A DNA stretch of 64,000 nucleotides, from positions 1 through 64,000 of the forward strand of contig NZ_MIYK01000010.1 in NCBI RefSeq assembly GCF_002907375.1. The letters run 5' to 3'. This document shows positions 1 through 64,000 of the stretch, piece after piece. Position numbers and translations under genes: made by a program. The notes beneath the pieces are model-generated. The model made no database searches. It was not told where the DNA came from and saw nothing but the letters and a program-made list of their open reading frames with translations. The DNA is from Fructilactobacillus lindneri DSM 20690 = JCM 11027. GTDB taxonomy: Bacteria; Bacillota; Bacilli; Lactobacillales; Lactobacillaceae. Within the stretch, counting starts at the first letter, position 1, and the number at the start of each line of letters is the position of its first letter.

Positions 1-38
1 TCTCCTTTGTATCTTGGTTTTGGTCGACTAAAGTATAC

Positions 39-67
39 AACGCAGGAGAGCTTGCGTTTATTTTTTT
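39..67 (+). terminator. Intrinsic terminator or attenuator at window edge
   Basis: AACGCA (39-44) can pair with TGCGTT (53-58), and seven T follow at 61-67. Bases 1-6 (TCTCCT) are also complementary to AGGAGA (44-49), an arrangement that could compete with the terminator stem. The upstream part is outside the window, so it cannot be decided whether this ends a neighbouring gene or is the expression platform of a regulated leader. Confidence 0.5.
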
Positions 68-73
68 GCCAAA

Positions 74-114
74 AAAGCCAATAACCACACGCCTTTGGCG
101 TGATTATTAGCTTT
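74..114. other. Imperfect inverted repeat upstream of glnHP
   Basis: AAAGCCAATAA...CACGCC (74-93) pairs with GGCGTG...TTATTAGCTTT (97-114) with few mismatches, giving a long hairpin around a TTT loop. It lacks a clear T-tract on the plus strand. It may be a terminator for the opposite strand or a leader structure. Confidence 0.4.
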
Positions 115-156
115 CAAGTTTCAGTTATTTAAAATAATAAAAATTGTAAATTGAGG

Positions 157-185
157 TTGGTTTTTATGAGGTTCAATGATATGAT
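157..185 (+). promoter_or_regulatory. Candidate promoter of glnHP-glnQ
   Basis: TTGGTT (157-162) and TATGAT (180-185) are separated by 17 bases. The -10 box is good and the -35 box weak. It lies about 50 bases before the glnHP start. Confidence 0.35.
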
Positions 186-233
186 ATTAAAAATTAACTT
201 TTAGTTAATAAAAATTTAAGGAGATGAAGTTCA

Positions 234-1702
234 ATGTGTAAATCCAAGTTAAAAACTGTCATGCAGTTTATGTTGTTAGTCGTTGTTGCGTTATGTGTAG
301 GTAGTATTGCATCTCGACCAGCACATGCTGAGGATCAATCATTGAATCGAGTCAAACAGAAGGGGACTCTGGTCGTCGCAATCTCGCCCGACTATCCTCC
401 TTATGAATTTCAAGTTAATCAGAATGGTAAACAGGTCGATCAGGGAATTGATGTCGATCTGGCTAAACAGATGGCTAAAGATTTACATGTAAAGCCAGTC
501 TTTAAGAACATGAGTTTTGATTCTGTTTTAGTAGCCGTACAGACAGGTAAAGCCGATATGGCAATTGGAGGAATTAATCCGACTCCGGCACGTCGGCAGA
601 ATGCTGATTTTTCTAAAATTTATTATAATGGTGGTCAAGATTTTTTAGTTAACAAAAAAGATGCTGGGAAAATCAAAGATAAAAATAGTCTCAAAGGCCA
701 AAAATTAGGAGTTCAGTCGGGAACACTACAAGCTCAATTAGCTAAGAAAAACATTCATGGTGCCCAAATTACTCAAATGTCCAAAACTCCTGATTTAGTT
801 TTAGCGCTTAAAACTAATAAAGTTGATGCAGTTGGGTAGAAAAACCAGTTGCGGAAGCCTACGTAGCAAATGATAAAGATTTAGTAGCAGTTAAATCTGG
901 TTATAAGTTAAGCAAAAATGAAACCGGTTCGGCAATTGCCTTTCAAAAGGGTAATAGTTCATTAGCAAAAGCAGCCAACCAAACGATTGATAAAGTTCAT
1001 CGAGATGGTTTGATTAAGCAGTACATTAAAAATGCTGGAAAGTATATGAAAGTTAACGTCCAAAATACTTCCATGTTGCATTACTGGAAATACTTTGCCG
1101 ACGGATTGAAATATACCTTGATTATTTCAATTGTCGGATCAATCATTGGGATTATTTTAGGAGTCTTACTTGCTTTAATGAGAATCAGCAAATTTAAACC
1201 ATTTAGTTGGTTCTCAATTAGCTACACCGAGGTAGTGCGTGGTACACCAATGATGGTTCAAGTCTTGTTAGTCTACTTTGGACTAGGAGTATTAGTTAAT
1301 ATTCCTGCACTGACAGCTGGAATTATCGCAGTTTCACTGAATAGTGGTGCATATGTGAGTGAAATCATCCGAGGCGGAATTGCTTCCGTAGACAAAGGAC
1401 AGTCTGAAGCAGCTAAAAGTTTAGGACTTTCGAAGAAAGATGCTATGGTATCTGTCATCTTGCCACAAGCCTTTAAAAACATCTGGCCAGCTTTAGGAAA
1501 TGAATTTATTACCATCATCAAGGAAAGCTCAATCGTTTCAATCATCGGGGTTACTGATATCGTTTACGAACTGAATATCGTTCGAGCCGATACGTATCGG
1601 GGAGTTTCTCCAATCGTAGTCGCAATGGTAATGTACTTTGTACTCTCGTTTACGCTGACTAGAGTATTAAACTACTTTGAAAGGAAGATGAACCATGACT
1701 AA
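234..1702 (+). pseudogene. Glutamine ABC transporter, fused substrate-binding protein and permease, frameshifted
   Basis: The first part (234-839) has a signal peptide (hydrophobic segment about residues 12-32, ending RPAHA) and a family-3 solute-binding domain. The second part continues in another frame to 1702 as a membrane-spanning permease domain with the ABC inner-membrane signature region (EAAKSLGLSKKD). This SBP-permease fusion is the usual GlnPH form in lactobacilli, and the restored product would be about 489 aa. Reading stops at TAG 837-839. Shifting to the downstream frame from 836 gives VEKPVAEAYV, the expected end of the binding domain, so one base is missing near GGG 834-836. 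The start at 234 has a strong AAGGAGATGA site. The last bases overlap glnQ. Either a real lesion or a sequencing indel. Confidence 0.8.
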
Positions 1703-2450
1703 AACTGATGATAAAGTAATGATTCAAGTTAAAGACCTAAAGAAAAGTTTTGGCGATAACGAAGTTTTAAAAGGAATTGATGGAACAGTTAAATCCGGTC
1801 AGGTGATTTGTGTGATTGGTCCTTCAGGATCTGGAAAGAGTACCTTTCTTCGTTGTTTAAACTTATTAGAAAATCCCACTAGTGGAGAAGTTTTATTTGA
1901 TGGCAAAGATATGACCAAGTTAACGCATAGTGAAATTGCTGGTTTGGGTGCTAGAATGGGAATGGTATTTCAGAATTTTAATCTCTTCCCTAATATGACA
2001 GTTTTAGAAAATTTGAAATTATCGCCTAAAAAAGTTAAACATCTAAGTGATGAAGATGCCACTAAAATTTCACTTGATTTGTTAGATCGGGTTGGTTTAA
2101 AAAACAAAGCAGATGTTTATCCTTCCAGTTTATCAGGTGGACAAGCACAACGGGTTGCAATGGCACGAGCATTAGCGATGAATCCTGAAGTCATGTTGTT
2201 TGATGAACCAACCAGTGCTTTGGATCCTGAAATGGTTGGAGAAGTTCTTAGCGTAATGCAAGAGCTGGCTAATGAGGGAATGACAATGGTAGTTGTGACA
2301 CATGAAATGGGATTTGCTAAAAAAGTTGCCGATCAAGTGTGGTTTATGGCTGACGGTTATATTCAAGAAAAAAGTGATCCGGAAACGATGTTTGAAAATC
2401 CACAAACAGAACGGGCTCAAGACTTCATTAATAAAATTATTACAGATTAA
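1695..2450 (+). CDS. glnQ: Glutamine/polar amino acid ABC transporter ATP-binding protein
   Basis: The 251-aa ATPase energises import by the upstream fused GlnPH protein at the inner face of the membrane. Visible motifs are Walker [10 protein letters not shown] (42-50), the Q-loop QNFNLF (about 93-98), the ABC signature LSGGQ (146-150), Walker B VMLFDEP (167 on) and the H-loop VTHEM. These are standard for the polar amino acid uptake subfamily (GlnQ/HisP). The ATG overlaps the end of the permease by 8 bases and has a GGAAG ribosome site, so the two are translationally coupled. A terminator follows directly, closing the operon. The amino acid specificity is inferred from the fused partner, not shown. 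Confidence 0.9.
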
Positions 2451-2461
2451 AACCAAAAAAG

Positions 2462-2496
2462 CTCAATCACTATTTTTAAAGTGATTGAGTTTTTTT
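2462..2496 (+). terminator. Terminator after glnQ
   Basis: CTCAATCACT (2462-2471) pairs with AGTGATTGAG (2480-2489), and T residues follow at 2490-2496. Confidence 0.85.
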
Positions 2497-2587
2497 AATA
2501 TTATGTAGAGGTATGATTTAAGTTAGCTTGAATTCACTTCTTTGAGAGTAGATAATTAAAGTTGAGTGTAAAAGTGGAGGTTAATCA

Positions 2588-3340
2588 ATGTTTACATTAA
2601 CTAATATTATTATTTTAGTGGTAACCAGTATCATTGCTGGAACTCTCAATGGAGTTGTTGGTATGGCAACTCTAGCATTGTATCCAGCCATGTTATATGT
2701 TGGAATTGAGCCAATTACAGCGAATGTGACCATTACGGTTGGATTATTATTTAGCGATGCTAGTGCTGTTTTGTCATCGCGTAAAGAGTTAAAAGCCGAT
2801 GTTCCTGAAACGATTAAAGTTTCAGCCTTAGTAACGTTTGGATCGTTATTTGGATCGATTATTTTATTATATAGTTCCACAGAAAGTTTTAAAAAAGTTG
2901 TGCCTATTATTATTTTATTCTCGGGAATTTTAATGGCACTTCCTAAAAAACATAGTTCCGCAGGCAAAGTTAAAACCTGGGTGAAACTTGTCTCAATCAT
3001 TGCATTGGCAGCTGTGGGAGTTTATGAAGGTTACTTTGGTGCTGGAACTGGAGTTTTATTGACAGCGGTATTATCTAGAATTACGACTGCTCCATATGCC
3101 GAATATAATGCAACCCGAAATATGGCAGCCTTATGTGCTGATATTTTATCGGTCATTATCTTTATTTTCACTATTCCAATTGATTGGTTAGTAGTACCAA
3201 TTATTGCGGTTGGTTTGTTTTTGGGAGGGTATTTAGGACCGATAGTGGTTCGTTTTATTCCTTCCAAGGTAATGCAATACGGGATAAGTATTTTCGCTAT
3301 TATTGTATCGTTATATTTAGGATATCAAGCTTTTTTCTAG
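2588..3340 (+). CDS. TSUP family (TauE/SafE-like) membrane exporter
   Basis: The 250-aa protein is almost entirely hydrophobic, with about eight membrane segments. It shows the two-halves pattern of the TauE/SafE family: an N-terminal AGTLNGVVGMA loop and a mid-protein EGYFGAGTGV loop. The family exports sulfite, sulfoacetate or related organic anions; the substrate here is unknown. A GTGGAGG ribosome site precedes the ATG. It is monocistronic, with a terminator before it (glnQ) and a bidirectional one after it. Confidence 0.8.
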   Translation: MFTLTNIIILVVTSIIAGTLNGVVGMATLALYPAMLYVGIEPITANVTITVGLLFSDASAVLSSRKELKADVPETIKVSALVTFGSLFGSIILLYSSTESFKKVVPIIILFSGILMALPKKHSSAGKVKTWVKLVSIIALAAVGVYEGYFGAGTGVLLTAVLSRITTAPYAEYNATRNMAALCADILSVIIFIFTIPIDWLVVPIIAVGLFLGGYLGPIVVRFIPSKVMQYGISIFAIIVSLYLGYQAFF

Positions 3341-3350
3341 GAATAAATAA

Positions 3351-3384
3351 AGAAACAATCACAGTTTAATTGTGATTGTTTTTT
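3351..3384. terminator. Bidirectional terminator between TSUP gene and PadR operon
   Basis: AACAATCACA (3354-3363) pairs with TGTGATTGTT (3371-3380), with T residues to 3384. The A-rich left flank lets it serve the minus-strand operon, whose last small gene stops at 3386. Confidence 0.8.
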
Positions 3385-3385
3385 G

Positions 3386-3472
3386 TTAAAGAAAAATAAT
3401 TGCAACGATAATGATGGCTAAAACTAAAATGATGGTTAAAAAGCATGGAACTAAATTTAAAATTTTTGTCAT
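3386..3472 (-). CDS. 28-aa membrane micropeptide, last gene of PadR operon
   Basis: Too short for normal gene calling. Translation of the minus strand from ATG (3472-3470) gives 28 residues: a short MTKILNLVPC head, then one continuous hydrophobic stretch of Ile, Leu and Val with no charged residue to the stop. A GGAGG ribosome site sits 8 bases before the ATG. It begins 17 bases after the preceding small gene stops and ends at the operon terminator. That position and the near-perfect ribosome site argue that it is translated. No family recognised; a single-span membrane peptide is the only thing the sequence supports. Confidence 0.6.
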   Translation of the reverse strand: MTKILNLVPCFLTIILVLAIIIVAIIFL

Positions 3473-3488
3473 AAAGTGCTACCTCCGT

Positions 3489-3674
3489 TTAATCGTAATC
3501 GCCGTCATCATCATCGTCGCCAAAATCAAAGGAAATATGATTATTATTATGCGTATATGCTTTTTCAAAGCCTTTCATCTGACCGCCGCCATAGTACCCA
3601 GTTAATCCAATTGCTAACCCAAAAACTGTCAAAAGTAGACCAGTAATGAGGGTAATCTTCATAAATTTAACCAT
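3489..3674 (-). CDS. 61-aa small membrane protein with acidic tail
   Basis: The start chosen is ATG 3674, because an AGGAG site lies 8 bases before it; a GTG nine bases earlier falls inside that site. The product has one hydrophobic segment (about residues 5-25), then a Gly-rich GYYGGGQMKG stretch and a tail ending in a run of aspartates (FDFGDDDDDGDYD). The ATG overlaps the stop of the DUF1700 gene by 8 bases. In related operons PadR and DUF1700 genes are often followed by a DUF4097/adhesin-like protein. This small protein holds that place, but no such domain is visible. Function unknown. Confidence 0.6.
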   Translation of the reverse strand: MVKFMKITLITGLLLTVFGLAIGLTGYYGGGQMKGFEKAYTHNNNHISFDFGDDDDDGDYD

Positions 3675-4284
3675 TGTTATCACTCCTAGTAGTTGATTTT
3701 TCTAGTTGGTTGCGTTTGAAAATTCGTTTTAATAGAGCTGATAAACCTTGAATGATAAAACGAATAATAAAGTAACAAAGCGGAATCAATGTAACGATAA
3801 CCCCAATAATTAAAATTCCTAATCCTAAAGCTGCAAAGGCAATTAGTCCCTTTGAAGCAATGGTAGTAATTCCCATAGTGATTAACATTCCAGCAGATAA
3901 CAAACTGAAGAAAAGTAAGATGCTAATTCCGAAAATTGCCATAACAATAAAGAACAGTAATCCAAGTGCAGCTGTTAGTAAAACAGGGGAAGCCAAGGCT
4001 AATAGAATAGTGACAATTAATTTAATATTTTGATTAACGCTTTTATGTTTAGCAACCGTTTGATTGGTTTCTTTTTCATCTTGAGAGATGGAATAATTAG
4101 CGGTAATTTGGCGTGCTAATTGACGCGGCGTTCCTAGATTATTAACGATTTTTTTATAGTCAGACAGGTTTCCATCTTCTAAGTATTCAGTATAATAATT
4201 TGTTGCTTCATCACGTTCCTTATTAGGTACGTTTTTTAAATAATATTTGAGCTCGGTGATATATTGTTGACTGTCGTTTGGCAT
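3667..4284 (-). CDS. DUF1700 (HAAS-domain) membrane protein
   Basis: The 205-aa protein has an N-terminal soluble helical region (YITELKYYLKNVP...EYLEDG, about residues 9-55). This resembles the HAAS signalling domain found next to PadR regulators. Three or four membrane segments follow between about residues 90 and 185. ATG 4284 is chosen because AGGAAGG lies 8 bases upstream; a GTG at 4293 falls within that site. It starts one base after the padR stop, so the two genes are co-translated. In this family the membrane protein works with the cognate PadR regulator in envelope-related responses. Exact role unknown. Confidence 0.75.
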   Translation of the reverse strand: MPNDSQQYITELKYYLKNVPNKERDEATNYYTEYLEDGNLSDYKKIVNNLGTPRQLARQITANYSISQDEKETNQTVAKHKSVNQNIKLIVTILLALASPVLLTAALGLLFFIVMAIFGISILLFFSLLSAGMLITMGITTIASKGLIAFAALGLGILIIGVIVTLIPLCYFIIRFIIQGLSALLKRIFKRNQLEKSTTRSDNNG

Positions 4285-4285
4285 C

Positions 4286-4579
4286 TTATTCACCTTCCTG
4301 TTTAGTATCGAAAATTTGATCTACGATTTTTTTATGTTCAATCCATTCGGCTTTAATCTGATTTAGCTGGGTTAATCCGGAATTTGTGATTTTGTAATAC
4401 CGACGATTTCGTCCATCGAAGGGTCGATCATAAGTAGTAACCCAATCTTCTTTTTTTAATCTTCTTAAAATTGGATATAATGTCGAATTTGAAATTGGTA
4501 TAAAATATTTAACGTCCTGAGTTAGAGAATAACCATAATAGTCTTGATGCGATAATAAGGCTAAGACCATTCCTTCCAA
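4286..4579 (-). CDS. PadR family transcriptional regulator
   Basis: The 97-aa product contains the PadR winged helix (GYSLTQDVKYFIPISNSTLYPILRRLKKE, read in pieces here) and the DGRNRRYYKIT wing. The first canonical start is TTG 4579. The reading frame upstream is open for at least ten more codons and encodes QISSEVLEG, the beginning expected for this family. It has no ATG, GTG or TTG, only ATT codons at 4609, 4606, 4600 and 4594, with a possible AGGGGTGG site at 4620-4613. A true start at an ATT codon is therefore possible. It is first in an operon with the DUF1700 gene and two micropeptides, and probably autoregulates it. Confidence 0.8.
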   Translation of the reverse strand: MEGMVLALLSHQDYYGYSLTQDVKYFIPISNSTLYPILRRLKKEDWVTTYDRPFDGRNRRYYKITNSGLTQLNQIKAEWIEHKKIVDQIFDTKQEGE

Positions 4580-4721
4580 AACTTCAGAGCTAATTTGAAT
4601 TGCAATAATAACCCACCCCTTTGCTTATATTAATATTATACAACGTATAATATAGATTTCAACATCAAATTAAAGCTGATTACTACTTTAGTTTGAATTT
4701 AATTAACGATTTTTTGGAAGC

Positions 4722-4753
4722 AAAAAGCCCGTAAAAATTATTTTTACGGACTT
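4722..4753 (-). terminator. Terminator of FMN reductase gene
   Basis: On the minus strand AAGTCCGTAAAAA pairs with TTTTTACGGGCTT (4753-4725), followed by T residues. It lies ten bases after the reductase stop. Confidence 0.8.
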
Positions 4754-4762
4754 AATCGGCAT

Positions 4763-5356
4763 TTATTTAAGTAAATTAGCATAGTGGGCAATATTAACTA
4801 CTACATTTTTAATTGCTCTAGCATAATAATCTTGTTCTTTACGACTTAAATCATCTTTAAATTCTCCATTAGTTTCAAAGACATTTTGCACGCTTTTAAT
4901 ATGAAGATTATGGGGCAAGGTGATTAAGTTTAAGGCTTGATACACTGGAAGGAGAGCCATTGATGCTAACAAGCCGCCAAATCCACCCATTGAATAACTA
5001 ATGCTTTGAATTGGTTTATTATTTACTCCGGAACCGAGATAATCTAAAGCATTTTTTAATGCTCCCGGAATGGAAAAATCATATTCTGGCAACAATAATA
5101 ACAATCCATCTGCATTATAAACATCCGTTACCCATTTTTTGGCATTTTCAGGTAATGTATTGACATAATCAGGAGTATTAAATGGTGGTAATGGCTGATT
5201 ATAGGCAGCTAAATGATAATCGGAAATGCGAATAAAGTTTAGATGAGCTTCACATTGCAGCTCTAATTCGTCTTGATGGTTTTCAAGATAAGTTAAAATT
5301 CTATTTCCCATAGATGGTTCGCGAACACTACCTAAAATTACATTAATTGTCGTCAT
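4763..5356 (-). CDS. NADPH-dependent FMN reductase family protein
   Basis: The 197-aa flavodoxin-like protein begins with the FMN phosphate-binding loop LGSVREPSMGNR (8-19). It has the later family motif PEYDFSIPGALKNALDYL (about 90-107) and a third motif around SYSMGGFGG. Members reduce FMN, quinones, azo dyes or chromate with NAD(P)H in the cytoplasm. Length is typical. ATG 5356 has an AAGGAG site eight bases upstream. It is monocistronic with its own terminator. Natural substrate unknown. Confidence 0.85.
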   Translation of the reverse strand: MTTINVILGSVREPSMGNRILTYLENHQDELELQCEAHLNFIRISDYHLAAYNQPLPPFNTPDYVNTLPENAKKWVTDVYNADGLLLLLPEYDFSIPGALKNALDYLGSGVNNKPIQSISYSMGGFGGLLASMALLPVYQALNLITLPHNLHIKSVQNVFETNGEFKDDLSRKEQDYYARAIKNVVVNIAHYANLLK

Positions 5357-5425
5357 AATTATTCTCCTTATTGTTATAGTAGTTAGTTTAGCACTAATTA
5401 TTTGTAAGCGTAAGTAAGAATAAAT

Positions 5426-6744
5426 TTATTTTTTTATTAGATATTGATGCAGATAGTAAACTGGGATTCCTGCTAGAGTGATTGCCAAACCAACCATTGC
5501 TAATTCTGTTTCATTAATTACCGTGGTTATTACGATAAACAGTGCACCAATAATAGCAATGATAGGTACTACTGGATACCACAACACACGGTAAGGACGT
5601 TCTAATTCGGGTTCTTTTTTACGCAGTACGAAGAGGGCAATAAAGAGTAAACAGTTAAAAATCCACATTACAAAGACCAGCATATCGGTCAAAAGATCAA
5701 AACTTCCTAATAAAATCATGATGATAGCAATAGTTAAAATAAACAGACTAGCGACATAGGGAGCTGCTGCTTTGTTTAATTTTTTAAATTGTTTACTAAA
5801 TGGCAATAGATTTTTACTTGCTAAAGCATAAGGAATCCTAGCCCCAGTCATAGTATAACCATTTACAGTTCCAAATACTGACACTAAAATACCGATGGTA
5901 ACTAGCTTACCGCCAAATTCACCAAATAATTTACCGGCGACTTCGGCAGCGGTATTGGTATTGCCAGCGATAGCATTGATTGGCATGTTTTTCAAAAAGA
6001 TCCAGTTCACTAATACATAGATAACCATGATAAAAGTTAATCCTAATACCACAGCTTTAGGGATATCTTTTTTGGATTTTTCATTTCTCCAGCGATATCG
6101 CCAATATTAATCCAGCCTTCATAGGCAAACATAGTGGCTAATAAGCCTCCTGAAAAGGCTGTTAGAAGGTTAGCGTGGTTGGTAGGTGCGATTGGTACAA
6201 AAGTTACATCAACGTGACCAGGAATGATTAAACCCACTACTACAATTAAAAAAATTGGAATTAATTTAAAGATTAAACTGATTGATTGAACTGTTCCGCC
6301 AACTTTGGCACCCATGGTATTTAAAGCAGTAATAAATATGACAACTGCAATTGCAATTGGAACGGCTAATGCCATGTTTAAGTGGAGTAAAGTTGTGACT
6401 TGGGTTCCAAAAATGATAGCTAAGGCGGCCATATTAGCGGGAACATAGATTAACATTTCTGCCCAGCCTAGTAGAAATCCACTGAGCGGTCCGTAGGTAT
6501 GTCGCATATATTGTACACTTCCTCCGGTTTCTGGGATTGCAGCTCCTAGTTCGGCTACGGTTAATCCTCCGCAAATAGTTAAAACTCCAGCTACTACCCA
6601 GGCTAGTAAGGTTAAACTAACTGAATGCGTTGCGTTTACAACACTAGCGGTTTTGAAAAAGACTCCGCCTCCAATTACAGTTCCCATTACTAATGCTAAA
6701 GCACTAAACGGTCCAATAGTTCGTTTTAATTTTTGTTCAGCCAT
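5426..6744 (-). pseudogene. steT: SteT-like serine/threonine permease (APC family), frameshifted
   Basis: The N-terminal part (6744-6043) and C-terminal part (6052-5426) together make a 439-aa, 12-span amino acid transporter. The N-terminal GTVIGGGVFFK loop, the LATMFAYEGW segment and the overall length match Bacillus SteT, a Ser/Thr exchanger. The break is in GEMKNPKK: codons should run on as DIPKAVVLG but need one more A in the A6 run (T6 at 6068-6073 on the plus strand). The upstream leader encodes a Ser/Thr-rich peptide followed by a terminator, which supports the substrate assignment. Either a contracted homopolymer in the real genome or a sequencing indel. Confidence 0.75.
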
Positions 6745-6778
6745 TTTTCTATCCCCTTAATTTCAATTTTCTATTTTG

Positions 6779-6897
6779 TAAAAAAAGAGCCTAGTTAGTT
6801 TAACTAACTAGGCTCTTTTACTTAATTTGATAATCGTAGAATATAAACGAACATCAGATGACCTAGTTAGCAACTCAACGAGTATCTAACTAGGCGT
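6779..6897 (-). promoter_or_regulatory. Leader attenuator with competing hairpins before steT
   Basis: Reading the minus strand there are four segments. CCTAGTTAG (6894-6886), CTAACTAGG (6870-6862), CCTAGTTAG (6812-6804) and CTAACTAGG (6798-6790) can pair as 1:2 plus 3:4, or as 2:3. The 3:4 stem extends to about 18 base pairs and runs into a T-tract (A residues 6779-6784), a classic terminator that ends 34 bases before the steT ATG. A 7-base stretch inside the leader-peptide codons (TCTAACT, 6943-6937) is also complementary to segment 1 (AGTTAGA, 6891-6885). This is the layout of a translation-coupled attenuator. Confidence 0.75.
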
Positions 6898-6925
6898 CCC
6901 AAACTAACCATACTTAGATACATAC

Positions 6926-6979
6926 TTACCAAGTAGAGTTAGAGGAGGAGTTGTTTTGTGTCATCATTTGTTTGTTCAT
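6926..6979 (-). CDS. Ser/Thr-rich leader peptide of steT attenuator
   Basis: A 17-codon open frame, MNKQMMTQNNSSSNSTW, starts at ATG 6979 with an AAGGGA site eight to nine bases upstream and stops at TAA 6926. Four of 17 codons are Ser (TCC TCC TCT, then TCT), two are Thr and four are Asn. It lies between a strong promoter and a competing-hairpin terminator in front of a Ser/Thr-type permease. A peptide coding for the transported amino acids in that position is what a ribosome-mediated attenuator needs. Translation is inferred, not shown. Confidence 0.65.
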   Translation of the reverse strand: MNKQMMTQNNSSSNSTW

Positions 6980-7011
6980 TGTTATATCCCTTTCTGTCTT
7001 CGTTACTTATG

Positions 7012-7040
7012 ATTAAACCATCAAAATTAAGGGAAGTCAA
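7012..7040 (-). promoter_or_regulatory. Promoter of steT leader
   Basis: On the minus strand TTGACT (7040-7035) and TTTAAT (7017-7012) are separated by exactly 17 bases. Transcription would begin about 25-30 bases before the leader-peptide ATG. Confidence 0.75.
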
Positions 7041-7073
7041 TCTTTTTTTAGAGAAACTTAAAATTTAAACGAG

Positions 7074-8057
7074 TTATGCTTGAGTTTGGAGTTTTGTTAC
7101 CCACTTTTGATAGGCAGATTCTTCATCAGTTGGCTGATAATCTGCCTTTGCAAAGTCATGATTTAGTAAGTCGGATTCATTGATGTTTAAATGACCTAAA
7201 TTAGTAGCATTTGCAATTAATTGCAGATGATATTCGCCATTTTCACTCGTTACTTTGACTTTTACCATGCCGCCGGGATTATAGACGGTGATTGTTTTTG
7301 CAAAATCACCCTGATAATGGTTAAGGGCATAGGCAAGGCTGGTCGATGACATCCCGGTTCCACAAGCATTTGTAAAACCAACTCCGCGTTCAAAAGTTCG
7401 AACAAATAATGTATCAGGTCCGATAATTTGAGCGAAGTTAACGTTAACGCCATCTGTGAAATAAGGGTTTTCTCCGTTTAAATAAGTTCCTAAATCCTTG
7501 AGTTTGTCAGATTTTAAAACTGCTTTCGAAACAAAACTAATCAAGTGGGGATTAGGTACGGCAATTGCAGTAAATTTTAAATCTGGATCTAATTCGGGAA
7601 CTTTTTGATCTCTAATCTGATCTGTTTTTAGATTAGAAAAGGGAAAATCTTGTTGATTGAAACGGATAGGGGAAATGGTAACCCCAAAACTCGGAACTTG
7701 GTCAGCTAAATCAGGATATTTTTCTACTGCTAAATCAGCGTCTCTCGTTTCCACTTTGAATTTAGTTTGACCATATTTATTGGCTAAATACCTTGAGACG
7801 GTTCGCAATCCATTGCCACACATGGAAGCAATGCTGCCATCAGCATTGACGACGGTCATTTTGCCCAAACAGTCAGCATGATCAGATTTATCAACCACTA
7901 AAATCCCGTCGATATTATTTAAATTTTTATAATCAGATTGTTTTAAAGCAACCGTTAAAGCAGAAATTTCGTTTAGTGTTGGTTTTTTAGAAAATTGAGT
8001 AACATCTAGAATGAAAAAGGTGTTTTCGGATCCGTGTATTTTCAGTAGTTTTATCAT
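7074..8057 (-). CDS. dapF: Diaminopimelate epimerase
   Basis: Interconverts LL- and meso-diaminopimelate, the last step before lysine and the source of the peptidoglycan cross-linker. The 327-aa protein keeps both active-site cysteine motifs: SMCGNGLRTVSRY (first Cys about residue 80) and NACGTGMSS (second Cys about residue 230). It is longer than many DapF proteins (about 275 aa), with an extended C-terminal tail. It lies ten bases after the aspartokinase gene on the same strand and has its own AAAGGAC site, so the two form a lysine-related operon divergent from the riboswitch-controlled one. Confidence 0.9.
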   Translation of the reverse strand: MIKLLKIHGSENTFFILDVTQFSKKPTLNEISALTVALKQSDYKNLNNIDGILVVDKSDHADCLGKMTVVNADGSIASMCGNGLRTVSRYLANKYGQTKFKVETRDADLAVEKYPDLADQVPSFGVTISPIRFNQQDFPFSNLKTDQIRDQKVPELDPDLKFTAIAVPNPHLISFVSKAVLKSDKLKDLGTYLNGENPYFTDGVNVNFAQIIGPDTLFVRTFERGVGFTNACGTGMSSTSLAYALNHYQGDFAKTITVYNPGGMVKVKVTSENGEYHLQLIANATNLGHLNINESDLLNHDFAKADYQPTDEESAYQKWVTKLQTQA

Positions 8058-8067
8058 GGTAGTCCTT

Positions 8068-9438
8068 TCAATTTACGATACGATTATTATCAAAGAAGTG
8101 CTGATAAATTAGTTTAACCGATTTTTCAGCATCCGCGTCATCAGTTCCCAGCATTAAAGCAATCTTAGAAGCCCCTTGGTTAATCATATGGATTTTAATA
8201 TCGTGGTCGGTGAGTGGACGAATAATATTTTCGATGGTAGCCGAACTTTTTTGCATCCCTTCACCGACTATCATGATAATAGCATAATTATCAATCCATT
8301 CCAGCTGGTCGGGATGTAAAGCAGCATTAATTTCAGCACAAATTTTTTCTTTTTTGGCAGGTGTAAGTTGCTTGTTGTCAAAAATAATGGTTAAATCGTC
8401 GATTCCAGAAGGCATATGTTCATATGAAACATCATATTTGTATAAGATCTGGAGAATTTTGAGTGTAAATCCGACTTCCTTATTTAACAGATATCGATGT
8501 AAATATAATGCCGAGAATCCTTTGGAACTGGCAACTCCAGTGATTAAGTTGGTCGGTTCGAACTCATTTTCAGGAATAATCATGGTACCTGGTAGCTCCG
8601 GATGACTGGTATTTTTAACGTTAATGGGGATTTTGGCTTCGATAGCCGGAATAATAGCTTCATCATGAAATACGGAAAAACCGGCATATGATAATTCACG
8701 CATTTCGCGATACGTCATCACGTGAATACTAGTTGGATCTTTAACAATGTGCGGGTCAACTGAATAAATTGCATTTACATCGGTAAAGTTTTCATACACG
8801 GATGCATTCAATCCCTTGGCCACAATTGATCCTGTAATGTCAGATCCACCACGAGAGAAGGTCGCAATCTGATTATCTTTCGTAATTCCAAAAAAGCCGG
8901 GGAAAATTAAATGAATATCGGTATTGGGGTATTTTTCCAAGTTATCGTATGTATCAGGTAAGACATGAGCATCTTGGGCTTTGTCGCTTACTAAGAAACC
9001 AATTTTTCGCGGATCCATAAATTTTGTTTTAATTCCGATTTGATTTAAAACTTGACTTAAAGTGTAGGCATTTAAATATTCGCCTTGGGCTTTAAAACCA
9101 GCCATCAAATAATCATCATTGGGATAATTTTGGAATGGTAGTTGTTTAATTGTTTGCGTAATTTTTGCTAAAATGCTGGAATCTAATTGAAAATGTTCCG
9201 TAATGTTTTGATAACGAGCAATAATTGCTTGTTGTAATTCTTGATAATCTTCGTTGGCTAACACGGCGTTAGCATATTGAATCAATAAATCAGTAACTTT
9301 TATATCACCTTTAAATCGAGTTCCTGGTGCTGAAACAACCACGGCTTTTCGTTCGGGATCAGCTTTGATAATTTTAATAATTTGTTCGAAATGGTTGCCA
9401 TCAGCCAGGGAACTTCCACCAAATTTAACTACTTTCAT
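8068..9438 (-). CDS. Aspartokinase
   Basis: Phosphorylates aspartate, the first step towards lysine, threonine, methionine and DAP. The 456-aa monofunctional enzyme has the N-terminal KFGGSSLADG motif (residues 5-14), the FSRGGSDITG nucleotide/substrate loop (about 193-202) and C-terminal ACT-type regulatory segments (from about residue 300: VGFTLKILQIL, and later IIMIVGEGMQ). ACT domains in this family bind lysine or threonine as feedback inhibitors; which one cannot be told here. ATG 9438 has a TGAGG site. First gene of the minus-strand operon with dapF. Confidence 0.9.
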   Translation of the reverse strand: MKVVKFGGSSLADGNHFEQIIKIIKADPERKAVVVSAPGTRFKGDIKVTDLLIQYANAVLANEDYQELQQAIIARYQNITEHFQLDSSILAKITQTIKQLPFQNYPNDDYLMAGFKAQGEYLNAYTLSQVLNQIGIKTKFMDPRKIGFLVSDKAQDAHVLPDTYDNLEKYPNTDIHLIFPGFFGITKDNQIATFSRGGSDITGSIVAKGLNASVYENFTDVNAIYSVDPHIVKDPTSIHVMTYREMRELSYAGFSVFHDEAIIPAIEAKIPINVKNTSHPELPGTMIIPENEFEPTNLITGVASSKGFSALYLHRYLLNKEVGFTLKILQILYKYDVSYEHMPSGIDDLTIIFDNKQLTPAKKEKICAEINAALHPDQLEWIDNYAIIMIVGEGMQKSSATIENIIRPLTDHDIKIHMINQGASKIALMLGTDDADAEKSVKLIYQHFFDNNRIVN

Positions 9439-9574
9439 TGTTAGTACCTCACGGAATTTTGTTAGTGTGAAATTACCACCATTTAATTAAATAAGCAAAT
9501 AAAATTTAGTAAGAAAACGACACTTTTAATTACGATTATTATATAGTAATAATTAAATTTTCATTTGATATCTG

Positions 9575-9603
9575 TTGACTTATTAGTTTTTATTAGTTAT
9601 GAT
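9575..9603 (+). promoter_or_regulatory. Promoter of the lysine operon
   Basis: TTGACT (9575-9580) and TATGAT (9598-9603) have a 17-base spacer. The transcript would start about ten bases before the riboswitch. Confidence 0.8.
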
Positions 9604-9611
9604 TTTAACAA

Positions 9612-9778
9612 ATCAAATAGAGGTCGCAAATAACAAAATTAGTTAGCGGAGTTTTCCATTCAGCAAAGAAACTAACGAAAGGGTTGTTTGCCGAAGTGCC
9701 AAGTAATGGAGCTTGGTTAACTGGGACATAACTTAAAAGGTTATGGACTGTCGGAATTTATTCCGGGGAGCTATGTAT
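9612..9778 (+). ncRNA. Lysine riboswitch (L-box) aptamer
   Basis: Conserved L-box elements appear in order: ATAGAGGTCGC (9617-9627), GCGGAGTTTTCC, GAAAGGG...TTGCCGAAG (9677-9696), GTCGGAA..TTCCGG and the closing AGCTATG (9770-9776), which pairs with the first element as P1. A terminator follows and the DAP/lysine operon starts 108 bases downstream. Lysine binding should stop transcription before lysA. Confidence 0.92.
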
Positions 9779-9799
9779 AATCGATTCTAAAAGTAATTA

Positions 9800-9845
9800 A
9801 GGGTCTTTTTTGACGGAGCTACCGGGCAAAAAGGACTCTTTTTTT
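9800..9845 (+). terminator. Riboswitch expression-platform terminator
   Basis: AGGGTCTTTTTTG (9800-9812) pairs with CAAAAAGGACTCT (9827-9839), partly through G-U pairs, followed by a T-run to 9845. Formed when lysine is bound, by analogy with known L-boxes. Confidence 0.85.
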
Positions 9846-9885
9846 ATACAAAATTTGATTTTAATAAAACTACGGAGGAAACAAA

Positions 9886-11184
9886 ATGCACGATGATATT
9901 GAAGTTCAAGATAACCAGTTAATGATTGGCGGAGTCCCCGCTACTAAATTAGCTGATGAATATGGGACGAACCTGCAGGTGTATGACGTCAGTAAAATTA
10001 GAGATCAAATTCGTGCATTCAAACGTGTTTTTGAAAAAAATAATCTCGAATATGCAGTAAGTTATGCTAGTAAAGCTTTTGCTTGTATCGCAATGTATCA
10101 AGTTTTGAAACAAGAGGATGCACATGCTGACATTGTTTCTGGCGGAGAACTTTACACGGCAATCAAAGCTGGATTTCCTATGGATCATGTTAGTTTTCAT
10201 GGGAATAATAAGTCACGCGCAGAATTAGAAATGGCAGTTGATCATCATGTGGGGATGATCATTTTAGATAATTTCTATGAAATCCAATTATTAAATGAAG
10301 TTTTAGAAGCTAAAGATGCCACAGCAGATGTAATGCTTCGTGTTTCTCCAGCAGTTTCAGCTCATACTCATGAATTTATTCAAACTGGACAACAAGACAG
10401 TAAATTCGGCTTTGATATTTTAACTGGACAAGCTGATGAAGCTTTACAGCAAGTTTTGAATAGCGAGCGTATGAATCTCAAGGGAGTCCATTCCCATATC
10501 GGTTCGCAAATCTTTGAAACAAGCGGGTTTAAAATTGAAACTGAAAAATTAGTAAGATTGATGAAACATTGGCAAGATGAATTTGACTATACCCCTGAGA
10601 TTGTCAATGTGGGTGGCGGCTTTGGAATTAAGTACACTGATGACGATCATCCTATCCGACCCGAAGATTTTGTACAGCAAATCATTACCACCATGCAGGA
10701 AGAAACCGAAAAGCTGGGAGTGAAAACTCCTGCAGTTTGGATTGAGCCTGGTCGTTCTATTTCTGGACCTGCCGGAGTTAGCTTATATCGAGCTGGTTCT
10801 AGCAAAACCATCCCCAATATTCGAAAATATGTCGCAGTTGATGGCGGTATGGGCGATAATATCCGTCCTGCCTTGTATGGGGCCAAGTATGATGCCGTAG
10901 TTGCCAATGATGTGGTTGATGATGAAACTGAACTGGTTACGTTAGCTGGTAAATATTGTGAATCCGGCGACATTTTGATTAAAGATATTGAGTTGCCAAA
11001 GATTAAGCCGGGCGATGTGATTGCGATTTTAGCAACCGGAGCTTATGGATATTCGATGGCATCTAATTATAATCGTAATCCACGACCCGCAGTGATTTTT
11101 GTTGAAGACGGTAAATCACAAGTAGCAATTAAGCGAGAAACTTTTGCAGACTTGGTTCATTTAGATCAAAACTTAGACATTTAA
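9886..11184 (+). CDS. lysA: Diaminopimelate decarboxylase
   Basis: Converts meso-DAP to lysine with PLP, the final lysine step. The 432-aa protein is a fold-type III PLP enzyme. It has the Schiff-base lysine in YASKAF (Lys63), the HIGSQIF segment, the GGGFGI glycine loop, EPGRS, and the YCESGD motif that supplies a dimer-partner cysteine. First gene of the riboswitch-controlled operon, with a strong CGGAGG site. Placing lysA first means lysine production itself is most directly switched, while DAP for the cell wall depends on the same transcript. Confidence 0.95.
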
Positions 11185-11197
11185 AGGAGAAAATCAG

Positions 11198-11905
11198 ATG
11201 GCTGAATTAAACGCACAAGAAATTATTCAATATATTAGTAATGCAGAAAAGAAAACTAACGTAAAAGTTTATTTAAAAGGTGATTTAGCAAACGTTGAAT
11301 TTCCCAAAGGGGTTAAAACTTTCATTAATGGCAACACTGGGGTCATTTTTGGTGACTGGGGAGTGATTCAACCATTATTAGAAAAATATCAGGAAGAAAT
11401 TAGTGATTATGAAGTTGAAAATGATGGGCGTAATTCAGCAGTTCCATTATTGAACACTAAAAACATTGCAGCCCGGATTGAACCAGGAGCAATCATTCGT
11501 GACCAAGTTAAAATTGGTAAGGATGCTGTGATTATGATGGGGGCTTTGATTAATATCGGTGCTGAAATTGGTGATGAATCTATGATTGATATGGGTGCCG
11601 TTTTAGGTGGCCGTGCAATTGTAGGAAAACATTCTCATATTGGTGCCGGCGCTGTATTAGCCGGAGTAATTGAACCAGCGAGCGCACAACCGGTACGAAT
11701 TGACGATGATGTTTTAGTCGGAGCTAATGCGGTTGTAATTGAAGGCGTTCACGTTGGTAAGGGAGCGGTAGTAGCCGCCGGAGCGGTAGTAACAGAAGAT
11801 GTAGCTCCTTACACAGTCGTAGCCGGAATGCCAGCCCAAAAAATTAAAGACGTGAACCAAAAGACACTTGATAAAACTAAATTGGAAGATGATTTAAGAG
11901 GTTAA
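11198..11905 (+). CDS. dapH: Tetrahydrodipicolinate N-acetyltransferase
   Basis: Acetylates tetrahydrodipicolinate using acetyl-CoA in the acetylase branch of DAP synthesis. The 235-aa length is typical of Firmicutes DapH (often annotated dapD). The N-terminal third is an alpha/beta cap. From about residue 90 the left-handed beta-helix hexapeptide pattern is clear ([48 protein letters not shown]). Thirteen bases after lysA with an AAAGGAG site. Confidence 0.93.
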
Positions 11906-11907
11906 AC

Positions 11908-13071
11908 ATGGGAGAAGCTAAGACCGATTTATTAAAGATTTATCGAAATTTACATCAAATTCCAGAATTAGCACTTCATGAATTTCAGACTCATGACTAT
12001 TTAATGAAGCAAATTAAACAAGATACGGCTGCGATTGATTATGCAGAAATTCAAGTTCCTAATGAATTACCAACTGCAATCTTGGTGTTATTACACGGAA
12101 CCCAACCCAAACGGACTATCGGTTATCGGACTGATATCGATGCATTACCAGTTGCGGAAGATACCGGATTGGATTTCTCCTCAAAACACGATGGAGTGAT
12201 GCATGCTTGCGGGCATGACATTCATATGACAGTTGCTTTAGGAGTTTTACAATATTTCACGCAACATCAGCCAACTGATAATTTGTTATTTTTCTTCCAA
12301 CCAGCTGAAGAAAGCGAAAATGGCGGCAAGCTAGCTTATGAAGACGGCATTTTTACGGGGAAATGGAAACCTGATGAATTTTATGGGCTACACGATAATC
12401 CCCAACTTTCCGCTGGTGCGATTGGATGTCGGATGGGAACTTTATTTGCCGGAACAACCGAAGTAGATGTTGATTTTACGGGAACACAGGGACATGCAGC
12501 CTATCCGCAATTTGCTAACGATATGATTGTGGCAGCTAGTCAATTTATTAATCAGGTTCAGACGATTGTATCGCGAAGTGTTGATCCAATTGAAGGTGGT
12601 GTGATTACCTTTGGCCAATTCAATGCTGGCACTATTAGAAATGTGATCTCCGGCTCAGCTCATTTAAAAGGGACGATTCGCGGACTGACGCAGAAGATGA
12701 TTGAACATATTGATGAACGGCTTCAAGCCGTCGCCAAAGGAATTGAAACTAGTTATGACTGCCAGGTTGATTTGAAATTGAATCAGGGTGGTTATCTGCC
12801 AGTTGAAAATAATGATAAACTAACAGCTGACTTTATTAATTATATGGAAGAAAATCCAAAAGTTGATTATGTAGAAACTGAACCTGCTATGACGGGGGAA
12901 GATTTTGGCTATTTGTTAGCTAAATTTCCCGGAACCATGTTTTGGTTGGGAATCGGCGACCCCAAGAATCAGTTGCATTCTAGTAAGCTGGTTCCTGATA
13001 CTAACGCGATTCAGCCTGGGATTGATGCAATTACCGGATTCTTGCAACATCGAATGTTAGAAAAAGATTAG
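11908..13071 (+). CDS. dapL: N-acetyl-diaminopimelate deacetylase
   Basis: Removes the acetyl group from N-acetyl-LL-DAP. The 387-aa M20-family metallopeptidase has [10 protein letters not shown] (metal ligands, about residue 100-109), the PAEESENGG acidic motif and [13 protein letters not shown] near the C-terminus. M20 amidohydrolases have several substrates; the operon position between dapH and dapA fixes this one. It starts two bases after the dapH stop. No aminotransferase, the step between DapH and DapL, is encoded in the cluster, so that enzyme must be elsewhere. Confidence 0.9.
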
Positions 13072-13079
13072 GAGAAAAT

Positions 13080-13964
13080 ATGTTTGAAAATACTGATATT
13101 ATTACAGCTTTAGTCACTCCGTTTGATTGTCATAACCAGATTAATTATGATGCTTTACAAAAATTAGTTGATCGTTTATTACGCGAAGGTGGTAACGGAT
13201 TTTTGATTGGGGGCACAACTGGGGAAACTCCAACTTTAACTCATGATGAAAAGATTAATCTTTACCAACACTTTGTCAAAATTGTGGCTGGACGAGCACC
13301 AATTATTGCTGGAACAGGTAGTAACAGTACGGCTGCTACAATTGAGTTTACTCAAGAAGTTAGCAAGATTGATGGGATTGATGCCGCTTTGGTCGTAGTT
13401 CCTTACTATAACAAGCCAGATCAAGTCGGGATGAAAGCTCACTTTAAAGCAGTTGCTGATGCTTCTGATTTACCCATCATTATGTACAATATACCCGGTC
13501 GAACCGGTGTAACGATGGACGTTGAAACCATTGTTGAATTGAGTCAATATCCTAATATTGTTGGAGTTAAACAATGTGGCACGATGCCAGAGTTTGAAGA
13601 ATTAGTGGAAAAAACTCCGACTGATTTTCTGGTTTACACTGGTGAAGATCCACAAGCATTATTTACGCGAACAGTTGGTGGTAGTGGAGTTATTTCAGTT
13701 GCGTCTCATTTATATATGCCTGAAATGCGGGAAATGTTTGATGCAATGGGGCATTATTTAACTCGTGCTGGACAATTACAACGTTATTTAACGCCAAAAA
13801 TGCAGGCCTTGTTCATGTACCCATCTCCATCCCCAGTTAAATTTATGCTGTCGCGAAATGGTTTGAATGTCGGTGGGTGTCGTTTACCAATCACTAATTT
13901 AAATGAATCAGAACAACATAAGTTATTGCAAGCACTTGGAGAAAAGGAGTTAATCAATGATTAA
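13080..13964 (+). CDS. dapA: 4-hydroxy-tetrahydrodipicolinate synthase
   Basis: Condenses pyruvate with aspartate semialdehyde. The 294-aa TIM-barrel enzyme carries the GGTTGE motif (about 44-49), the catalytic tyrosine in YNIPGRTG (Tyr136) and the Schiff-base lysine in VGVKQCG (Lys164). Length and motif spacing are standard. It follows dapL by eight bases (AGGAG site) and overlaps dapB by eight bases. Confidence 0.95.
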
Positions 13965-14736
13965 AGTATTAGTTTCCGGGTTTCGCGGGGCAATGGGCGC
14001 AAAAGCCGTTAAAATGATTACCGCTGATCCTGATTTAAAGTTAGTTAGTGTTTACAGTCCAAATGTTGATCCCCAAGATGGTGCTAAATATGATTTACCT
14101 AGTGATTGTAAAATTTTTAATCATTTAGATGAAATTGAACCGGATGCACAAGTCTGGGTTGATTTTTCTACTCCGGACGGAGCATTTGAAAATGCTAAAT
14201 TTGCGTTAGAACATCATATGGTTCCTATTATTGGAACTAGTGGTTTAAGCGATCAAGCAGTGAGCGAATTACAAAAAATTGCCCAACAAAATCAGATGAA
14301 TGGTTTAATTGTGCCAAACTTTGGCTTGTCAGCAGTTTTATTGATGCAATTTGCTAAACAAGCTGCCAAGTATTTCCCTGATGCAGAAATTATCGAAATG
14401 CATCATGCCGATAAAGCCGATTCACCTTCTGGAACGGCCATTAATACTGCTAAGCTGATTGTTGAGGGACGTGAAGCAGACGGTCAAAAAAACGAAAAAG
14501 AAATTGAAACAATGCCAGATGCACGTGGAGCTGATTATGAAGGAGTTCATATTCATGCAGTTCGGCTGCCAGGTTACGTTGCGCATGAGCAAGTATTATT
14601 TGGGGGAGCTGGCGAAGCCTTAACTATTCGTCAGGATTCATTTGATCGAGAATCGTTTATGCATGGTTTAAACATTGCCATTAAAAATGTTGATAAATTA
14701 GATGGTTTTGCAGTTGGTCTTGAAAACGTTTTATAA
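13957..14736 (+). CDS. dapB: 4-hydroxy-tetrahydrodipicolinate reductase
   Basis: Reduces the DapA product with NAD(P)H. The 259-aa protein has the N-terminal nucleotide loop SGFRGAMG (8-15) and the DapB signature around [15 protein letters not shown] (about 147-161), with the catalytic histidine and lysine present. Its ATG lies inside the dapA end with an AAAAGGAG site, indicating translational coupling. Confidence 0.95.
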
Positions 14737-14748
14737 AAGAGGATAGTA

Positions 14749-15831
14749 ATGAAAAAATATAATGTAGCAATTTTAGGTGCCACTGGTGCCGTTGGAACAA
14801 GAATGATTGAACAATTGGAACAATCTTCAATTCCAGTCAACCAAGTAAAATTATTGGCTTCGAAACGTTCGAGCGGTAAAGTTTTACAATATAATGGGAA
14901 AGATATTGTTGTTGAAGAAACCACTCCAGAATCTTTTGATGATGTTGATATCGTACTTGCATCTGCTGGTGGTGCTGTTTCAAAGAAATTCTTGCCCGAA
15001 GCAGTTAAACGTGGAGCTGTGGCCGTTGATAATACTAGTGCCTTTCGAATGGATCCCGAAGTTCCGTTAGTTGTTCCTGAAGTTAACGAACAAGCAGTTT
15101 ACGATCATAAAGGAATTATTGCTAATCCTAACTGTTCTACCATTCAGATGGTAGTTGCGTTGCAGCCAATCAAGGAAGCAGCTGGATTAAAACAAGTTAT
15201 TGTATCTACATATCAAGCTGGTTCTGGTGCTGGTCAAACTGCTATTCAGGAATTGGATGATGAAGCACAACAACATCTAGACGGTGAAAAAATGACCGCT
15301 GATATTTTCCCTGTCAAAGGCGAAAAGCATCATTATCCTTTAGCTTTTAATTTGTTACCACAAATTGATGTGTTTGAAGAAGATGGTTCAACGCATGAAG
15401 AATGGAAAATGGTGCATGAAACCAAGAAGATTATGGCAGGCGATATGAACTCTGATGCTATCAAAGTTAATGCAACCTGTGTGCGAGTTCCAGTTGTGAT
15501 TGGTCATGGTGAATCAGTTTTCTTTGAAGTGGAAGATAATAGCAAATTAGACACTGCTAAAGTTCAAGAATTAATCAAGAATGGAGATGGATTAGTTTTA
15601 CAAGACGATCCAGCCCAGCAATTATATCCACAACCAATTAACGCTGAAGGTCATACTGAAACTTTTGTGGGTCGAGTACGTGAAGATCCAGAAAATCGTG
15701 GTAGTTATAACATGTGGGTGGTTGCCGATAACTTGCTAAAGGGTGCAGCTGCTAATACGGTGCAAATTGCGGAAAAATTAGTAGAACATGATTTGGTTCG
15801 TGTACCTGAAGATTATTATGGTAAAGAATAA
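14749..15831 (+). CDS. asd: Aspartate-semialdehyde dehydrogenase
   Basis: Makes aspartate semialdehyde from aspartyl phosphate, feeding DapA and, through homoserine, Thr and Met. The 360-aa enzyme has the NADP loop GATGAVG (10-16) and the active-site cysteine in NPNCST (Cys129). A QAGSGAG segment and a histidine-containing VVIGHGES motif complete the family pattern. Last gene of the lysine operon, twelve bases after dapB. Linking asd to a lysine riboswitch means the Thr/Met branch precursor also falls when lysine is high, unless a second copy or promoter exists. Confidence 0.95.
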   Translation: MKKYNVAILGATGAVGTRMIEQLEQSSIPVNQVKLLASKRSSGKVLQYNGKDIVVEETTPESFDDVDIVLASAGGAVSKKFLPEAVKRGAVAVDNTSAFRMDPEVPLVVPEVNEQAVYDHKGIIANPNCSTIQMVVALQPIKEAAGLKQVIVSTYQAGSGAGQTAIQELDDEAQQHLDGEKMTADIFPVKGEKHHYPLAFNLLPQIDVFEEDGSTHEEWKMVHETKKIMAGDMNSDAIKVNATCVRVPVVIGHGESVFFEVEDNSKLDTAKVQELIKNGDGLVLQDDPAQQLYPQPINAEGHTETFVGRVREDPENRGSYNMWVVADNLLKGAAANTVQIAEKLVEHDLVRVPEDYYGKE

Positions 15832-15871
15832 GTATATTTTTGACGTCATGATAGTATATATATAAACAATT

Positions 15872-15920
15872 AAAACTTTATCTATTTAATTACCCATAAA
15901 AGTAGATAAGGTTTTGCTTT
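15872..15920 (+). terminator. Terminator after asd
   Basis: AAAACTTTATCTA (15872-15884) pairs with TAGATAAGGTTTT (15903-15915) using G-U pairs, followed by GCTTTT. Confidence 0.65.
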
Positions 15921-16046
15921 TGATTTTTAAGCAACTATGTATATAAAATGTGTGAATTAGTTCGTTTTTTGTTGATTTTATAACATTTGTTTATGAATTT
16001 AGTTCATCACGTTCCGAATGATTTGTCTAAAAATTCAATTTAAAGG

Positions 16047-16075
16047 TTGACAAACCTCTGATTTCAATTTAGTAT
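16047..16075 (+). promoter_or_regulatory. Promoter of T-box leader
   Basis: TTGACA (16047-16052, perfect) with TAGTAT (16070-16075) at 17 bases; TATACA at 16073 is an alternative -10 at 20 bases. Confidence 0.65.
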
Positions 16076-16083
16076 ACAAATCA

Positions 16084-16343
16084 AAGATATGAACGAAAGA
16101 GTAACCGAATGCTGAATGCACAGAAAGTCACGAGAGTTGAAAAGTGACCATTCACTGAGGCGAACCACACTCGTGATGATCCAGTATATTCTAGAAAATA
16201 CTCGGTTTGCTCCGTTAAGAGCTGTACCTTACTAATTAGTAAGGTACCTGAGTAGATAGTAGTAATGCTATCTAAAATAGAGGTGGAATCGCGAACGAAT
16301 CGTCCTCAAGTTGTCATTTAATTGATAACTTGGGGACTTTTTT
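16084..16343 (+). ncRNA. T-box leader, probably histidine-responsive
   Basis: Stem I elements are followed by the T-box sequence AGGTGGAATCGCG (16281-16293). A strong terminator comes next: GTCCTCAAGTTGTCA (16302-16316) with TGATAACTTGGGGAC (16323-16337), then six T. The region preceding the T-box can fold into the usual antiterminator. In the specifier region GCGAACCACACTCG (16160-16173) the codon best placed, and followed by A, is CAC (16166-16168), which would mean tRNA-His. An ACC (Thr) reading one register away is not excluded. The downstream genes are an amino-acid ABC importer, which fits a starvation-induced system. Confidence 0.85.
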
Positions 16344-16383
16344 GTTTGATCCTAAAATAAAATTGAATTAAAAGGAGCTAATT

Positions 16384-17028
16384 ATGGATTATATTTATCA
16401 AGTTTTACCGAGTCTGTTAGATGGACTCAAGATGACGCTAGGTGTATTTATTTTAACTTTACTTTTTTCTTTACCATTAGGAATAGTGGTTGCAATTTTA
16501 CAAAAGTCTTCCTTACGAATTATTCGTTGGATTGTTGATGTTTACATCACGATTATGCGAGGTACCCCTTTATTACTACAAATTGTGTTTGTGTACTATG
16601 GGTTGAGTTTGGCGAACATTGTGACCTTACCCCGTTTTGAAGCAGCTGTTTTTACTTTCGTGTTAAATTATGCGGCTTACTTTGCCGAAATCTTTCGTGG
16701 CGGAATGCAGTCGGTTGCACAAGGACAATATGATGGTGCTAAAGTTTTGGGATTTAATCGCCTGCAGACCTTGCGTTACATCACCCTTCCCCAAGTAGTT
16801 AAAACCGTTATGCCATCCGTTGGAAACGAAGTAATTAATTTGGTAAAAGATACTTCTTTAGTTTACGTGATTGGACTTGGCGATATGATGCGTGCCGGCA
16901 ACATTGCAGTGGCACGAGATGTTACCTTGATTCCATATCTGTTAGTTGGAGCAATGTATCTATTATTTACGATTATGTTAACTGTTGGAATGCGGTCCAT
17001 CGAAAAACGACTCAACTATTATCGTTAG
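16384..17028 (+). CDS. Amino acid ABC transporter permease (probable histidine)
   Basis: The 214-aa inner-membrane permease has about five membrane segments and the polar-amino-acid permease signature EIFRGGMQSVAQGQYDGAKVLGF (about residues 100-122, cited in parts). It belongs to the HisM/GlnP subfamily. It directly follows the T-box leader and forms an operon with an ATPase and a lipid- or membrane-anchored binding protein. The ATG has an AAAGGAG site. A histidine role rests on the T-box specifier reading. Confidence 0.88.
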   Translation: MDYIYQVLPSLLDGLKMTLGVFILTLLFSLPLGIVVAILQKSSLRIIRWIVDVYITIMRGTPLLLQIVFVYYGLSLANIVTLPRFEAAVFTFVLNYAAYFAEIFRGGMQSVAQGQYDGAKVLGFNRLQTLRYITLPQVVKTVMPSVGNEVINLVKDTSLVYVIGLGDMMRAGNIAVARDVTLIPYLLVGAMYLLFTIMLTVGMRSIEKRLNYYR

Positions 17029-17039
17029 GAGGGAAAATC

Positions 17040-17678
17040 ATGTTAACAATTAAAAATTTAAAGAAAACTTATAATCAGAAAACTATCTTTAAAAATTTGA
17101 ATCTAACGGTTCCAAATGGGGGTATTTTAACTGTAGTCGGACCGTCTGGAATTGGTAAAACGACTTTTTTAAATATTTTAGCTGGTTTAACATCGGCCGA
17201 TGCCGGTAAAATAATTTTAGATGGCAAGCAGTTAGAACTAGATCCGCGACGGAAAAGTACCGACGTGGGAGTTATTTTTCAGGATTTTAATCTTTTCCTC
17301 CAATATACAGTGACAGAAAATGTCACTTTGGCTCCCAAAGTTGTTAAAAAGGAGCGACCATCTCAATATCAAAAACAAAGTGATCAGTTACTTGCCGAAC
17401 TGGATTTGAGTGATAAAAAAGATTCATATCCGTTTCAGCTTTCTGGAGGACAAAAACAACGAGTATCCATTGCTAGAGCATTAGCTATGAATCCAGGTAT
17501 ATTAGCTTATGACGAACCCACTTCCGGATTAGACAAAAAGGCGACGGAACGAGTAACCGAAGTCATTCAAAAACTCCAACAGCGCGGCGTAACTCAGATT
17601 GTAGTTACCCATGATTTACCTTTTGCCAAAAGTTTGACTGGAGAAGTTTTAGATTTTGGGAAAGACGTGGAGCGTTAG
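17040..17678 (+). CDS. Amino acid ABC transporter ATP-binding protein
   Basis: 212-aa ATPase partner of the upstream permease. Walker A is GPSGIGKTT (about 37-45), the Q-loop QDFNLF, the signature LSGGQ, Walker B ILAYDEP and the H-loop VTHDL. It is shorter than typical GlnQ/HisP (about 240 aa), mostly through a short C-terminus. The end lies 13 bases before the chosen start of the binding-protein gene. Confidence 0.9.
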   Translation: MLTIKNLKKTYNQKTIFKNLNLTVPNGGILTVVGPSGIGKTTFLNILAGLTSADAGKIILDGKQLELDPRRKSTDVGVIFQDFNLFLQYTVTENVTLAPKVVKKERPSQYQKQSDQLLAELDLSDKKDSYPFQLSGGQKQRVSIARALAMNPGILAYDEPTSGLDKKATERVTEVIQKLQQRGVTQIVVTHDLPFAKSLTGEVLDFGKDVER

Positions 17679-17691
17679 AAAGGAAACTTTG

Positions 17692-18510
17692 ATGACTTCA
17701 AAACGAAAAAAATTACTTGGTAATCTTTTGGTTCTTGTTTTACTAGTATTAGTGGCTGGAACAATTTGGTATCGTTTTAATCATCGTACTGATAGTTGGA
17801 GCAGCCTGAAACATGAAAAAACGCTTAAGATTGGGATTGACGATACCTTTGTGCCGATGGGATTTCGGGATAAACATAACAAGTTGGTTGGTTATGATGT
17901 TGAAATGGCACAAGCAGCCTGTAAAAAGTTAGGCTTAAAACCAGAATTTCAGGTTATTGATTGGTCAATGAAGGAAACAGAATTAAATACTCACCATATT
18001 GATGCAATTTGGAATGGTTATACCGTTACGCCCGAGAGAAAGCAGCACGTTGCTTTTACAAATGGGTATCATCGTACAGGACAAGTCTTATTGACACGAG
18101 CTGATTCCGGAGTAAACAAATCAGAAGACATGCGCGGCAAACACCTGGGAGTTCAATCTGGATCATCAGGAGTCACTTTATTTCAACAAGATCCCAAGGT
18201 TTTGAAACAATATTTAACCAGTAAGCCAGTTCAGTATGATACTTTTGACAAGGCAATTAATGATGTCAAAGTTAAACGCTTGGGAGCAGTTCTGATTGAC
18301 GAAGATTATGCTCGGTATTATCTAGCACACAACCAGCAAACGATTCCGTTAAAAATTGTGGAAACAACTTTTCCACCTGATGAAATGGCAGTTGGGGTTC
18401 GAAAAGAAGATAAGACCTTACGCCACAAATTAAATTGGGCAATCGCTGAACTTCGTCAGGATGGAACTGAACAACGCTTGGCACGGAAATATTTTGGAAA
18501 AACTGATTAA
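17692..18510 (+). CDS. Amino acid ABC transporter substrate-binding protein
   Basis: The start is set at ATG 17692, which has an AAAGGAAA site; an in-frame upstream start at 17656 lies inside the ATPase gene. The product is 272 aa. It has a positively charged head (TSKRKKLLG), one hydrophobic segment (about 8-27) without a lipobox cysteine, then a family-3 solute-binding domain (LKIGIDDTFVPMGFRD, GYDVEMAQAA, WNGYTVTPERK). It is probably membrane-anchored by an uncleaved or Sec signal. The T-box upstream suggests histidine as ligand. Confidence 0.87.
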   Translation: MTSKRKKLLGNLLVLVLLVLVAGTIWYRFNHRTDSWSSLKHEKTLKIGIDDTFVPMGFRDKHNKLVGYDVEMAQAACKKLGLKPEFQVIDWSMKETELNTHHIDAIWNGYTVTPERKQHVAFTNGYHRTGQVLLTRADSGVNKSEDMRGKHLGVQSGSSGVTLFQQDPKVLKQYLTSKPVQYDTFDKAINDVKVKRLGAVLIDEDYARYYLAHNQQTIPLKIVETTFPPDEMAVGVRKEDKTLRHKLNWAIAELRQDGTEQRLARKYFGKTD

Positions 18511-18767
18511 TTTAACTATTAGAAAATTTAAGTAAAGAAAATCAACCATTGTTAGACTTATTTTATTTAAAGATGATTCACTAGAAATTTGAAATAGTTG
18601 GTTGAAATTTTACCTCAATAAAATAAGTAAGCGTATTATATTTCAAAAATGAAATATTTTACTATGATAATTAATCCTCATGTGGTATATTTAATTGTGC
18701 GCAATAATGTTTTACAAAATACATGTATTTTGGTTATTATCTATTAATTTATGAAAGAGGTATCTTT

Positions 18768-19574
18768 ATGTTTAAACACACAAGAAAACTACAATACAAT
18801 GCCAAACCTGATCGCCCAGACCCAATCATGGCAAGACGTTTGCAAGAAGCTCTTGGTGGACAATGGGGCGAAACAACCGGTATGTTATCTTATCTTTCTC
18901 AAGGTTGGGCATCAACTGGTGATGAAAAGTATAAAGATTTACTTTTAGATACTGGAACTGAAGAACTTGCCCACATTGAAATGATATCAACGATGATTGG
19001 TTATCCATTAGAAGATGCTCCATTTTATAAAAATGAAGAAACATTGAAAAAAGATCCTTCATTAGCTGCTACAATGGCTGGAATGGATCCAGAACATGCA
19101 TTAGTTCACGGATTAAATGCTAGTTTAAATAATCCTAATGGAGTTGCTTGGAATGCTGGATACACTACTTCAAGCGGTAATTTGGTTGCTGATATGAGAT
19201 TTAACGTAGTTCGAGAATCAGAAGCAAGATTACAAGTAAGTCGTCTTTATTCCATGACTGAAGATGAAGGTGTTCGTGATATGCTTAAATTTTTACTTGC
19301 TCGTGAAACTCAACATCAATTACAATTTATGAAAGCACAAGAAGAACTTGAGGAAAAATATGGCGTAGTTGTTCCTGGTGACATGAAAGATATTGAGCAT
19401 AGTGAGTTTAGCCACGTTCTAATGAATTTCTCTGATGGAGATGGATCACGTGCTTTTGAAGGTCAAGTTGCTAAAGATGGTGAAAAATTCACTTATCAGG
19501 AAAATCCTGAAGCAATGGGTGGAATCCCTGAGGTTAAGCCTGCTGATCCACAATTACACAATGATCAAGGATAA
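18768..19574 (+). CDS. Manganese catalase
   Basis: Breaks down hydrogen peroxide with a di-manganese centre rather than haem, suited to a haem-poor lactic acid bacterium. ATG 18768 with GAAAGAGG upstream gives 268 aa and the N-terminus MFKHTRKLQY. The metal ligands Glu35 (GQWGE), Glu66 and His69 (EELAHIE) and the later ERES-type and HQLQF helices are present. From memory it is very close over its whole length to the Lactobacillus plantarum Mn-catalase. This suggests recent sharing between lactobacilli. Own terminator downstream. An imperfect PerR-like dyad TTACTATGATAATTA lies about 110 bases upstream, not strong enough to call. Confidence 0.95.
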   Translation: MFKHTRKLQYNAKPDRPDPIMARRLQEALGGQWGETTGMLSYLSQGWASTGDEKYKDLLLDTGTEELAHIEMISTMIGYPLEDAPFYKNEETLKKDPSLAATMAGMDPEHALVHGLNASLNNPNGVAWNAGYTTSSGNLVADMRFNVVRESEARLQVSRLYSMTEDEGVRDMLKFLLARETQHQLQFMKAQEELEEKYGVVVPGDMKDIEHSEFSHVLMNFSDGDGSRAFEGQVAKDGEKFTYQENPEAMGGIPEVKPADPQLHNDQG

Positions 19575-19612
19575 TTAATAAGAAAAATTATTTATCGTGA
19601 TTTTATTATAAT

Positions 19613-19650
19613 AAAACACCTTTTTAGAAAATTTCTAAGAAGGTGTTTTT
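19613..19650 (+). terminator. Terminator after Mn-catalase
   Basis: AAAACACCTT..AGAAA pairs with TTTCT..AAGGTGTTTT around 19631, with a T-run after it. Confidence 0.85.
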
Positions 19651-19867
19651 GTTTTACAAATGTGATAATGAAAAATCAAATCTAGTAATTACATTTTTAA
19701 AAAACATCTTTAAATGAAACTTCCTTTTAATCGCTTACTCAACATAGTAATGATAATAAAATTGGCTAAAAGAAACACTTAGAAAAAGAATAAGAAATGC
19801 ATTAAATTTATTATGTTATGTTACGATTGTTACGTAAAAAATAAATGATTATAAAGGAGATTCTAAG

Positions 19868-21295
19868 ATGGCTTATAAATCAATTAATCCATTTAATAAT
19901 AAAGTACTTGGTGAATATGATTTTGCTACCCAAGATCAATTAGATTTAGCATTGGAAGCAGCTAACGATTCATTTAAAGATATGAAAAAGCAAGATATTG
20001 AAGCACGTAGTAAAATTTTACAGAATGTTTCTAAAGTTTTAATAAAACATGAAGATGAACTTGCTGAAACATGTACGATGGAAATGGGAAAATTAATCAT
20101 TGAATCACGAGGAGAAGTTGAATTATGTGCCCTAATCGCTGATTGGTTTTCTAAACACAGTAAAGAATTATTAAAACCAGATAGTATAGATACGATTGCT
20201 CCTGGTAAAGCCAAAGTTTATAAACGGGCATTAGGGGCTTTGATGATGGTTGAGCCTTGGAATTTCCCTTATTATCAAATAATGAGAGTATTTGCACCTA
20301 ACTTTATGGTTGGAAATTCTATGATCTTAAAGCACGCTTCTAATACCCCGGCTTCTGCAGAACTATTTATAAAGATTATGCGAGAAGCTGGGGTACCTGA
20401 AGGTGCGATTACTAATATGTTTTTAACCTATGATCAAGTGACAAAAGCAATTGAAAGTCCAATTGTTCAAGGAGTTACATTAACAGGATCAATGCGTGGT
20501 GGTTCAGCAGTTGCAAGTGTTGCAGGTAAAAATGTAAAGAAGAGTACCATGGAATTAGGTGGAACAGATCCATTCATTGTATTGAGCGATGCCAATCTTG
20601 ATGATGTAAAAAGTATTGCTGGTCGCAGTCGTTTATATGGTGCTGGACAAGTTTGTGCTTCTCCAAAACGTTTTATTGTAATGGATAATGTATATGATGA
20701 TTTTATTGATGGATTAATTAGTAGTTTTAGTAAAGTTAAACCAGGGGACCCTTTAAATCCTAAAACTACCTTAGCTCCATTGCACAGTGAAAAGGCAAAA
20801 GAGAAGTTACAACAGCAAGTAAATGAAGCAATCGAACACGGTGCTAAAGTAATTTATGGTAATAAGGAAATTGATTTGCCTGGTCAATTCTTTATGCCAA
20901 CTATTTTAACCAATATTTCAAAAGATAATCCAGCTTATGATACTGAATTTTTTGGTCCAGTCGCTGAAGTATATAAAGTTCATAGTGAACAAGAAGCAAT
21001 TGACTTAGCCAATGATTCTTCATATGGTTTAGGTGGAGTTGTATTTTCTGGAAATGAAGATCATGGTGCTGAAGTTGCTGCTAAACTTGAAACCGGGATG
21101 GTATTTGTTAATAATGGATTAACTACTTTGCCAGAATTGCCATTTGGTGGAGTAAAAGGTTCTGGTTATGGCCGTGAATTAAGCAAATTGGGACAATTGG
21201 CTTTTGTTAATGAACAATTAATTGTAAAATCTGAAAAACCTGATTTGGATAATCCAGCTAGTGCTTTACTTGGACCTAATCCAGATGAAAAATAA
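19868..21295 (+). CDS. NAD(P)-dependent aldehyde dehydrogenase (succinate-semialdehyde type)
   Basis: Oxidises an aldehyde to its acid. The 475-aa length and the sequence order (EPWNFPYYQ, LTGSMRGG, catalytic Glu in MELGGTDPF about 228-236, catalytic Cys in GAGQVCASPKR, then FFGPVAEVY) place it with the SSADH/Sad-type subgroup. It lies directly upstream of a 2-keto acid decarboxylase that produces aldehydes. A joint Ehrlich-type route (keto acid to aldehyde to acid) is likely but inferred. ATG with AAAGGAG. A terminator separates the two genes. Confidence 0.88.
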   Translation: MAYKSINPFNNKVLGEYDFATQDQLDLALEAANDSFKDMKKQDIEARSKILQNVSKVLIKHEDELAETCTMEMGKLIIESRGEVELCALIADWFSKHSKELLKPDSIDTIAPGKAKVYKRALGALMMVEPWNFPYYQIMRVFAPNFMVGNSMILKHASNTPASAELFIKIMREAGVPEGAITNMFLTYDQVTKAIESPIVQGVTLTGSMRGGSAVASVAGKNVKKSTMELGGTDPFIVLSDANLDDVKSIAGRSRLYGAGQVCASPKRFIVMDNVYDDFIDGLISSFSKVKPGDPLNPKTTLAPLHSEKAKEKLQQQVNEAIEHGAKVIYGNKEIDLPGQFFMPTILTNISKDNPAYDTEFFGPVAEVYKVHSEQEAIDLANDSSYGLGGVVFSGNEDHGAEVAAKLETGMVFVNNGLTTLPELPFGGVKGSGYGRELSKLGQLAFVNEQLIVKSEKPDLDNPASALLGPNPDEK

Positions 21296-21332
21296 AAGAT
21301 TAGAATTAAATAAATTTGCTTAGTATTAATGG

Positions 21333-21378
21333 AATGTTCTATAAGTTAGTTAAAACTCTAATTTATGGAGCATTTTTT
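21333..21378 (+). terminator. Terminator after aldehyde dehydrogenase
   Basis: AATGTTCTATAA (21333-21344) pairs with TTTATGGAGCATT (21362-21374) with G-U pairs, then six T. Confidence 0.7.
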
Positions 21379-21435
21379 AGCAAAGTATTGAATTATAATT
21401 GAGCTTAAAAAATATAAATTTAGGAGTGTAATATA

Positions 21436-23100
21436 ATGTATACGATTTCTGATTATTTATTAGATGTTTTGTATTACTTAAATGTTAAGGATATTTTAGG
21501 TGTTCCAGGAGACTACAATTTGTCTTTTTTGGATCATATTACTAAAAGAAATGATATGAAGTGGCGAGGAAATTCGAATGAATTAAATGCAGCTTATATG
21601 GCAGATGGATATGCTCGTCAAAATGGTTTTGCTGCTTTTGTAACTACTTTTGGAGTCGGTGAACTTAGCGCTATTAATGGTATTACTGGAAGTAAAGTTG
21701 AAAGAGTTCCAGTATTAGAAATTGTAGGTAGTCCTAGTACTCAAGTTCAAAATAATCATAAGTTAATGCACCATAGCTTGGGAGATGGTACATTTAATCA
21801 TTTTAGAAAAGTACATCAAGATTTGGGAATTAAAACTGGTTATCTGACTAAAGATAATGCAGTAAGTACCATTAATGATGTTATTAAATATGTAATTGAT
21901 AATAAACGACCTGCATATTTAAATTTTCCAAGTAATCTCGCAGATATGCCACTTAATCCAATTTTTAAAAAGATAATTCCACAACTTTTTGAAGATAAAA
22001 GTAATAGTAGTAATCAGGTGGATAATCAAACCGTTATTAATGAAATTAAAAACGCTAAAAGTCCTATTATAATTGTAGGTGAAGATATTGAACGATTTGG
22101 TCTATCAAGTGAAGTAAAAAAGTTAATTATTGATAACCAAATTCCTTTTGCGGATTTAATTGAAAGTAAAGGCACGATTGATGAATCTTTAGACCAATTT
22201 ATTGGAACTTACAATGGTAAGTTGTCTAGTCCAGAAACAAATAAATTAATAGAAAATGCAGATTTAGTTTTATTATTAGGAACAGTGATTTTTGACACTA
22301 ATATAGGTGGATTTGATCAGATTTTTAATAACCAGAATACAATTGATATTAATTCAAGTAGAATTGATTTTTATTCTGAAATATTTACATATTATCATGA
22401 AAATAGCTTTATAAAAGTAATTAAAGAAATTAGTAAATTAAAATTAGAAAATGTTAATCATAAAAAAATAAAATTTATTAATAAAATTTCCCAAATAAAT
22501 TCTAAAGATCAATTATTGACTCAGAATTTTTATATAAATGCAATGCAAGACTTTATAAAATCAGGGGATACAGTGGTGGTTGACCAGGGGACCTCTACTT
22601 TTGGATTATCATTAGTCAAACTTCCAGCAGATGTTACTTTTATTTGTCAGCCTAGTTGGTCTTCAATCGGGTATTCATTTCCAGCAACCCTAGGGAGTGA
22701 ACCAGCTGCTCCTAAGAGAAGAACAGTATTATCAGTTGGCGAAGGATCATTACTACTCACGATTCAAGAAATGGCATTTGCAATTAAAAACAATTTGAAA
22801 CCCATCATTTTTATCTTGGATAATCGTGGTTATACAGTTGAAAGGGTAATTCATGGCATGACTGAACCATATAATGATGTTCCCCAATTAGATTACGCAG
22901 TAATTCCTCAGGCTTTTGGAGCATCAAAAGATCAGTATGAGTATTTTGATGTAAAAACTGAGAACGAATTAGTAGCTGCCATGAAAAAAATAAATTTAAG
23001 TGAAGAAAAATTGACTATTGTTAGAGTTTGTCTAGCAAAAGATGACGCTCCATCAAATTTAAAACAATTGGGTGAAACTTTATCTCAACAAAATAAGTAA
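21436..23100 (+). CDS. ThDP-dependent 2-keto acid decarboxylase (KdcA/KivD/IpdC type)
   Basis: Decarboxylates pyruvate, branched-chain or aromatic 2-keto acids to aldehydes. The 554-aa protein follows the Lactococcus KdcA/KivD pattern: N-terminal GVPGDYNL (22-29), the cofactor-activating Glu49 in NELNAAYMADGYAR, the His-His pair 112-113, and Glu469 in YTVER. The ThDP/Mg motif reads GEGS (435-438) with DNRGYTVE instead of the more usual GDGS...NNDGYTVE, so the Mg-binding Asp is replaced by Glu. The middle domain (about 340-360) is Asn/Lys/Ile-rich and diverged. Very AT-rich compared with the lysine genes. Flanked by three LysR regulators that may control it. Confidence 0.88.
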   Translation: MYTISDYLLDVLYYLNVKDILGVPGDYNLSFLDHITKRNDMKWRGNSNELNAAYMADGYARQNGFAAFVTTFGVGELSAINGITGSKVERVPVLEIVGSPSTQVQNNHKLMHHSLGDGTFNHFRKVHQDLGIKTGYLTKDNAVSTINDVIKYVIDNKRPAYLNFPSNLADMPLNPIFKKIIPQLFEDKSNSSNQVDNQTVINEIKNAKSPIIIVGEDIERFGLSSEVKKLIIDNQIPFADLIESKGTIDESLDQFIGTYNGKLSSPETNKLIENADLVLLLGTVIFDTNIGGFDQIFNNQNTIDINSSRIDFYSEIFTYYHENSFIKVIKEISKLKLENVNHKKIKFINKISQINSKDQLLTQNFYINAMQDFIKSGDTVVVDQGTSTFGLSLVKLPADVTFICQPSWSSIGYSFPATLGSEPAAPKRRTVLSVGEGSLLLTIQEMAFAIKNNLKPIIFILDNRGYTVERVIHGMTEPYNDVPQLDYAVIPQAFGASKDQYEYFDVKTENELVAAMKKINLSEEKLTIVRVCLAKDDAPSNLKQLGETLSQQNK

Positions 23101-23505
23101 ATGAATGATATTAATACAATACTGAAAAGGTTAGATAACAAGTAAAGTTTTTTTAGGGTATTTCAGTGTCTTTTCTAAATTAGCGAATATTTTGTTATTT
23201 TCAAAGTCCTTAAAAGATATAGTTAGGTTGTGAAGCATATCAAATCTATTTCTGATAATAATAATATTTTATTAATATTTTTATTTTTCATAATTAATAG
23301 TTCATCCTTGTTAGTTTGTAATTATATAAATAATTCAAATAGAAAAATAAAAAGCCTACTGATTAATTTCAGTAGGTTTATCAATATAATTTGTATTTTT
23401 AAAAATTGAGTATCAGTAGCCCCGAAATCTTTTCCTAATATTATTAATTTATCTTACTAGACTATGTGAATATGTACTTGATAAATTTATTGATTTTAAA
23501 TTAAT
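23101..23505. other. 405-bp AT-rich intergenic region
   Basis: No open frame with a ribosome site was seen. It contains only the hairpin at 23352-23380, shared by the converging decarboxylase and LysR genes, and otherwise A/T-rich sequence without clear motifs. Confidence 0.5.
23342..23380. terminator. Hairpin between converging genes
   Basis: CCTACTGA (23355-23362) pairs with TCAGTAGG (23369-23376). The minus strand has the better T-run (A residues 23342-23353), so it best serves the LysR gene. Confidence 0.6.
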
Positions 23506-24383
23506 TTACTGGACTGAAACTTCTTTTATTGTATTTATGAGATTTTTTTCTTCATCATTTAATTTATGTTTTTGTGGATAAATAATTGATAAAACAAAAC
23601 TTGGTAATTCATTATTTTTAACTTTCAATGCAATTAATCCATTTTTAATGTCTTTTGTTAACCATTGGTTTAATGAAAATGAATAACCAATGTCTTTTTG
23701 GACTAATTGATTAATTAAATTAGGATCACCTGAACAAGAGATAACAGAAATAGAAGTTTCATATTTTTGTTCAAAATACTTAAATAAGTATTCTTTTAAA
23801 CATTTATTTTGTGTTGTGATAAAGGGCATTTGTTTTAAATCGTTAAAATCAATATAAGCTTTAGAAGCCAAACTATTATTTTTACTTACAATGATATTAA
23901 TTTGATCGGTTTCAACAATTTCAGCTTTAATTCCAGGTTCTCTAATAGGAGTGGTTGATTCAACTAATGCTAAATCTAAATCTCCAAGCTTCAAAGCTTT
24001 CAATAATTTTTTTTATCATTTTCGATTAAATTAATTTTTTCACTATTTAATTTATTTAATAAACTTGGAAAATAGCCATCACTAATCAAATGAGAAATTC
24101 CTAAATTGAGATCTTGTAAACTTCTATTTTCAATGCCAGTTTCAAGTTTTTCCCATTGTTGTAGAATTACTTTTGCATGTTTGTGTAAGTCTTTTCCGGC
24201 TTTAGTTAATTTTATATTACCAGTAGTTGGATTAATGATAAATAGTTGATCATTAAATTCAGATTGTAACCTTTTAATGTTCATTGAAACTGATGGTTGA
24301 GTAATGCCATAATACTTTGCTACTTCGCTATAATTTTTTAGTTCAATTAATTTTTCAAAATATTGTAAACTAGTTAATTTCAT
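23506..24383 (-). pseudogene. LysR family regulator 1, frameshifted
   Basis: The helix-turn-helix half (24383-24000: LTSLQYFEKLIELKNYSEVA, TQPSVSMNIKRL) and the effector-binding half (24003-23506) are in different frames. The first ends ENDKKNY at a stop. Adding one A to the A8 run (T8 at 24007-24014 on the plus strand) restores KKLLKALKLGDLDLALVE, a 292-aa LysR protein. It is the first of three paralogues within 3.5 kb that share the LQYFEKLIEL start. It is divergent from the second and convergent with the decarboxylase gene. Real homopolymer slippage or a sequencing indel. Confidence 0.8.
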
Positions 24384-24927
24384 TATTATTACCTGCTTAA
24401 GTTTAAAAAAGTACTTATCACTATTATATAACTATAAACTATTTGATTAAATATAATGTTACACAACTTGCGATTTGTAATTACTAACTTTTATGAAAAT
24501 GGTTTTATGAAATCATTAAAAATGATATATCAATTATAACCCAATTATCTCACAATACATTGAAGCTTTAAGCTTTTAATTGTGCAATAATGTTAATATT
24601 TTAAATAATTTTAGGGTTAAGTTTTAAATTTTTAATTGTTATGTTGAGAAGTATGCCTTGTTCATAACGAAAAATTATGACAGTAATAATGAAAAATGAT
24701 ATAGTTATAATAAGTTTTACAAAATCATGTTTTATTATAATTTGCACAACATGATGTTTAAAAATAGTATGATGATTATCTTTGACTTAATTTTTATAAT
24801 AATTGCAAAAAAATGATAAAATGAGCAATTAAAATTTTACACTTTCAATAAGTGTCTACTATATAAAGATATAAATTTATTTTAGATAACCTAAAGAAAG
24901 TTGAATGATTTAAAATAGGAGATTAGA
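24384..24927. other. 544-bp region between divergent LysR genes
   Basis: Very AT-rich and without a credible gene. It holds a GTTACAC element at 24459-24465, also seen before LysR 3 (26059-26065). It also holds TTAATTGTGCAATAATGTT (24576-24594) and GTTTTACAAAATCATG (24715-24730), both of which recur in the Mn-catalase upstream region (18691-18727). Probably the regulatory hub of the island. Confidence 0.5.
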
Positions 24928-25815
24928 ATGAATCTACAAAGTTTACAATACTTTGAAAAATTAATTGAACTACAAAATTACAGTAGTGTGGCTGATTATT
25001 TTAACGTCTATCAATCTACAGTTTCAATGGGAATTAAAAGACTAGAAAAAGATTTAGGGTGTCGTTTAGTTATTCATAATTTCAAACGTAATGAACTAAT
25101 TTTAACCTCAGCTGGGAAAGCACTGCATAAATATGCCAAAGTGATGGTTGGTCAGTTACCATTAATTAATAATGATCTTAAAAAGTATCAGCAGCAATTA
25201 AATCTTGAATTAGGAATGCCACCAATGGTTGATAATACTTATTTTCCTAAAGTAGCTATGAATTTAAGCAATAGTATGTTGTTGAATTTAAAAATTGTTG
25301 ATAGAACTTCCAAAGAATTATTAAGATTATTAAAAAGAGATGAACTTAATATGGCAGTTGTTGCATCAGTAAAGCCAATCAAATTAAAGGATTTTCATTC
25401 TGAAATTTTAGCTAAAGATAAGTTTAAATTAATAGTAAGTAAACAAAGTTCTTTAGTAAATAAGAAGAAAATTGAATTAAAGGATTTAGATTCCCAAAAA
25501 GTTATTCAAATGGACGATGGCTTTATTCAAGCAGATGTAATTAATGAAATTAAGAAAAAATATCCCGACGCTCTTGACGTTATTTATCGAACTAAAGATC
25601 CAGAGTTGATTAAGGAGTTAGTTTCTGCAAATGTTGGGATATCTATGATACTTGGTGAAGAGATAGATGAAAAAGATGATTTATTAACAATTGATTTGGA
25701 TTGTTATAATATTCCTGATGTATACATATCATTAATTTGGCGTACAAGTCGTAAAATAAATGAACGAACACAGAAATTGATAAATACTGTCGTTGATTCA
25801 ATTAAAGTAAGTTAA
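24928..25815 (+). CDS. LysR family regulator 2 (intact)
   Basis: The 295-aa protein has an N-terminal winged helix (residues 1-60; VYQSTVSMGIKRLEKDLGCR) and a C-terminal substrate-binding-like domain. It is the only intact one of the three LysR paralogues here and resembles LysR 3 closely along its whole length (for example QYFEKLIEL, LELGMPPMVDNTYFPKVA). ATG with an AGGAG site. Targets unknown; the nearby decarboxylase, aldehyde dehydrogenase or catalase are the obvious candidates. Confidence 0.85.
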   Translation: MNLQSLQYFEKLIELQNYSSVADYFNVYQSTVSMGIKRLEKDLGCRLVIHNFKRNELILTSAGKALHKYAKVMVGQLPLINNDLKKYQQQLNLELGMPPMVDNTYFPKVAMNLSNSMLLNLKIVDRTSKELLRLLKRDELNMAVVASVKPIKLKDFHSEILAKDKFKLIVSKQSSLVNKKKIELKDLDSQKVIQMDDGFIQADVINEIKKKYPDALDVIYRTKDPELIKELVSANVGISMILGEEIDEKDDLLTIDLDCYNIPDVYISLIWRTSRKINERTQKLINTVVDSIKVS

Positions 25816-25896
25816 TTTTTAAAATTGGTGATAATAAGTGTGTCTTAAAATTCACTAATATTAAATTATGTGAAAAGTGGATAGAATAAGCTTTGG

Positions 25897-25936
25897 AAAA
25901 ACAGAACTTATGCAATGTAAGGTCTGTTTTTATTTT
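25897..25936 (+). terminator. Terminator after LysR 2
   Basis: AAAACAGAACTTA (25897-25909) pairs with TAAGGTCTGTTTT (25918-25930), followed by TATTTTT. Confidence 0.75.
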
Positions 25937-26094
25937 TAATTAATGAAATTTTTATGTATGTTAGTTAACAAACTTTTTTAGAAAAACTTACCATACTCGC
26001 ATTTATAACTATATGGATAATATTCGTCAAAGTGACATGTATATTATATAATATAGTGTTACACGATTATATAATGAAAAAGAGATGACTTAGA

Positions 26095-26984
26095 ATGAGA
26101 TTACAAAGCTTACAATACTTTGAAAAATTAATTGAACTAAAAAATTATAGTAATGTGGCAGAGGCTTTTCATGTTTACAAATCAACTATTTCGAGAGAAA
26201 TTAAACGTTTAGAAAACGAAGCTGGTTGTCGTTTAGTTGTTCATAACCCTAAACCGAATGAATTAATTTTAACATCTGCTGGGGAAAAGATGCATAAATA
26301 TTCAAAAATAATTGTTGATCAATTGTCTATCCTTAATAATGAAACTAAAGAATGCCAAAAACGCTTAAAAATTAACTTAGGTATGCCACCAATGATTAAT
26401 AACACTTATTTTCCTAAAGTTGCTGTACATTTAAATGATAAGACATTGATAAACCTAAATATTGTAGATGACAACTCGGTGGAATTGATAAAAATGTTAA
26501 AACGCGGAGATCTTAATATAACAATATTAGCTTCAATTGAGCCCATTAATTAAATGGATTTCAGTCTGAGATTTTAACCAAAGATAATTTTGAATTGATA
26601 GTAAACAAGCAAAATCATTTAGCCAATAAAAAGTTTGTCAATTTACAAGATTTAGATTCAGAAAAAGTCATTCAAATGACTGATGGCTTTATTCAAGCAA
26701 ATGTGATTGATAATATTAAAAATAAACAGTTTAAAAAGCTTAATGTAGTTTATCGGACTAGAGATCCAGAGTTAATTGAGGAACTTGTTCAAAAGAATAT
26801 TGGGATTTCTTTGTTACTTAGTAATGCTATTAAATTAAGGGATAAGATAGTTCCAATTAAATTAAATGATGATAAAATCCCTCAAGTATATATTTCATTA
26901 GTTTGGCGTAATGGGTATGAATTAAATACTAGATTGAACAATTTATTAGAAACAATAATAAATTCTATTAAAGTTAGTTGTTAA
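26095..26984 (+). pseudogene. LysR family regulator 3, frameshifted
   Basis: Tandem paralogue of LysR 2. The first part (26095-26553) stops after LASIEPIN. Alignment to LysR 2 (VASVKPIKLKDF) shows that one A is missing in ATTAATTAAATGG (26545-26557). Restoring it gives IKLNGFQSEILTKDNFELIV and continues to 26984, a 296-aa protein. The ATG has an AGAGATGA site. The helix-turn-helix differs from LysR 2 at several recognition positions (KSTISREIKRL versus QSTVSMGIKRL), so it may have bound a different site. Confidence 0.8.
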
Positions 26985-27028
26985 AAAATAATTTTACATC
27001 TCAAGTTATAATCTCTTTCCTTACAAAA

Positions 27029-27086
27029 TTTTATAATTATTTACTTTATATTTAATTTTAGAAATAATAAAAAACCTTAAGTTAGA
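27029..27086. repeat. Sequence duplicated in relic form at 37964-38026
   Basis: TTTTATAATTATTTACTTTA, then TATTTAATTTTAGAAATAA, then AAAACCTTAAGTTAGA resembles 37964-38026 over about 58 bases with scattered differences. It includes the left arm of the terminator below. Confidence 0.5.
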
Positions 27087-27112
27087 CGACAAATCTAACT
27101 TAAGGTTTTTTG
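27071..27112. terminator. Bidirectional terminator between LysR 3 and permease
   Basis: AAAACCTTAAGTTAGA pairs perfectly with TCTAACTTAAGGTTTT across a CGACAAA loop, with T-runs on both strands. Confidence 0.9.
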
Positions 27113-27128
27113 CCCTTGTAATTTTTGT

Positions 27129-28505
27129 TTATTTTAAAGCATCTTTTCGTTTATTCTTACGAATCTTAATCAAGTACAAGGCTCCAATCCAGATTAATGA
27201 ACCAATCAAGGCAATCAAAGAACTTGTTTTAAAGAGTAATACAATTGCGACAAAGATTAGGAATGCTAAAACTAAGTAACTTGAGAAAGGATAAAGCGGC
27301 ATTTTGAAAATCAATTTATCAGCTTTGCCAGCTTTATCAACTTGTTTCCGATATTTCATTTGCGCCAGAATAATCAATGACCACATGAATAAGAAGAGGG
27401 TGGTTGATATACTGGCGATAAACACGAACACTCCTTTTGGAATAATCACATTTAATAATGTAGCAATTCCAACTACCAAAATCGAAAAGGTAATTGCATT
27501 TTGCGGAATGCGACGTTTAGAAAGAGTTCCTAGTTTGTTAGCGAATTTGTTATTACTTCCATTAGTTAAGGAAAATAGCATCCGTCCCGTCGTATAAATT
27601 GAAGAGTTACAAGCAGATGTAGCGGCAGTTAGAACTACAAAGTTAACGATTCCAGCAGCGCCAGTAATTCCAATGTTTTTAAAGACTGCTACGAAAGGAC
27701 TAGCATCTGGAGAAATGGATTGCCAAGGAATTACACACATGATGGCAGCTAAAGCCCCGATATAGAATAAAATGATTCTGAAAGGAACCGCATCAATAGC
27801 TTTAGGAATGACGTGGACCGGGTCTTTGGTTTCTCCAGCAGTCATTCCAATCATCTCAACTCCTGTCAATGAGAAAACTACCATTTGAAATGATAGGGCA
27901 AACCCTTGCCAGCCATGTCCAAAGAACTTGTGACTGTATAAGTTGCTGACGGAGGCGTGACCAGTAGGAGTTTTGTAGTTGATTAATACTAAAACTACCC
28001 CAATTGCAATAATGGCGATGATTGCCAGCACTTTAATTAAAGCAAACCAGAATTCGTTTTCCCCATACGCTGCCACGTTAATCGTGTTGAGAGCATAGAT
28101 TAAACATAGAATTACTAACCCAGTTAGCCAAGACGGAATATTTGGAAACCAAAAATTAATATAGATCCCCGCCGCAGTTACTTCAGCAATTGCTCCAATA
28201 ATCCAACACATCCAATACGTCCAACCGGCAACAAAGCCAGTAGTCGTTCCTAGAAAGTGAGCAATTGGTTCAATAAATGAATTTGCTTCTAAATCAGATA
28301 ATAATAAAGTACCTAAAGCTCGCATGATTAAGAAACAAATTACTCCGGTGATGGTATACGCTAATAAAATAGAAGGTCCGGTTAAACTGATAGATTCACC
28401 AGACCCTAAGAACAGTCCGGTTCCAATGGTACCACCGAGGGCAATCAACTGAATATGTCGATTTTTTAATCCCCGTACCATTTTACGATCATTTTTTTGT
28501 GCCAT
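27129..28505 (-). CDS. Amino acid permease, CycA-like (APC family)
   Basis: The 458-aa, 12-span transporter has the amino-acid permease signature IALGGTIGTGLFLGSG (17-32) and segments that recall E. coli CycA (GWTYWMCWI, FWFALIKVLAII, SACNSSIYTTGRMLF). CycA-type carriers import D-Ala, D-Ser and Gly by proton symport; the substrate here is only inferred. It ends with a basic cytoplasmic tail (KIRKNKRKD). ATG with an AAGGGGAAC site. Bounded by terminators on both sides. Confidence 0.85.
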   Translation of the reverse strand: MAQKNDRKMVRGLKNRHIQLIALGGTIGTGLFLGSGESISLTGPSILLAYTITGVICFLIMRALGTLLLSDLEANSFIEPIAHFLGTTTGFVAGWTYWMCWIIGAIAEVTAAGIYINFWFPNIPSWLTGLVILCLIYALNTINVAAYGENEFWFALIKVLAIIAIIAIGVVLVLINYKTPTGHASVSNLYSHKFFGHGWQGFALSFQMVVFSLTGVEMIGMTAGETKDPVHVIPKAIDAVPFRIILFYIGALAAIMCVIPWQSISPDASPFVAVFKNIGITGAAGIVNFVVLTAATSACNSSIYTTGRMLFSLTNGSNNKFANKLGTLSKRRIPQNAITFSILVVGIATLLNVIIPKGVFVFIASISTTLFLFMWSLIILAQMKYRKQVDKAGKADKLIFKMPLYPFSSYLVLAFLIFVAIVLLFKTSSLIALIGSLIWIGALYLIKIRKNKRKDALK

Positions 28506-28610
28506 ACTTGTTCCCCTTTAAATATTCATAAAATTATATTTGGCTTTTTATTATACTTTTAATTTTATCATGCACCGATATTTTATGTTAGATATTCTGA
28601 AACTAAAGCA

Positions 28611-28647
28611 AAAAAAGTTGCTCTCAACTTTGATTGAGAACAACTTT
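28611..28647 (-). terminator. Terminator of multicopper oxidase gene
   Basis: Minus-strand AAAGTTGTTCTCAA (28647-28634) pairs with TTGAGAGCAACTTT (28627-28614), then six T. Confidence 0.8.
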
Positions 28648-28660
28648 AATAATTAATTTA

Positions 28661-30211
28661 TTAACACATATCCATGCCCATCTTTTTGTATGATTCCATA
28701 CTTTTAATAACAAGTTGGTCGGGAAGACAATGACGTTCTTCAGCGAGAGCATCTAATAAAGTCTTCATATCCATTAATTTGTATTTCTTATGTGGATCAT
28801 CTTTAGTCCAAACTTGCATTTGGGCCATCATCCCGCCATCTTCATGTTCGATGATATGACAGTGATACATAAAGATTCCAGGATAGTTAAATCGCATTTT
28901 AACTCGAACAGTTTCACCGGCATTCACGCCAATCGTATCTTTATAACCATGTTCATTTGGATAAGGAGCTTTTCCATTACGAGAAATCACCTTAAATTGA
29001 CCGCCGTGAGTATGGTAAGGATGAATCATTCCACCACAACAATCGTTAGTGTTAGTAATATCCCAATATTCTGTTTTGCCAAGTTCTTGACGATCATCGA
29101 TTCTCATCATACCGAATTTTTTACCATTAATTTCGACTTCTTCATCTGTTCCAGACATTACCACTTGGTGAACCGGAGCAGATGGATCAACTTCAGGATA
29201 ATCAATCTTGGTTAGTTGGTCTGGAATTTCGGTATTGTCAGGAGCAAATGCATGAATTTTGAATTTTAAAATTGGAGTATCGTCTGAATAAAGGGTAACT
29301 TCATCTCCAGGTTTATATTTACCGAAGTCTAAGATAACTTCAGCACGTTCAGCACAAGTAATCATGAGTTTAGTCATGTAGACTGGTTCTGGTAAAATAC
29401 CGCCATCAGATGCTACTTGAGTCATCACGAGGTCGTCACTTAAATGTAAGCGCCATTCACGACGGTTAGAACCGTCTAAGAAACGAAGTCGAACTTTTTG
29501 GGTTGTAACATCAAAGTAGGGGTTGACCGTTCCATTAATTAGAGCGGTTTTTCCTTCAGTTCCATCAGGATCGTAATCCTTATCGTAATTCCATTGATTA
29601 TTTTCATCAAAGGTTCGATCTTGTAAAATCACAGGAATATCATCCACTCCATAATTACGTGGCAATGGTAACTTGGCTTCTTCCTGATCTTTAACAATTA
29701 CAGGAGCAGCTAATCCATGCCAAACATCCCATCCAGTTAATGGACATGGGTGAGCATGTAACCATAAAGTAGCAGCGGGTTGGTCGACTTTAAAGTTGAT
29801 TTCACTAGGTTTGCCTGGGAAGACGGGAGCATGACAGCCACCGTCAACGTAAGGACCTGGAACATCAAGACCATGCCAGTGAAAAGTAGTTAATTCAGGC
29901 AAAGTATTTTTTAAAGTAACGTGGTAGTTTTTGCCACTTTCATAAATAATGGTTTTACCTAAGAGACTTTGATTATAGCCCCAAGTTTTAGTTTTTTTAC
30001 CAGGTAGAATTTGAGTTTCACCCGGTTGTGCTTCAACTGTATACCAAATATCGGTATCAGTTTCCTTATCAGGTTTTAGCACTTCAGGAATGTTTAATTT
30101 GCTTTCTGGTGCGTCGGATACTTCTAATGGAATATAGCCGCCATCATGATAATCATAAGCGGATTCATTAAAGAAATAGTTATTGTAAACTTTATGCTCT
30201 TTGTCAGTCAT
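28661..30211 (-). CDS. Multicopper oxidase (SufI/CotA-like)
   Basis: The 516-aa protein has three cupredoxin-type regions with all copper motifs: HWHGLDVPG (about 108-116), LHAHPCPLTGWD, HPYHTHGGQ and the C-terminal HCHIIEHEDGGMM, which carries type 1 and type 3 ligands. Such enzymes oxidise phenolics, amines or metal ions with oxygen. There is no signal peptide (start MTDKEHKVYNN), so a cytoplasmic location is predicted. This resembles lactobacillus multicopper oxidases described for biogenic-amine oxidation. The tail ends KKMGMDMC, a short Met/Cys cluster that might handle copper. Confidence 0.9.
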   Translation of the reverse strand: MTDKEHKVYNNYFFNESAYDYHDGGYIPLEVSDAPESKLNIPEVLKPDKETDTDIWYTVEAQPGETQILPGKKTKTWGYNQSLLGKTIIYESGKNYHVTLKNTLPELTTFHWHGLDVPGPYVDGGCHAPVFPGKPSEINFKVDQPAATLWLHAHPCPLTGWDVWHGLAAPVIVKDQEEAKLPLPRNYGVDDIPVILQDRTFDENNQWNYDKDYDPDGTEGKTALINGTVNPYFDVTTQKVRLRFLDGSNRREWRLHLSDDLVMTQVASDGGILPEPVYMTKLMITCAERAEVILDFGKYKPGDEVTLYSDDTPILKFKIHAFAPDNTEIPDQLTKIDYPEVDPSAPVHQVVMSGTDEEVEINGKKFGMMRIDDRQELGKTEYWDITNTNDCCGGMIHPYHTHGGQFKVISRNGKAPYPNEHGYKDTIGVNAGETVRVKMRFNYPGIFMYHCHIIEHEDGGMMAQMQVWTKDDPHKKYKLMDMKTLLDALAEERHCLPDQLVIKSMESYKKMGMDMC

Positions 30212-30344
30212 TGGTTTGACTTCTCTTCTTATTTACTACTTTTAGTTTACTACAATTATAATGTACGCTGAAAAATTTGACTTGTAAATAGGGAATACTT
30301 AATCATTCGTATATATTAAAGAAGGGAGAAACGGACATTGTTTT

Positions 30345-30367
30345 TTTGTGTTACAATGTAATACAAA
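30345..30367. promoter_or_regulatory. Operator dyad of toxin-antitoxin operon
   Basis: TTTGTGTTACA (30345-30355) is an inverted copy of TGTAATACAAA (30357-30367) with one mismatch. The centre contains TACAAT (30352-30357), a good -10 box. A dyad over the promoter 18 bases before the antitoxin start is typical of autorepression by a ribbon-helix-helix antitoxin. Confidence 0.6.
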
Positions 30368-30385
30368 AGAGAGGAGCTGTTGTTA

Positions 30386-30619
30386 ATGGCTACAATTACT
30401 GTGAGAGTATCCACTGAAGAAAAGGAATGGTTACAAGAAATGGCTGATTTTTATGGAATTTCATTATCAGAACTAGTTAAAAATTATTCAATTGAACAAA
30501 TTGAAGATGAATATGATCGACAAACGGCAGTGACGGCTCACAAATTATGGTTGAAAGATAATAAAAAATCAGAACCAATTGAAAAAGTCATGAGGGATTT
30601 AGATTTGTTAGACAAATAA
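30386..30619 (+). CDS. Ribbon-helix-helix antitoxin (RelB/DUF6290-like)
   Basis: ATG 30386 is preferred because GAGGAG lies nine bases upstream; an in-frame TTG six bases earlier is less likely. The 77-aa protein has the N-terminal beta-strand and two helices of an RHH DNA-binding domain (ATITVRVSTEEKEWLQEMAD, then GISLSELVKN) and an acidic, toxin-wrapping C-terminus. It precedes a RelE-type toxin. The antitoxin should neutralise the toxin and repress the operon through the dyad at 30345-30367. Confidence 0.85.
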   Translation: MATITVRVSTEEKEWLQEMADFYGISLSELVKNYSIEQIEDEYDRQTAVTAHKLWLKDNKKSEPIEKVMRDLDLLDK

Positions 30620-30630
30620 ATTATTTTTTT

Positions 30631-30669
30631 ACTTACCTATATTATTAGTGAGATCAAACAAAGGTAGGT
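30631..30669 (+). promoter_or_regulatory. Hairpin covering the toxin ribosome site
   Basis: ACTTACCT (30631-30638) can pair with AGGTAGGT (30662-30669), one G-U pair. The right arm contains the AAGGTAGG ribosome site of the toxin gene, whose ATG is at 30679. The fold would hide that site and lower toxin translation relative to antitoxin. Confidence 0.45.
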
Positions 30670-30678
30670 TAATAATCA

Positions 30679-30954
30679 ATGGAAAGAAAGCATTATAAAT
30701 TAAGAATTTCATCAGTTTCAAAAAAGCAGTTAAAAAAGATGGATAAACATCAAGCTAAATTAATTTTACAATGGCTGCTTAACAATGTTGATGGTATTGA
30801 TAATCCACGTCGAATTGGCAAGGGATTGACTAGTAATCAAAGTTGGAAATGGCGTTATCGGATTGGAAATTATCGAGCAATTTGCGAAATTGAAGATCAA
30901 TATTTAGTTGTTACGGCAATCAATATTGGTCATCGCCGAACGATGTATGATTAA
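30679..30954 (+). CDS. RelE/ParE family toxin
   Basis: The 91-aa basic protein has the RelE fold pattern: an N-terminal strand, two helices (SKKQLKKMDKHQAKLILQWL), then strands with WRYRIGNYRAICEIED and a C-terminal RRTMYD. Arginine, lysine and tyrosine residues at the usual catalytic places suggest a ribosome-dependent mRNA interferase. It is separated from its antitoxin by 59 bases rather than overlapping, with a hairpin in between. Confidence 0.88.
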   Translation: MERKHYKLRISSVSKKQLKKMDKHQAKLILQWLLNNVDGIDNPRRIGKGLTSNQSWKWRYRIGNYRAICEIEDQYLVVTAINIGHRRTMYD

Positions 30955-31025
30955 TATTTAAACTAATATAATTACTAAGACTATTAATCATTGCAACTTT
31001 TATTTTAATTATACGAGGTGTAAAA

Positions 31026-31622
31026 ATGTTTACTGATTCTGACTTTTTGGTTTTTACTGATCCAACTTTATCGGGGCGAATGGAAAAGATTAGAGCAACT
31101 ATTGATCCTAAATTTGAAAAAATGGCAGTACCAATGTTAAGAGTTCTGGAAGCAGCAACTGGTGAAGCGTGGTTTGATCACGTTGCCAAACATCGGATGC
31201 GGACAACCAATGCCCCTGACACTACCTGGGTTGCCTTTTCAACTAATAAGCGAGGATATAAAATGCTTCCTCATTTTGAGCTTGGATTTTGGCATGATAA
31301 TCTTTATTTATATTTAGCGGTGGAAAGTAATATGAAACCTAAGCAAACGGATGTAATTTATCCTAAATTGAAAGCCCTAGGAAAACTAGTTGAACAATTA
31401 CCTAGTTACTTTGTCCTTAGTCAAAATCATATGGTTAATCAAACGCTGCCATTATCCGAATATTCTCAGGTTGTAGAACAATTTAAGAAAGTAAAAGCAC
31501 TCGACGTTTTAATCGGTATTAAAATTGAACGCGGTGATAAGCGTTTTGGAACCAGTGCACTTGATGATGATTTAGAACAAACTTTAAAGACATTGCTGCC
31601 ACTATATGAAAAGTTGGTATAA
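31026..31622 (+). CDS. UPF0637/DUF1054 protein (YktB-like)
   Basis: The 198-aa protein matches the Bacillus YktB family along its length: FTDSDFLVF at the start, HVAKHRMRTTNAP, DTTWVAFSTNKRGYKMLPHFELGFW in the middle, IGIKIERGDKRF near the end. Function unknown; cytoplasmic, no membrane segment. ATG with an ACGAGGTG site. Single gene with its own bidirectional terminator. Confidence 0.85.
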   Translation: MFTDSDFLVFTDPTLSGRMEKIRATIDPKFEKMAVPMLRVLEAATGEAWFDHVAKHRMRTTNAPDTTWVAFSTNKRGYKMLPHFELGFWHDNLYLYLAVESNMKPKQTDVIYPKLKALGKLVEQLPSYFVLSQNHMVNQTLPLSEYSQVVEQFKKVKALDVLIGIKIERGDKRFGTSALDDDLEQTLKTLLPLYEKLV

Positions 31623-31636
31623 TAATTATCCTAAAT

Positions 31637-31668
31637 AAAAAAGAATCGACATATGTCGATTCTTTTTT
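31637..31668. terminator. Bidirectional terminator between YktB-like gene and gnd
   Basis: A perfect palindrome, AAAAAAGAATCGACA / TGTCGATTCTTTTTT around CATATG, with T-runs on both strands. Confidence 0.9.
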
Positions 31669-31689
31669 ATATTCTTGATAGAATAATTT

Positions 31690-33120
31690 CTACTGTTCTT
31701 CGTACCATGGGTAATGGAAGTTACCTGGACGGTCAGTACGTTCATAAGTGTGAGCACCGAAGTAATCACGTTGAGCTTGTAATAAGTTAGCGGGAAGAAC
31801 TTCTGCACGATATGAATCAAAGTATGAAACAGCAGCTGCCAATGAAGGAACTGGAATACCGTATTCAGTAGCAAAGGCTACGATACGACGAGCTGAGTCT
31901 TGGTACTTGTTAGCAATGTCACCAAAGAATGGATCCATTAACAAGTTCTTAAGATCAGGGTTCTTTTCAAAGGCTTTAGTAATTTCGTCTAAGAATTGAG
32001 CACGGATGATACATCCTTCACGCCAGATTTGAGCTAATTCACCATACTTAAGGTTCCAGTCATAGTTATCTGAAGCCATACGCATTTGTTCAAAACCTTG
32101 AGCGTAACTCATGATTTTACCGAAGTATAATGCTTGACGCATATCTTCAACAATATCATCGCTACCAAACTTAGGTTTCTTAGCTGGGCCATGAAGTACT
32201 TTAGAAGCAGCAACACGTTCGTCTTTTAACATTGAAACGAAACGTGCGTAAACTGATTCAGTAATAACTGATTGAGGAGCACCTTCGTCAAGAGCATCTT
32301 CTGAAGACCATTTACCAGTACCTTTGTTAGCACCACGGTCAAGAATAGCATCAACGATAGGTTTGTTCTTGTCATCGCCAAGATCATCTTTTCTAGTTAA
32401 GATGTCAGCAGTGATTTCGATTAAGTAACTGTTAAGTTCGCCTTTGTTCCAATCTTTGAAGATTTTAGCAAGGTCGTCAACTGAGTAGCCAGCAGCATTT
32501 CTAAGAATGTTGTAACTTTCGTCGATTAACTCTTCGTCACCATATTCGATACCGTTATGAACCATTTTTACATAGTGACCAGCACCGTTAGGGCCGATGT
32601 AGACAACACATGGTTTGCCATCTTCAGCTTTTGCAGCAATCTTTTCCAAGATAGGTGCAACACGATCATAAGCTTCTTTTTGACCACCAGGCATAAGTGA
32701 AGGACCTTGTAAGGCACCAAGTTCACCACCAGATACACCCATTCCGATGAAGTTAACACCAGATTTAGCAAGTTCTTCGTTTCTTGCCATGGTGTCATGG
32801 AAGTTAGTGTTACCACCATCAATAAGAGTATCACCCTTATCAAGAAGTGGGAGAATTTCGTTAATAACTGCATCAGTTGGTTTACCAGCTTTAACCATCA
32901 TTAAGATAGTACGTGGTTTTTCAATTGATTCAACAAAATCTTTAAGATTATATGCAGGAAGCAAGTGCTTGTCAGCATGATCCTTCATTACTTGTTCAGT
33001 CTTTGATGCGCTACGGTTGTAGATAGCTACGGTGTAACCGCGGCTTTCAATGTTAAGGGCAAGGTTTTTACCCATAACAGCCATACCAACAACTCCGATG
33101 TTTGCTTTTTTGTCAGCCAT
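31690..33120 (-). CDS. gnd: 6-phosphogluconate dehydrogenase, decarboxylating
   Basis: Oxidises 6-phosphogluconate to ribulose-5-phosphate, giving NADPH and CO2. The 476-aa protein has the NADP loop [13 protein letters not shown] (about 9-21), the [11 protein letters not shown] substrate loop, catalytic [11 protein letters not shown] (Lys about 184) and a C-terminal FHYPWYEEQ. It lies next to zwf on the same strand, 109 bases downstream. Together they form the oxidative arm that feeds the phosphoketolase pathway in heterofermentative lactobacilli. Confidence 0.97.
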
Positions 33121-33229
33121 AATATACCTTCCTTTTTGTATACATGTTTTGTATTTCTGCTACACACATAGTTTATCATTACATTTTAAAATTGTGAAAT
33201 AGATTTACCCATTTTTTGAAAACGCTTTA

Positions 33230-34714
33230 TTATCTTACGTTAGGGTAATACCAAGAGTTTCCATCACGTGCCAAGAGATCATCGGCCGCTTTAGGACCCA
33301 TTGAACCTGGTTTGTAGTTAGGGAAGTCTGGTTGAGTAGCATCCCAAAGATGTTGAATAGGGTCAACGAACTTCCAAGCAGCAGCGACTTCTGGCCAGCT
33401 AGCAAAGTAAGTTCCGTCGCCATTTAAGATGTCATGGAAAAGACGTTCATATGGAAGAGGAACTTCAGCAGCCCGTTCTGGAGATTGAACGTAATCTAAA
33501 TCAACGGTTTCAGTATGGAAACCTTGTTCAGAGTTTTTGGTATTGATGTTCAAAACAATCCCGACTTTAGGATCAATCAATAATGATAAGACATTTGATT
33601 GTAATTCTTGGGGTTGTTTAGTTCCCTTGGCAAAAATATCAACTAACGGTTTCTTGAACTCAATATCAATTCGACCTTGTTTAGCAGCTAATTTTTTACC
33701 AGAGCGAACGTAGAAAGGTGTTTTACCCCAGCGTGGATTGTTGAAAACAATCTTCCCGGCAGCGTACGTATCATTGTTAGAATCCTTTGGAACGCCTGGT
33801 TCGTCACGATAGGCTGGAGAGCCATCACCTGCGCCATATTGACCACGGACAAAGTTTTGTTTAACACCTTCAGCATCATAAATCTCCATGCTTTCTAATG
33901 CTTTAACTTTTTCTTTCCGAATCTCTGTATCAACAAAAGTATTAGGTTCGTCCATTGCTAAATAACTAACAATTTGGAGGGCATGGTTTTGAATCATGTC
34001 GCGAAGGGCACCAGCTGTATCATAATATCCAGCTCGATCTTCGACACCTAAACTTTCAGCAAGAGTTACCTGAACATTTTTAATGAAGTTTTGGTTCCAA
34101 ACTGATTCAATGATTGGATTGCCAAAACGAATCACAGGAATTGCCTGAGTTGTTTCTTTACCTAAATAATGATCAATTCGGTAAATTTGGTTTTCATTAA
34201 AAGCACTCGTTAATTCATCGTTTAATTTTTTAGCTGATTCGTAATCGCGACCAAATGGTTTTTCGATTACTAAACGGTTGAAACCGCCGTTTTCAGATAA
34301 AACATGCTGATCCTTTAAATTCTTGGCAACAATACCAAAAAATTGTGGGGCCATGGAAACGTAGAAAACACGATTTCCTTCAAGTTCGTATTTTTTATCA
34401 AGTTCATCAGCAATTGTGCGTAATTCTGCATAATGACCAAGGTTATTTACATCGTGTGACTTCCAGTAGAAGTGACTTGCAAATTCTTCAGCTTGTGCTT
34501 TGTCATCGGTTTCGGATGCAATGGAATCAATAATTTTTGCTCTGAATTCGTCATCGGTTAATTCTTTTCGAGAGAGACCTACTAGTGCAAAATGCTTGCT
34601 CAAACTACCCTTTTTATAAAGGTTAAAGATAGCAGGGTATAACTTTCGCAAAGCAAGATCACCGGTACCACCGAAAAGCATAAATAATGCTCGTGTTGGT
34701 GTTTCAGTTGCCAT
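33230..34714 (-). CDS. zwf: Glucose-6-phosphate 1-dehydrogenase
   Basis: First step of the oxidative pentose phosphate route. The start is set at ATG 34714 with an AAAGGAG site; a GTG nine bases earlier lies against that site. The 494-aa protein has the nucleotide loop FGGTGDLALRKLYPA near the N-terminus, the substrate/catalytic motif RIDHYLGKE (about 180-188) and GNPIIESVWN. Upstream of gnd on the same strand. Confidence 0.97.
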   Translation of the reverse strand: MATETPTRALFMLFGGTGDLALRKLYPAIFNLYKKGSLSKHFALVGLSRKELTDDEFRAKIIDSIASETDDKAQAEEFASHFYWKSHDVNNLGHYAELRTIADELDKKYELEGNRVFYVSMAPQFFGIVAKNLKDQHVLSENGGFNRLVIEKPFGRDYESAKKLNDELTSAFNENQIYRIDHYLGKETTQAIPVIRFGNPIIESVWNQNFIKNVQVTLAESLGVEDRAGYYDTAGALRDMIQNHALQIVSYLAMDEPNTFVDTEIRKEKVKALESMEIYDAEGVKQNFVRGQYGAGDGSPAYRDEPGVPKDSNNDTYAAGKIVFNNPRWGKTPFYVRSGKKLAAKQGRIDIEFKKPLVDIFAKGTKQPQELQSNVLSLLIDPKVGIVLNINTKNSEQGFHTETVDLDYVQSPERAAEVPLPYERLFHDILNGDGTYFASWPEVAAAWKFVDPIQHLWDATQPDFPNYKPGSMGPKAADDLLARDGNSWYYPNVR

Positions 34715-34806
34715 AACATTCACTCCTTTTATAAAATTCTATACATACTAAAGAATATACCAAATTCTAACATAATAAAAGGGGTTTGTTCCCTTGAAGT
34801 GTCTAA

Positions 34807-34821
34807 ATGTAACCGCTATCT
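34807..34821 (+). promoter_or_regulatory. CcpA cre site
   Basis: ATGTAACCGCTATCT fits the cre consensus WTGNAANCGNWNNCW at every fixed position. It lies about 130 bases before the alpha-glucosidase start, where carbon catabolite repression would be expected; zwf is the divergent neighbour. Confidence 0.65.
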
Positions 34822-34844
34822 TATATGGTGATAAAATGAGGGCA

Positions 34845-34904
34845 AAAACAACTGCTTAATTTTAAGTGATGGCTATTTTTCATTAAAATTGCAGTTGTTT
34901 TTTG
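34845..34904 (+). terminator. Long hairpin with T-run before alpha-glucosidase
   Basis: AAAACAACTGCTTAATTTTAA pairs with TTAAAATTGCAGTTGTTTT, then six T. It ends about 47 bases before the alpha-glucosidase ATG. It could be a leader attenuator of that gene or an end point for transcripts entering from upstream. Confidence 0.65.
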
Positions 34905-34950
34905 TTAAAATGATAATCTAACTAAATTATCACAAATAAAGGAGGTCAAC

Positions 34951-36675
34951 ATGTCAAAGCAATATGAAACAAACTTTCAAGCTATACCAGAGGATAATAA
35001 GTATTGGTGGAAGGATGAAGTGATTTACCAAATTTATCCACGTTCATTTCAAGATTCAAATGGCGATGGGATTGGTGATATTCAGGGAATTATTTCTCGT
35101 TTGGATTATATTCAGAACTTAGGAGTAACAGCGATTTGGATTTCACCAATCTATAAATCACCGATGGTTGATATGGGATACGATATTACTGATTATCAAC
35201 AAATCGACCCTGTTTTTGGGACTATGGATGATGTTGATGAATTAATCAGAAAGGCTCGTGACCGAGGAATTAAGATTATTATGGATTTGGTTGCCAACCA
35301 TACCTCTGATCAAAATGAATGGTTTCAGAAGGCTTTGCATGATCCTCAAAGTAAATATCGTGATTATTACATTTTTAAACATACAGATGATGGCAAAGCG
35401 CCGAATAATTGGCGGGGGACATTTGGTGGTTCAACATGGACTCCAGTTCCAGGAGAACCAGGAACATATTATTTCCATACTTTTGCAGCTGAACAACCTG
35501 ATTTAAATTGGGAAAATCCTAAATTACGCCAAGATATGTACAAAATTATCAACTGGTGGTTGGAAAAAGGGATTGCTGGATTCCGATTGGATGCCATTAC
35601 CCAACTGAAAAAAGACTTAGACTGGGCTAGTCTGCCAGCTGATGGGCGTGACGGTTTAGTTAATGTAGAACGTAAAGGACTTAATCGTCCAGGTCTTGGT
35701 AAATTTTTACGTGAACTACGTGATGAAACTTTTGCAAAGTATAATGCAGTTACAATCGGGGAAGCGTACGGGGTTAAACCAGAAGATTTGTCTGAGTTTG
35801 TTGGACCAAATGGTTATTTCTCGATGATTTTTGATTTTAGTTATTTGAATATTGATGTGGCTGATCCGAATGAATGGTATCGGAAAAATGATTGGCAAGT
35901 AGCTGATTTAGCGCATACAATGTTTTCAAGTCAACAATCAATCAAGGAAGCAAATGGTAATTTTGCAAATGTGATTGAAAATCATGATCAAAATCGGGCA
36001 TTGACAAAATTCATTCAAGATCCAAACAGTAGAACCCCAGCAGCTGCTAAAGCTTTGGCAGCAATGTATTTCTTTTTACCTGGTGTTCCAATCATTTATC
36101 AAGGTCAAGAATTGGGAATGAAGAATTTTGAACGGACTAGTATTGATCAATTTAATGATGTTTCTTCATTAAATAACTATCAACGTGCATTAAATAACGG
36201 GTATTCTGAAAAGGAAGCACTTAAATTTGTTAATTGGCGTTCACGAGATAATGCCAGAGTACCAATGCAATGGGATGATAGTGAGACTGCCGGATTTTCA
36301 ACCCATAAACCTTGGCTTAATCCAGGGAATCATCGTGCTGGAATCAATGTATTTAATGAAGAAACTGATCCAAAATCTATTTTGAACTTTTACAAGAGGA
36401 TTTTGCAGATTCGGCAAGACCCACAATATAAGTCTTTATTTATAGAAGGGAATTTACAACCACTTCCATTAGCTGATAAGGATATCATTGGATATCAGCG
36501 TGAGTATCAAGAACAAAAGATCACTATTTTAGTTAATTTAAATAATCAATTAGTTGATTTAGGACATCAATTCATAGGAGAAGTGATTGTTGATTCTCTT
36601 TATAACCATGATGATCATCAAGTGAATGTTGATAAATTAGCACCGTTTCAAGCAGTAGTATTAAAATCAGAATAA
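34951..36675 (+). CDS. GH13 alpha-glucosidase (oligo-1,6-glucosidase/dextran glucosidase type)
   Basis: Cytoplasmic hydrolase of alpha-glucosidic bonds in isomaltose, dextran fragments or sucrose. The 574-aa protein has the GH13 regions in order: DLVANHTSDQ (about 108-117), nucleophile Asp in GFRLDAITQ (about 213), acid/base Glu in IGEAYG (about 273), and VIENHDQNRAL (about 345). There is no signal peptide. The WWKDEVIYQIYPRSFQDSNGDG start is typical of oligo-1,6-glucosidases and DexB-like enzymes; which bond it prefers cannot be told. Preceded by a cre site and a leader hairpin. Confidence 0.92.
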   Translation: MSKQYETNFQAIPEDNKYWWKDEVIYQIYPRSFQDSNGDGIGDIQGIISRLDYIQNLGVTAIWISPIYKSPMVDMGYDITDYQQIDPVFGTMDDVDELIRKARDRGIKIIMDLVANHTSDQNEWFQKALHDPQSKYRDYYIFKHTDDGKAPNNWRGTFGGSTWTPVPGEPGTYYFHTFAAEQPDLNWENPKLRQDMYKIINWWLEKGIAGFRLDAITQLKKDLDWASLPADGRDGLVNVERKGLNRPGLGKFLRELRDETFAKYNAVTIGEAYGVKPEDLSEFVGPNGYFSMIFDFSYLNIDVADPNEWYRKNDWQVADLAHTMFSSQQSIKEANGNFANVIENHDQNRALTKFIQDPNSRTPAAAKALAAMYFFLPGVPIIYQGQELGMKNFERTSIDQFNDVSSLNNYQRALNNGYSEKEALKFVNWRSRDNARVPMQWDDSETAGFSTHKPWLNPGNHRAGINVFNEETDPKSILNFYKRILQIRQDPQYKSLFIEGNLQPLPLADKDIIGYQREYQEQKITILVNLNNQLVDLGHQFIGEVIVDSLYNHDDHQVNVDKLAPFQAVVLKSE

Positions 36676-36683
36676 GATAAATT

Positions 36684-36724
36684 GCGTGTTTAGGTTCTTG
36701 AAATGAATCTAAGCACGTTTTTTT
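36684..36724 (+). terminator. Terminator after alpha-glucosidase
   Basis: CGTGTTTAGGTTC (36685-36697) pairs with GAATCTAAGCACG (36705-36717), then seven T. Confidence 0.85.
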
Positions 36725-36814
36725 GTTGCAAAATTCAGCTTAATCATGAGTTAAGTTACAAAATGTGTACGCTGTATTACATAATTACAAAAAACCGTTT
36801 TTTTTTAAACTGTC

Positions 36815-36831
36815 TGTAATCTGTTTGTAAT
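36815..36831 (+). promoter_or_regulatory. WalR (YycF) binding site
   Basis: TGTAAT-CTGTT-TGTAAT is an exact match to the WalR consensus TGTWAH-N5-TGTWAH. It lies about 100 bases before a LysM wall-active protein, the usual class of WalRK target. Confidence 0.65.
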
Positions 36832-36933
36832 GTGGAGTCTTTAACATGGGTATTGTTGATTGATTGACGAAATCAACATCAAACAAAAAAATAAAATAAT
36901 TAAGAAGAAAACAAAAAGGAGAGTAATATATAT

Positions 36934-37731
36934 ATGAAGTCAAAAGGTCTTAAGTCTATCGTTGCATTAAGTGCTGTATCACTAGGTGTTTTATTTGCTG
37001 GAGCAAACAGTGCTAACGCTTCTACTAAAGTAACTGTTCAATCAGGTGACACTCTTTCAAAGATTGCCAAAACTTACAATGTTTCAATCCAAAGCTTGCA
37101 AGAAGCTAACAAAATTCAAGACATTAACAGAATTTATGCTGGTGAAACATTTATCATTGGTAACGATGGCGATGTTCAAGTAGCTGCTTCAAGTGCTCAA
37201 ACTGCACCTACTACTGTTAAGGCACCAGTTGCAGCACCTGCACAACAAACACAACCAGTTCAAGCACAACAAGCTGCAAAACCAGCAACAACAACTCCTG
37301 CAGCACAACCAGCTAAACCAGCTCAAGTTGCAGCACCTGCACAACAAACACAACCAGCTGCAAAACCTGCAGCACAACCAGTTCAAACTGTAAAACCAGC
37401 TGCTACTCAACAGCCAGTACAAAAACAACAAACAACTCAAGCAGTTGCACAACCAGCCCAAGCAGCTGCTCCTGCTAAAGCAACTACTACTAACAATTCA
37501 GCTGCTACAAACAACGATGGCTCATTAGATTCAATTGCTGCCGTTGAATCAGGTAACAACTACAAAGCTCGTAATGGACAATACATTGGTAAATACCAAT
37601 TATTATCATCATACTTAAATGGTGATTACTCACCAGCTAACCAGGAAGCCGTTGCACGTCAATACGCAATTAGTCGTTATGGTTCAGTTGCTAATGCCGT
37701 AGCTTACCGTAGCTCACATAATTACTGGTAG
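36934..37731 (+). CDS. Secreted LysM protein with Apf-like C-terminal domain
   Basis: The 265-aa protein has a signal peptide (KSKGLKSIVALSAVSL..., cleavage near ANAS about residue 30) and one LysM domain (about 31-75: VTVQSGDTLSKIAKTYNVS). A low-complexity Ala/Gln/Pro/Lys/Thr linker follows (about 85-190) with repeated PAQQTQP and AAKPA units. The compact C-terminal domain (SIAAVESGNNYKARNGQYIGKYQL, then SRYGSVANAVAYRSSHNYW) resembles aggregation-promoting factor/lysozyme-like domains of lactobacilli. The Glu in VESGNN is the probable catalytic residue. Expected in the cell wall or medium. A long leader with a WalR site precedes it. Confidence 0.88.
   Translation: MKSKGLKSIVALSAVSLGVLFAGANSANASTKVTVQSGDTLSKIAKTYNVSIQSLQEANKIQDINRIYAGETFIIGNDGDVQVAASSAQTAPTTVKAPVAAPAQQTQPVQAQQAAKPATTTPAAQPAKPAQVAAPAQQTQPAAKPAAQPVQTVKPAATQQPVQKQQTTQAVAQPAQAAAPAKATTTNNSAATNNDGSLDSIAAVESGNNYKARNGQYIGKYQLLSSYLNGDYSPANQEAVARQYAISRYGSVANAVAYRSSHNYW
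37195..37480 (+). repeat. Low-complexity Ala/Gln/Pro coding repeat
   Basis: Repeated GCACCTGCACAACAAACACA units (37234 on and 37333 on) encode the wall-spanning linker. Length is likely to vary between strains. Confidence 0.6.
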
Positions 37732-37764
37732 GATTAAGTTTTAAACAATAAAGTTTAATAATAG

Positions 37765-37803
37765 AAAGGCCGAGATGGATTTTATTCATCTCGGCCTTTT
37801 TGT
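37765..37803 (+). terminator. Terminator after LysM protein gene
   Basis: AAAGGCCGAGATG pairs with CATCTCGGCCTTT across GATTTTATT, followed by T residues. Confidence 0.9.
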
Positions 37804-37963
37804 ATTTAATAATTTTTTGAACCTTATTCAAATTTTTTGAACTAAAATTATCGCTATAAATATGACAATGGTTTTATGACTGTATTATCTAACGAGATAT
37901 TATAAATGTTGAAATATTATATTTTTTGGATGTTGTAGTTGAACTAATACCATCAAAGCAATC

Positions 37964-38026
37964 TTTTATAACTATTGATTTATTTCATATTTAATTTTAG
38001 ATATAAGAAAAACCCCTCAAGCTAGA
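37964..38026. repeat. Degenerate copy of LysR 3 downstream flank
   Basis: TTTTATAACTATTGATTTAT, then CATATTTAATTTTAGATATA, then AAACCCCTCAAGCTAGA parallels 27029-27086. Only the left arm of the terminator is kept; the right arm is lost. Confidence 0.5.
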
Positions 38027-38413
38027 TTTATTTTCCAACCCCAAGTGGTTCATATCATTTAAATCATATTATATTGTTTTTATTATTTACGTGATTAAAA
38101 ATTAAGTTTTGTGAAAATCAAATTTAAATAAAATTTTGAAAATAAAATATGTAAAAAATTAGTTTTGAAAGTGATGTAATTTTATATAATTATAAAATTG
38201 GTATTTATGAATATCGTAATGATGTAAAACCATGTCACCAATCTATTACTTACTAGAAAAATCAGCTATCTAATTAAAGTCACTGAATACGATGTTTAGT
38301 GTTTAAAGTAATTAATTTAGTTTCGTTTTATTATTTTGTATAAAAGATATTTATGATTTTATTCTACAAAAGTGATGATTATCATTGCTGTGACAACGTT
38401 TAAGGTCTTCAGA

Positions 38414-38458
38414 GATGTAAACAATATTTATTTACATCACAAATATTGATGATATAAT
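38414..38458 (+). promoter_or_regulatory. Promoter with overlapping dyad upstream of accessory Sec locus
   Basis: GATGTAAA (38414-38421) and TTTACATC (38431-38438) form a perfect 8-base inverted repeat. TTTACA (38431-38436) with TATAAT (38453-38458) at 16 bases makes a good promoter on the plus strand. A repressor bound to the dyad would cover the -35. The transcript would run antisense to the 59-aa gene and into secA2. Confidence 0.5.
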
Positions 38459-38495
38459 TATATATATGGCCTAATTATAATTTTTTTAATTAATA

Positions 38496-38675
38496 TTAAT
38501 GATTAATTATTGTGGGAAGAAGCATTATTCCAATCAAAATAATTGCAATTAAACCAATAGTAATTTTTAAGATAATATCTCTAATATTTGTTTTTTCAGG
38601 CTTTGGATGTTGTCTATCTAATTTTTTGAAACGTTTTTCCAAATCTTTATCAAGTAATTTTTTGTTTTTTTTCAT
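38496..38675 (-). CDS. 59-aa single-span membrane protein, possibly leaderless
   Basis: Just under the usual size cut. Translation from ATG 38675 starts MKKNKKLLDKDLEKRF, a highly charged head. It then has a hydrophobic span (IILKITIGLIAIILIGIML, about 34-52) and ends PTIINH. The codon pattern (charged head, then membrane span) argues for a real protein. There is no ribosome site. A promoter TTGATT-17-TATAAT (38713-38685) ends only nine bases before the ATG, so the mRNA would begin at or next to the start codon. Divergent from secA2. Function unknown. Confidence 0.6.
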   Translation of the reverse strand: MKKNKKLLDKDLEKRFKKLDRQHPKPEKTNIRDIILKITIGLIAIILIGIMLLPTIINH

Positions 38676-38684
38676 AATGTTTTT

Positions 38685-38713
38685 ATTATATATCTTATAA
38701 AAATAATAATCAA
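38685..38713 (-). promoter_or_regulatory. Strong promoter immediately before 59-aa gene
   Basis: On the minus strand TTGATT (38713-38708) and TATAAT (38690-38685) with a 17-base spacer. The expected start of transcription is 38679-38676, next to ATG 38675. Confidence 0.65.
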
Positions 38714-38738
38714 TTAATAGTATTTATTTGGAAAGGCG

Positions 38739-41103
38739 GTGATTTTTATCAGCTTATTGCAAAAACAAAAATATCAACAGACAGTTAAAAAGATTCAATC
38801 ATTAGCTCCTAAATATCATCAAATGAATGATGATGAGTTACAACAACAAACTCAACAATTACGCAAAGTTGTTCGTGATAATCCCCAAAAATTAAAAAGT
38901 ATTCTGCCTCAGGCATATGCAGTTGTATGTGAAGCTTGTGAGCGCGTTTTAGGAATGCGACCCTTTCCAGTTCAGATATTAGGAGCTGTTGACATGGAAG
39001 ATGGCAATATTGTTGAAATGAAGACTGGTGAAGGAAAAACTTTGACTGCTACTATGCCAATGTATCTCCATGGATTATTAGGATCAGGTAATTTTTTAAT
39101 TACAGCCAATGAATATTTAGCTGATCGAGATGCTAAAGATATGGGAAAAGTATATCGTTGGCTGGGTCTAACTGTGGGCCAGTGCAGTACCAGAACTTGG
39201 CAGCAAGCCAGAAGATCGTGATTTAGATGAAATTTATGGGTCTGATATTGTTTATACCACGAATAGTACTTTGGGATTTGACTATTTATTCGACAACCTT
39301 GCTAAGTCGATTAGTGATCAGCATTTACGTGATTTGAATTTTGCCTTAATTGATGAAGCTGATTCAGTATTATTAGATACTGCTCAGACCCCATTAGTCA
39401 TTTCTGGAGTTCCAAGAGTTCAGTCAAATTACTATCAAACTGCCGATCAGGTCGTGAGATTATTAAAAAAAGACACTGATTATGAAACTAGTGATGACTT
39501 AAAGAATGCCTGGTTTACTCCTGTTGGAATTGTAAAGATGGAGCAATACTTAGATGTCGACAATCTACTTTCAAAAGAATGGAAAGATCTTTATCGACAT
39601 TTGGTCTTAGCTTTAAGGGCTAATTATATACAGAATCGAGATCAAAATTACATTGTTAAAGATAATGAAATAGTTTTAATTGATGCAGAAAACGGACGTG
39701 AACTCCCAGGAATGAAAATGCAGGCGGGGATGCATCAAGCTTTGGAAGCTAAAGAACAATTACCAATTTCAGTTGAACAACGAACCATGGCTACAATTAC
39801 ATATCAAAATTTGTTTCGCATGTTTCATCAATTGGCTGGAATGACAGGGACTGCTGCTACTGATAAAAAGGAATTTTTGGAAGTTTATAATTTATCAGTT
39901 TTTAAAGTTCCAACTAACAAACCTAATATTAGAAAAGATTTACCCGACCACCTATTTATTGGGAATCGAGCTAAATTAATGGCAACTTTAGATGTGGTTA
40001 AAAAGGCTCATGAACAGGGACGACCTGTTTTGGTTGAAACGGGATCATTAGAACTATCGGTTCTTTATTCTAATTTATTGTTAAAAGAGCGAATTCCTCA
40101 TAGCTTGTTGAATGCTAGAAGCGAGGTTAAAGAAGCTGACATTATTAAACATGCTGGTGAACTTGGTGCTGTAACTGTAGCAACTTCAATGGCTGGTCGA
40201 GGAACTGACATTCAAATTGATAAAGAAGTTGAAAAATTAGGTGGATTGTTGGTTTTAGGAACCGAACGGATGCAGAATCGTAGAATTGATAATCAATTGC
40301 GAGGAAGGGCTGGACGACAAGGAGCACCTGGTGAGAGTGTTTTCTACGTTTCACTAGAAGATAAAGTTGTCACAGAAAATGCTTCTAAACACGTTCGTAA
40401 GTTTGCATATCGAAACGCTGATAATAAAAAACAGGAATTAAATAATAAGGGACGTTTTCGTAATGCCATTGATGCTTCTCAAAAGAATTTGACTAACCAG
40501 GAACGGAACGCTAGATTTGATACGCTGCAATATGGTGAAATCTCTCGTTTACAGCGTGATAGTGTTTATCGAGAACGAAACTTAATTATGCAATCTCAAA
40601 ATTTAGCTCCAGTAGTTGAACTTTGTTTTAAAAAGGTTGCACATCAGTTTGCTTATGAAAAAGAGAAATTACCTAATCCTGACAGTTCACTTTTAGAGTT
40701 TATTTATCAAAATATTGATTCTGCATTTCATGCAGATCAAGATTTAAACAGTTTGTCTAATAAAGAACAAGAAAATTTACTGTTTCAGGTGATGCACAAT
40801 CGGGTAAAAGCAATGCACAAAAAGCTGCCACATAAAGATCAATGGTTATACTTTGAAAGACTGGCAACTTTGCGATCGGTTGATCAAGGATGGGTAGATC
40901 AAGTAGATCAGCTTTACATGTTAATGCGGGTTACTAAGAGCCGTTCAATTGCACAGGTTAATCCGATTTTTGAGTTCCAAAAGGAAGCACAAAAATCTTA
41001 TCAAGGAATGCGAGATGCAATTTTTCTGCAAGTAGTGAAAAATATCACTAATTCTGATGTAATTCCCCAAGACGATGGAACTGTAGATATTGAATTTCCA
41101 TAA
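38739..41103 (+). pseudogene. secA2: Accessory Sec ATPase SecA2, frameshifted
   Basis: Motor ATPase for export of the serine-rich glycoprotein. The first frame (to 39221) holds the DEAD-motor start with Walker A MKTGEGKT. The second (39271-41103) holds the DEAD box (LIDEADSVLLD), GMTGTAATDKKEF and RGRAGRQGAPGES. The first part leaves the frame after LGLTVGQ. Dropping one base near 39183-39186 gives LTVGQAVPELGSKPEDRDLDE and restores one protein of about 780 aa, the usual SecA2 size. An AAAGGCGGTGAT ribosome site is present, but the start codon is uncertain: GTG 38739 lies inside that site, TTG 38757 is the next canonical choice. Real lesion or indel error. Confidence 0.85.
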
Positions 41104-41126
41104 AGAAAAGGAAGTTACCAATTAAA

Positions 41127-42365
41127 ATGAAATTTTTGCGAACACATACATTACTATCACGAACGCTCTGGATGCTATTTTTCTTGACTATTCTTTTGTT
41201 AGGACAAGCAGTTACATTGCCTGGAATTGATCCAACGGTTGCTCACGTAGCTTTAGAGAAACAAACTTATTTACAATTTTTAGGAGTAGCAGTAGGTGGA
41301 CAATTAAGTGTGCCGACCCTTTTCTCACTTGGATTGGGTCCATATATGACTGGGTTAATCGTTTGGCAGGCGGTGACATCATTAGATTTAGAGTCGGTTA
41401 ATCGTATGTCAATTAATCAAGCAGGATATATTCAAAAATTCATTACTTTGATTATTGCGTTTTTGCAAGGATATCCGGTTTTACAATACGTTCAACCAGC
41501 TCTTGAACCGATTTATATAGGGAACACACAGGTACCAACTTCAATAATTAGTTTTGGCGCTGTTTTAGTATTAGTCGCAGGAGCTATGTTTACAGTGTTT
41601 TTAGGTAATCTAAACAATGATAAAGGTTTGGGCGGTATTTCGATGATGATTTTGCCAGGAGTGCTGATGGGATTGCCCAAAACTTTACAAGTTGGTTGGG
41701 GGTCATTTGATTATAAGTTAACTGCAATTAATTTAATAATTGCTGGAATTGTGATGATTCTAGTCATTATAATTTTAGTTATGTTGTTGCAAATCGAACT
41801 TCGTATTCCACTACAAAAGCCATTAATGGAAGGAAGTGGCAGCAAATCCTATCTTCCATTTAAATTGTTAATCGCTGTTGCAATGCCATTTATGTTTTCA
41901 TCTACATTATTTATGTTGCCTAGAAACTTAGTTCAAGGTAATTACGATTTTAGTCAGACTGGATTAGGAAAATTTATTTTGCTTATGACAAATCAGCAAA
42001 CAGGATTAGGAATTGTTAATTATGGGATTATTATCATGTTGTTGACGTATGCATTCGGTTTTATTACAGTACAGCCATTACGTTTGACTAAACAAATGAA
42101 AGAAAATAATGAATACATTTTTGGCGTTTTCTCAGGTTCAGATAATAGTAAATATTTGTTAGATCGTTTTTTCACGATGGCAACCTTCGGAGGATTATGT
42201 TTTGTTATTATGGCAGTCATTCCTTTGATAATTGGTCTGAAATATCCAGGGATTGCCAATTACACTCTCTATATCGGAAGCGTAGCTATCTTGGTTACTT
42301 TAATTCAGGTTTTGTGGGATCAAATTCGCGCACTTTACAGTAAGAATCATTATCGTATTTTTTAA
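41127..42365 (+). CDS. secY2: Accessory Sec translocase channel SecY2
   Basis: Membrane channel paired with SecA2. The 412-aa, ten-span SecY-type protein has the plug/early region around LLGQAVTLPGIDP, the GLGPYMTGLIVWQ segment and a C-terminal basic region. It lacks much of the large cytoplasmic loops of housekeeping SecY, as known for SecY2. ATG after AAGGAAG. Second gene of the locus and intact. Confidence 0.92.
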   Translation: MKFLRTHTLLSRTLWMLFFLTILLLGQAVTLPGIDPTVAHVALEKQTYLQFLGVAVGGQLSVPTLFSLGLGPYMTGLIVWQAVTSLDLESVNRMSINQAGYIQKFITLIIAFLQGYPVLQYVQPALEPIYIGNTQVPTSIISFGAVLVLVAGAMFTVFLGNLNNDKGLGGISMMILPGVLMGLPKTLQVGWGSFDYKLTAINLIIAGIVMILVIIILVMLLQIELRIPLQKPLMEGSGSKSYLPFKLLIAVAMPFMFSSTLFMLPRNLVQGNYDFSQTGLGKFILLMTNQQTGLGIVNYGIIIMLLTYAFGFITVQPLRLTKQMKENNEYIFGVFSGSDNSKYLLDRFFTMATFGGLCFVIMAVIPLIIGLKYPGIANYTLYIGSVAILVTLIQVLWDQIRALYSKNHYRIF

Positions 42366-42377
42366 GGAGGGACGTAA

Positions 42378-43978
42378 TTGAGCTTAATTATTCCAAACTT
42401 TAAAGATTGTCAGGATAAAGCACTGGCTGATTTGCCAGAAGTAGTTTTGGCACAAATGTTGCAAAGTGATCATAACCAACATGTTCAATTGGCTTTTTTA
42501 CAGCAGTCTTATACCTTGAATCGTGATTTGCAGGAGACGGGATTACAAAATGTCCCTTATTGGAATGCGTTTGATGATATACAACAAGTAAAGGATCGAA
42601 ACGGATTGCCACTTACTATTTATGATTTTTCGCTTTCAGATGGTACGGAACCAATTTTTAACAATGGTAATAATCAAATATGGTTATATCAAAATAACAA
42701 GTTAAAAATGGAAGTACAACTTCATAATCAAATTGAAATTGAACAAGTGACTCACTTTTTAGACGATGGTTGTATTCGAATTGATAATTACGATGATCGA
42801 GGTTTTCTTAGCACATCTAAATGGCTTACACATGAAAAAGAAATGAGCAAAATGAAATGGTTTACTCCATTTCATGAAGCAGTAGCAGAAATGAATGCTA
42901 AAAATAAGGTAACAATTAGCACTCATTTTCGAAAGTTTTTTAAAAAAATAGCTATGCTGATGTTAATCAATTAATAGAAGAGATTTATAGGAAAAGATTC
43001 AAACTTCCTTCAGTTGCAATTGCGGCATTTCGTTCGGGGGCTGATCTGCAAAATCAATTTTACTTACAACTCCCTGCCGTTCGTAAAATTGCTTTATTAG
43101 ATCAGGATGTTTCATTAGCTAAAGTTAGAGATAAAGTTTCATCTAATCAAAAAGTAAAATGGATTTTTCCTAGTCAAATTTTAGAGAAGCAATTTACAAA
43201 AAGTGAAACTAGTCATCATAAAAAACTTGATACTACTGCAATCGAGCCTTATCCGACTGATTTTAATTTAGGTGCTAGTAATGAATTTGAAGATCAAATT
43301 GTTTATTGGCAGTTTAAACAGCAGTCTAACGAAACGATCGAAAAAAGCTTGACGAACATCCTTCCTATGGTGTTAAAAAATGAAAAAATAATTTTATTGA
43401 TGGATGCGCCAACAGCGCAACAAAATTTGATTAAATCTTTAGCAAAACAATGGATAAAAAGTATCACAACCGTTGATCCCGATGGTAGTGATTATCAAAA
43501 ATATTTTGAGATTGGGAAACCACAATCATTTAGTACAGAAGCTGAATGGATAGATTATTTAGATGAACATTTAGAAGACGAGCCAGAATTTCTGGGGAGT
43601 GAACAAATTCATCAGTTTTATCGTGTTGGTAATTTTCTTTCTAGGATTAAGTTTGTAACTGAGAAGGACGATATCAATGAAATTTTTAGTAAAATTCGAC
43701 TTTTTATTGATCAAGGGGTTCAGGCGGATTTGCGTAAACAAATTTTAGCAATCTCGACAGGAGTTCCAATTATAAGTTTTGCTGTAACTGATTTGGTTAA
43801 TCAAGGTGGTAATGGATTCCAAAAAACCACTAGTGGTCAATTGCTTGAACAGGTTAATTATTTTTTACAGGATTTACATCATTGGAATCAGGGATTAGTT
43901 GATAGTGTTAGTTTAATAGAAGAATATGAACCAGATAAACTATTAAAGCGCTGGAAGGTGGTGATGACGGATGGCTAA
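42378..43978 (+). pseudogene. asp1: Accessory Sec protein Asp1, frameshifted
   Basis: Asp1 binds Asp2/Asp3 and helps deliver the glycosylated adhesin to SecA2. TTG 42378 has a strong AAGGAGG site seven bases upstream (SLIIPNFKDCQ start). The first frame ends after FRKFFKK. One A more in the A7 run (42942-42948) restores KKNSYADVNQLIEEIYRK and joins the frame that continues to 43978, for a 533-aa product of normal Asp1 length. The segment between the two long open frames (42975-43348) is fully open in the restored frame, which supports a single-base loss. Confidence 0.82.
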
Positions 43979-45572
43979 ACCAAAGATTATAACCCCAGTA
44001 ATTCAATTTGGTGATCGAGATTGGACGACTTATTCTGATTATTTAAGTGACGATTTTCAATACTATCAATCAGATCAGCCAGACCTTCATCAACAATTTG
44101 TGGCCAACAAACCGTTATTTAAAACGAACGGGAAGTTAAATTCTGCATATCGAAATGCAGTGTTTATTCTAGATGAAGGATTTCCTTGGTTCGAAGATTT
44201 AGATATTTTAAAAAAATTACCGGCTAATGAGTTGTTAGTTAATTCAGCTGTAAAGTTAAGCGATGAAAGTAAACATATTTTAGAGCTTAAGGGAGCATTT
44301 TTTTTTGATGCTGATACCAAACCACAACAAATGATGAGTGACATTCAACATTATTTTTACTATGATCCAGATGGTTATCGATTAGATGCACGTGGATGGC
44401 ACATTAATAAAAAGTCAGTTAAATCGATATCGCAGCGTGGAGAGGTTTATCGCGAATTAGAGTTAAAACCAAGTGATGATTGGAAACTATTGATGACTCC
44501 CAATAATTCTACTTATATTCCTGAAAAGATGGGCGATAAGATTTCCCTTGATTATCAAGAAGGAGAACAAAGTAGTATTGGAATGAAAATCACAAAAATT
44601 GATGCTAAGACTCATGAATTAATTCAATCCGTTTTTTTACAAGGTAAACAACTCCAAAAAAGTTTTGCCATTTCTAGCGATGAGAGATCAACTTTTTTTC
44701 AAATTTTAATTTATGGGAAAGGTCAAGGAACTGTTAAAGTTGGGGACCTTCACGTTCGGCGTTCTCGAGGACCATATGGTGAAATGATGCCAAATGATCA
44801 AGTGATTTCAGATGAAAATTTACATGGGAATGTCGGTATTTATTTTGATGCTGGTGACTTAAAGCCGCCACTTAATGTTTATTTTGCTGGATATAGAACT
44901 AAAGAGGGCTATGAAGGACGCCGGATGATGCAAAATTTTGGGGCACCATTTCTTTTGATTTCTGATTGGCGTTTGGAAGGTGGAGCTTTTTATCTTGGCG
45001 ATGATGCATTTGAAAAGCAAATCATTCAAGTTATCAAGGACACCTTAAAAAAATTACATTTTAAAGATAACGATTTAATCTTATCTGGGATGTCAATGGG
45101 AACCTTTGGAGCTTTGTATTATGGTGCCAAACTAAATCCTAGTGGAATCGTAGTTGGGAAGCCGTTAGCGGAAATAGGAACAATTGCTCAAAATGGACGA
45201 GTTAAACGACCAAATGATTTTCGCACTAGTGAAGATATACAGCTTTATTTTGAAAACGATTTGTCTGAAAATTCGAGTCAAAAATTAGATTATCGATTTT
45301 GGTCTAATTTAGAAAATGGCTCATTGAGTCAGACTACGTTAGCAATCGCCTATATGTTTCAAGATGACTATAATCGTGATGCTTATCAAGGAATCCGTAA
45401 ACGTTTTGAAATTTTAAATCCAACTGGAAAGCTATTAGCAAAAGGATTTGAAGGTCGTCATAATGACCAGACTGGTCAGGTGGTTGCTTGGTTTCAGCGT
45501 CATTATTGGCATCTACTAGAACAATATGGTCGAAAACGCCCTCCCAAGAAAAAGAAGAGGAAGAAAAAATAA
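43971..45572 (+). CDS. asp2: Accessory Sec protein Asp2 (glycan O-acetyltransferase-like)
   Basis: The 533-aa protein overlaps asp1 by eight bases. In streptococci Asp2 acts in export and acetylates GlcNAc on the adhesin. Its alpha/beta-hydrolase-like part is visible here with the nucleophile motif SGMSMGTFGA (about residues 375-384; Ser in GMSMG). A His near the end of that domain (EGRHNDQTGQV) could complete the triad. The C-terminus is a highly basic tail (RPPKKKKRKKK), which is unusual. Confidence 0.88.
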   Translation: MAKPKIITPVIQFGDRDWTTYSDYLSDDFQYYQSDQPDLHQQFVANKPLFKTNGKLNSAYRNAVFILDEGFPWFEDLDILKKLPANELLVNSAVKLSDESKHILELKGAFFFDADTKPQQMMSDIQHYFYYDPDGYRLDARGWHINKKSVKSISQRGEVYRELELKPSDDWKLLMTPNNSTYIPEKMGDKISLDYQEGEQSSIGMKITKIDAKTHELIQSVFLQGKQLQKSFAISSDERSTFFQILIYGKGQGTVKVGDLHVRRSRGPYGEMMPNDQVISDENLHGNVGIYFDAGDLKPPLNVYFAGYRTKEGYEGRRMMQNFGAPFLLISDWRLEGGAFYLGDDAFEKQIIQVIKDTLKKLHFKDNDLILSGMSMGTFGALYYGAKLNPSGIVVGKPLAEIGTIAQNGRVKRPNDFRTSEDIQLYFENDLSENSSQKLDYRFWSNLENGSLSQTTLAIAYMFQDDYNRDAYQGIRKRFEILNPTGKLLAKGFEGRHNDQTGQVVAWFQRHYWHLLEQYGRKRPPKKKKRKKK

Positions 45573-46343
45573 ATGGAAACAATGTACGTTTTGCATTGGG
45601 ACTCAGATGATACCAATACTGATACTTATGGTTCGCAGATTAATTATCAAAATAATGGAACTGTTCACTATCAAAATGAACTTCAGCCGGCTGGGAAAAA
45701 AATTCATTGGTGGGAAACACATTATTATGGTGATCCGGATCCACTTAATGATACTCGGTATGGAAGTAAAAGATTGCCACAACTGCCAAGAAATCAAACA
45801 TTTTCGCTTTCTTTTAGTGGATCAGCAGAGCCTGAAAACTCAGTTGGTCTAACTGTAATGAGTTTTGATGAAAGTGGACAGCTGTTAAATCAAAAGATGA
45901 CGTTAGAATCGGAACTTAATTTTGATTTGGATGATGACGAAAAAGAATATGAAATTGCGCTGGTAAAATTTAATAATACTAAACTTCTTTTCCGAGGATT
46001 ATTAACGATTCCTGAATCTATGTTGGAAAATTATCAGATTAAATCTCATTTAGAACAGGGATTTATTGATTTTATTCCACGAAATACGGATAAAACAGAT
46101 ACTGTTGAAATCATGGTACGTACTTTTCATCGAATAATAGATGCCATTGAACTTCCAGAGAGGAAGCTAAATGTTCCTGTTCGAGTAGTTTTGATTAATG
46201 ACAGCTGGAATTCAAAACAGCTACAACATGTTGGTAATGATTTTCAAAAACAATTTCAACAGAAACGAGTTAAATGGATGGCCAATGATTTAAAGGCTCA
46301 AAATCTGCTTAACTCTGTAGATATGAATTTGAAAAGAAAGTAG
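45573..46343 (+). CDS. asp3: Accessory Sec protein Asp3
   Basis: Partner of Asp1 and Asp2. The 256-aa product begins with the Asp3 core (LHWDSDDTNTDTYGSQI, HWWETHYYG, FSLSFSGSA), a beta-sandwich of about 150 aa. It then has an extra C-terminal region of roughly 100 aa. That is longer than streptococcal Asp3 as I recall it. It starts at the asp2 stop, with AGAGGAAG upstream inside the basic asp2 tail. Confidence 0.85.
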   Translation: METMYVLHWDSDDTNTDTYGSQINYQNNGTVHYQNELQPAGKKIHWWETHYYGDPDPLNDTRYGSKRLPQLPRNQTFSLSFSGSAEPENSVGLTVMSFDESGQLLNQKMTLESELNFDLDDDEKEYEIALVKFNNTKLLFRGLLTIPESMLENYQIKSHLEQGFIDFIPRNTDKTDTVEIMVRTFHRIIDAIELPERKLNVPVRVVLINDSWNSKQLQHVGNDFQKQFQQKRVKWMANDLKAQNLLNSVDMNLKRK

Positions 46344-46350
46344 GGATTTT

Positions 46351-47811
46351 ATGAATTTTTTCATCAATCAAGCAATGGGAATGGGAAACTCCGGAGTTGA
46401 ACATGCAGAATTCTATCGAGCACGACGTTTTAAACAAGAAAGTATCCCATATAGATTTTTATTTTTAAATTTAGTTCCTGAATTACATCAAGCTATGGAC
46501 CGCTGGGGATTGAAAGACAATGAGGTCTTAAATATATGGGAATATTTTGTTTTAGGCGGTAATTATCTAAAAACAGGGCTTGTTAATAGAATCAATCCTA
46601 ATAAAGGTACTATGATAGTTGATTCTACGAATACTAACCGGAAGCGTGAATTTGTTACTGATTCTGGTATGCGGGTTGTGCAACATTTTTATAAAGGCCC
46701 AGACAAACAACATCCCGATAACAAAGTTTTACAAGTTGGGATCTCACGGGTTGAATTGTTTAAGTCATCAACCGGAGAACGCAAAGTGATGTATGAAATT
46801 GAAAATGATACACACCGCGGCGCAAACATCGTTAACATTCATCTTTTTGATGAAAATGGACAACATATGTTTTTCCGTAATCTGCATGGATTACATCGTT
46901 ATTTCTTTGAACAAGTTGATAAAGCATACGGTGGTAACAGTAATTTTATTATTGATCGGGGAGAGTTTGCAGATGATGTTTTGATGCGGAATCGAATTCC
47001 TAACTCAAAGATTATTTACATCGTGCATGCTGACCAATTGTCTAATCGGGATGATAAAAAGTATCCATTATGGAACGACCATTATGAGTTCTTATTGGAG
47101 GATTTACATAAGGCTGACAAAGTCATTACTGCAACTAAATTACAACGTGAGGATATGCTGGTTGATGATCCAACTGCCGACGATATTGTAACTGCTATAC
47201 CTGTTGGTGGTGTGCGAGATGGTATTGCTAAGCAGAAGAATCGTAATCCACACAAACCATTCCGTTTTATTACAGCATCACGTTTAGCAGCTGAAAAACA
47301 TATTGATATTGCAATTAAGGCCATCGCAAATCTTCATAATCAAGGTATTGAAGTTATGTTTGATATTTATGGTCAAGGAGAAGAACAAAACAAATTGGAA
47401 CAAACCATTAAAGATGTTCATGCAGAGAATTATATTCATCTCAAGGGCCTTTCAAATGATTTAGAGCATGTTTACCCTGAATATGATGCATTTGTTTCAA
47501 CTTCATTTTCAGAAGGATTTGGGCTGACTTATATTGAAGCTTTGAATTCTGGCTTGCCAGTCATTACTTTTAATGCTCGTTTTGGAGCACAAGAATTAGT
47601 TCATGATGGTGTAAATGGCTATCTTGCAGATTTACATCGTGGTGATGACAAATACAATGTAAAACAAATTGAGACTGCTATGAATAAACTGTTATCTGGT
47701 AATTATCATAAGATACAAGATTATACTGCTGAGTCAGTAGCTGATTTCCAAGATCATATTATCGCTAAGAAATGGAGGATGCTGTTGGATGGATTACGTA
47801 CTAGTAAATAA
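46351..47811 (+). CDS. gtfA: Adhesin glycosyltransferase GtfA
   Basis: Transfers the first GlcNAc to Ser/Thr of the serine-rich adhesin, with GtfB as partner. The 486-aa GT4-type GT-B enzyme has an N-terminal region with NQAMGMGNSGVEHAE and a C-terminal nucleotide-sugar domain with FITASRLAAEKHIDIAI (about 305-321) and the EX7E region FSEGFGLTYIEALNSGLPV (about 383-401). Size and order in the locus agree with GtfA. Its end overlaps gtfB by 23 bases. Confidence 0.9.
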   Translation: MNFFINQAMGMGNSGVEHAEFYRARRFKQESIPYRFLFLNLVPELHQAMDRWGLKDNEVLNIWEYFVLGGNYLKTGLVNRINPNKGTMIVDSTNTNRKREFVTDSGMRVVQHFYKGPDKQHPDNKVLQVGISRVELFKSSTGERKVMYEIENDTHRGANIVNIHLFDENGQHMFFRNLHGLHRYFFEQVDKAYGGNSNFIIDRGEFADDVLMRNRIPNSKIIYIVHADQLSNRDDKKYPLWNDHYEFLLEDLHKADKVITATKLQREDMLVDDPTADDIVTAIPVGGVRDGIAKQKNRNPHKPFRFITASRLAAEKHIDIAIKAIANLHNQGIEVMFDIYGQGEEQNKLEQTIKDVHAENYIHLKGLSNDLEHVYPEYDAFVSTSFSEGFGLTYIEALNSGLPVITFNARFGAQELVHDGVNGYLADLHRGDDKYNVKQIETAMNKLLSGNYHKIQDYTAESVADFQDHIIAKKWRMLLDGLRTSK

Positions 47812-48643
47812 CGTTGTTTCTGATAATCAATGGAAAAAAATCAAATCTGAGTTTAAAGATGGTGAGAATCCAAATGTCATTTCATTGGTTTCTGCACCTA
47901 AAATTGGAGCGTATTTTGGTGAAGCAAATGTTAATGGATATAACGTTTTGGATCATTTGACGCATCGAAAATATCATTTTGGAAAATATCGGTTCTTTAA
48001 TGATGTTCCAGTTCCTTCCTGGTCAAAGATTTTTGTAAATCGAGATGGTAGTATTTCGATTTTAGATCGTTGCGAAGAGATTGGAAAAGAATATTTGTAT
48101 CCGAATACTAGACGAGCAGTTCAAGATGTTCGTTATTCTAATGAAGATGGCAGTCTAGATTATATTGAAGAATATGCTTTCGATGGAACATTATTTAGTA
48201 ATCTTTTCTATGCTGAAAACGAGATGTTGGAAATGGTCTTTTATGATCAAAAACAACGACCCGTTGTTCGCTATTACCTTTATGAGGGGGTGATTAATTA
48301 CATTACGGTTGAAGATCCAAAAACACAAGAAGTTATCGAACATTACGATAATTTGCCAGACTTTTACAATGATCAGGTTAAGCGTATGGTAACTGATCAA
48401 GATACAGTGATTATTTATTATATGGGAGTTGAATTGTCTTCTTTGCGTGGAACAAAGTCGCATAATGTTTTACGTTTAAGTGAAAGCCCATTAGATGATA
48501 ATCAAAAAGTAAGAGCTAATCTTGTAAATATATTGTATGACCGTATATCTACTATTCAAACTGTACAAGTTACACAAGTTGATTATGATACTTTGAAAAT
48601 GAAGCATATGCCTCTTGAAAAAGTAGAAATAATTGATATTTAA
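47789..48643 (+). CDS. gtfB: Glycosyltransferase accessory subunit GtfB, short
   Basis: Substrate-binding partner that stabilises GtfA. The 284-aa sequence resembles the N-terminal part of GtfB (DRCEEIGKEYLYPNTRRA, EEYAFDGTLFSNLFY). From memory, streptococcal GtfB is near 440 aa, so the C-terminal GT-like domain seems to be missing. The stop is followed by non-coding DNA, with no continuation seen in another frame. Either a naturally short lactobacillus version or a deletion product. GGAGG site in the gtfA end. Confidence 0.78.
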   Translation: MDYVLVNNVVSDNQWKKIKSEFKDGENPNVISLVSAPKIGAYFGEANVNGYNVLDHLTHRKYHFGKYRFFNDVPVPSWSKIFVNRDGSISILDRCEEIGKEYLYPNTRRAVQDVRYSNEDGSLDYIEEYAFDGTLFSNLFYAENEMLEMVFYDQKQRPVVRYYLYEGVINYITVEDPKTQEVIEHYDNLPDFYNDQVKRMVTDQDTVIIYYMGVELSSLRGTKSHNVLRLSESPLDDNQKVRANLVNILYDRISTIQTVQVTQVDYDTLKMKHMPLEKVEIIDI

Positions 48644-48681
48644 GTTATTTCACTTGTTTATTTTTATTTAGTGAGATAGCT
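48643..48681 (+). other. Hairpin between gtfB and adhesin gene
   Basis: AGTTATTTCACT (48643-48654) pairs with AGTGAGATAGCT (48670-48681) using two G-U pairs; no T-run follows. It could be an mRNA processing or stability element before the adhesin message. Confidence 0.45.
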
Positions 48682-48715
48682 GACAATAGATTATATATAA
48701 AAAAGGAGGGATTTT

Positions 48716-51700
48716 ATGAGTAGATTTAATGAAAAAAGGCGTGAAGCACTTTTTGAAAACAACAAAAAAGTTCGTTATCGAATGTATAAGGCCGGGAAAC
48801 AATGGCTTGTTTCTGGAACAGCAACTGTTACTGGAATTGTTGCCAGTTTATTTTTAGGTGCTCCGACCACATTAGCAGATGCCACGCAACAAATTGCAAA
48901 ACAAGCAGAGAATCAAAATAATTTATTGGTAAATAAGCAACAAGAAACGATTCCTGCCACCTCTGAATCAACTAGTTCTCAGTCAACTAGTGATTCATCT
49001 ACAAGTACCGATTCACACTCTTCAGATGAAGATAAAGTCGCTCCTTCTAAAAGTACGTCAGTCTCACAATCTCAAAGTTTTAGTGAACACGATAATGGGA
49101 AATCAACTAATGATTTACAAACAGATAACAATGTTGAAGAGAGCAAATTTGTTAAATCAAATTTAGATAGTGAATCTTTTAATGACTCGGATGCTCCTGA
49201 CAGAAATACGTCATTTCGTAAATCAAGTATCGATAAAATTGATACAGCAGTTAAACAACCAATTTCAACTAATCAAAGTGTTTCTAGTGCTGATAGTGAT
49301 AATTTAAGTGATGATAATAACAGTACTTCTGCTAAATCAAATCAAGATAGTCACTCAGATTCAGTAATTGAAAATCGTTTGTTTGCTCAATCTAATAATG
49401 AATCAAATACTCAAAGTGATTCCAATGCTGATAGAAATGCTTCAATTAGTGAAAGTAGTAGTCAATTAGCAGACAGTCAATTGCAAGTATCACAACAATC
49501 TTCAATGTCTGAACAAATACAACAAAGTCTTTCAGCACAACAATCAACTTCAATTAGTGAAGATTCACAAAATCAATTGGAAAATGCTGTTACTAATTTT
49601 GCGGCTCAACCTCAACAATTTAACTCTGATCCTAATGTTGATCCTGAAACTGGAGAAACACTCATCAATAAGGATAATTTTTTAGATTATTTTAACCTTA
49701 ATGGTAGTGCTAAATATGACCCTGATACTGGGACGGTCACTATTACTGAAGCTGAAAATGGTCAAGTTGGAAGCTTTTCATTAAAAACTGCTATTAATGT
49801 TAATCAAAGTTTTACATTAGATGGAGAAGTTTATTTTGGTTTAGGAGCAGATGGAATGGGATTTGCATTCCATCCCGGCAATATTGATGAACTTGGAGAC
49901 AGTGGTCAAGGACTTGGGATTGCAGGTCTTTTAGATGCTTTTGGGTTTAAGTTGGATGGATATTACAATGGTGCAGATAAACCTGATGAACCACCTGCTG
50001 ATGCGAATGGAAACCCAATAGGATATGGAACCATTAATAAACCTTATGGTGGATTTGTAAATACTAATTCTAAAGGTGATCCTACTCTTGATCAAAATAG
50101 TGTTCAATGGTTAAACAAACCATGGCAAACATTACCGTTTCATCTTGCTTATAATGTAACAAATCGAGAAATGACGATTGAATATAATGGACTTACATGG
50201 AGTAAAATAGTTGATACTTCTTTATCAGTCTTTAGCATTTTCAGTAAGTGCTTCTGAAGGCAGTGTTTCAACTAGTATTTCAAATTCTGACGAATCAGAT
50301 AGTGCTAGTGAAAGTACTTCAAATAGTACCTCAAGTAGTATATCTAATTCTGACGCTTCTACTAGTTCTAGTGAGAGTACCTCAACTAGTTCATCTATAA
50401 GTGCTTCAACGAATAAAAGTGAAAGTGACTCAATCTCTGAAAGTGGATCTGGAACAAACTCACAAAGTACTTCTCAATCAGCTTCAACAAGTACAAGTGA
50501 AAGTGATTCAAGCAATAGCGAATCAAGTTCTGTCAGCGATAGTGACTCAGCCTCCACAAGTGCATCTGAGAGTGCATCAGCATCAGATAGTACTAGCAAT
50601 TCAGCAGCGAAATCGGAAAGTAACTCGGCAGCTAGCGATAGTGAATCAACGAGTGCTTCAAGTTCTAATGCTTCTACAAGTGCTAGTGATAGTGCTTCAA
50701 CGAGTGATTCAACTAGCACCTCAACCAGTACTTCAAGCTCCAATGCCTCGAAGAGTGCGAGCGACAGTGCTTCCATAAGTACCTCTATCAGTGATTCTAC
50801 CAAGAAGAGTGATAGTGACTCAGCTTCTATGAGTGGCTCAGGTACAGATTCAGAAAGTGCCAGCAAGTCAGCTTCCACGAGTGCGAGTGCTAGTGATTCT
50901 GCAGCCAAGAGTACAAGTGATTCAGTAAGTACTTCAGCATCTGGAAAAGACAGTAATGGCTCAACTAGTTCATCAGCTTCAGCCTCAACGAGTTCATCTG
51001 AAGCCAAGAGTACAAGTGATAGTGAATCCACTGTAAATAGTGGATCAGAATCAGCAAGTACTTCAGCTTCAAGCTCTGACAGTGCTTCAAGCAGTAAGTC
51101 AGCATCAGACCATGGGTCTGAATCAACGACTGAATCGGCTAGTGCTTCAACCAGTATTTCAGATAGCGAAAGTACTTCGAAGAGTGAATCAGCAAGTGCT
51201 TCAACTAGTAGAGCATCACAGTCAGATAGTGAATCACAAGCTAGTGAAAGTGATACAAGCAGCAGTGAATCAAGTTCTGTCAGCGATAGTGCGTCAGCTT
51301 CCACAAGTGTATCTGATAGTGCATCAGCATCAGATAGTACTAGCAATTCGGCAGCAAAATCGGAAAGTAACTCCGAAGCTAGTGATAGTGCTTCAACGAG
51401 TGCTTCTAGTTCCAATGCATCGAAGAGTGCCAGCGTTTCAACTAGTTTCTCAGCTTCAACTTCCACGAGTGCTAGTGCCTCAGCTTCTATGAGTTTATCT
51501 AATAGTGAATTAATGAGTACTTCAAGTTCTAATGATTCAACTTCAATTATTGTTTCTGATAGTGCTTCCACTAGTAATTTAAGTTCAAATACTACTAGTA
51601 CAAACACTAACGAATCAGAATCAAAATCTTCTGCAACTATTGCTAGTAGTGGAGTAGTAAATACTTCTGCAACTCAATCAGCTCAAAATTCATCAGCAAA

Positions 51701-51878
51701 TGGTAATGAATTGAACTCAACAAGTTCTAACAAGTCTGCTAAGAATCAAAAGACTAATTTACCACAAACTGGACAAGATTCATCAACTGGATTTATGAGT
51801 TCTATTGGTTCTATGATTATTTCAATCATGGCTCTCTTAGGCCTAGGAAGACTAAGAAAGAAAAAGGAAGATAAATAA
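48716..51878 (+). pseudogene. Serine-rich repeat adhesin with L-type lectin region, frameshifted
   Basis: Substrate of the SecA2/SecY2 locus. The N-terminus carries the KxYKxGKxW-type signal (YRMYKAGKQW) and a hydrophobic stretch ending TTLADA. A Ser-rich region (about 65-300) follows, then a bacterial L-type lectin region (about 310-510; FTLDGEVYFGLGADGMGFAFHPG). A very long Ser/Ala/Thr repeat comes next, and an LPQTGQD sortase motif with membrane span and basic tail (RLRKKKEDK). The lectin ends off-frame: bases 50225-50231 read TCAGTCT. Dropping G 50228 joins DTSLS to SLAFSVSASEGSVSTS and the repeat frame, total about 1,053 aa. AAAGGAGGG site at the start. Confidence 0.85.
50262..51700 (+). 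repeat. Serine-rich coding repeat (SRR2)
   Basis: Short units of the type SxSxSxSA with Ala, Thr, Asp and Glu. Within it 50520-50672 and 51267-51419 are nearly identical ungapped direct repeats, 747 bases apart. Likely glycosylation stalk; prone to length change by recombination. Confidence 0.85.
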
Positions 51879-51911
51879 TATTGATAAATAAGTAGTATTT
51901 TATTGATTTAC

Positions 51912-51949
51912 AAAAGCGTCTGAATTCTTTATGAATTCAGACGCTTTTT
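51912..51949 (+). terminator. Terminator after adhesin gene
   Basis: AAAAGCGTCTGAATTC pairs perfectly with GAATTCAGACGCTTTT across TTTAT, then T residues. Confidence 0.9.
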
Positions 51950-52050
51950 GCTTTATATATTTTAAATAATTTATATTTGTACAGTTATATTGTTATAAAT
52001 GTAAAATGATATTTCATTTAATTATGCTTTAATTTTAAACCAATTAAAAA

Positions 52051-52080
52051 TAGATCGAATTCATTTCTGAATTCGATCTA
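52051..52080. terminator. Second palindromic hairpin between adhesin and degV
   Basis: TAGATCGAATTCA pairs with TGAATTCGATCTA around TTTC. The minus strand has a T-rich run after it, so it can end degV transcripts. A third hairpin (AATAGAATT/AATTCTATT, 52105-52123) lies at the degV stop codon. Confidence 0.75.
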
Positions 52081-52124
52081 TTTATTTTGTTATTAACTTA
52101 CAAAAATAGAATTTAATTCTATTT

Positions 52125-52964
52125 TTATTCGTAAATAATTGCAAATCCACCAGGACCAACATGGGTCATAATAATTGGACTGGTTAAACGAACTAGAACT
52201 TGAATATCTGGACGTTCTTTATTAATTTTAGCAGCAATTTCTTTCACATCTTTATCTGAATCAACATAGGATAAACCAACACGTTTGACTGATTTGTCAG
52301 CAATTAATTGATCAGTAATCTCATCTATAAATTTAGTTAGTTTTTTTGAACCACGACATTTAGCTGCAAAAACTAATTTATCATCTTTCATTTGTAAAAC
52401 TGGTTTCAGTTTGATTAAAGATGAAATAAAACCTACTGCACGATTGGCACGCCCACCTTTCACTAAATAGTCTAGACTGTTAACAAAGACGTAGAGAGTA
52501 ATTTGTGGAATAAATGCTTTTACATCTTCTTCAACTTCATCCAAGTTTTTACCAGCTTTAATTAATTCTCCAGCTTTTAAAATTTCAAAAGCTAGTCCAC
52601 GGTCAGTTGATTGACTATCAATAACTCGAATATCTCCTTCAACTTGTTGGGCAGCTGTATTAGCTGTTTCAACGGTTCCGCTCAAAATATGAGAAAGATG
52701 AATTGAGATAATCGATCCGTTTGGATCATCTTTTAAAATATCTTCGTAGGTTTTGATAAATTGTCCTAAAGAAGGCTGACTAGTTTGGGGAAATTCGGTT
52801 TCATCATCACTTAACATTTCAGAAAATTGTTGTCTAGTAATATCAACGTTGTCTTTGTAAGTCTTTCCTTCAAAAGTGATTTGAAGTGGGACAATATGAA
52901 CGTCATTTTCTTTGATTTCTTCTGGAGTTAATTGCGCGGTTGAATCTGTAACAATATGAATCAT
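52125..52964 (-). CDS. DegV family fatty-acid-binding protein
   Basis: The 279-aa protein has the DegV fold pattern: IVTDSTAQL at the start, TSQPSLGQF (ligand Ser region about 62-70), ISIHLSHILSGTVETA and VIDSQSTDRGLAFEI, and near the end HVGPGGFAIIYE. DegV/FakB proteins carry fatty acids to FakA kinase in Firmicutes. Whether this one is a FakB is inferred from family only. ATG with GAAAGGACC upstream. Single gene. Confidence 0.9.
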   Translation of the reverse strand: MIHIVTDSTAQLTPEEIKENDVHIVPLQITFEGKTYKDNVDITRQQFSEMLSDDETEFPQTSQPSLGQFIKTYEDILKDDPNGSIISIHLSHILSGTVETANTAAQQVEGDIRVIDSQSTDRGLAFEILKAGELIKAGKNLDEVEEDVKAFIPQITLYVFVNSLDYLVKGGRANRAVGFISSLIKLKPVLQMKDDKLVFAAKCRGSKKLTKFIDEITDQLIADKSVKRVGLSYVDSDKDVKEIAAKINKERPDIQVLVRLTSPIIMTHVGPGGFAIIYE

Positions 52965-53128
52965 AATTTGGGTCCTTTCAGTTAATTAAGTTAGTCGATT
53001 ATGTATACATTGATTATAGTAGAAACTGACTGAGATTAATACTAATGGTTGACACAATTATCTTTTTAAAAGGGATTAATTGTGCGAAAATGAAAGTATC
53101 GAAGTATATTACTTTAGGAGATGATTGA

Positions 53129-54319
53129 TTGAAATTGAAAAAACGTTCGGAAATCAGTTTGACTGCGGTTTTAGTATATTCACTATTACTAAATTCCGGA
53201 GCATCGCTGATGTGGCCGTTAACAACTGTCTACATGCATGATACTTTACATGAGTCACTAACAGTTGCAGGAATTGTGTTATTTATCATGTCGTGTTTTA
53301 TGGTTTTAGGAAACTATCTTGGCGGGATTTTATTTGATCGTTGGTCTCCGTATAAAACAGCACTGATTAGTATCTTTATTTCGCTAATAGCTTTAGTGGT
53401 TTTAATATTTTCACATGGCTGGCCGATATTTGCCATCATGCTCTTTATTTACGGATTAGGAGAGGGATCTAGTCTGACCTTGTTGAATTCATATGCTTCC
53501 AAAGTTCAGTCTACTAGCACTCGTCATGTCTTTAATTCTCTTTATATTGGTATCAATTTGGGAGTTGTGATTGGAACAGCAGCAGTGGGCTATTTGTTAA
53601 AATTTGGAATTTCCACAGTTTTCACAGTTGCCACATCATTTTACGTTATTCTATTAATAATGACTATTTTTGAGTTTAATGTAGATTTTCAAAAATCACA
53701 ATCTACGATTAACCAAAATAGTCAGAGCGATGTAGATATGGGCCCGCAAAAGCCTGCCAATCCAAAGCTGATCTGGTTAATCTGTACCATGGTATTTTTT
53801 ATTTATATGAGTTACACATTGTGGGAAAGTGTAATGCCAGTTCATATGGGACAGCTCTATATTTCTTTTGAAAAATATAGTATGATTTGGCCTATCAATG
53901 GGTTGTTGATTGTCTTTGGACAGCCAATCATTAATCGAATTGGGACCAATTTTAAAATGGTACGGCAGATTAGTTTTGGAGTTGTTGTGTTTGCCTTGAC
54001 CTTTTTTATGTTGATTTGGGCCAAACAATATGTATCATTTATTATTATTATGGTGATTTTAACTTTTGGCGAGATGAATGGTTTGCCAGCAATTCCTGCC
54101 TGGATTGATAGTTTGGCTGATGCCAAGCAAAAGGGTAAATATCAAGGAATGTTCAATATTTTTATGTCGTTTGGCCGAGCAGTTGGACCATTATTTGGTG
54201 GTATTATGGTTGAATGGTTTAACTATCCGATTTTATTTGCAGTTTCCGGTTCTTTAATCCTTCTTTCCATGGCAGCAGTAATGATTGAGAATCGCAAGAA
54301 ATTTTTGGCACAGGATTAG
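53129..54319 (+). CDS. Major facilitator superfamily transporter
   Basis: The 396-aa, about 12-span protein has the MFS loop 2-3 motif GGILFDRWSPYKTA (about 65-78) and a central loop (about 195-210). The start is TTG 53129, supported by an AGGAG site eight bases upstream. The YdhP/multidrug-type pattern suggests drug or metabolite export, but the substrate is unknown. It is followed after 15 bases by a UvrA-like ATPase gene, so the two are co-transcribed. Confidence 0.85.
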   Translation: MKLKKRSEISLTAVLVYSLLLNSGASLMWPLTTVYMHDTLHESLTVAGIVLFIMSCFMVLGNYLGGILFDRWSPYKTALISIFISLIALVVLIFSHGWPIFAIMLFIYGLGEGSSLTLLNSYASKVQSTSTRHVFNSLYIGINLGVVIGTAAVGYLLKFGISTVFTVATSFYVILLIMTIFEFNVDFQKSQSTINQNSQSDVDMGPQKPANPKLIWLICTMVFFIYMSYTLWESVMPVHMGQLYISFEKYSMIWPINGLLIVFGQPIINRIGTNFKMVRQISFGVVVFALTFFMLIWAKQYVSFIIIMVILTFGEMNGLPAIPAWIDSLADAKQKGKYQGMFNIFMSFGRAVGPLFGGIMVEWFNYPILFAVSGSLILLSMAAVMIENRKKFLAQD

Positions 54320-54334
54320 CAAGGAGTTTTTAAA

Positions 54335-56602
54335 ATGGAAGATAATTATTATCGCAATCAGATTGAAGTCGCAGATGCACACCAAAATAACTTGAAACAC
54401 GTGGACATCAAATTACCCAAACATGAAATCACCGTTTTTTTAGGTGAATCAGGTTCTGGTAAATCATCATTGGTATTCGATACAATTGCAGCTATGTCAC
54501 GACGGGAACTAAATGAAACCTTCCCTAGTTTTAGTCAGCAGTACTTACCTAAATACGGTCAGCCGGATGTGGGCGATATTAAAAATCTCCCAGTTGCCAT
54601 CGCGATTGAACAAAAGCAGCTGATTGGAAATTCTCGGTCAACGCTTGCAACATATACTGGAGTTTATTCGCTGCTGCGATTGCTTTTTTCACGAATTGGG
54701 GATCGTTTCGTTGGATATTCTGAAGTTTTTTCATTTAATTTACCCCAAGGAATGTGTCCGCATTGTCAAGGTTTAGGCTATGTAGATGACATTGATGAAA
54801 GTAAATTAGTTGATCCTAATAAATCATTAAATACCGGAGCCTTAACCTTTGTTAGTTTCAAACCAAAAAGCTGGCGTTGGCGTAGATATGGAGATTCTGG
54901 CTTATTTGATAATGACAAGTTAATTAAAGATTATACCCCGGAAGAATATGAATTATTGATGCATGCTCCCAAACAACCATTTCCACATTCACCAAAAGAA
55001 TTTAAGAGTTCTGATTATGAAGGAGTAGTTACACGAATTGTTCGTTCAATTTTGCATAGTTCTGAAGGAAAACATCATAAAGCAGCCATTGAAGAAGTTT
55101 TTTCACAACGTGAATGTCCCGTTTGTCACGGTGCCCGTCTTAACCAACGTGCTTTAAGTGTCAAAATCAAGGATGTTAATATTGATCAAGCTTCGAAGAT
55201 GAACCTAGTTCAATTTTTAGATTTCTTAGAGTCCATTACTGACAGATTAGGTGATGAGATTGTTCGAAGTTTGGAAACTAAGATTCAGCCATTAGTTGAC
55301 ATTGGTTTAGGCTATTTGACTTTGGATCGAACAACCAGCACGTTATCTGGGGGAGAAGTGCAACGAATTAAGATTGCCAAGCATTTAACGAATGCATTGT
55401 CAGACATTTTGTATGTCTTTGACGAACCCAGTGTGGGACTACATCCTCATGATATTCAATTAATCAAAAAAGCTTTGATTAGTTTAAAAGAAAAAGGAAA
55501 TACTATTTTTGTGGTTGATCATAATCCTGAAATCTTTTCAATTGCCGACCATGTGGTAGAAGTTGGTCCCAAATCTGGTTCTGAGGGTGGTAAAATCACT
55601 TTCCAAGGTACTTTCCCCGCACTAAAGGATTCTGATACGTTAACTGGTGAATGGCTGCGTAAAAAGCATTTCTTTGCTAAACCTAAGCAACCTAAGAAAT
55701 TTATCTCGTTGGAACACGTTAACCTGCATAATATTCAAGATGTAAGTGTTAAAGTTCCAATGGGAATTATGACGGTCTTTTCCGGAGTTGCTGGTTCCGG
55801 TAAAAGTTCGCTAGCAACAGCTTTGAAAAACAAGATGAATGGTAATTATGTTGATTTGACACAAAAACAGGCTGGGATTAGCATCCGATCTACTCCAGTC
55901 ACATATTTGGGTATTTTAAATCCAATTCGTCGTTTATTTGCAAAGCAAAACGATGTTTCAACGCAGCTCTTCAGTTATAATGGCAAAGGTGCCTGTCCTC
56001 GTTGTAAAGGAAAGGGTGTCACGATTACTGATATGGCTTTCATGGATCCGGTTGAACAAGTTTGTGAGCTGTGTGGTGGTAAACGCTATAGTCAAGAAGC
56101 TTTGCAGTATAAATATAATGGCAAGGATATTGCTGATGTGTTGGCACTTTCAGTCGATGACGCTCAAAAATTCTTCTCAGACGAACCTGATATTGCTCAA
56201 CCATTAGAACGGATGCGCGAAGTTGGATTAGGTTATTTAGGTCTAGACCAAGCATTAACTACGGTTTCTGGTGGTGAATTGCAACGACTTCGACTAGCAC
56301 AAACGTTAGGCGAAAAGTCGCAGACTTATTTCTTAGATGAACCGACGGCCGGATTGCATATGAAAGATACGCAGCGGTTAGTTGATTTGTTCCACCGAAT
56401 GGTTAAGAACGGTGATAGTTTGATTTTGGTTGAACATAATCTTGAGGTCATTAGCCAGTCAGACTGGTTAATTGATATGGGACCAGGTGCTGGAATCTAC
56501 GGTGGAAATGTCTTATATAGTGGTGTTCCTGAAGGATCTGAAAAAGAGCTCGATTCCTTTACTGGGCGCGCTTTAATTGATTACATGAAAGAAAATCGTT
56601 GA
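54335..56602 (+). CDS. UvrA-like ABC ATPase (excinuclease paralogue)
   Basis: 755 aa against about 940 for true UvrA; the UvrB-interaction region is missing or shortened. Two ABC cassettes are complete: Walker A GESGSGKSS (37-45) and GVAGSGKSS (about 485), signatures LSGGEVQR and VSGGELQR, Walker B VFDEPS and FLDEPT. Zinc-finger cysteines are seen in CPHCQGLG, CPVCHGA and CPRCKGKG...CELCGGKR. This class (UvrA2/DrrC-like) is linked to DNA-intercalating drug tolerance in some bacteria. The MFS exporter upstream makes that plausible but not shown. AAGGAG site. Confidence 0.87.
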   Translation: MEDNYYRNQIEVADAHQNNLKHVDIKLPKHEITVFLGESGSGKSSLVFDTIAAMSRRELNETFPSFSQQYLPKYGQPDVGDIKNLPVAIAIEQKQLIGNSRSTLATYTGVYSLLRLLFSRIGDRFVGYSEVFSFNLPQGMCPHCQGLGYVDDIDESKLVDPNKSLNTGALTFVSFKPKSWRWRRYGDSGLFDNDKLIKDYTPEEYELLMHAPKQPFPHSPKEFKSSDYEGVVTRIVRSILHSSEGKHHKAAIEEVFSQRECPVCHGARLNQRALSVKIKDVNIDQASKMNLVQFLDFLESITDRLGDEIVRSLETKIQPLVDIGLGYLTLDRTTSTLSGGEVQRIKIAKHLTNALSDILYVFDEPSVGLHPHDIQLIKKALISLKEKGNTIFVVDHNPEIFSIADHVVEVGPKSGSEGGKITFQGTFPALKDSDTLTGEWLRKKHFFAKPKQPKKFISLEHVNLHNIQDVSVKVPMGIMTVFSGVAGSGKSSLATALKNKMNGNYVDLTQKQAGISIRSTPVTYLGILNPIRRLFAKQNDVSTQLFSYNGKGACPRCKGKGVTITDMAFMDPVEQVCELCGGKRYSQEALQYKYNGKDIADVLALSVDDAQKFFSDEPDIAQPLERMREVGLGYLGLDQALTTVSGGELQRLRLAQTLGEKSQTYFLDEPTAGLHMKDTQRLVDLFHRMVKNGDSLILVEHNLEVISQSDWLIDMGPGAGIYGGNVLYSGVPEGSEKELDSFTGRALIDYMKENR

Positions 56603-56613
56603 AAATAATTATA

Positions 56614-56647
56614 AAAATGTCGTTTCCAACTGGAAACGGCATTTTTT
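56614..56647 (+). terminator. Terminator after UvrA-like gene
   Basis: AAAATGTCGTTTCC pairs with GGAAACGGCATTTT across AACT, then T residues. Confidence 0.85.
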
Positions 56648-56659
56648 AGATAATTAATA

Positions 56660-56688
56660 TTTACAAAATATATGAATAATAGTATCAT
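56660..56688 (+). promoter_or_regulatory. Promoter of Y-family polymerase gene
   Basis: TTTACA (56660-56665) and TATCAT (56683-56688) with a 17-base spacer, directly before an SOS box. Confidence 0.65.
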
Positions 56689-56698
56689 TCCTTATATA

Positions 56699-56712
56699 CG
56701 AACGTATGTTTG
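56699..56712 (+). promoter_or_regulatory. SOS (LexA/DinR) box
   Basis: CGAACGTATGTTTG matches the Gram-positive LexA consensus CGAACRNRYGTTYG-type dyad at every conserved base. It lies just after the predicted transcription start and 19 bases before the polymerase ATG. Confidence 0.8.
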
Positions 56713-56730
56713 GTAACGGAGATGATACGC

Positions 56731-58029
56731 ATGGATTATTCAAATGAACCGCACGGAGTGTATTTCTTTATTGATAATAAGTCGTTTTATGCTAGTTGTG
56801 AGAGCGTTGAACGCAAATTAAATCCACTGAAGTCAATTTTAGTGGTGATGTCGCAACAAGCTAATACAGGCGGGGGATTAGTTTTGGCATCCTCGCCGCG
56901 AGCTAAAGAGTTATTTGGAATTAGTAATGTTACTCGTCAATATGATTTACCAAAAGATAAACGCTTGCTGATTGTCCCACCCCGGATGAATTTATACATA
57001 AAACGCAATTTACAGATTAATCAAATTTTTGCTGAATTTGCAGCTGAAAAAGATATTCTGCCCTATTCAATTGATGAATCGTTGATTGATATGACCCATT
57101 CGTGGAAGCTATTTGGGAAGTCGGTTCGGGAAGTTGCTCGAAAAATTCAGCTAACTGTACGAAATCGCCTTGGATTATATACAACTGTCGGAATTGGGGA
57201 TAATCCGATGCAGGCGAAGTTAGCCTTAGATATTTATGCAAAGCACAATCACGAACTAATGGGCGAGATTCATTACGATTCAGTGCCGCAAAAAATCTGG
57301 TCGATTAAACATTTAACTGATATTTGTGGGATTGGAAAACACATGGAATTACGACTGAACTCGTTAGGAATTTATACAGTTAATGATATAGCCCATGCTA
57401 ATCCATATTTATTGAAGGATAAATTAGGCGTGATTGGAACTCAGATATTTGCGACTGCTTGGGGAATTGATCGTAGTAACATGAAACAGCAGTTAAAACC
57501 ACAAGAACGTAGTTACAGCAACGGGCAAGTGCTACCACGCGATTATTTTAAGCAGGCAGAGAGTGAAGTCATGATTAAAGAAATGGCTGAACAAGTGGCA
57601 TTGCGGATTCGTTTTCATGGATTGCAAACGTCATGGATTAGTTTGGCGATTGGTTTTTCCTTTGCTCAAAAAGAAAAAAGCGGTGCACGTGGATTTGCTC
57701 ATTCCATGAAGATAGAAGCTACAGATGATGGATTATTGATTGCTAATCGATTGGTAAAAATGTTTCGTGAATATTGGCATGGTGAAACGATTCGAAACGT
57801 GATGATTGATTATGGGAAGTTACGTCCCAAGTGTGGCAACCAGTTGAATTTATTCGTGGATAATAAAGCCATTATCAAACGTAATCGGCTGAACCAAGTC
57901 AAAGATCAGATTATCCAGAAGTTCGGAACAACATCATTAGTTTACGCTGATAGTTTAGAGAGTGGTGCAACTGCCATCCAGAGGGCCGGATTAGTTGGTG
58001 GTCATCGAGGTGGAAATAGTTATGAATAG
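56731..58029 (+). CDS. Y-family DNA polymerase (UvrX/UmuC-like)
   Basis: Error-prone translesion polymerase of the SOS response. ATG 56731 is preferred: GGAG lies nine bases upstream, while the TTG and ATG before it overlap that site. The 432-aa product keeps the catalytic motifs FFIDNKSFYASCE (Asp/Phe-Tyr steric gate region, about 12-24) and YSIDESLID (Asp-Glu pair, about 110-118), and the ICGIGKHMELRLNSLGI helix-hairpin-helix. The SOS box upstream and the YolD-like gene downstream fit the UvrX (YqjW) type. Confidence 0.92.
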   Translation: MDYSNEPHGVYFFIDNKSFYASCESVERKLNPLKSILVVMSQQANTGGGLVLASSPRAKELFGISNVTRQYDLPKDKRLLIVPPRMNLYIKRNLQINQIFAEFAAEKDILPYSIDESLIDMTHSWKLFGKSVREVARKIQLTVRNRLGLYTTVGIGDNPMQAKLALDIYAKHNHELMGEIHYDSVPQKIWSIKHLTDICGIGKHMELRLNSLGIYTVNDIAHANPYLLKDKLGVIGTQIFATAWGIDRSNMKQQLKPQERSYSNGQVLPRDYFKQAESEVMIKEMAEQVALRIRFHGLQTSWISLAIGFSFAQKEKSGARGFAHSMKIEATDDGLLIANRLVKMFREYWHGETIRNVMIDYGKLRPKCGNQLNLFVDNKAIIKRNRLNQVKDQIIQKFGTTSLVYADSLESGATAIQRAGLVGGHRGGNSYE

Positions 58030-58433
58030 TGATTAGCAAAGAAGGGATTTTGTTGGAAGAGAAAGCTGTGGCAGCATTTTTTAAACATGATTATCATGAT
58101 CGGGGATTAAAAAAGTGGCAGGGATATTTTTTGTCGGATCATACGCAACGGATTAATGTAATTAGAAAACGACGCCACGAAAATAAAACTCGGCAGTTAC
58201 ATGAACAAATGAATGCGACAGCAATTAGTGAGGTAGTCAGTCGGGCAATGACTAAACAACAGCAGGTTTGCGTGCAAATTTGTGAATATCGCGATGGGGA
58301 GTTGAAAATTAATGATTTAGTAGGCAAGATTACTGGACTAGATGGCAATTTTTTGCGACTTGACAATCGTTTGCTATTAACTTCTATGATTGTCAGTGTT
58401 GCATTAGTCGATAAAAAAAGCCGCCCAATTTGA
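58029..58433 (+). CDS. YolD-like protein, partner of Y-family polymerase
   Basis: The 134-aa protein has the YolD-type motif DRGLKKWQGYFLSDHT (about 24-39), commonly next to UvrX-type polymerases in Firmicutes. The GTG 58029 overlaps the polymerase stop as TAGTG. A TTG at 58053 with GAAGGG upstream is an alternative start. Likely SOS-induced with the polymerase. The last codons lie inside the terminator hairpin of the converging gene. Confidence 0.75.
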   Translation: MISKEGILLEEKAVAAFFKHDYHDRGLKKWQGYFLSDHTQRINVIRKRRHENKTRQLHEQMNATAISEVVSRAMTKQQQVCVQICEYRDGELKINDLVGKITGLDGNFLRLDNRLLLTSMIVSVALVDKKSRPI

Positions 58434-58460
58434 ACAAATAATGTTCAAATGTGACGACTT
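58413..58460 (-). terminator. Terminator of MucBP-like gene, overlapping the converging gene end
   Basis: Minus-strand AAGTCGTC..ATTTGAACA (58460-58442) pairs with TGTTCAAAT..GGCGGCTT, followed by seven T. It covers the YolD-like stop at 58431-58433, so it may end both transcripts. Confidence 0.75.
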
Positions 58461-58471
58461 AATTGATAAAT

Positions 58472-59260
58472 TTAGAATCCTTGAAAGAAAGCTTGAATTC
58501 GTGCAGTAATCATACTGAAACCATCTTGAATGGCAGCAGTGATTTGTTGCAGCATATTGCTATTATTTTGGTCAATATGTTGTTCAATTTGTTGTTTAGC
58601 ATTGTCAATGGCATGTTGTGCTTGTTGATTATCCGAATTATTACTATTGCTATCGTTATTACCATTACTAGAATTACTATTGCCATTATTATTACTAGGT
58701 TTAGTATTATAGTTTTTCACAACAACTGGATTTTGTTTAACTTGTTGTTGCGCATTTTTACCAGCGTTATATAATCCCCAGACACTCAAGATGATAATTA
58801 TTAAAAGAATGATAACGATCCAACGAAACCAGTGATGTTTTTGTTTACGAGGAGCAGCGGCAGCTTGGTATTGAGTTTGTTGTTGTTGGACAGGATTAGG
58901 ATTAATCGGCTGTGCTTGGACATAAGGAGCATAAACTAGATTATAAGTTAATGTTCCTCTGCCAAATGTTCCAGCAGCGGTACCGTTAGGAGATACTGCA
59001 ACTACACTTCCCAAATTAGCTGGGTAACTGACATTTCTTTTAAAAGAAGCATCAGTTAGATAACTAAGCGTGGTTGAATCGCCACTTAATCCTTGAACTA
59101 TGTATCCATTTAAATCAGGAACATCAATGTAAAAAGCAGTTCCTGGCATTCCCTGATATTCTTCTGGTGGAGTTAATATTTGACCGTTTTTATCAACCAC
59201 GTTGACGATTACTTTACCGACATTATTTCCAGTTCGGCTTCCAACTGTTTCGTTGTTCAT
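58472..59260 (-). CDS. Membrane protein with MucBP-like N-terminus
   Basis: The 262-aa protein has no signal peptide. An N-terminal domain (about 14-110: GKVIVNVVDKNGQ, GMPGTAFYIDVPDLNGY) has the pattern of MucBP/beta-grasp adhesion modules. A Pro/Gln linker follows, a basic KQKHHWFRW stop, one membrane span (about 146-165), an Asn/Ser-rich low-complexity stretch (about 188-220) and a Gln-rich helical C-terminus. By charge the N-terminal domain would be inside and the C-terminus outside, the reverse of a normal surface adhesin. ATG with AAAGGAG. Function unknown. Confidence 0.7.
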   Translation of the reverse strand: MNNETVGSRTGNNVGKVIVNVVDKNGQILTPPEEYQGMPGTAFYIDVPDLNGYIVQGLSGDSTTLSYLTDASFKRNVSYPANLGSVVAVSPNGTAAGTFGRGTLTYNLVYAPYVQAQPINPNPVQQQQTQYQAAAAPRKQKHHWFRWIVIILLIIIILSVWGLYNAGKNAQQQVKQNPVVVKNYNTKPSNNNGNSNSSNGNNDSNSNNSDNQQAQHAIDNAKQQIEQHIDQNNSNMLQQITAAIQDGFSMITARIQAFFQGF

Positions 59261-59435
59261 TTATTAGTGCTCCTTTAATTAATTTATGTGTTAGATATAT
59301 ATAATAACATTATCTCTCACATGTTGAAAACTTTCATTAAATGACGAACATAAATCGATAATTTTTATATTATTATAAGAAAATCAGGGTATAATTTTTT
59401 ATTAATGAATTAACCAAAAGAAATGGAGATATTTT

Positions 59436-60407
59436 ATGACAGAGATTAAAGCAGCTGTGGTAACTGATTTTAATCATTATCCAAAACTAACTAATTTCAC
59501 AGCACCAACACCAGCAGCTAATGAAAAATTAATTAATGTTGAAGCTACAGCTGTTTATAACTTGGTTCGGGGACGGGCAAACGGATCACACTATTCTAGT
59601 ACAACTAAGTTTCCCTTTATTCCAGGTGTCGATGGAGTTGGTCGTTTGACTGATGGCAACCCAGTCTACTTTTTTAATTTTGACGGTAAACACGGTTCTA
59701 TTGCCGAGCAAACTGCAGCACCTACTAATCAAATTGTAGCATTGCCTAGTAATATTACACATCAGCAGATGGTTAAAGTAGCAGCTGGAATGAATCCAGC
59801 AATGTCGTCATGGATGGCATTAGTTTTACGAGTTGGTGATTTAACCGGTAAAGATGTTCTAATTATGGGTGTAACTGGCGAAGCAGGTAAGATGGCGGTA
59901 CAAATTGCTAAGCATTTAGGTTCCAAGCAAATTATTGGAGTAGGGAGAAATCGAGAAAAATTAGCAGATGTTAAAAAGCTTGGTGCTACAAAAGTTATTT
60001 CTTTATTGGACGATCCCGAAATATTAAAGCCTGCATTATTAAAAACAGCTAATGTCGATGTAGTTTTAGATTATTTGTGGGGTGATGTTACCCAAAATTA
60101 TTTGCAAAATATTTTGCCAGCACGATTTGATCATAGTAAAGAGTTAACTTGGATTGAGATTGGAAATATGGCAGGACGCAGTTTAGATTTGCCAGGAGCG
60201 GTTTTACGTTCGATTAATCTTTTGTTAGTTGGAAGTGGCTTAGGCAGTTTTTCAAACACAGCTTATGCAACCCAATTTAAAAAATTAGCTGAGTTGATTG
60301 CTCATGGTGAATTAACCATCAAGCCTAAAGAGGTTCCATTAAGTGAATTGAACGAAAAAAATTGGCTAGATAATTCGCAAAGAACCGTTTATACCATGAA
60401 AAAATAA
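59436..60407 (+). CDS. MDR-type alcohol dehydrogenase/quinone reductase family protein
   Basis: 323-aa medium-chain reductase. The N-terminal GroES-like part lacks the zinc ligands of true alcohol dehydrogenases. The nucleotide-binding part shows VLIMGVTGEAGKMAVQIAKHLG (about 145-166, cited family loop). This suggests NAD(P)H-dependent quinone or enal reduction; the substrate is unknown. ATG with AATGGAG. A separate promoter follows for the next gene. Confidence 0.82.
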   Translation: MTEIKAAVVTDFNHYPKLTNFTAPTPAANEKLINVEATAVYNLVRGRANGSHYSSTTKFPFIPGVDGVGRLTDGNPVYFFNFDGKHGSIAEQTAAPTNQIVALPSNITHQQMVKVAAGMNPAMSSWMALVLRVGDLTGKDVLIMGVTGEAGKMAVQIAKHLGSKQIIGVGRNREKLADVKKLGATKVISLLDDPEILKPALLKTANVDVVLDYLWGDVTQNYLQNILPARFDHSKELTWIEIGNMAGRSLDLPGAVLRSINLLLVGSGLGSFSNTAYATQFKKLAELIAHGELTIKPKEVPLSELNEKNWLDNSQRTVYTMKK

Positions 60408-60416
60408 GCTAATAAA

Positions 60417-60446
60417 TTGCGTCCTACTTTTGAAAAGAGCTATAAT
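60417..60446 (+). promoter_or_regulatory. Promoter of DsbA-family gene
   Basis: TTGCGT (60417-60422) and TATAAT (60441-60446) with an 18-base spacer, about 40 bases before the ATG. Confidence 0.6.
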
Positions 60447-60487
60447 TATATACTAACTTTAAATAAGTAAATAGAAAGTGTGGAGTT

Positions 60488-61207
60488 ATGGTTAAAATTG
60501 ATATTTGGTCAGATGTAATTTGTCCTTTTTGTTATCTTGGTGCAGCACGTTTAGAAGCCGCGATTAAAAAGACGCATCACGAACAGGATGTTGAGTTACA
60601 TTTGCATTCCTTTGAACTAGATCCTAATGCTCCTAAGTATCAGCCTGGAGATGATACTCTGGTACAAATGGTAGCACATAAGTATCATGTTCCGGAAGAA
60701 CAAGCAGCAGCGAGTCAAGAAAAATTGGCAGCTAGTTTAAAACAAGTCGGTTTGAATTTTGACTGGAAACAAGCTAAACCTACGAATACCTTTATGGCGC
60801 ATCGCTTAATTCATTATGCTCAGAAGTTTAATCTTGATTTGGCATTGGATAAGAATCTAAAGACTGCTTATTTAAGCGAAGGTGAAGATGTGTCTGATCC
60901 AGATGTTTTAAAACGTCATGCACAAGCAGTCGGACTTACTAATACAGATGAGATTGATAAGGTATTGAGTTCTGATGAATATGGCGATGCAGTTCGAGCA
61001 GACGAAGCAAGAGCACACCAACTTGGTATTACTGGAGTTCCTTTTTATCTAATTAATGATAAATATACGATTTCAGGTGCTCAGCCAGTTGAATTATTTG
61101 AACAAGCCCTTAACCAAGTTTATGATGAACAGCAAAATATTAAACCTCAACCTTTAGATCAAGCTGGTCAAGGTAAGAGCTGCGATGGCGATGGTTGTTC
61201 GATTTAG
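60488..61207 (+). CDS. DsbA family (FrnE-like) oxidoreductase
   Basis: The 239-aa thioredoxin-fold protein has the active-site CPFC in SDVICPFCYLG (about 12-15), a helical insertion and the cis-Pro motif ITGVPFYLI (about 180-188). No signal peptide, so cytoplasmic, as for the FrnE group. A further Cys pair in the tail (GKSCDGDGCSI) may exchange with the active site. In this family the role is disulfide handling or oxidative-stress defence; the exact role is unknown. Confidence 0.87.
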   Translation: MVKIDIWSDVICPFCYLGAARLEAAIKKTHHEQDVELHLHSFELDPNAPKYQPGDDTLVQMVAHKYHVPEEQAAASQEKLAASLKQVGLNFDWKQAKPTNTFMAHRLIHYAQKFNLDLALDKNLKTAYLSEGEDVSDPDVLKRHAQAVGLTNTDEIDKVLSSDEYGDAVRADEARAHQLGITGVPFYLINDKYTISGAQPVELFEQALNQVYDEQQNIKPQPLDQAGQGKSCDGDGCSI

Positions 61208-61252
61208 ATTTATAGTTGCATTAATTTTCACTAGATAATCATGATATAACAT

Positions 61253-61289
61253 AAAATCCTTAACTACCACCAGTAGTTAAGGATTTTTT
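61253..61289. terminator. Bidirectional terminator
   Basis: AAAATCCTTAACTA pairs with TAGTTAAGGATTTT across CCACCAG. It serves the converging DsbA-like and dehydrogenase genes. Confidence 0.85.
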
Positions 61290-61304
61290 TAGGTTCATTA
61301 TTTA

Positions 61305-62333
61305 TTACTTACTTACTGTTACTTTTCCAATCATATGGCCATCTTCGACTAATGCAGTAGCTTTCCGTAAGTTTTCAGCATTTATAGGAGTGAATGATTT
61401 GGTTAATGTATTTTTTAATTTTCCTTCATCAAGTAAATTACTGATTTTATCAAGAATTTCGTGTTGTGTAATCATATTAGGTGTTTCAAAATATGATTTG
61501 GCAAACATCCATTCCCAAGCAAATATGACTGCTTTTTGTTTCAATGGGGCAAAATTCATATCTTTACCACTGCCAGTGATAGAAGCAATGTGACCAAAAG
61601 GAGCAATTAATTTTGTAATAATTGACCAGTAAGCATCCAAATTTTTTAAATCTAAGATATAATCAACAGTTTCAAAACCAAGCTGATGAATTTGTTTGAT
61701 TAAATCATGATGATAATCAACTACGTGTTTAGCACCATGTTCCAGTTCCCATTTCTTTGATTTTTCATTTCCAGCGGTAGCGATGACTTGTAAACCCGCT
61801 AGGTTAGCTAGTTGGGTAGCAACTGAACCAACACCACCGGAGCCGTTGATAATTAAAATACTTTTAGATTGATTATTTTGATAAGCATTAAAATCAATTT
61901 CAAGCTGTTCAAAAAGACATTCCCAGGCAGTTAAACTAGTGAGCGGCATTGCTGCACTTTCTTTGGGAGTAAGACTTTTTGGAGCATGTCCCACAATTCG
62001 TTCGTCGACTAATTGGTATTCACTATCGCTGCCGGGACGAATATATGATCCAGCATAAAAAACACGATCTCCTTTTTGAAACAGACTGGTTTCTGTACCA
62101 ACTGCTTCAACGGTTCCACAAGCATCATAGCCGATTACCTTTGGTTCGGGTAAAGTTGTTTTTTGACTGCGACGAGTAAAAATATCAACGGGATTAACTG
62201 AAACTGCTTCGACTTTCACAACTAAATCATGTGGTTGCGGTGTTTTTAATTCCGTTTCGAAACTAAATAAACTTTTTGCGTCTGAGATAGGTAAGTATTT
62301 TGTGTAACCAATAGCATTCATTTTTTGTGACAT
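61305..62333 (-). CDS. Zinc-type alcohol dehydrogenase-like protein (MDR, quinone-oxidoreductase class)
   Basis: The 342-aa medium-chain reductase has the N-terminal VNPVDIFTR and VIGYDACGTVEAVG segments and a Rossmann loop INGSGGVGSVATQLA (about 165-179). It lacks the catalytic zinc Cys/His pattern, as in the ZADH1/Qor-like subgroup. It differs from the gene at 59.4 kb and is not a close duplicate. ATG with AAGGGAG. Single gene. Confidence 0.85.
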   Translation of the reverse strand: MSQKMNAIGYTKYLPISDAKSLFSFETELKTPQPHDLVVKVEAVSVNPVDIFTRRSQKTTLPEPKVIGYDACGTVEAVGTETSLFQKGDRVFYAGSYIRPGSDSEYQLVDERIVGHAPKSLTPKESAAMPLTSLTAWECLFEQLEIDFNAYQNNQSKSILIINGSGGVGSVATQLANLAGLQVIATAGNEKSKKWELEHGAKHVVDYHHDLIKQIHQLGFETVDYILDLKNLDAYWSIITKLIAPFGHIASITGSGKDMNFAPLKQKAVIFAWEWMFAKSYFETPNMITQHEILDKISNLLDEGKLKNTLTKSFTPINAENLRKATALVEDGHMIGKVTVSK

Positions 62334-62527
62334 AATCTAATCTCCCTTGTTATTTGATTAACTAAACTATAAGCCGTTTTGACAATCATAAATGTGTCTA
62401 TTATTCATTTTGATATTTCCTTACATAAAGTAATTATATTAACTCTAGTATAGTAGAAGTTTACTTTAATGGATAGAAAACCGTTTATGTGATTGGTATA
62501 ATGATGAAATGAATTAGGGGGATTGTG

Positions 62528-63334
62528 ATGTTATATTTAACCGCTAGTATTTTCGGCTTTATTATCGGTGTTTTTATCATGTGGTTTTTGTATCGAAAAA
62601 AAGCAACTGGGGTTTTTCCAGTCACTTTTGTGATTACTTTTGCTATTTTTTTAGCTGTCATTTTATTAGTTACCTTGTTTTTATGGTTTGAGTTGCCTAA
62701 TGAATCAGATTGGATTGATTATGCGGGCGAAATTATTGGAGCAGTTACTGGATCTTTGATTGCTGCTTCAATTTCTTATTATGTAACGGTTGGCACGCAA
62801 ACTAATTTGGACCGACAAAAAGCAATTAATCACTATATTTTGGATTGGCAACTGAATAATAAAAAAGATCTTTATAATGATTTTAAAAGTTCGGAAGCAA
62901 CAGTGAGTGCGATTACGGATGCTGGTAATCAGTTAGGAGCTTTATTTAGTGAAAATAATGGTGATACTCGGATTGCAGCTGCGCAAATCAAAGCCATTAA
63001 TTTGAGCTTAAAAACTAATCTTACTAACTTTAAAAATCAGTTGAATTATATTGATGACAAATATAAACCAACTTTTGATTTTGTAACCAAGATGAGTTAT
63101 AAAGGAACGTCAATTCAGGATTGTTTAAACGTTATTAATCAGGATTTAGATGGTTTATCGTCATTTGAAACATCGTTAACAAATTTATTGCAGACTTATC
63201 AAAATGATGATGCAAGTCAGACAGCTAACTTGTATCATCAAGCACAACTTGACTTTGTAAACGCAAAAAATAGTTTTCAGCTAGAAAAACCATTTTCTGA
63301 AATGCTGAATATCTTAATTGAATTTCCAAATTAA
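62528..63334 (+). CDS. Hypothetical membrane protein
   Basis: ATG 62528 has an AGGGGG site six bases upstream, preferred over the GTG before it. The 268-aa product has three membrane segments in the first 90 residues. The third ends in GAVTGSLIAASISYYVTVG. A long hydrophilic helical region follows (90-268), rich in Asn, Gln and Leu, ending FSEMLNILIEFPN. Not recognised; the layout suggests a membrane-anchored coiled-coil protein. Confidence 0.7.
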   Translation: MLYLTASIFGFIIGVFIMWFLYRKKATGVFPVTFVITFAIFLAVILLVTLFLWFELPNESDWIDYAGEIIGAVTGSLIAASISYYVTVGTQTNLDRQKAINHYILDWQLNNKKDLYNDFKSSEATVSAITDAGNQLGALFSENNGDTRIAAAQIKAINLSLKTNLTNFKNQLNYIDDKYKPTFDFVTKMSYKGTSIQDCLNVINQDLDGLSSFETSLTNLLQTYQNDDASQTANLYHQAQLDFVNAKNSFQLEKPFSEMLNILIEFPN

Positions 63335-63374
63335 ACAAGCCAGTTCTCAATGTTTGAGAGCTGACTTGTTTTTG
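63333..63374. terminator. Bidirectional terminator
   Basis: AAACAAG.CAGTTCTCAA pairs with TTGAGAGCTG.CTTGTTT, with T-rich sequence on the right. It serves the converging 268-aa and 52-aa genes. Confidence 0.8.
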
Positions 63375-63376
63375 TT

Positions 63377-63535
63377 TTATTTCAATTTTTTAATAATATA
63401 ATATGCTACAAACGCTAAGATAGCAAAAGTTATAATGACATAAATAAATCTCATTAAATATCCTTGTGCAGGGAATAAAATAATTAAAATCATAACGAAA
63501 ACGCAAATTATTAATGCAGTTTTTTTCTTATCCAT
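63377..63535 (-). CDS. 52-aa two-span membrane protein
   Basis: Below the usual size limit. ATG 63535 has an AAAAAGGAG site at the right distance; ATG 63538 is an alternative. The product MDKKKTALIICVFVMILIIL... has a basic start and two hydrophobic spans (about 7-21 and 30-46) with RF and a KKLK end. Ribosome site, charge pattern and codon use all support a real gene. Divergent from an XRE regulator whose own product appears membrane-linked; the pair may work together. Function unknown. Confidence 0.65.
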   Translation of the reverse strand: MDKKKTALIICVFVMILIILFPAQGYLMRFIYVIITFAILAFVAYYIIKKLK

Positions 63536-63675
63536 CATTTTCTCCTTTTTTGTTTATTTATCTTAAAATTATTGTATTGTAGAATAAATAACAAGCTATG
63601 ATATTAAGACATTACGAAATTTTTGTCGTAAAATCTTTACCAAGTAGTTAAGAACGTTATTATTATGAGGATATT

Positions 63676-64000
63676 ATGAACTTATCAAATCAATTAAAAA
63701 AATATAGACAAAAGCAAAAAATAACGCAAGAAATGTTGTCTAACCATTTACATGTTTCGAGAAAAACAATTTCTAACTGGGAAACGGGAAGAAGTACTCC
63801 AGATTATGAAACCTTATTAGCTGTCAGTGATTTTTTTAATGTTAGTATCGATGAATTATTGGGGAATGATATTAAGCAAACTGATGAGTTTAATTTTACA
63901 TCACAAAATCGCAAAAATTTATTTTGGTTTTCCTATTATTTAAACATAATTTTATTAGGATTAAGTTATTTAAACTTTCTTCGTTTATTTATATTTCCGC
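63676..64000 (+). CDS. XRE family regulator, partial at window end
   Basis: 108 codons are visible. An N-terminal Cro/CI helix-turn-helix (KKYRQKQKITQEMLSNHLHV, then SRKTISNWETGRSTPD, residues 7-45) is followed by a linker. From about residue 82 a hydrophobic segment begins (FWFSYYLNIILLGLSYLNF) and continues past the window edge. This is the build of membrane-tethered XRE regulators in lactobacilli. ATG 63676 with TGAGGATATT upstream. Confidence 0.85.
   Translation, partial: MNLSNQLKKYRQKQKITQEMLSNHLHVSRKTISNWETGRSTPDYETLLAVSDFFNVSIDELLGNDIKQTDEFNFTSQNRKNLFWFSYYLNIILLGLSYLNFLRLFIFP

Follow-up and report, generated by a model that had tools for sequence, protein, structure and literature searches.

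A serine-codon leader peptide upstream of a SteT/BasC-like permease in Fructilactobacillus lindneri points to a family of putative codon-swapped attenuators in Lactobacillales

The main finding from this analysis is that the leader upstream of a SteT/BasC-like permease gene in Fructilactobacillus lindneri DSM 20690 (contig NZ_MIYK01000010.1, whose first 64,000 nucleotides were analysed and are called the window here) is most likely, with a probability that we put at roughly 0.83, a ribosome-mediated transcription attenuator that senses the charging of tRNA-Ser, turns the permease on when charged tRNA is scarce, and belongs to a Lactobacillales family in which the sensor codons are swappable. 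An earlier note on this DNA had proposed a leader-peptide attenuator before a SteT-like permease, and the proposal holds, with both the Ser run and the alternative pairing conserved in relatives. The finding is larger than first noted: it is a new family inside a known kind of regulation, leader-peptide attenuation. We also consider it quite likely that, beside the T-boxes, the Lactobacillales have a second amino-acid regulon that is old and order-wide, in which one switch has been re-tuned by its leader codons for Tyr, Phe, Tyr plus Phe, Cys, Ser and perhaps Ile or Trp, and in which the codons predict gene function, as when Phe-rich leaders point to a divergent and unannotated prephenate dehydratase.

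Anatomy and conservation of the leader

The leader was read from the minus strand at 7040-6780, between dapF and the permease gene. It opens with a -35 box TTGACT (7035-7040) and, after a spacer of 17, a -10 box TTTAAT (7012-7017), the promoter that had been named before. A strict promoter scan, which requires an A as the second base of the -10 box and gives a mean of 1.1 on shuffles, lists no promoter in the leader, so the promoter call rests on our reading and on the recurrence of TTGAC(A/G/T)-17-TTTAAT upstream of the other six steT leaders. A Shine-Dalgarno sequence AAAGGG (6988-6993), read from the sequence and listed with the short open reading frame, then precedes a frame of 17 codons, MNKQMMTQNNSSSNSTW followed by TAA (6979-6926), which contains the four Ser codons described previously. 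The sensor codons TCC TCC TCT AAC TCT (S S S N S; 6935-6949) were assigned by reading, by comparison with relatives and by ribosome-masked folding. Among frames of 12-28 codons with a Shine-Dalgarno sequence and ATG in shuffled sequence, 11 of 5325 have at least four Ser in five codons, so that composition alone would yield such a cluster in about 0.2% of frames, and conservation of the run in relatives makes a chance origin unlikely.

Six segments, rather than the four (pairing as 1:2/3:4 or 2:3) suggested earlier, are needed to describe the RNA. Segment A (AACTCTACTTGG; 6929-6940) lies within the reading frame and is the stretch of peptide codons already seen to pair downstream; while the RNA is not being translated, its partner would be segment B (GTATCTAAGTATGGTT; 6906-6921). 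Segment B would pair with A in the off state or with segment C (CCTAGTTAGATAC; 6882-6894) in the on state, while segment D (CTAACTAGG; 6862-6870) would pair with C in the off state or, as antiterminator, with segment E (6803-6819) in the on state. The D:E duplex has a predicted energy of -16.4 kcal/mol, and none of 200 shuffles of D pairs as well. Segment E is the 5' arm of the intrinsic terminator and segment F (6783-6799), found by hairpin folding, is its 3' arm. The hairpin at 6819-6783 has 17 pairs and a 3-nt loop and runs into a U-run (6780-6786) that overlaps the end of F, in agreement with the terminator first noted before the permease. As a whole, the leader (7005-6779) has a more stable predicted fold than any of 200 shuffles (z -7.36). 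Plasmid and phage searches with the leader gave no match.

With these segments, we propose the following mechanism. When charged Ser-tRNA is plentiful, the ribosome would reach the stop codon and cover the start of B, leaving C:D and the E:F terminator to form, and the permease would be off. When charged Ser-tRNA is scarce, the ribosome would stall on the Ser codons and cover A, and B would pair with C; D would then be free to pair with E, the terminator would be blocked and the permease transcribed. With no ribosome on the leader, A:B would form, followed by C:D and E:F, and the switch would again be off.

The target gene itself (5426-6744, minus strand) consists of two overlapping frames, 6744-6043 and 6052-5426, separated by a one-base frameshift that sits in an A-run at 6043-6052. 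Its relatives are open frames of 439-477 amino acids among the matches listed, down to 47% identity, and the frameshift in the window may be a sequencing error or the mark of a decayed gene. The protein is an APC permease and belongs to the AA_permease_2 family; the best NCBIfam match of the two halves is TIGR00911, below its cut-off. The intact F. sanfranciscensis orthologue matches PDB entries 9h76 and 6f2g at about 3e-122 (6f2g, E 3.5e-122), of which we take 6f2g to be BasC, an Ala-Ser-Cys exchanger. BasC is described, in an extract of the source, as a bacterial alanine-serine-cysteine exchanger (PMC6472337). The permease is thus placed by relationship among the SteT/BasC-like LAT exchangers, with transport of Ser/Thr or of Ala/Ser/Cys as the predicted function.

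The leader is found upstream of the orthologous permease in seven of the ten Fructilactobacillus genomes (G000, which is the genome of the window, G001, G002, G004, G005, G006 and G008), and the Ser run is retained in all seven. Five of these leaders encode MSSSNSTW plus a few residues, the window encodes NSSSNSTW, and F. sanfranciscensis (G006) encodes NSSSSFALQ. In the other three genomes (G003, G007 and G009) the permease has no such leader, nor did our first RNA model, R1, match before it. In the two other contexts viewed, the genes upstream are not those of the window. Thr, which had been suggested beside Ser as a sensed amino acid, fared less well than Ser: Thr/Ala-Trp codons also recur upstream of non-Ser targets, and F. 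sanfranciscensis swaps the Thr/Trp codons yet keeps the stem through a compensatory G-C pair. We therefore rejected Thr, which the window leader probably does not sense, and retained Ser.

Members of the wider family and their target genes

A DNA search with the leader returned additional places that do not precede steT, with longer matches in G003 and G006 and 36-base matches in G002, G004 and G005. At these places peptides such as MTSQLTHQPSFYFYFTWNPRRSK lie upstream of the same RNA core, which precedes a PTS_EIIC_2-family transporter (checked in locus L085) and an aminotransferase. Model R1 added one place of this Phe/Tyr (FY) type in the genome of the window and another in G009, and in whole genomes it detects G003:C8:50664 at 4.5e-6 and G006:C16 at 2.4e-4. 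At E 0.01 or better, a count made with no distant- or shuffled-genome control, R1 matches 32 of 397 genomes, nine of them Fructilactobacillus. Eight loci were viewed among the 23 genomes outside the genus. Five (L089, L090, L091, L093 and L097) have no fitting frame and were taken as chance matches, and the other three (L092, L094 and L098) were not counted as members, having Cys-rich peptides with a different RNA. These three, from three genomes of genus g52, carry a Cys-rich leader of the MQKLATQMMMCCPCCES type with a hairpin and a T-run, followed by a gene for a lipoprotein that by eye resembles an OppA-type binding protein; such a leader is perhaps an independent Cys attenuator.

A sequence-pattern search had 72 matches, spread over ten genomes, and its reversed control 49; members were picked from the former by eye. 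Together with R1 at a low threshold, this search added the Cys-rich peptides ACCCTC, CCCCTC, CCCTCC and YCTCT, which precede an SDF-family symporter, an M20 peptidase, an SBP_bac_3 protein (whose nearest model, at a score under the cut-off, is the cystine-binding PRK11260) and, in one case, a contig end. The same searches added peptides of the NFYYFTYF type upstream of an MFS transporter and shikimate genes. In these Cys, Tyr and Phe members an extra segment, Z, lies just 3' of the stop codon and can pair with A; the on state would then consist of Z:A, B:C and D:E, with the logic of the switch unchanged. The family may thus be pictured as one RNA core (B, C, D and the terminator) joined to peptides with different sensor codons.

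A second covariance model, R2, was built from nine Cys/aromatic places, and those nine match it by construction. R2 has matches in 72 of the 397 Lactobacillaceae genomes, spread over 18 of 40 genera; the count, again made with no distant- or shuffled-genome control, includes 63 genomes outside Fructilactobacillus. In a sample of 395 Lactobacillales genomes it matches 26, of which 15 are outside Lactobacillaceae. Nine loci were viewed among these 15 genomes, and eight of them fit, with Tyr-rich frames, while L346 did not. By eye, seven of the eight precede a TrpX-type binding protein (checked in L336 only, with NF041285 as its match, below the cut-off) and the eighth a SBP_bac_3 protein. The two models recover each other's members in whole genomes, R1 as given above, and with an E cut-off of 0.5 R2 detects eight of the 14 Ser/FY places (best 7.0e-4), the window leader being a weak match at E 0.375. 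For further work a set of 78 R2 places was used; two known Ser/FY places had been left out of it and one place from another R2 search added; 76 of these 78 loci were taken into one further search. A short frame led by a Shine-Dalgarno sequence is present in 76 of the 78 places under a rule that allowed it to end from 45 nt before to 50 nt after the start of the core, and 75 of these frames end 0-11 nt before the core; L323 and L332 have no frame by this rule.

The codons fit the genes that follow. We counted the last ten peptide residues at the 78 R2 places by downstream gene, with target classes assigned from short sequence strings and Pfam run on representatives only. In the MFS/aro class all 47 places have a frame, with means of 3.6 Tyr and 2.2 Phe, and in the aroE class all six do, with 4.5 Tyr and 1.3 Phe. 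All eight NhaC places have four Tyr and no Phe each, whereas the five places before a 175-amino-acid protein, all with a frame, have three to four Phe and none to one Tyr. The four Cys-rich places, one of which lost its target to a contig end, have a mean of 4.0 Cys and frames in all four. The remaining eight of the 78 places fall in no class, and two of them have no frame. Judged from these sequences, the leader codons follow the target genes, and this includes the Ser run before the BasC/SteT-like exchanger. In one locus (L269:2-1417, minus strand) the gene after a Tyr/Phe leader encodes an MFS transporter that carries a chorismate mutase type II domain at its C-terminus.

The 175-amino-acid protein (L302:2425-2952, minus strand, and relatives) follows Phe-rich leaders and, by eye, lies in an aro cluster in L151. 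It has no Pfam or PDB sequence match, and the pheA label on its class was given by eye. Its predicted structure (pLDDT 88) has prephenate dehydratases at Foldseek ranks 1-5 (E 7.1e-9 to 1.0e-6, TMq 0.43-0.51). Its best matches in VIA-align are 6vh5_C at Z 9.7 (rmsd 5.8, 155 aligned) and 2qmw_B at Z 9.6 (rmsd 4.9, 151 aligned), and a TctC-type binding protein (Z 9.2) and others tie with the prephenate dehydratases in that comparison. Such resemblance of the predicted fold to the catalytic part of prephenate dehydratase is suggestive only.

The exchange of codons over a constant core also bears on what the leader senses. The peptide might instead be an arrest peptide, in the manner of ErmC-type leaders or TnaC, and respond not to tRNA charging but to a drug or a free amino acid, sensed as a small molecule within the ribosome tunnel. 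The residues SSSNSTW, which are invariant in six of the seven steT leaders, would suit such a peptide, but the RNA core is constant across members whose sensor residues (S, C, Y, F) differ from target to target, and the recurrent T/A-W codons sit in stem A, where F. sanfranciscensis replaces them with a compensatory base change. We consider an arrest peptide unlikely, and sensing of tRNA-Ser charging remains the reading that we prefer.

Pairing, ribosome position and direction of the proposed switch

Pairing was scored separately in the small sets and over R2. In 12 Ser/FY sequences the A:B pairs have 95.1% of cells paired, with two of 12 pairs changed on both sides, and the off pairs A:B and C:D together reach 96.0%. 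The on pairs B:C in these sequences reach 90.8%, as high as which come only three of 500 shuffles, and their double-change pairs do not go beyond shuffles (193 of 500 reach them). In the nine Cys/aromatic sequences the off pairs are 97.2% paired (0 of 500 shuffles), and the on pairs are 94.6% paired, not beyond shuffles (178 of 500), with their double-change pairs reached by 377 of 500. Over 80 aligned R2 matches (79 distinct; three rows are second matches in the same loci and were kept in the pair counts), 95.5% of the cells in the off pairs are paired and 20 of the 24 pairs change on both sides, in 228 cells; all five measures are reached by none of 500 shuffles. Slid versions of these pairs are at most 35.7% paired, a control that matters too, since related sequences can beat shuffles without structure. 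On pairs B:C (90.9% paired, 61 both-sided cells) and Z:A (82.3%, 57 both-sided cells) exceed all 500 shuffles in cells paired, both-sided cells and covariation score, while their numbers of double-change pairs are reached by 427 and 78 of 500 shuffles, respectively. R2 was built on the off structure, so that the alignment leans to the off pairs, and B:C and Z:A lie outside the model. The off pairs (A:B, C:D) thus covary strongly and the on pairs (B:C, Z:A) less so. Compensatory stem changes, for which relatives had been proposed as the test, are accordingly present in the off pairs, but in the on pairs of the small sets double changes do not exceed shuffles. A set of 87 members, made of 75 R2 places, seven of seven Ser leaders and five of seven FY leaders, was used for D:E and for folding by ribosome position. 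All 87 have a hairpin before TTTT, a count made without shuffle comparison, and in all 87 the D:E duplex is better than 95% of shuffles of D.

Folding was then made dependent on the ribosome, which was masked over -15 to +12 nt relative to the first base of the A-site codon, on transcripts ending with C. In the window leader B:C has a probability of 0.98 when the A-site holds any of the codons S, S, S, N, S and T or the N before them, 0.80 on the W codon and 0.09 at the stop; without a ribosome B:C is 0.00 and A:B 0.89. The FY class behaves similarly, with B:C at 0.91-0.94 on F/Y codons and 0.00 at the stop. The mean B:C of the R2 class is 0.61 at the best positions and 0.05 at the stop, where A:B is 0.91, and without a ribosome A:B is 0.61 and B:C 0.18. 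When transcripts are folded up to C, mean B:C on the target codons exceeds the value at the stop in every one of the 81 members compared, six R2 places of no class being left out. B:C is also above the stop state on codons outside the sensor run. Between target and other codons there is a clear excess for Ser (0.61/0.36), FY (0.91/0.35) and aroE (0.85/0.45), a slight one for MFS (0.45/0.36), NhaC (0.43/0.36) and the prephenate-dehydratase-like class (0.35/0.31), and a difference in the wrong direction for Cys (0.21/0.38). This weak contrast in several classes slightly reduces our confidence in the mechanism.

The sign of the switch, which the earlier note had held could not be settled from the sequence, can be inferred. 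A ribosome stalled on the Ser codons would cover A, free B for B:C and leave D for D:E, and stalling should therefore raise expression of the permease. Both this predicted sign and the proposed sensing of tRNA-Ser are backed by the sequence and by the folds up to C. A caveat comes from equilibrium folding through D, which was tried as a proof of the switch and set aside: outside the FY class it gives no switch apart from partial dips in L002, L006 and L007. In this folding C:D is 0.96-1.00 in all states of the window leader and on average 0.89-0.91 in the R2 class, while four of five FY members switch. With E included, the mean pairing of E to upstream segments in the Ser class is 0.44 without a ribosome and 0.47 at the stop and rises to no more than 0.65; the three values are 0.40, 0.39 and 0.49 for the R2 class and 0.68, 0.70 and 0.81 for the FY class. 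Because C:D wins at equilibrium in most members once D is present, our model needs kinetic trapping of B:C, and we infer that the on state would require B:C to persist while D and E are made. In Bacillus subtilis RNA polymerase can move ahead of the ribosome, and attenuators of this type would be weakened by this unless the polymerase pauses.

The equilibrium C:D values of the window leader would favour a reading in which the leader works with the opposite sign, so that a stall on Ser codons led to termination, for instance through C:D forming whatever B does. Against this, B:C can form before D exists and is likely only with a ribosome near the Ser codons, four of the five FY members switch even at equilibrium, and it would be odd for stalling to turn off genes for uptake or synthesis of the scarce amino acid. 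Such a reversed switch is, in our judgement, quite improbable.

The conserved structure is strong, and it raises the question whether the RNA binds a ligand or a tRNA directly, as a riboswitch or a T-box-like element would, with the short frame incidental. T-boxes are indeed common in these genomes: at E 0.001 or better each of the ten Fructilactobacillus genomes has 16-28 matches, at least one of them above the Rfam cut-off. In the window leader, however, Rfam gives no match at gathering score, with sub-threshold matches only at E 0.027-0.57, and the T-box model RF00230 has no match within 6700-7100, as had been noted before. A gathering-score search of nine family loci likewise returned no amino-acid leader and only an unrelated FMN riboswitch. 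Moreover, a short frame accompanies 76 of 78 cores, with target-fitting codons in the classes tested, and the predicted folding up to C varies with ribosome position. Direct binding is thus very unlikely. Finally, it is hardly credible that the region is only the 3' end of dapF, which stops just upstream at 7074, with its terminator and chance hairpins and an unregulated permease: a terminator scan does list the near-symmetric stem, on the plus strand only, but the promoter boxes are conserved, the leader accompanies the permease even in contexts with other upstream genes, the stems show compensatory changes, and homologous cores lie upstream of other targets.

Relation to known systems and neighbouring elements

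T-boxes are usually taken as the way in which Lactobacillales sense uncharged tRNA. The family described here shares with T-box riboswitches (RF00230) its physiological role and some targets, such as NhaC, but in the T-box the tRNA is bound by RNA, whereas the proposed sensor here is the translating ribosome. In its A-F ladder the family resembles the enterobacterial his leader. It shares with the enterobacterial his, trp, leu and thr attenuators a short peptide with sensor codons, mutually exclusive hairpins, an intrinsic terminator and a stall that would favour the antiterminator; it differs from them in belonging to another phylum, in using one core for several amino acids and in having no Rfam match. 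As of 2013, the attenuators in Rfam were those for His, Leu, Thr and Trp, and Ser and Cys are not named in the relevant extract (PMC3766115). His leader peptides are described for Bacillus hisS/hisZ and for his operons of other Firmicutes (PMC2965389, PMC9413887). Like our family, these are regular leader peptides standing in for T-boxes, but they concern His only, and for Lactobacillales the extracts of these sources describe T-boxes, not leader peptides. The ilv operon of Staphylococcus aureus has a Leu/Ile-rich attenuator peptide (PMC5794164), likewise a Firmicute leader peptide with a choice between terminator and antiterminator, but one for branched-chain biosynthesis only, and the extract of that paper mentions no shared core with exchanged codons. 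The same paper cites predicted branched-chain leader peptides in Lactococcus lactis and Streptococcus, so leader peptides in Lactobacillales are not new as such. Two further candidates, uORFC-8-2 before cysS in Rhodobacterales and uORFC-13-1 before aroF in Acholeplasma (PMC8632094), also combine an upstream frame and structure before amino-acid genes, uORFC-8-2 with Cys codons and a terminator; going by their descriptions in the source extract, they are set apart by occurring in other groups and before single targets. For Lactobacillales, the titles and abstract openings listed in our literature search include no leader peptide specific for Ser, Cys, Tyr or Phe, and a codon-swapping attenuator family in lactic acid bacteria seems to be undescribed.

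Such a family suggests that translation-based sensing operates in parallel with T-boxes in the same genomes. NhaC, which is under Tyr T-boxes in other Firmicutes according to an extract of PMC2494555, is a target shared by both, and replacement between T-box and leader peptide is thus directly testable. The core structure stays constant while the codons change, which makes the family a natural experiment in how attenuator specificity changes. The codons also suggest substrates or roles for the targets, namely Phe/Tyr for the EIIC-like transporter, Tyr for NhaC and Phe synthesis for the 175-amino-acid protein, and the family bears on transcription-translation coupling in these Firmicutes.

Some single members may extend the range of codons. 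In L289 (G000:C18:48819-48923), from the genome of the window, the peptide MTNKTTFQNNKIIIFFVLM is followed by a ketopantoate-reductase-like protein and an aminotransferase, and Ile or branched-chain specificity is possible for this one member. Two others, L322 (G113:C53) and L324 (G370:C1), have single Trp codons (RWQS and AWLSY) before TrpX and a POT-family transporter, respectively; Trp specificity of these two is a possible but weak suggestion. The same genome as the window also has a Cys-codon member, MTTFMNAYQSNCCCTCCMI in L154 (G000:C10:69574-69675), just past the window, followed by a SBP_bac_3 protein closest to a cystine-binding model. Within the window, a lysine riboswitch lies at 9610-9781 (plus strand) upstream of lysA and dap genes, and a T-box leader at 16080-16310 (plus strand), matched by the RF00230 model, scores 78 bits, under the Rfam gathering score of 93, before a gene that by eye resembles an amino-acid ABC permease.
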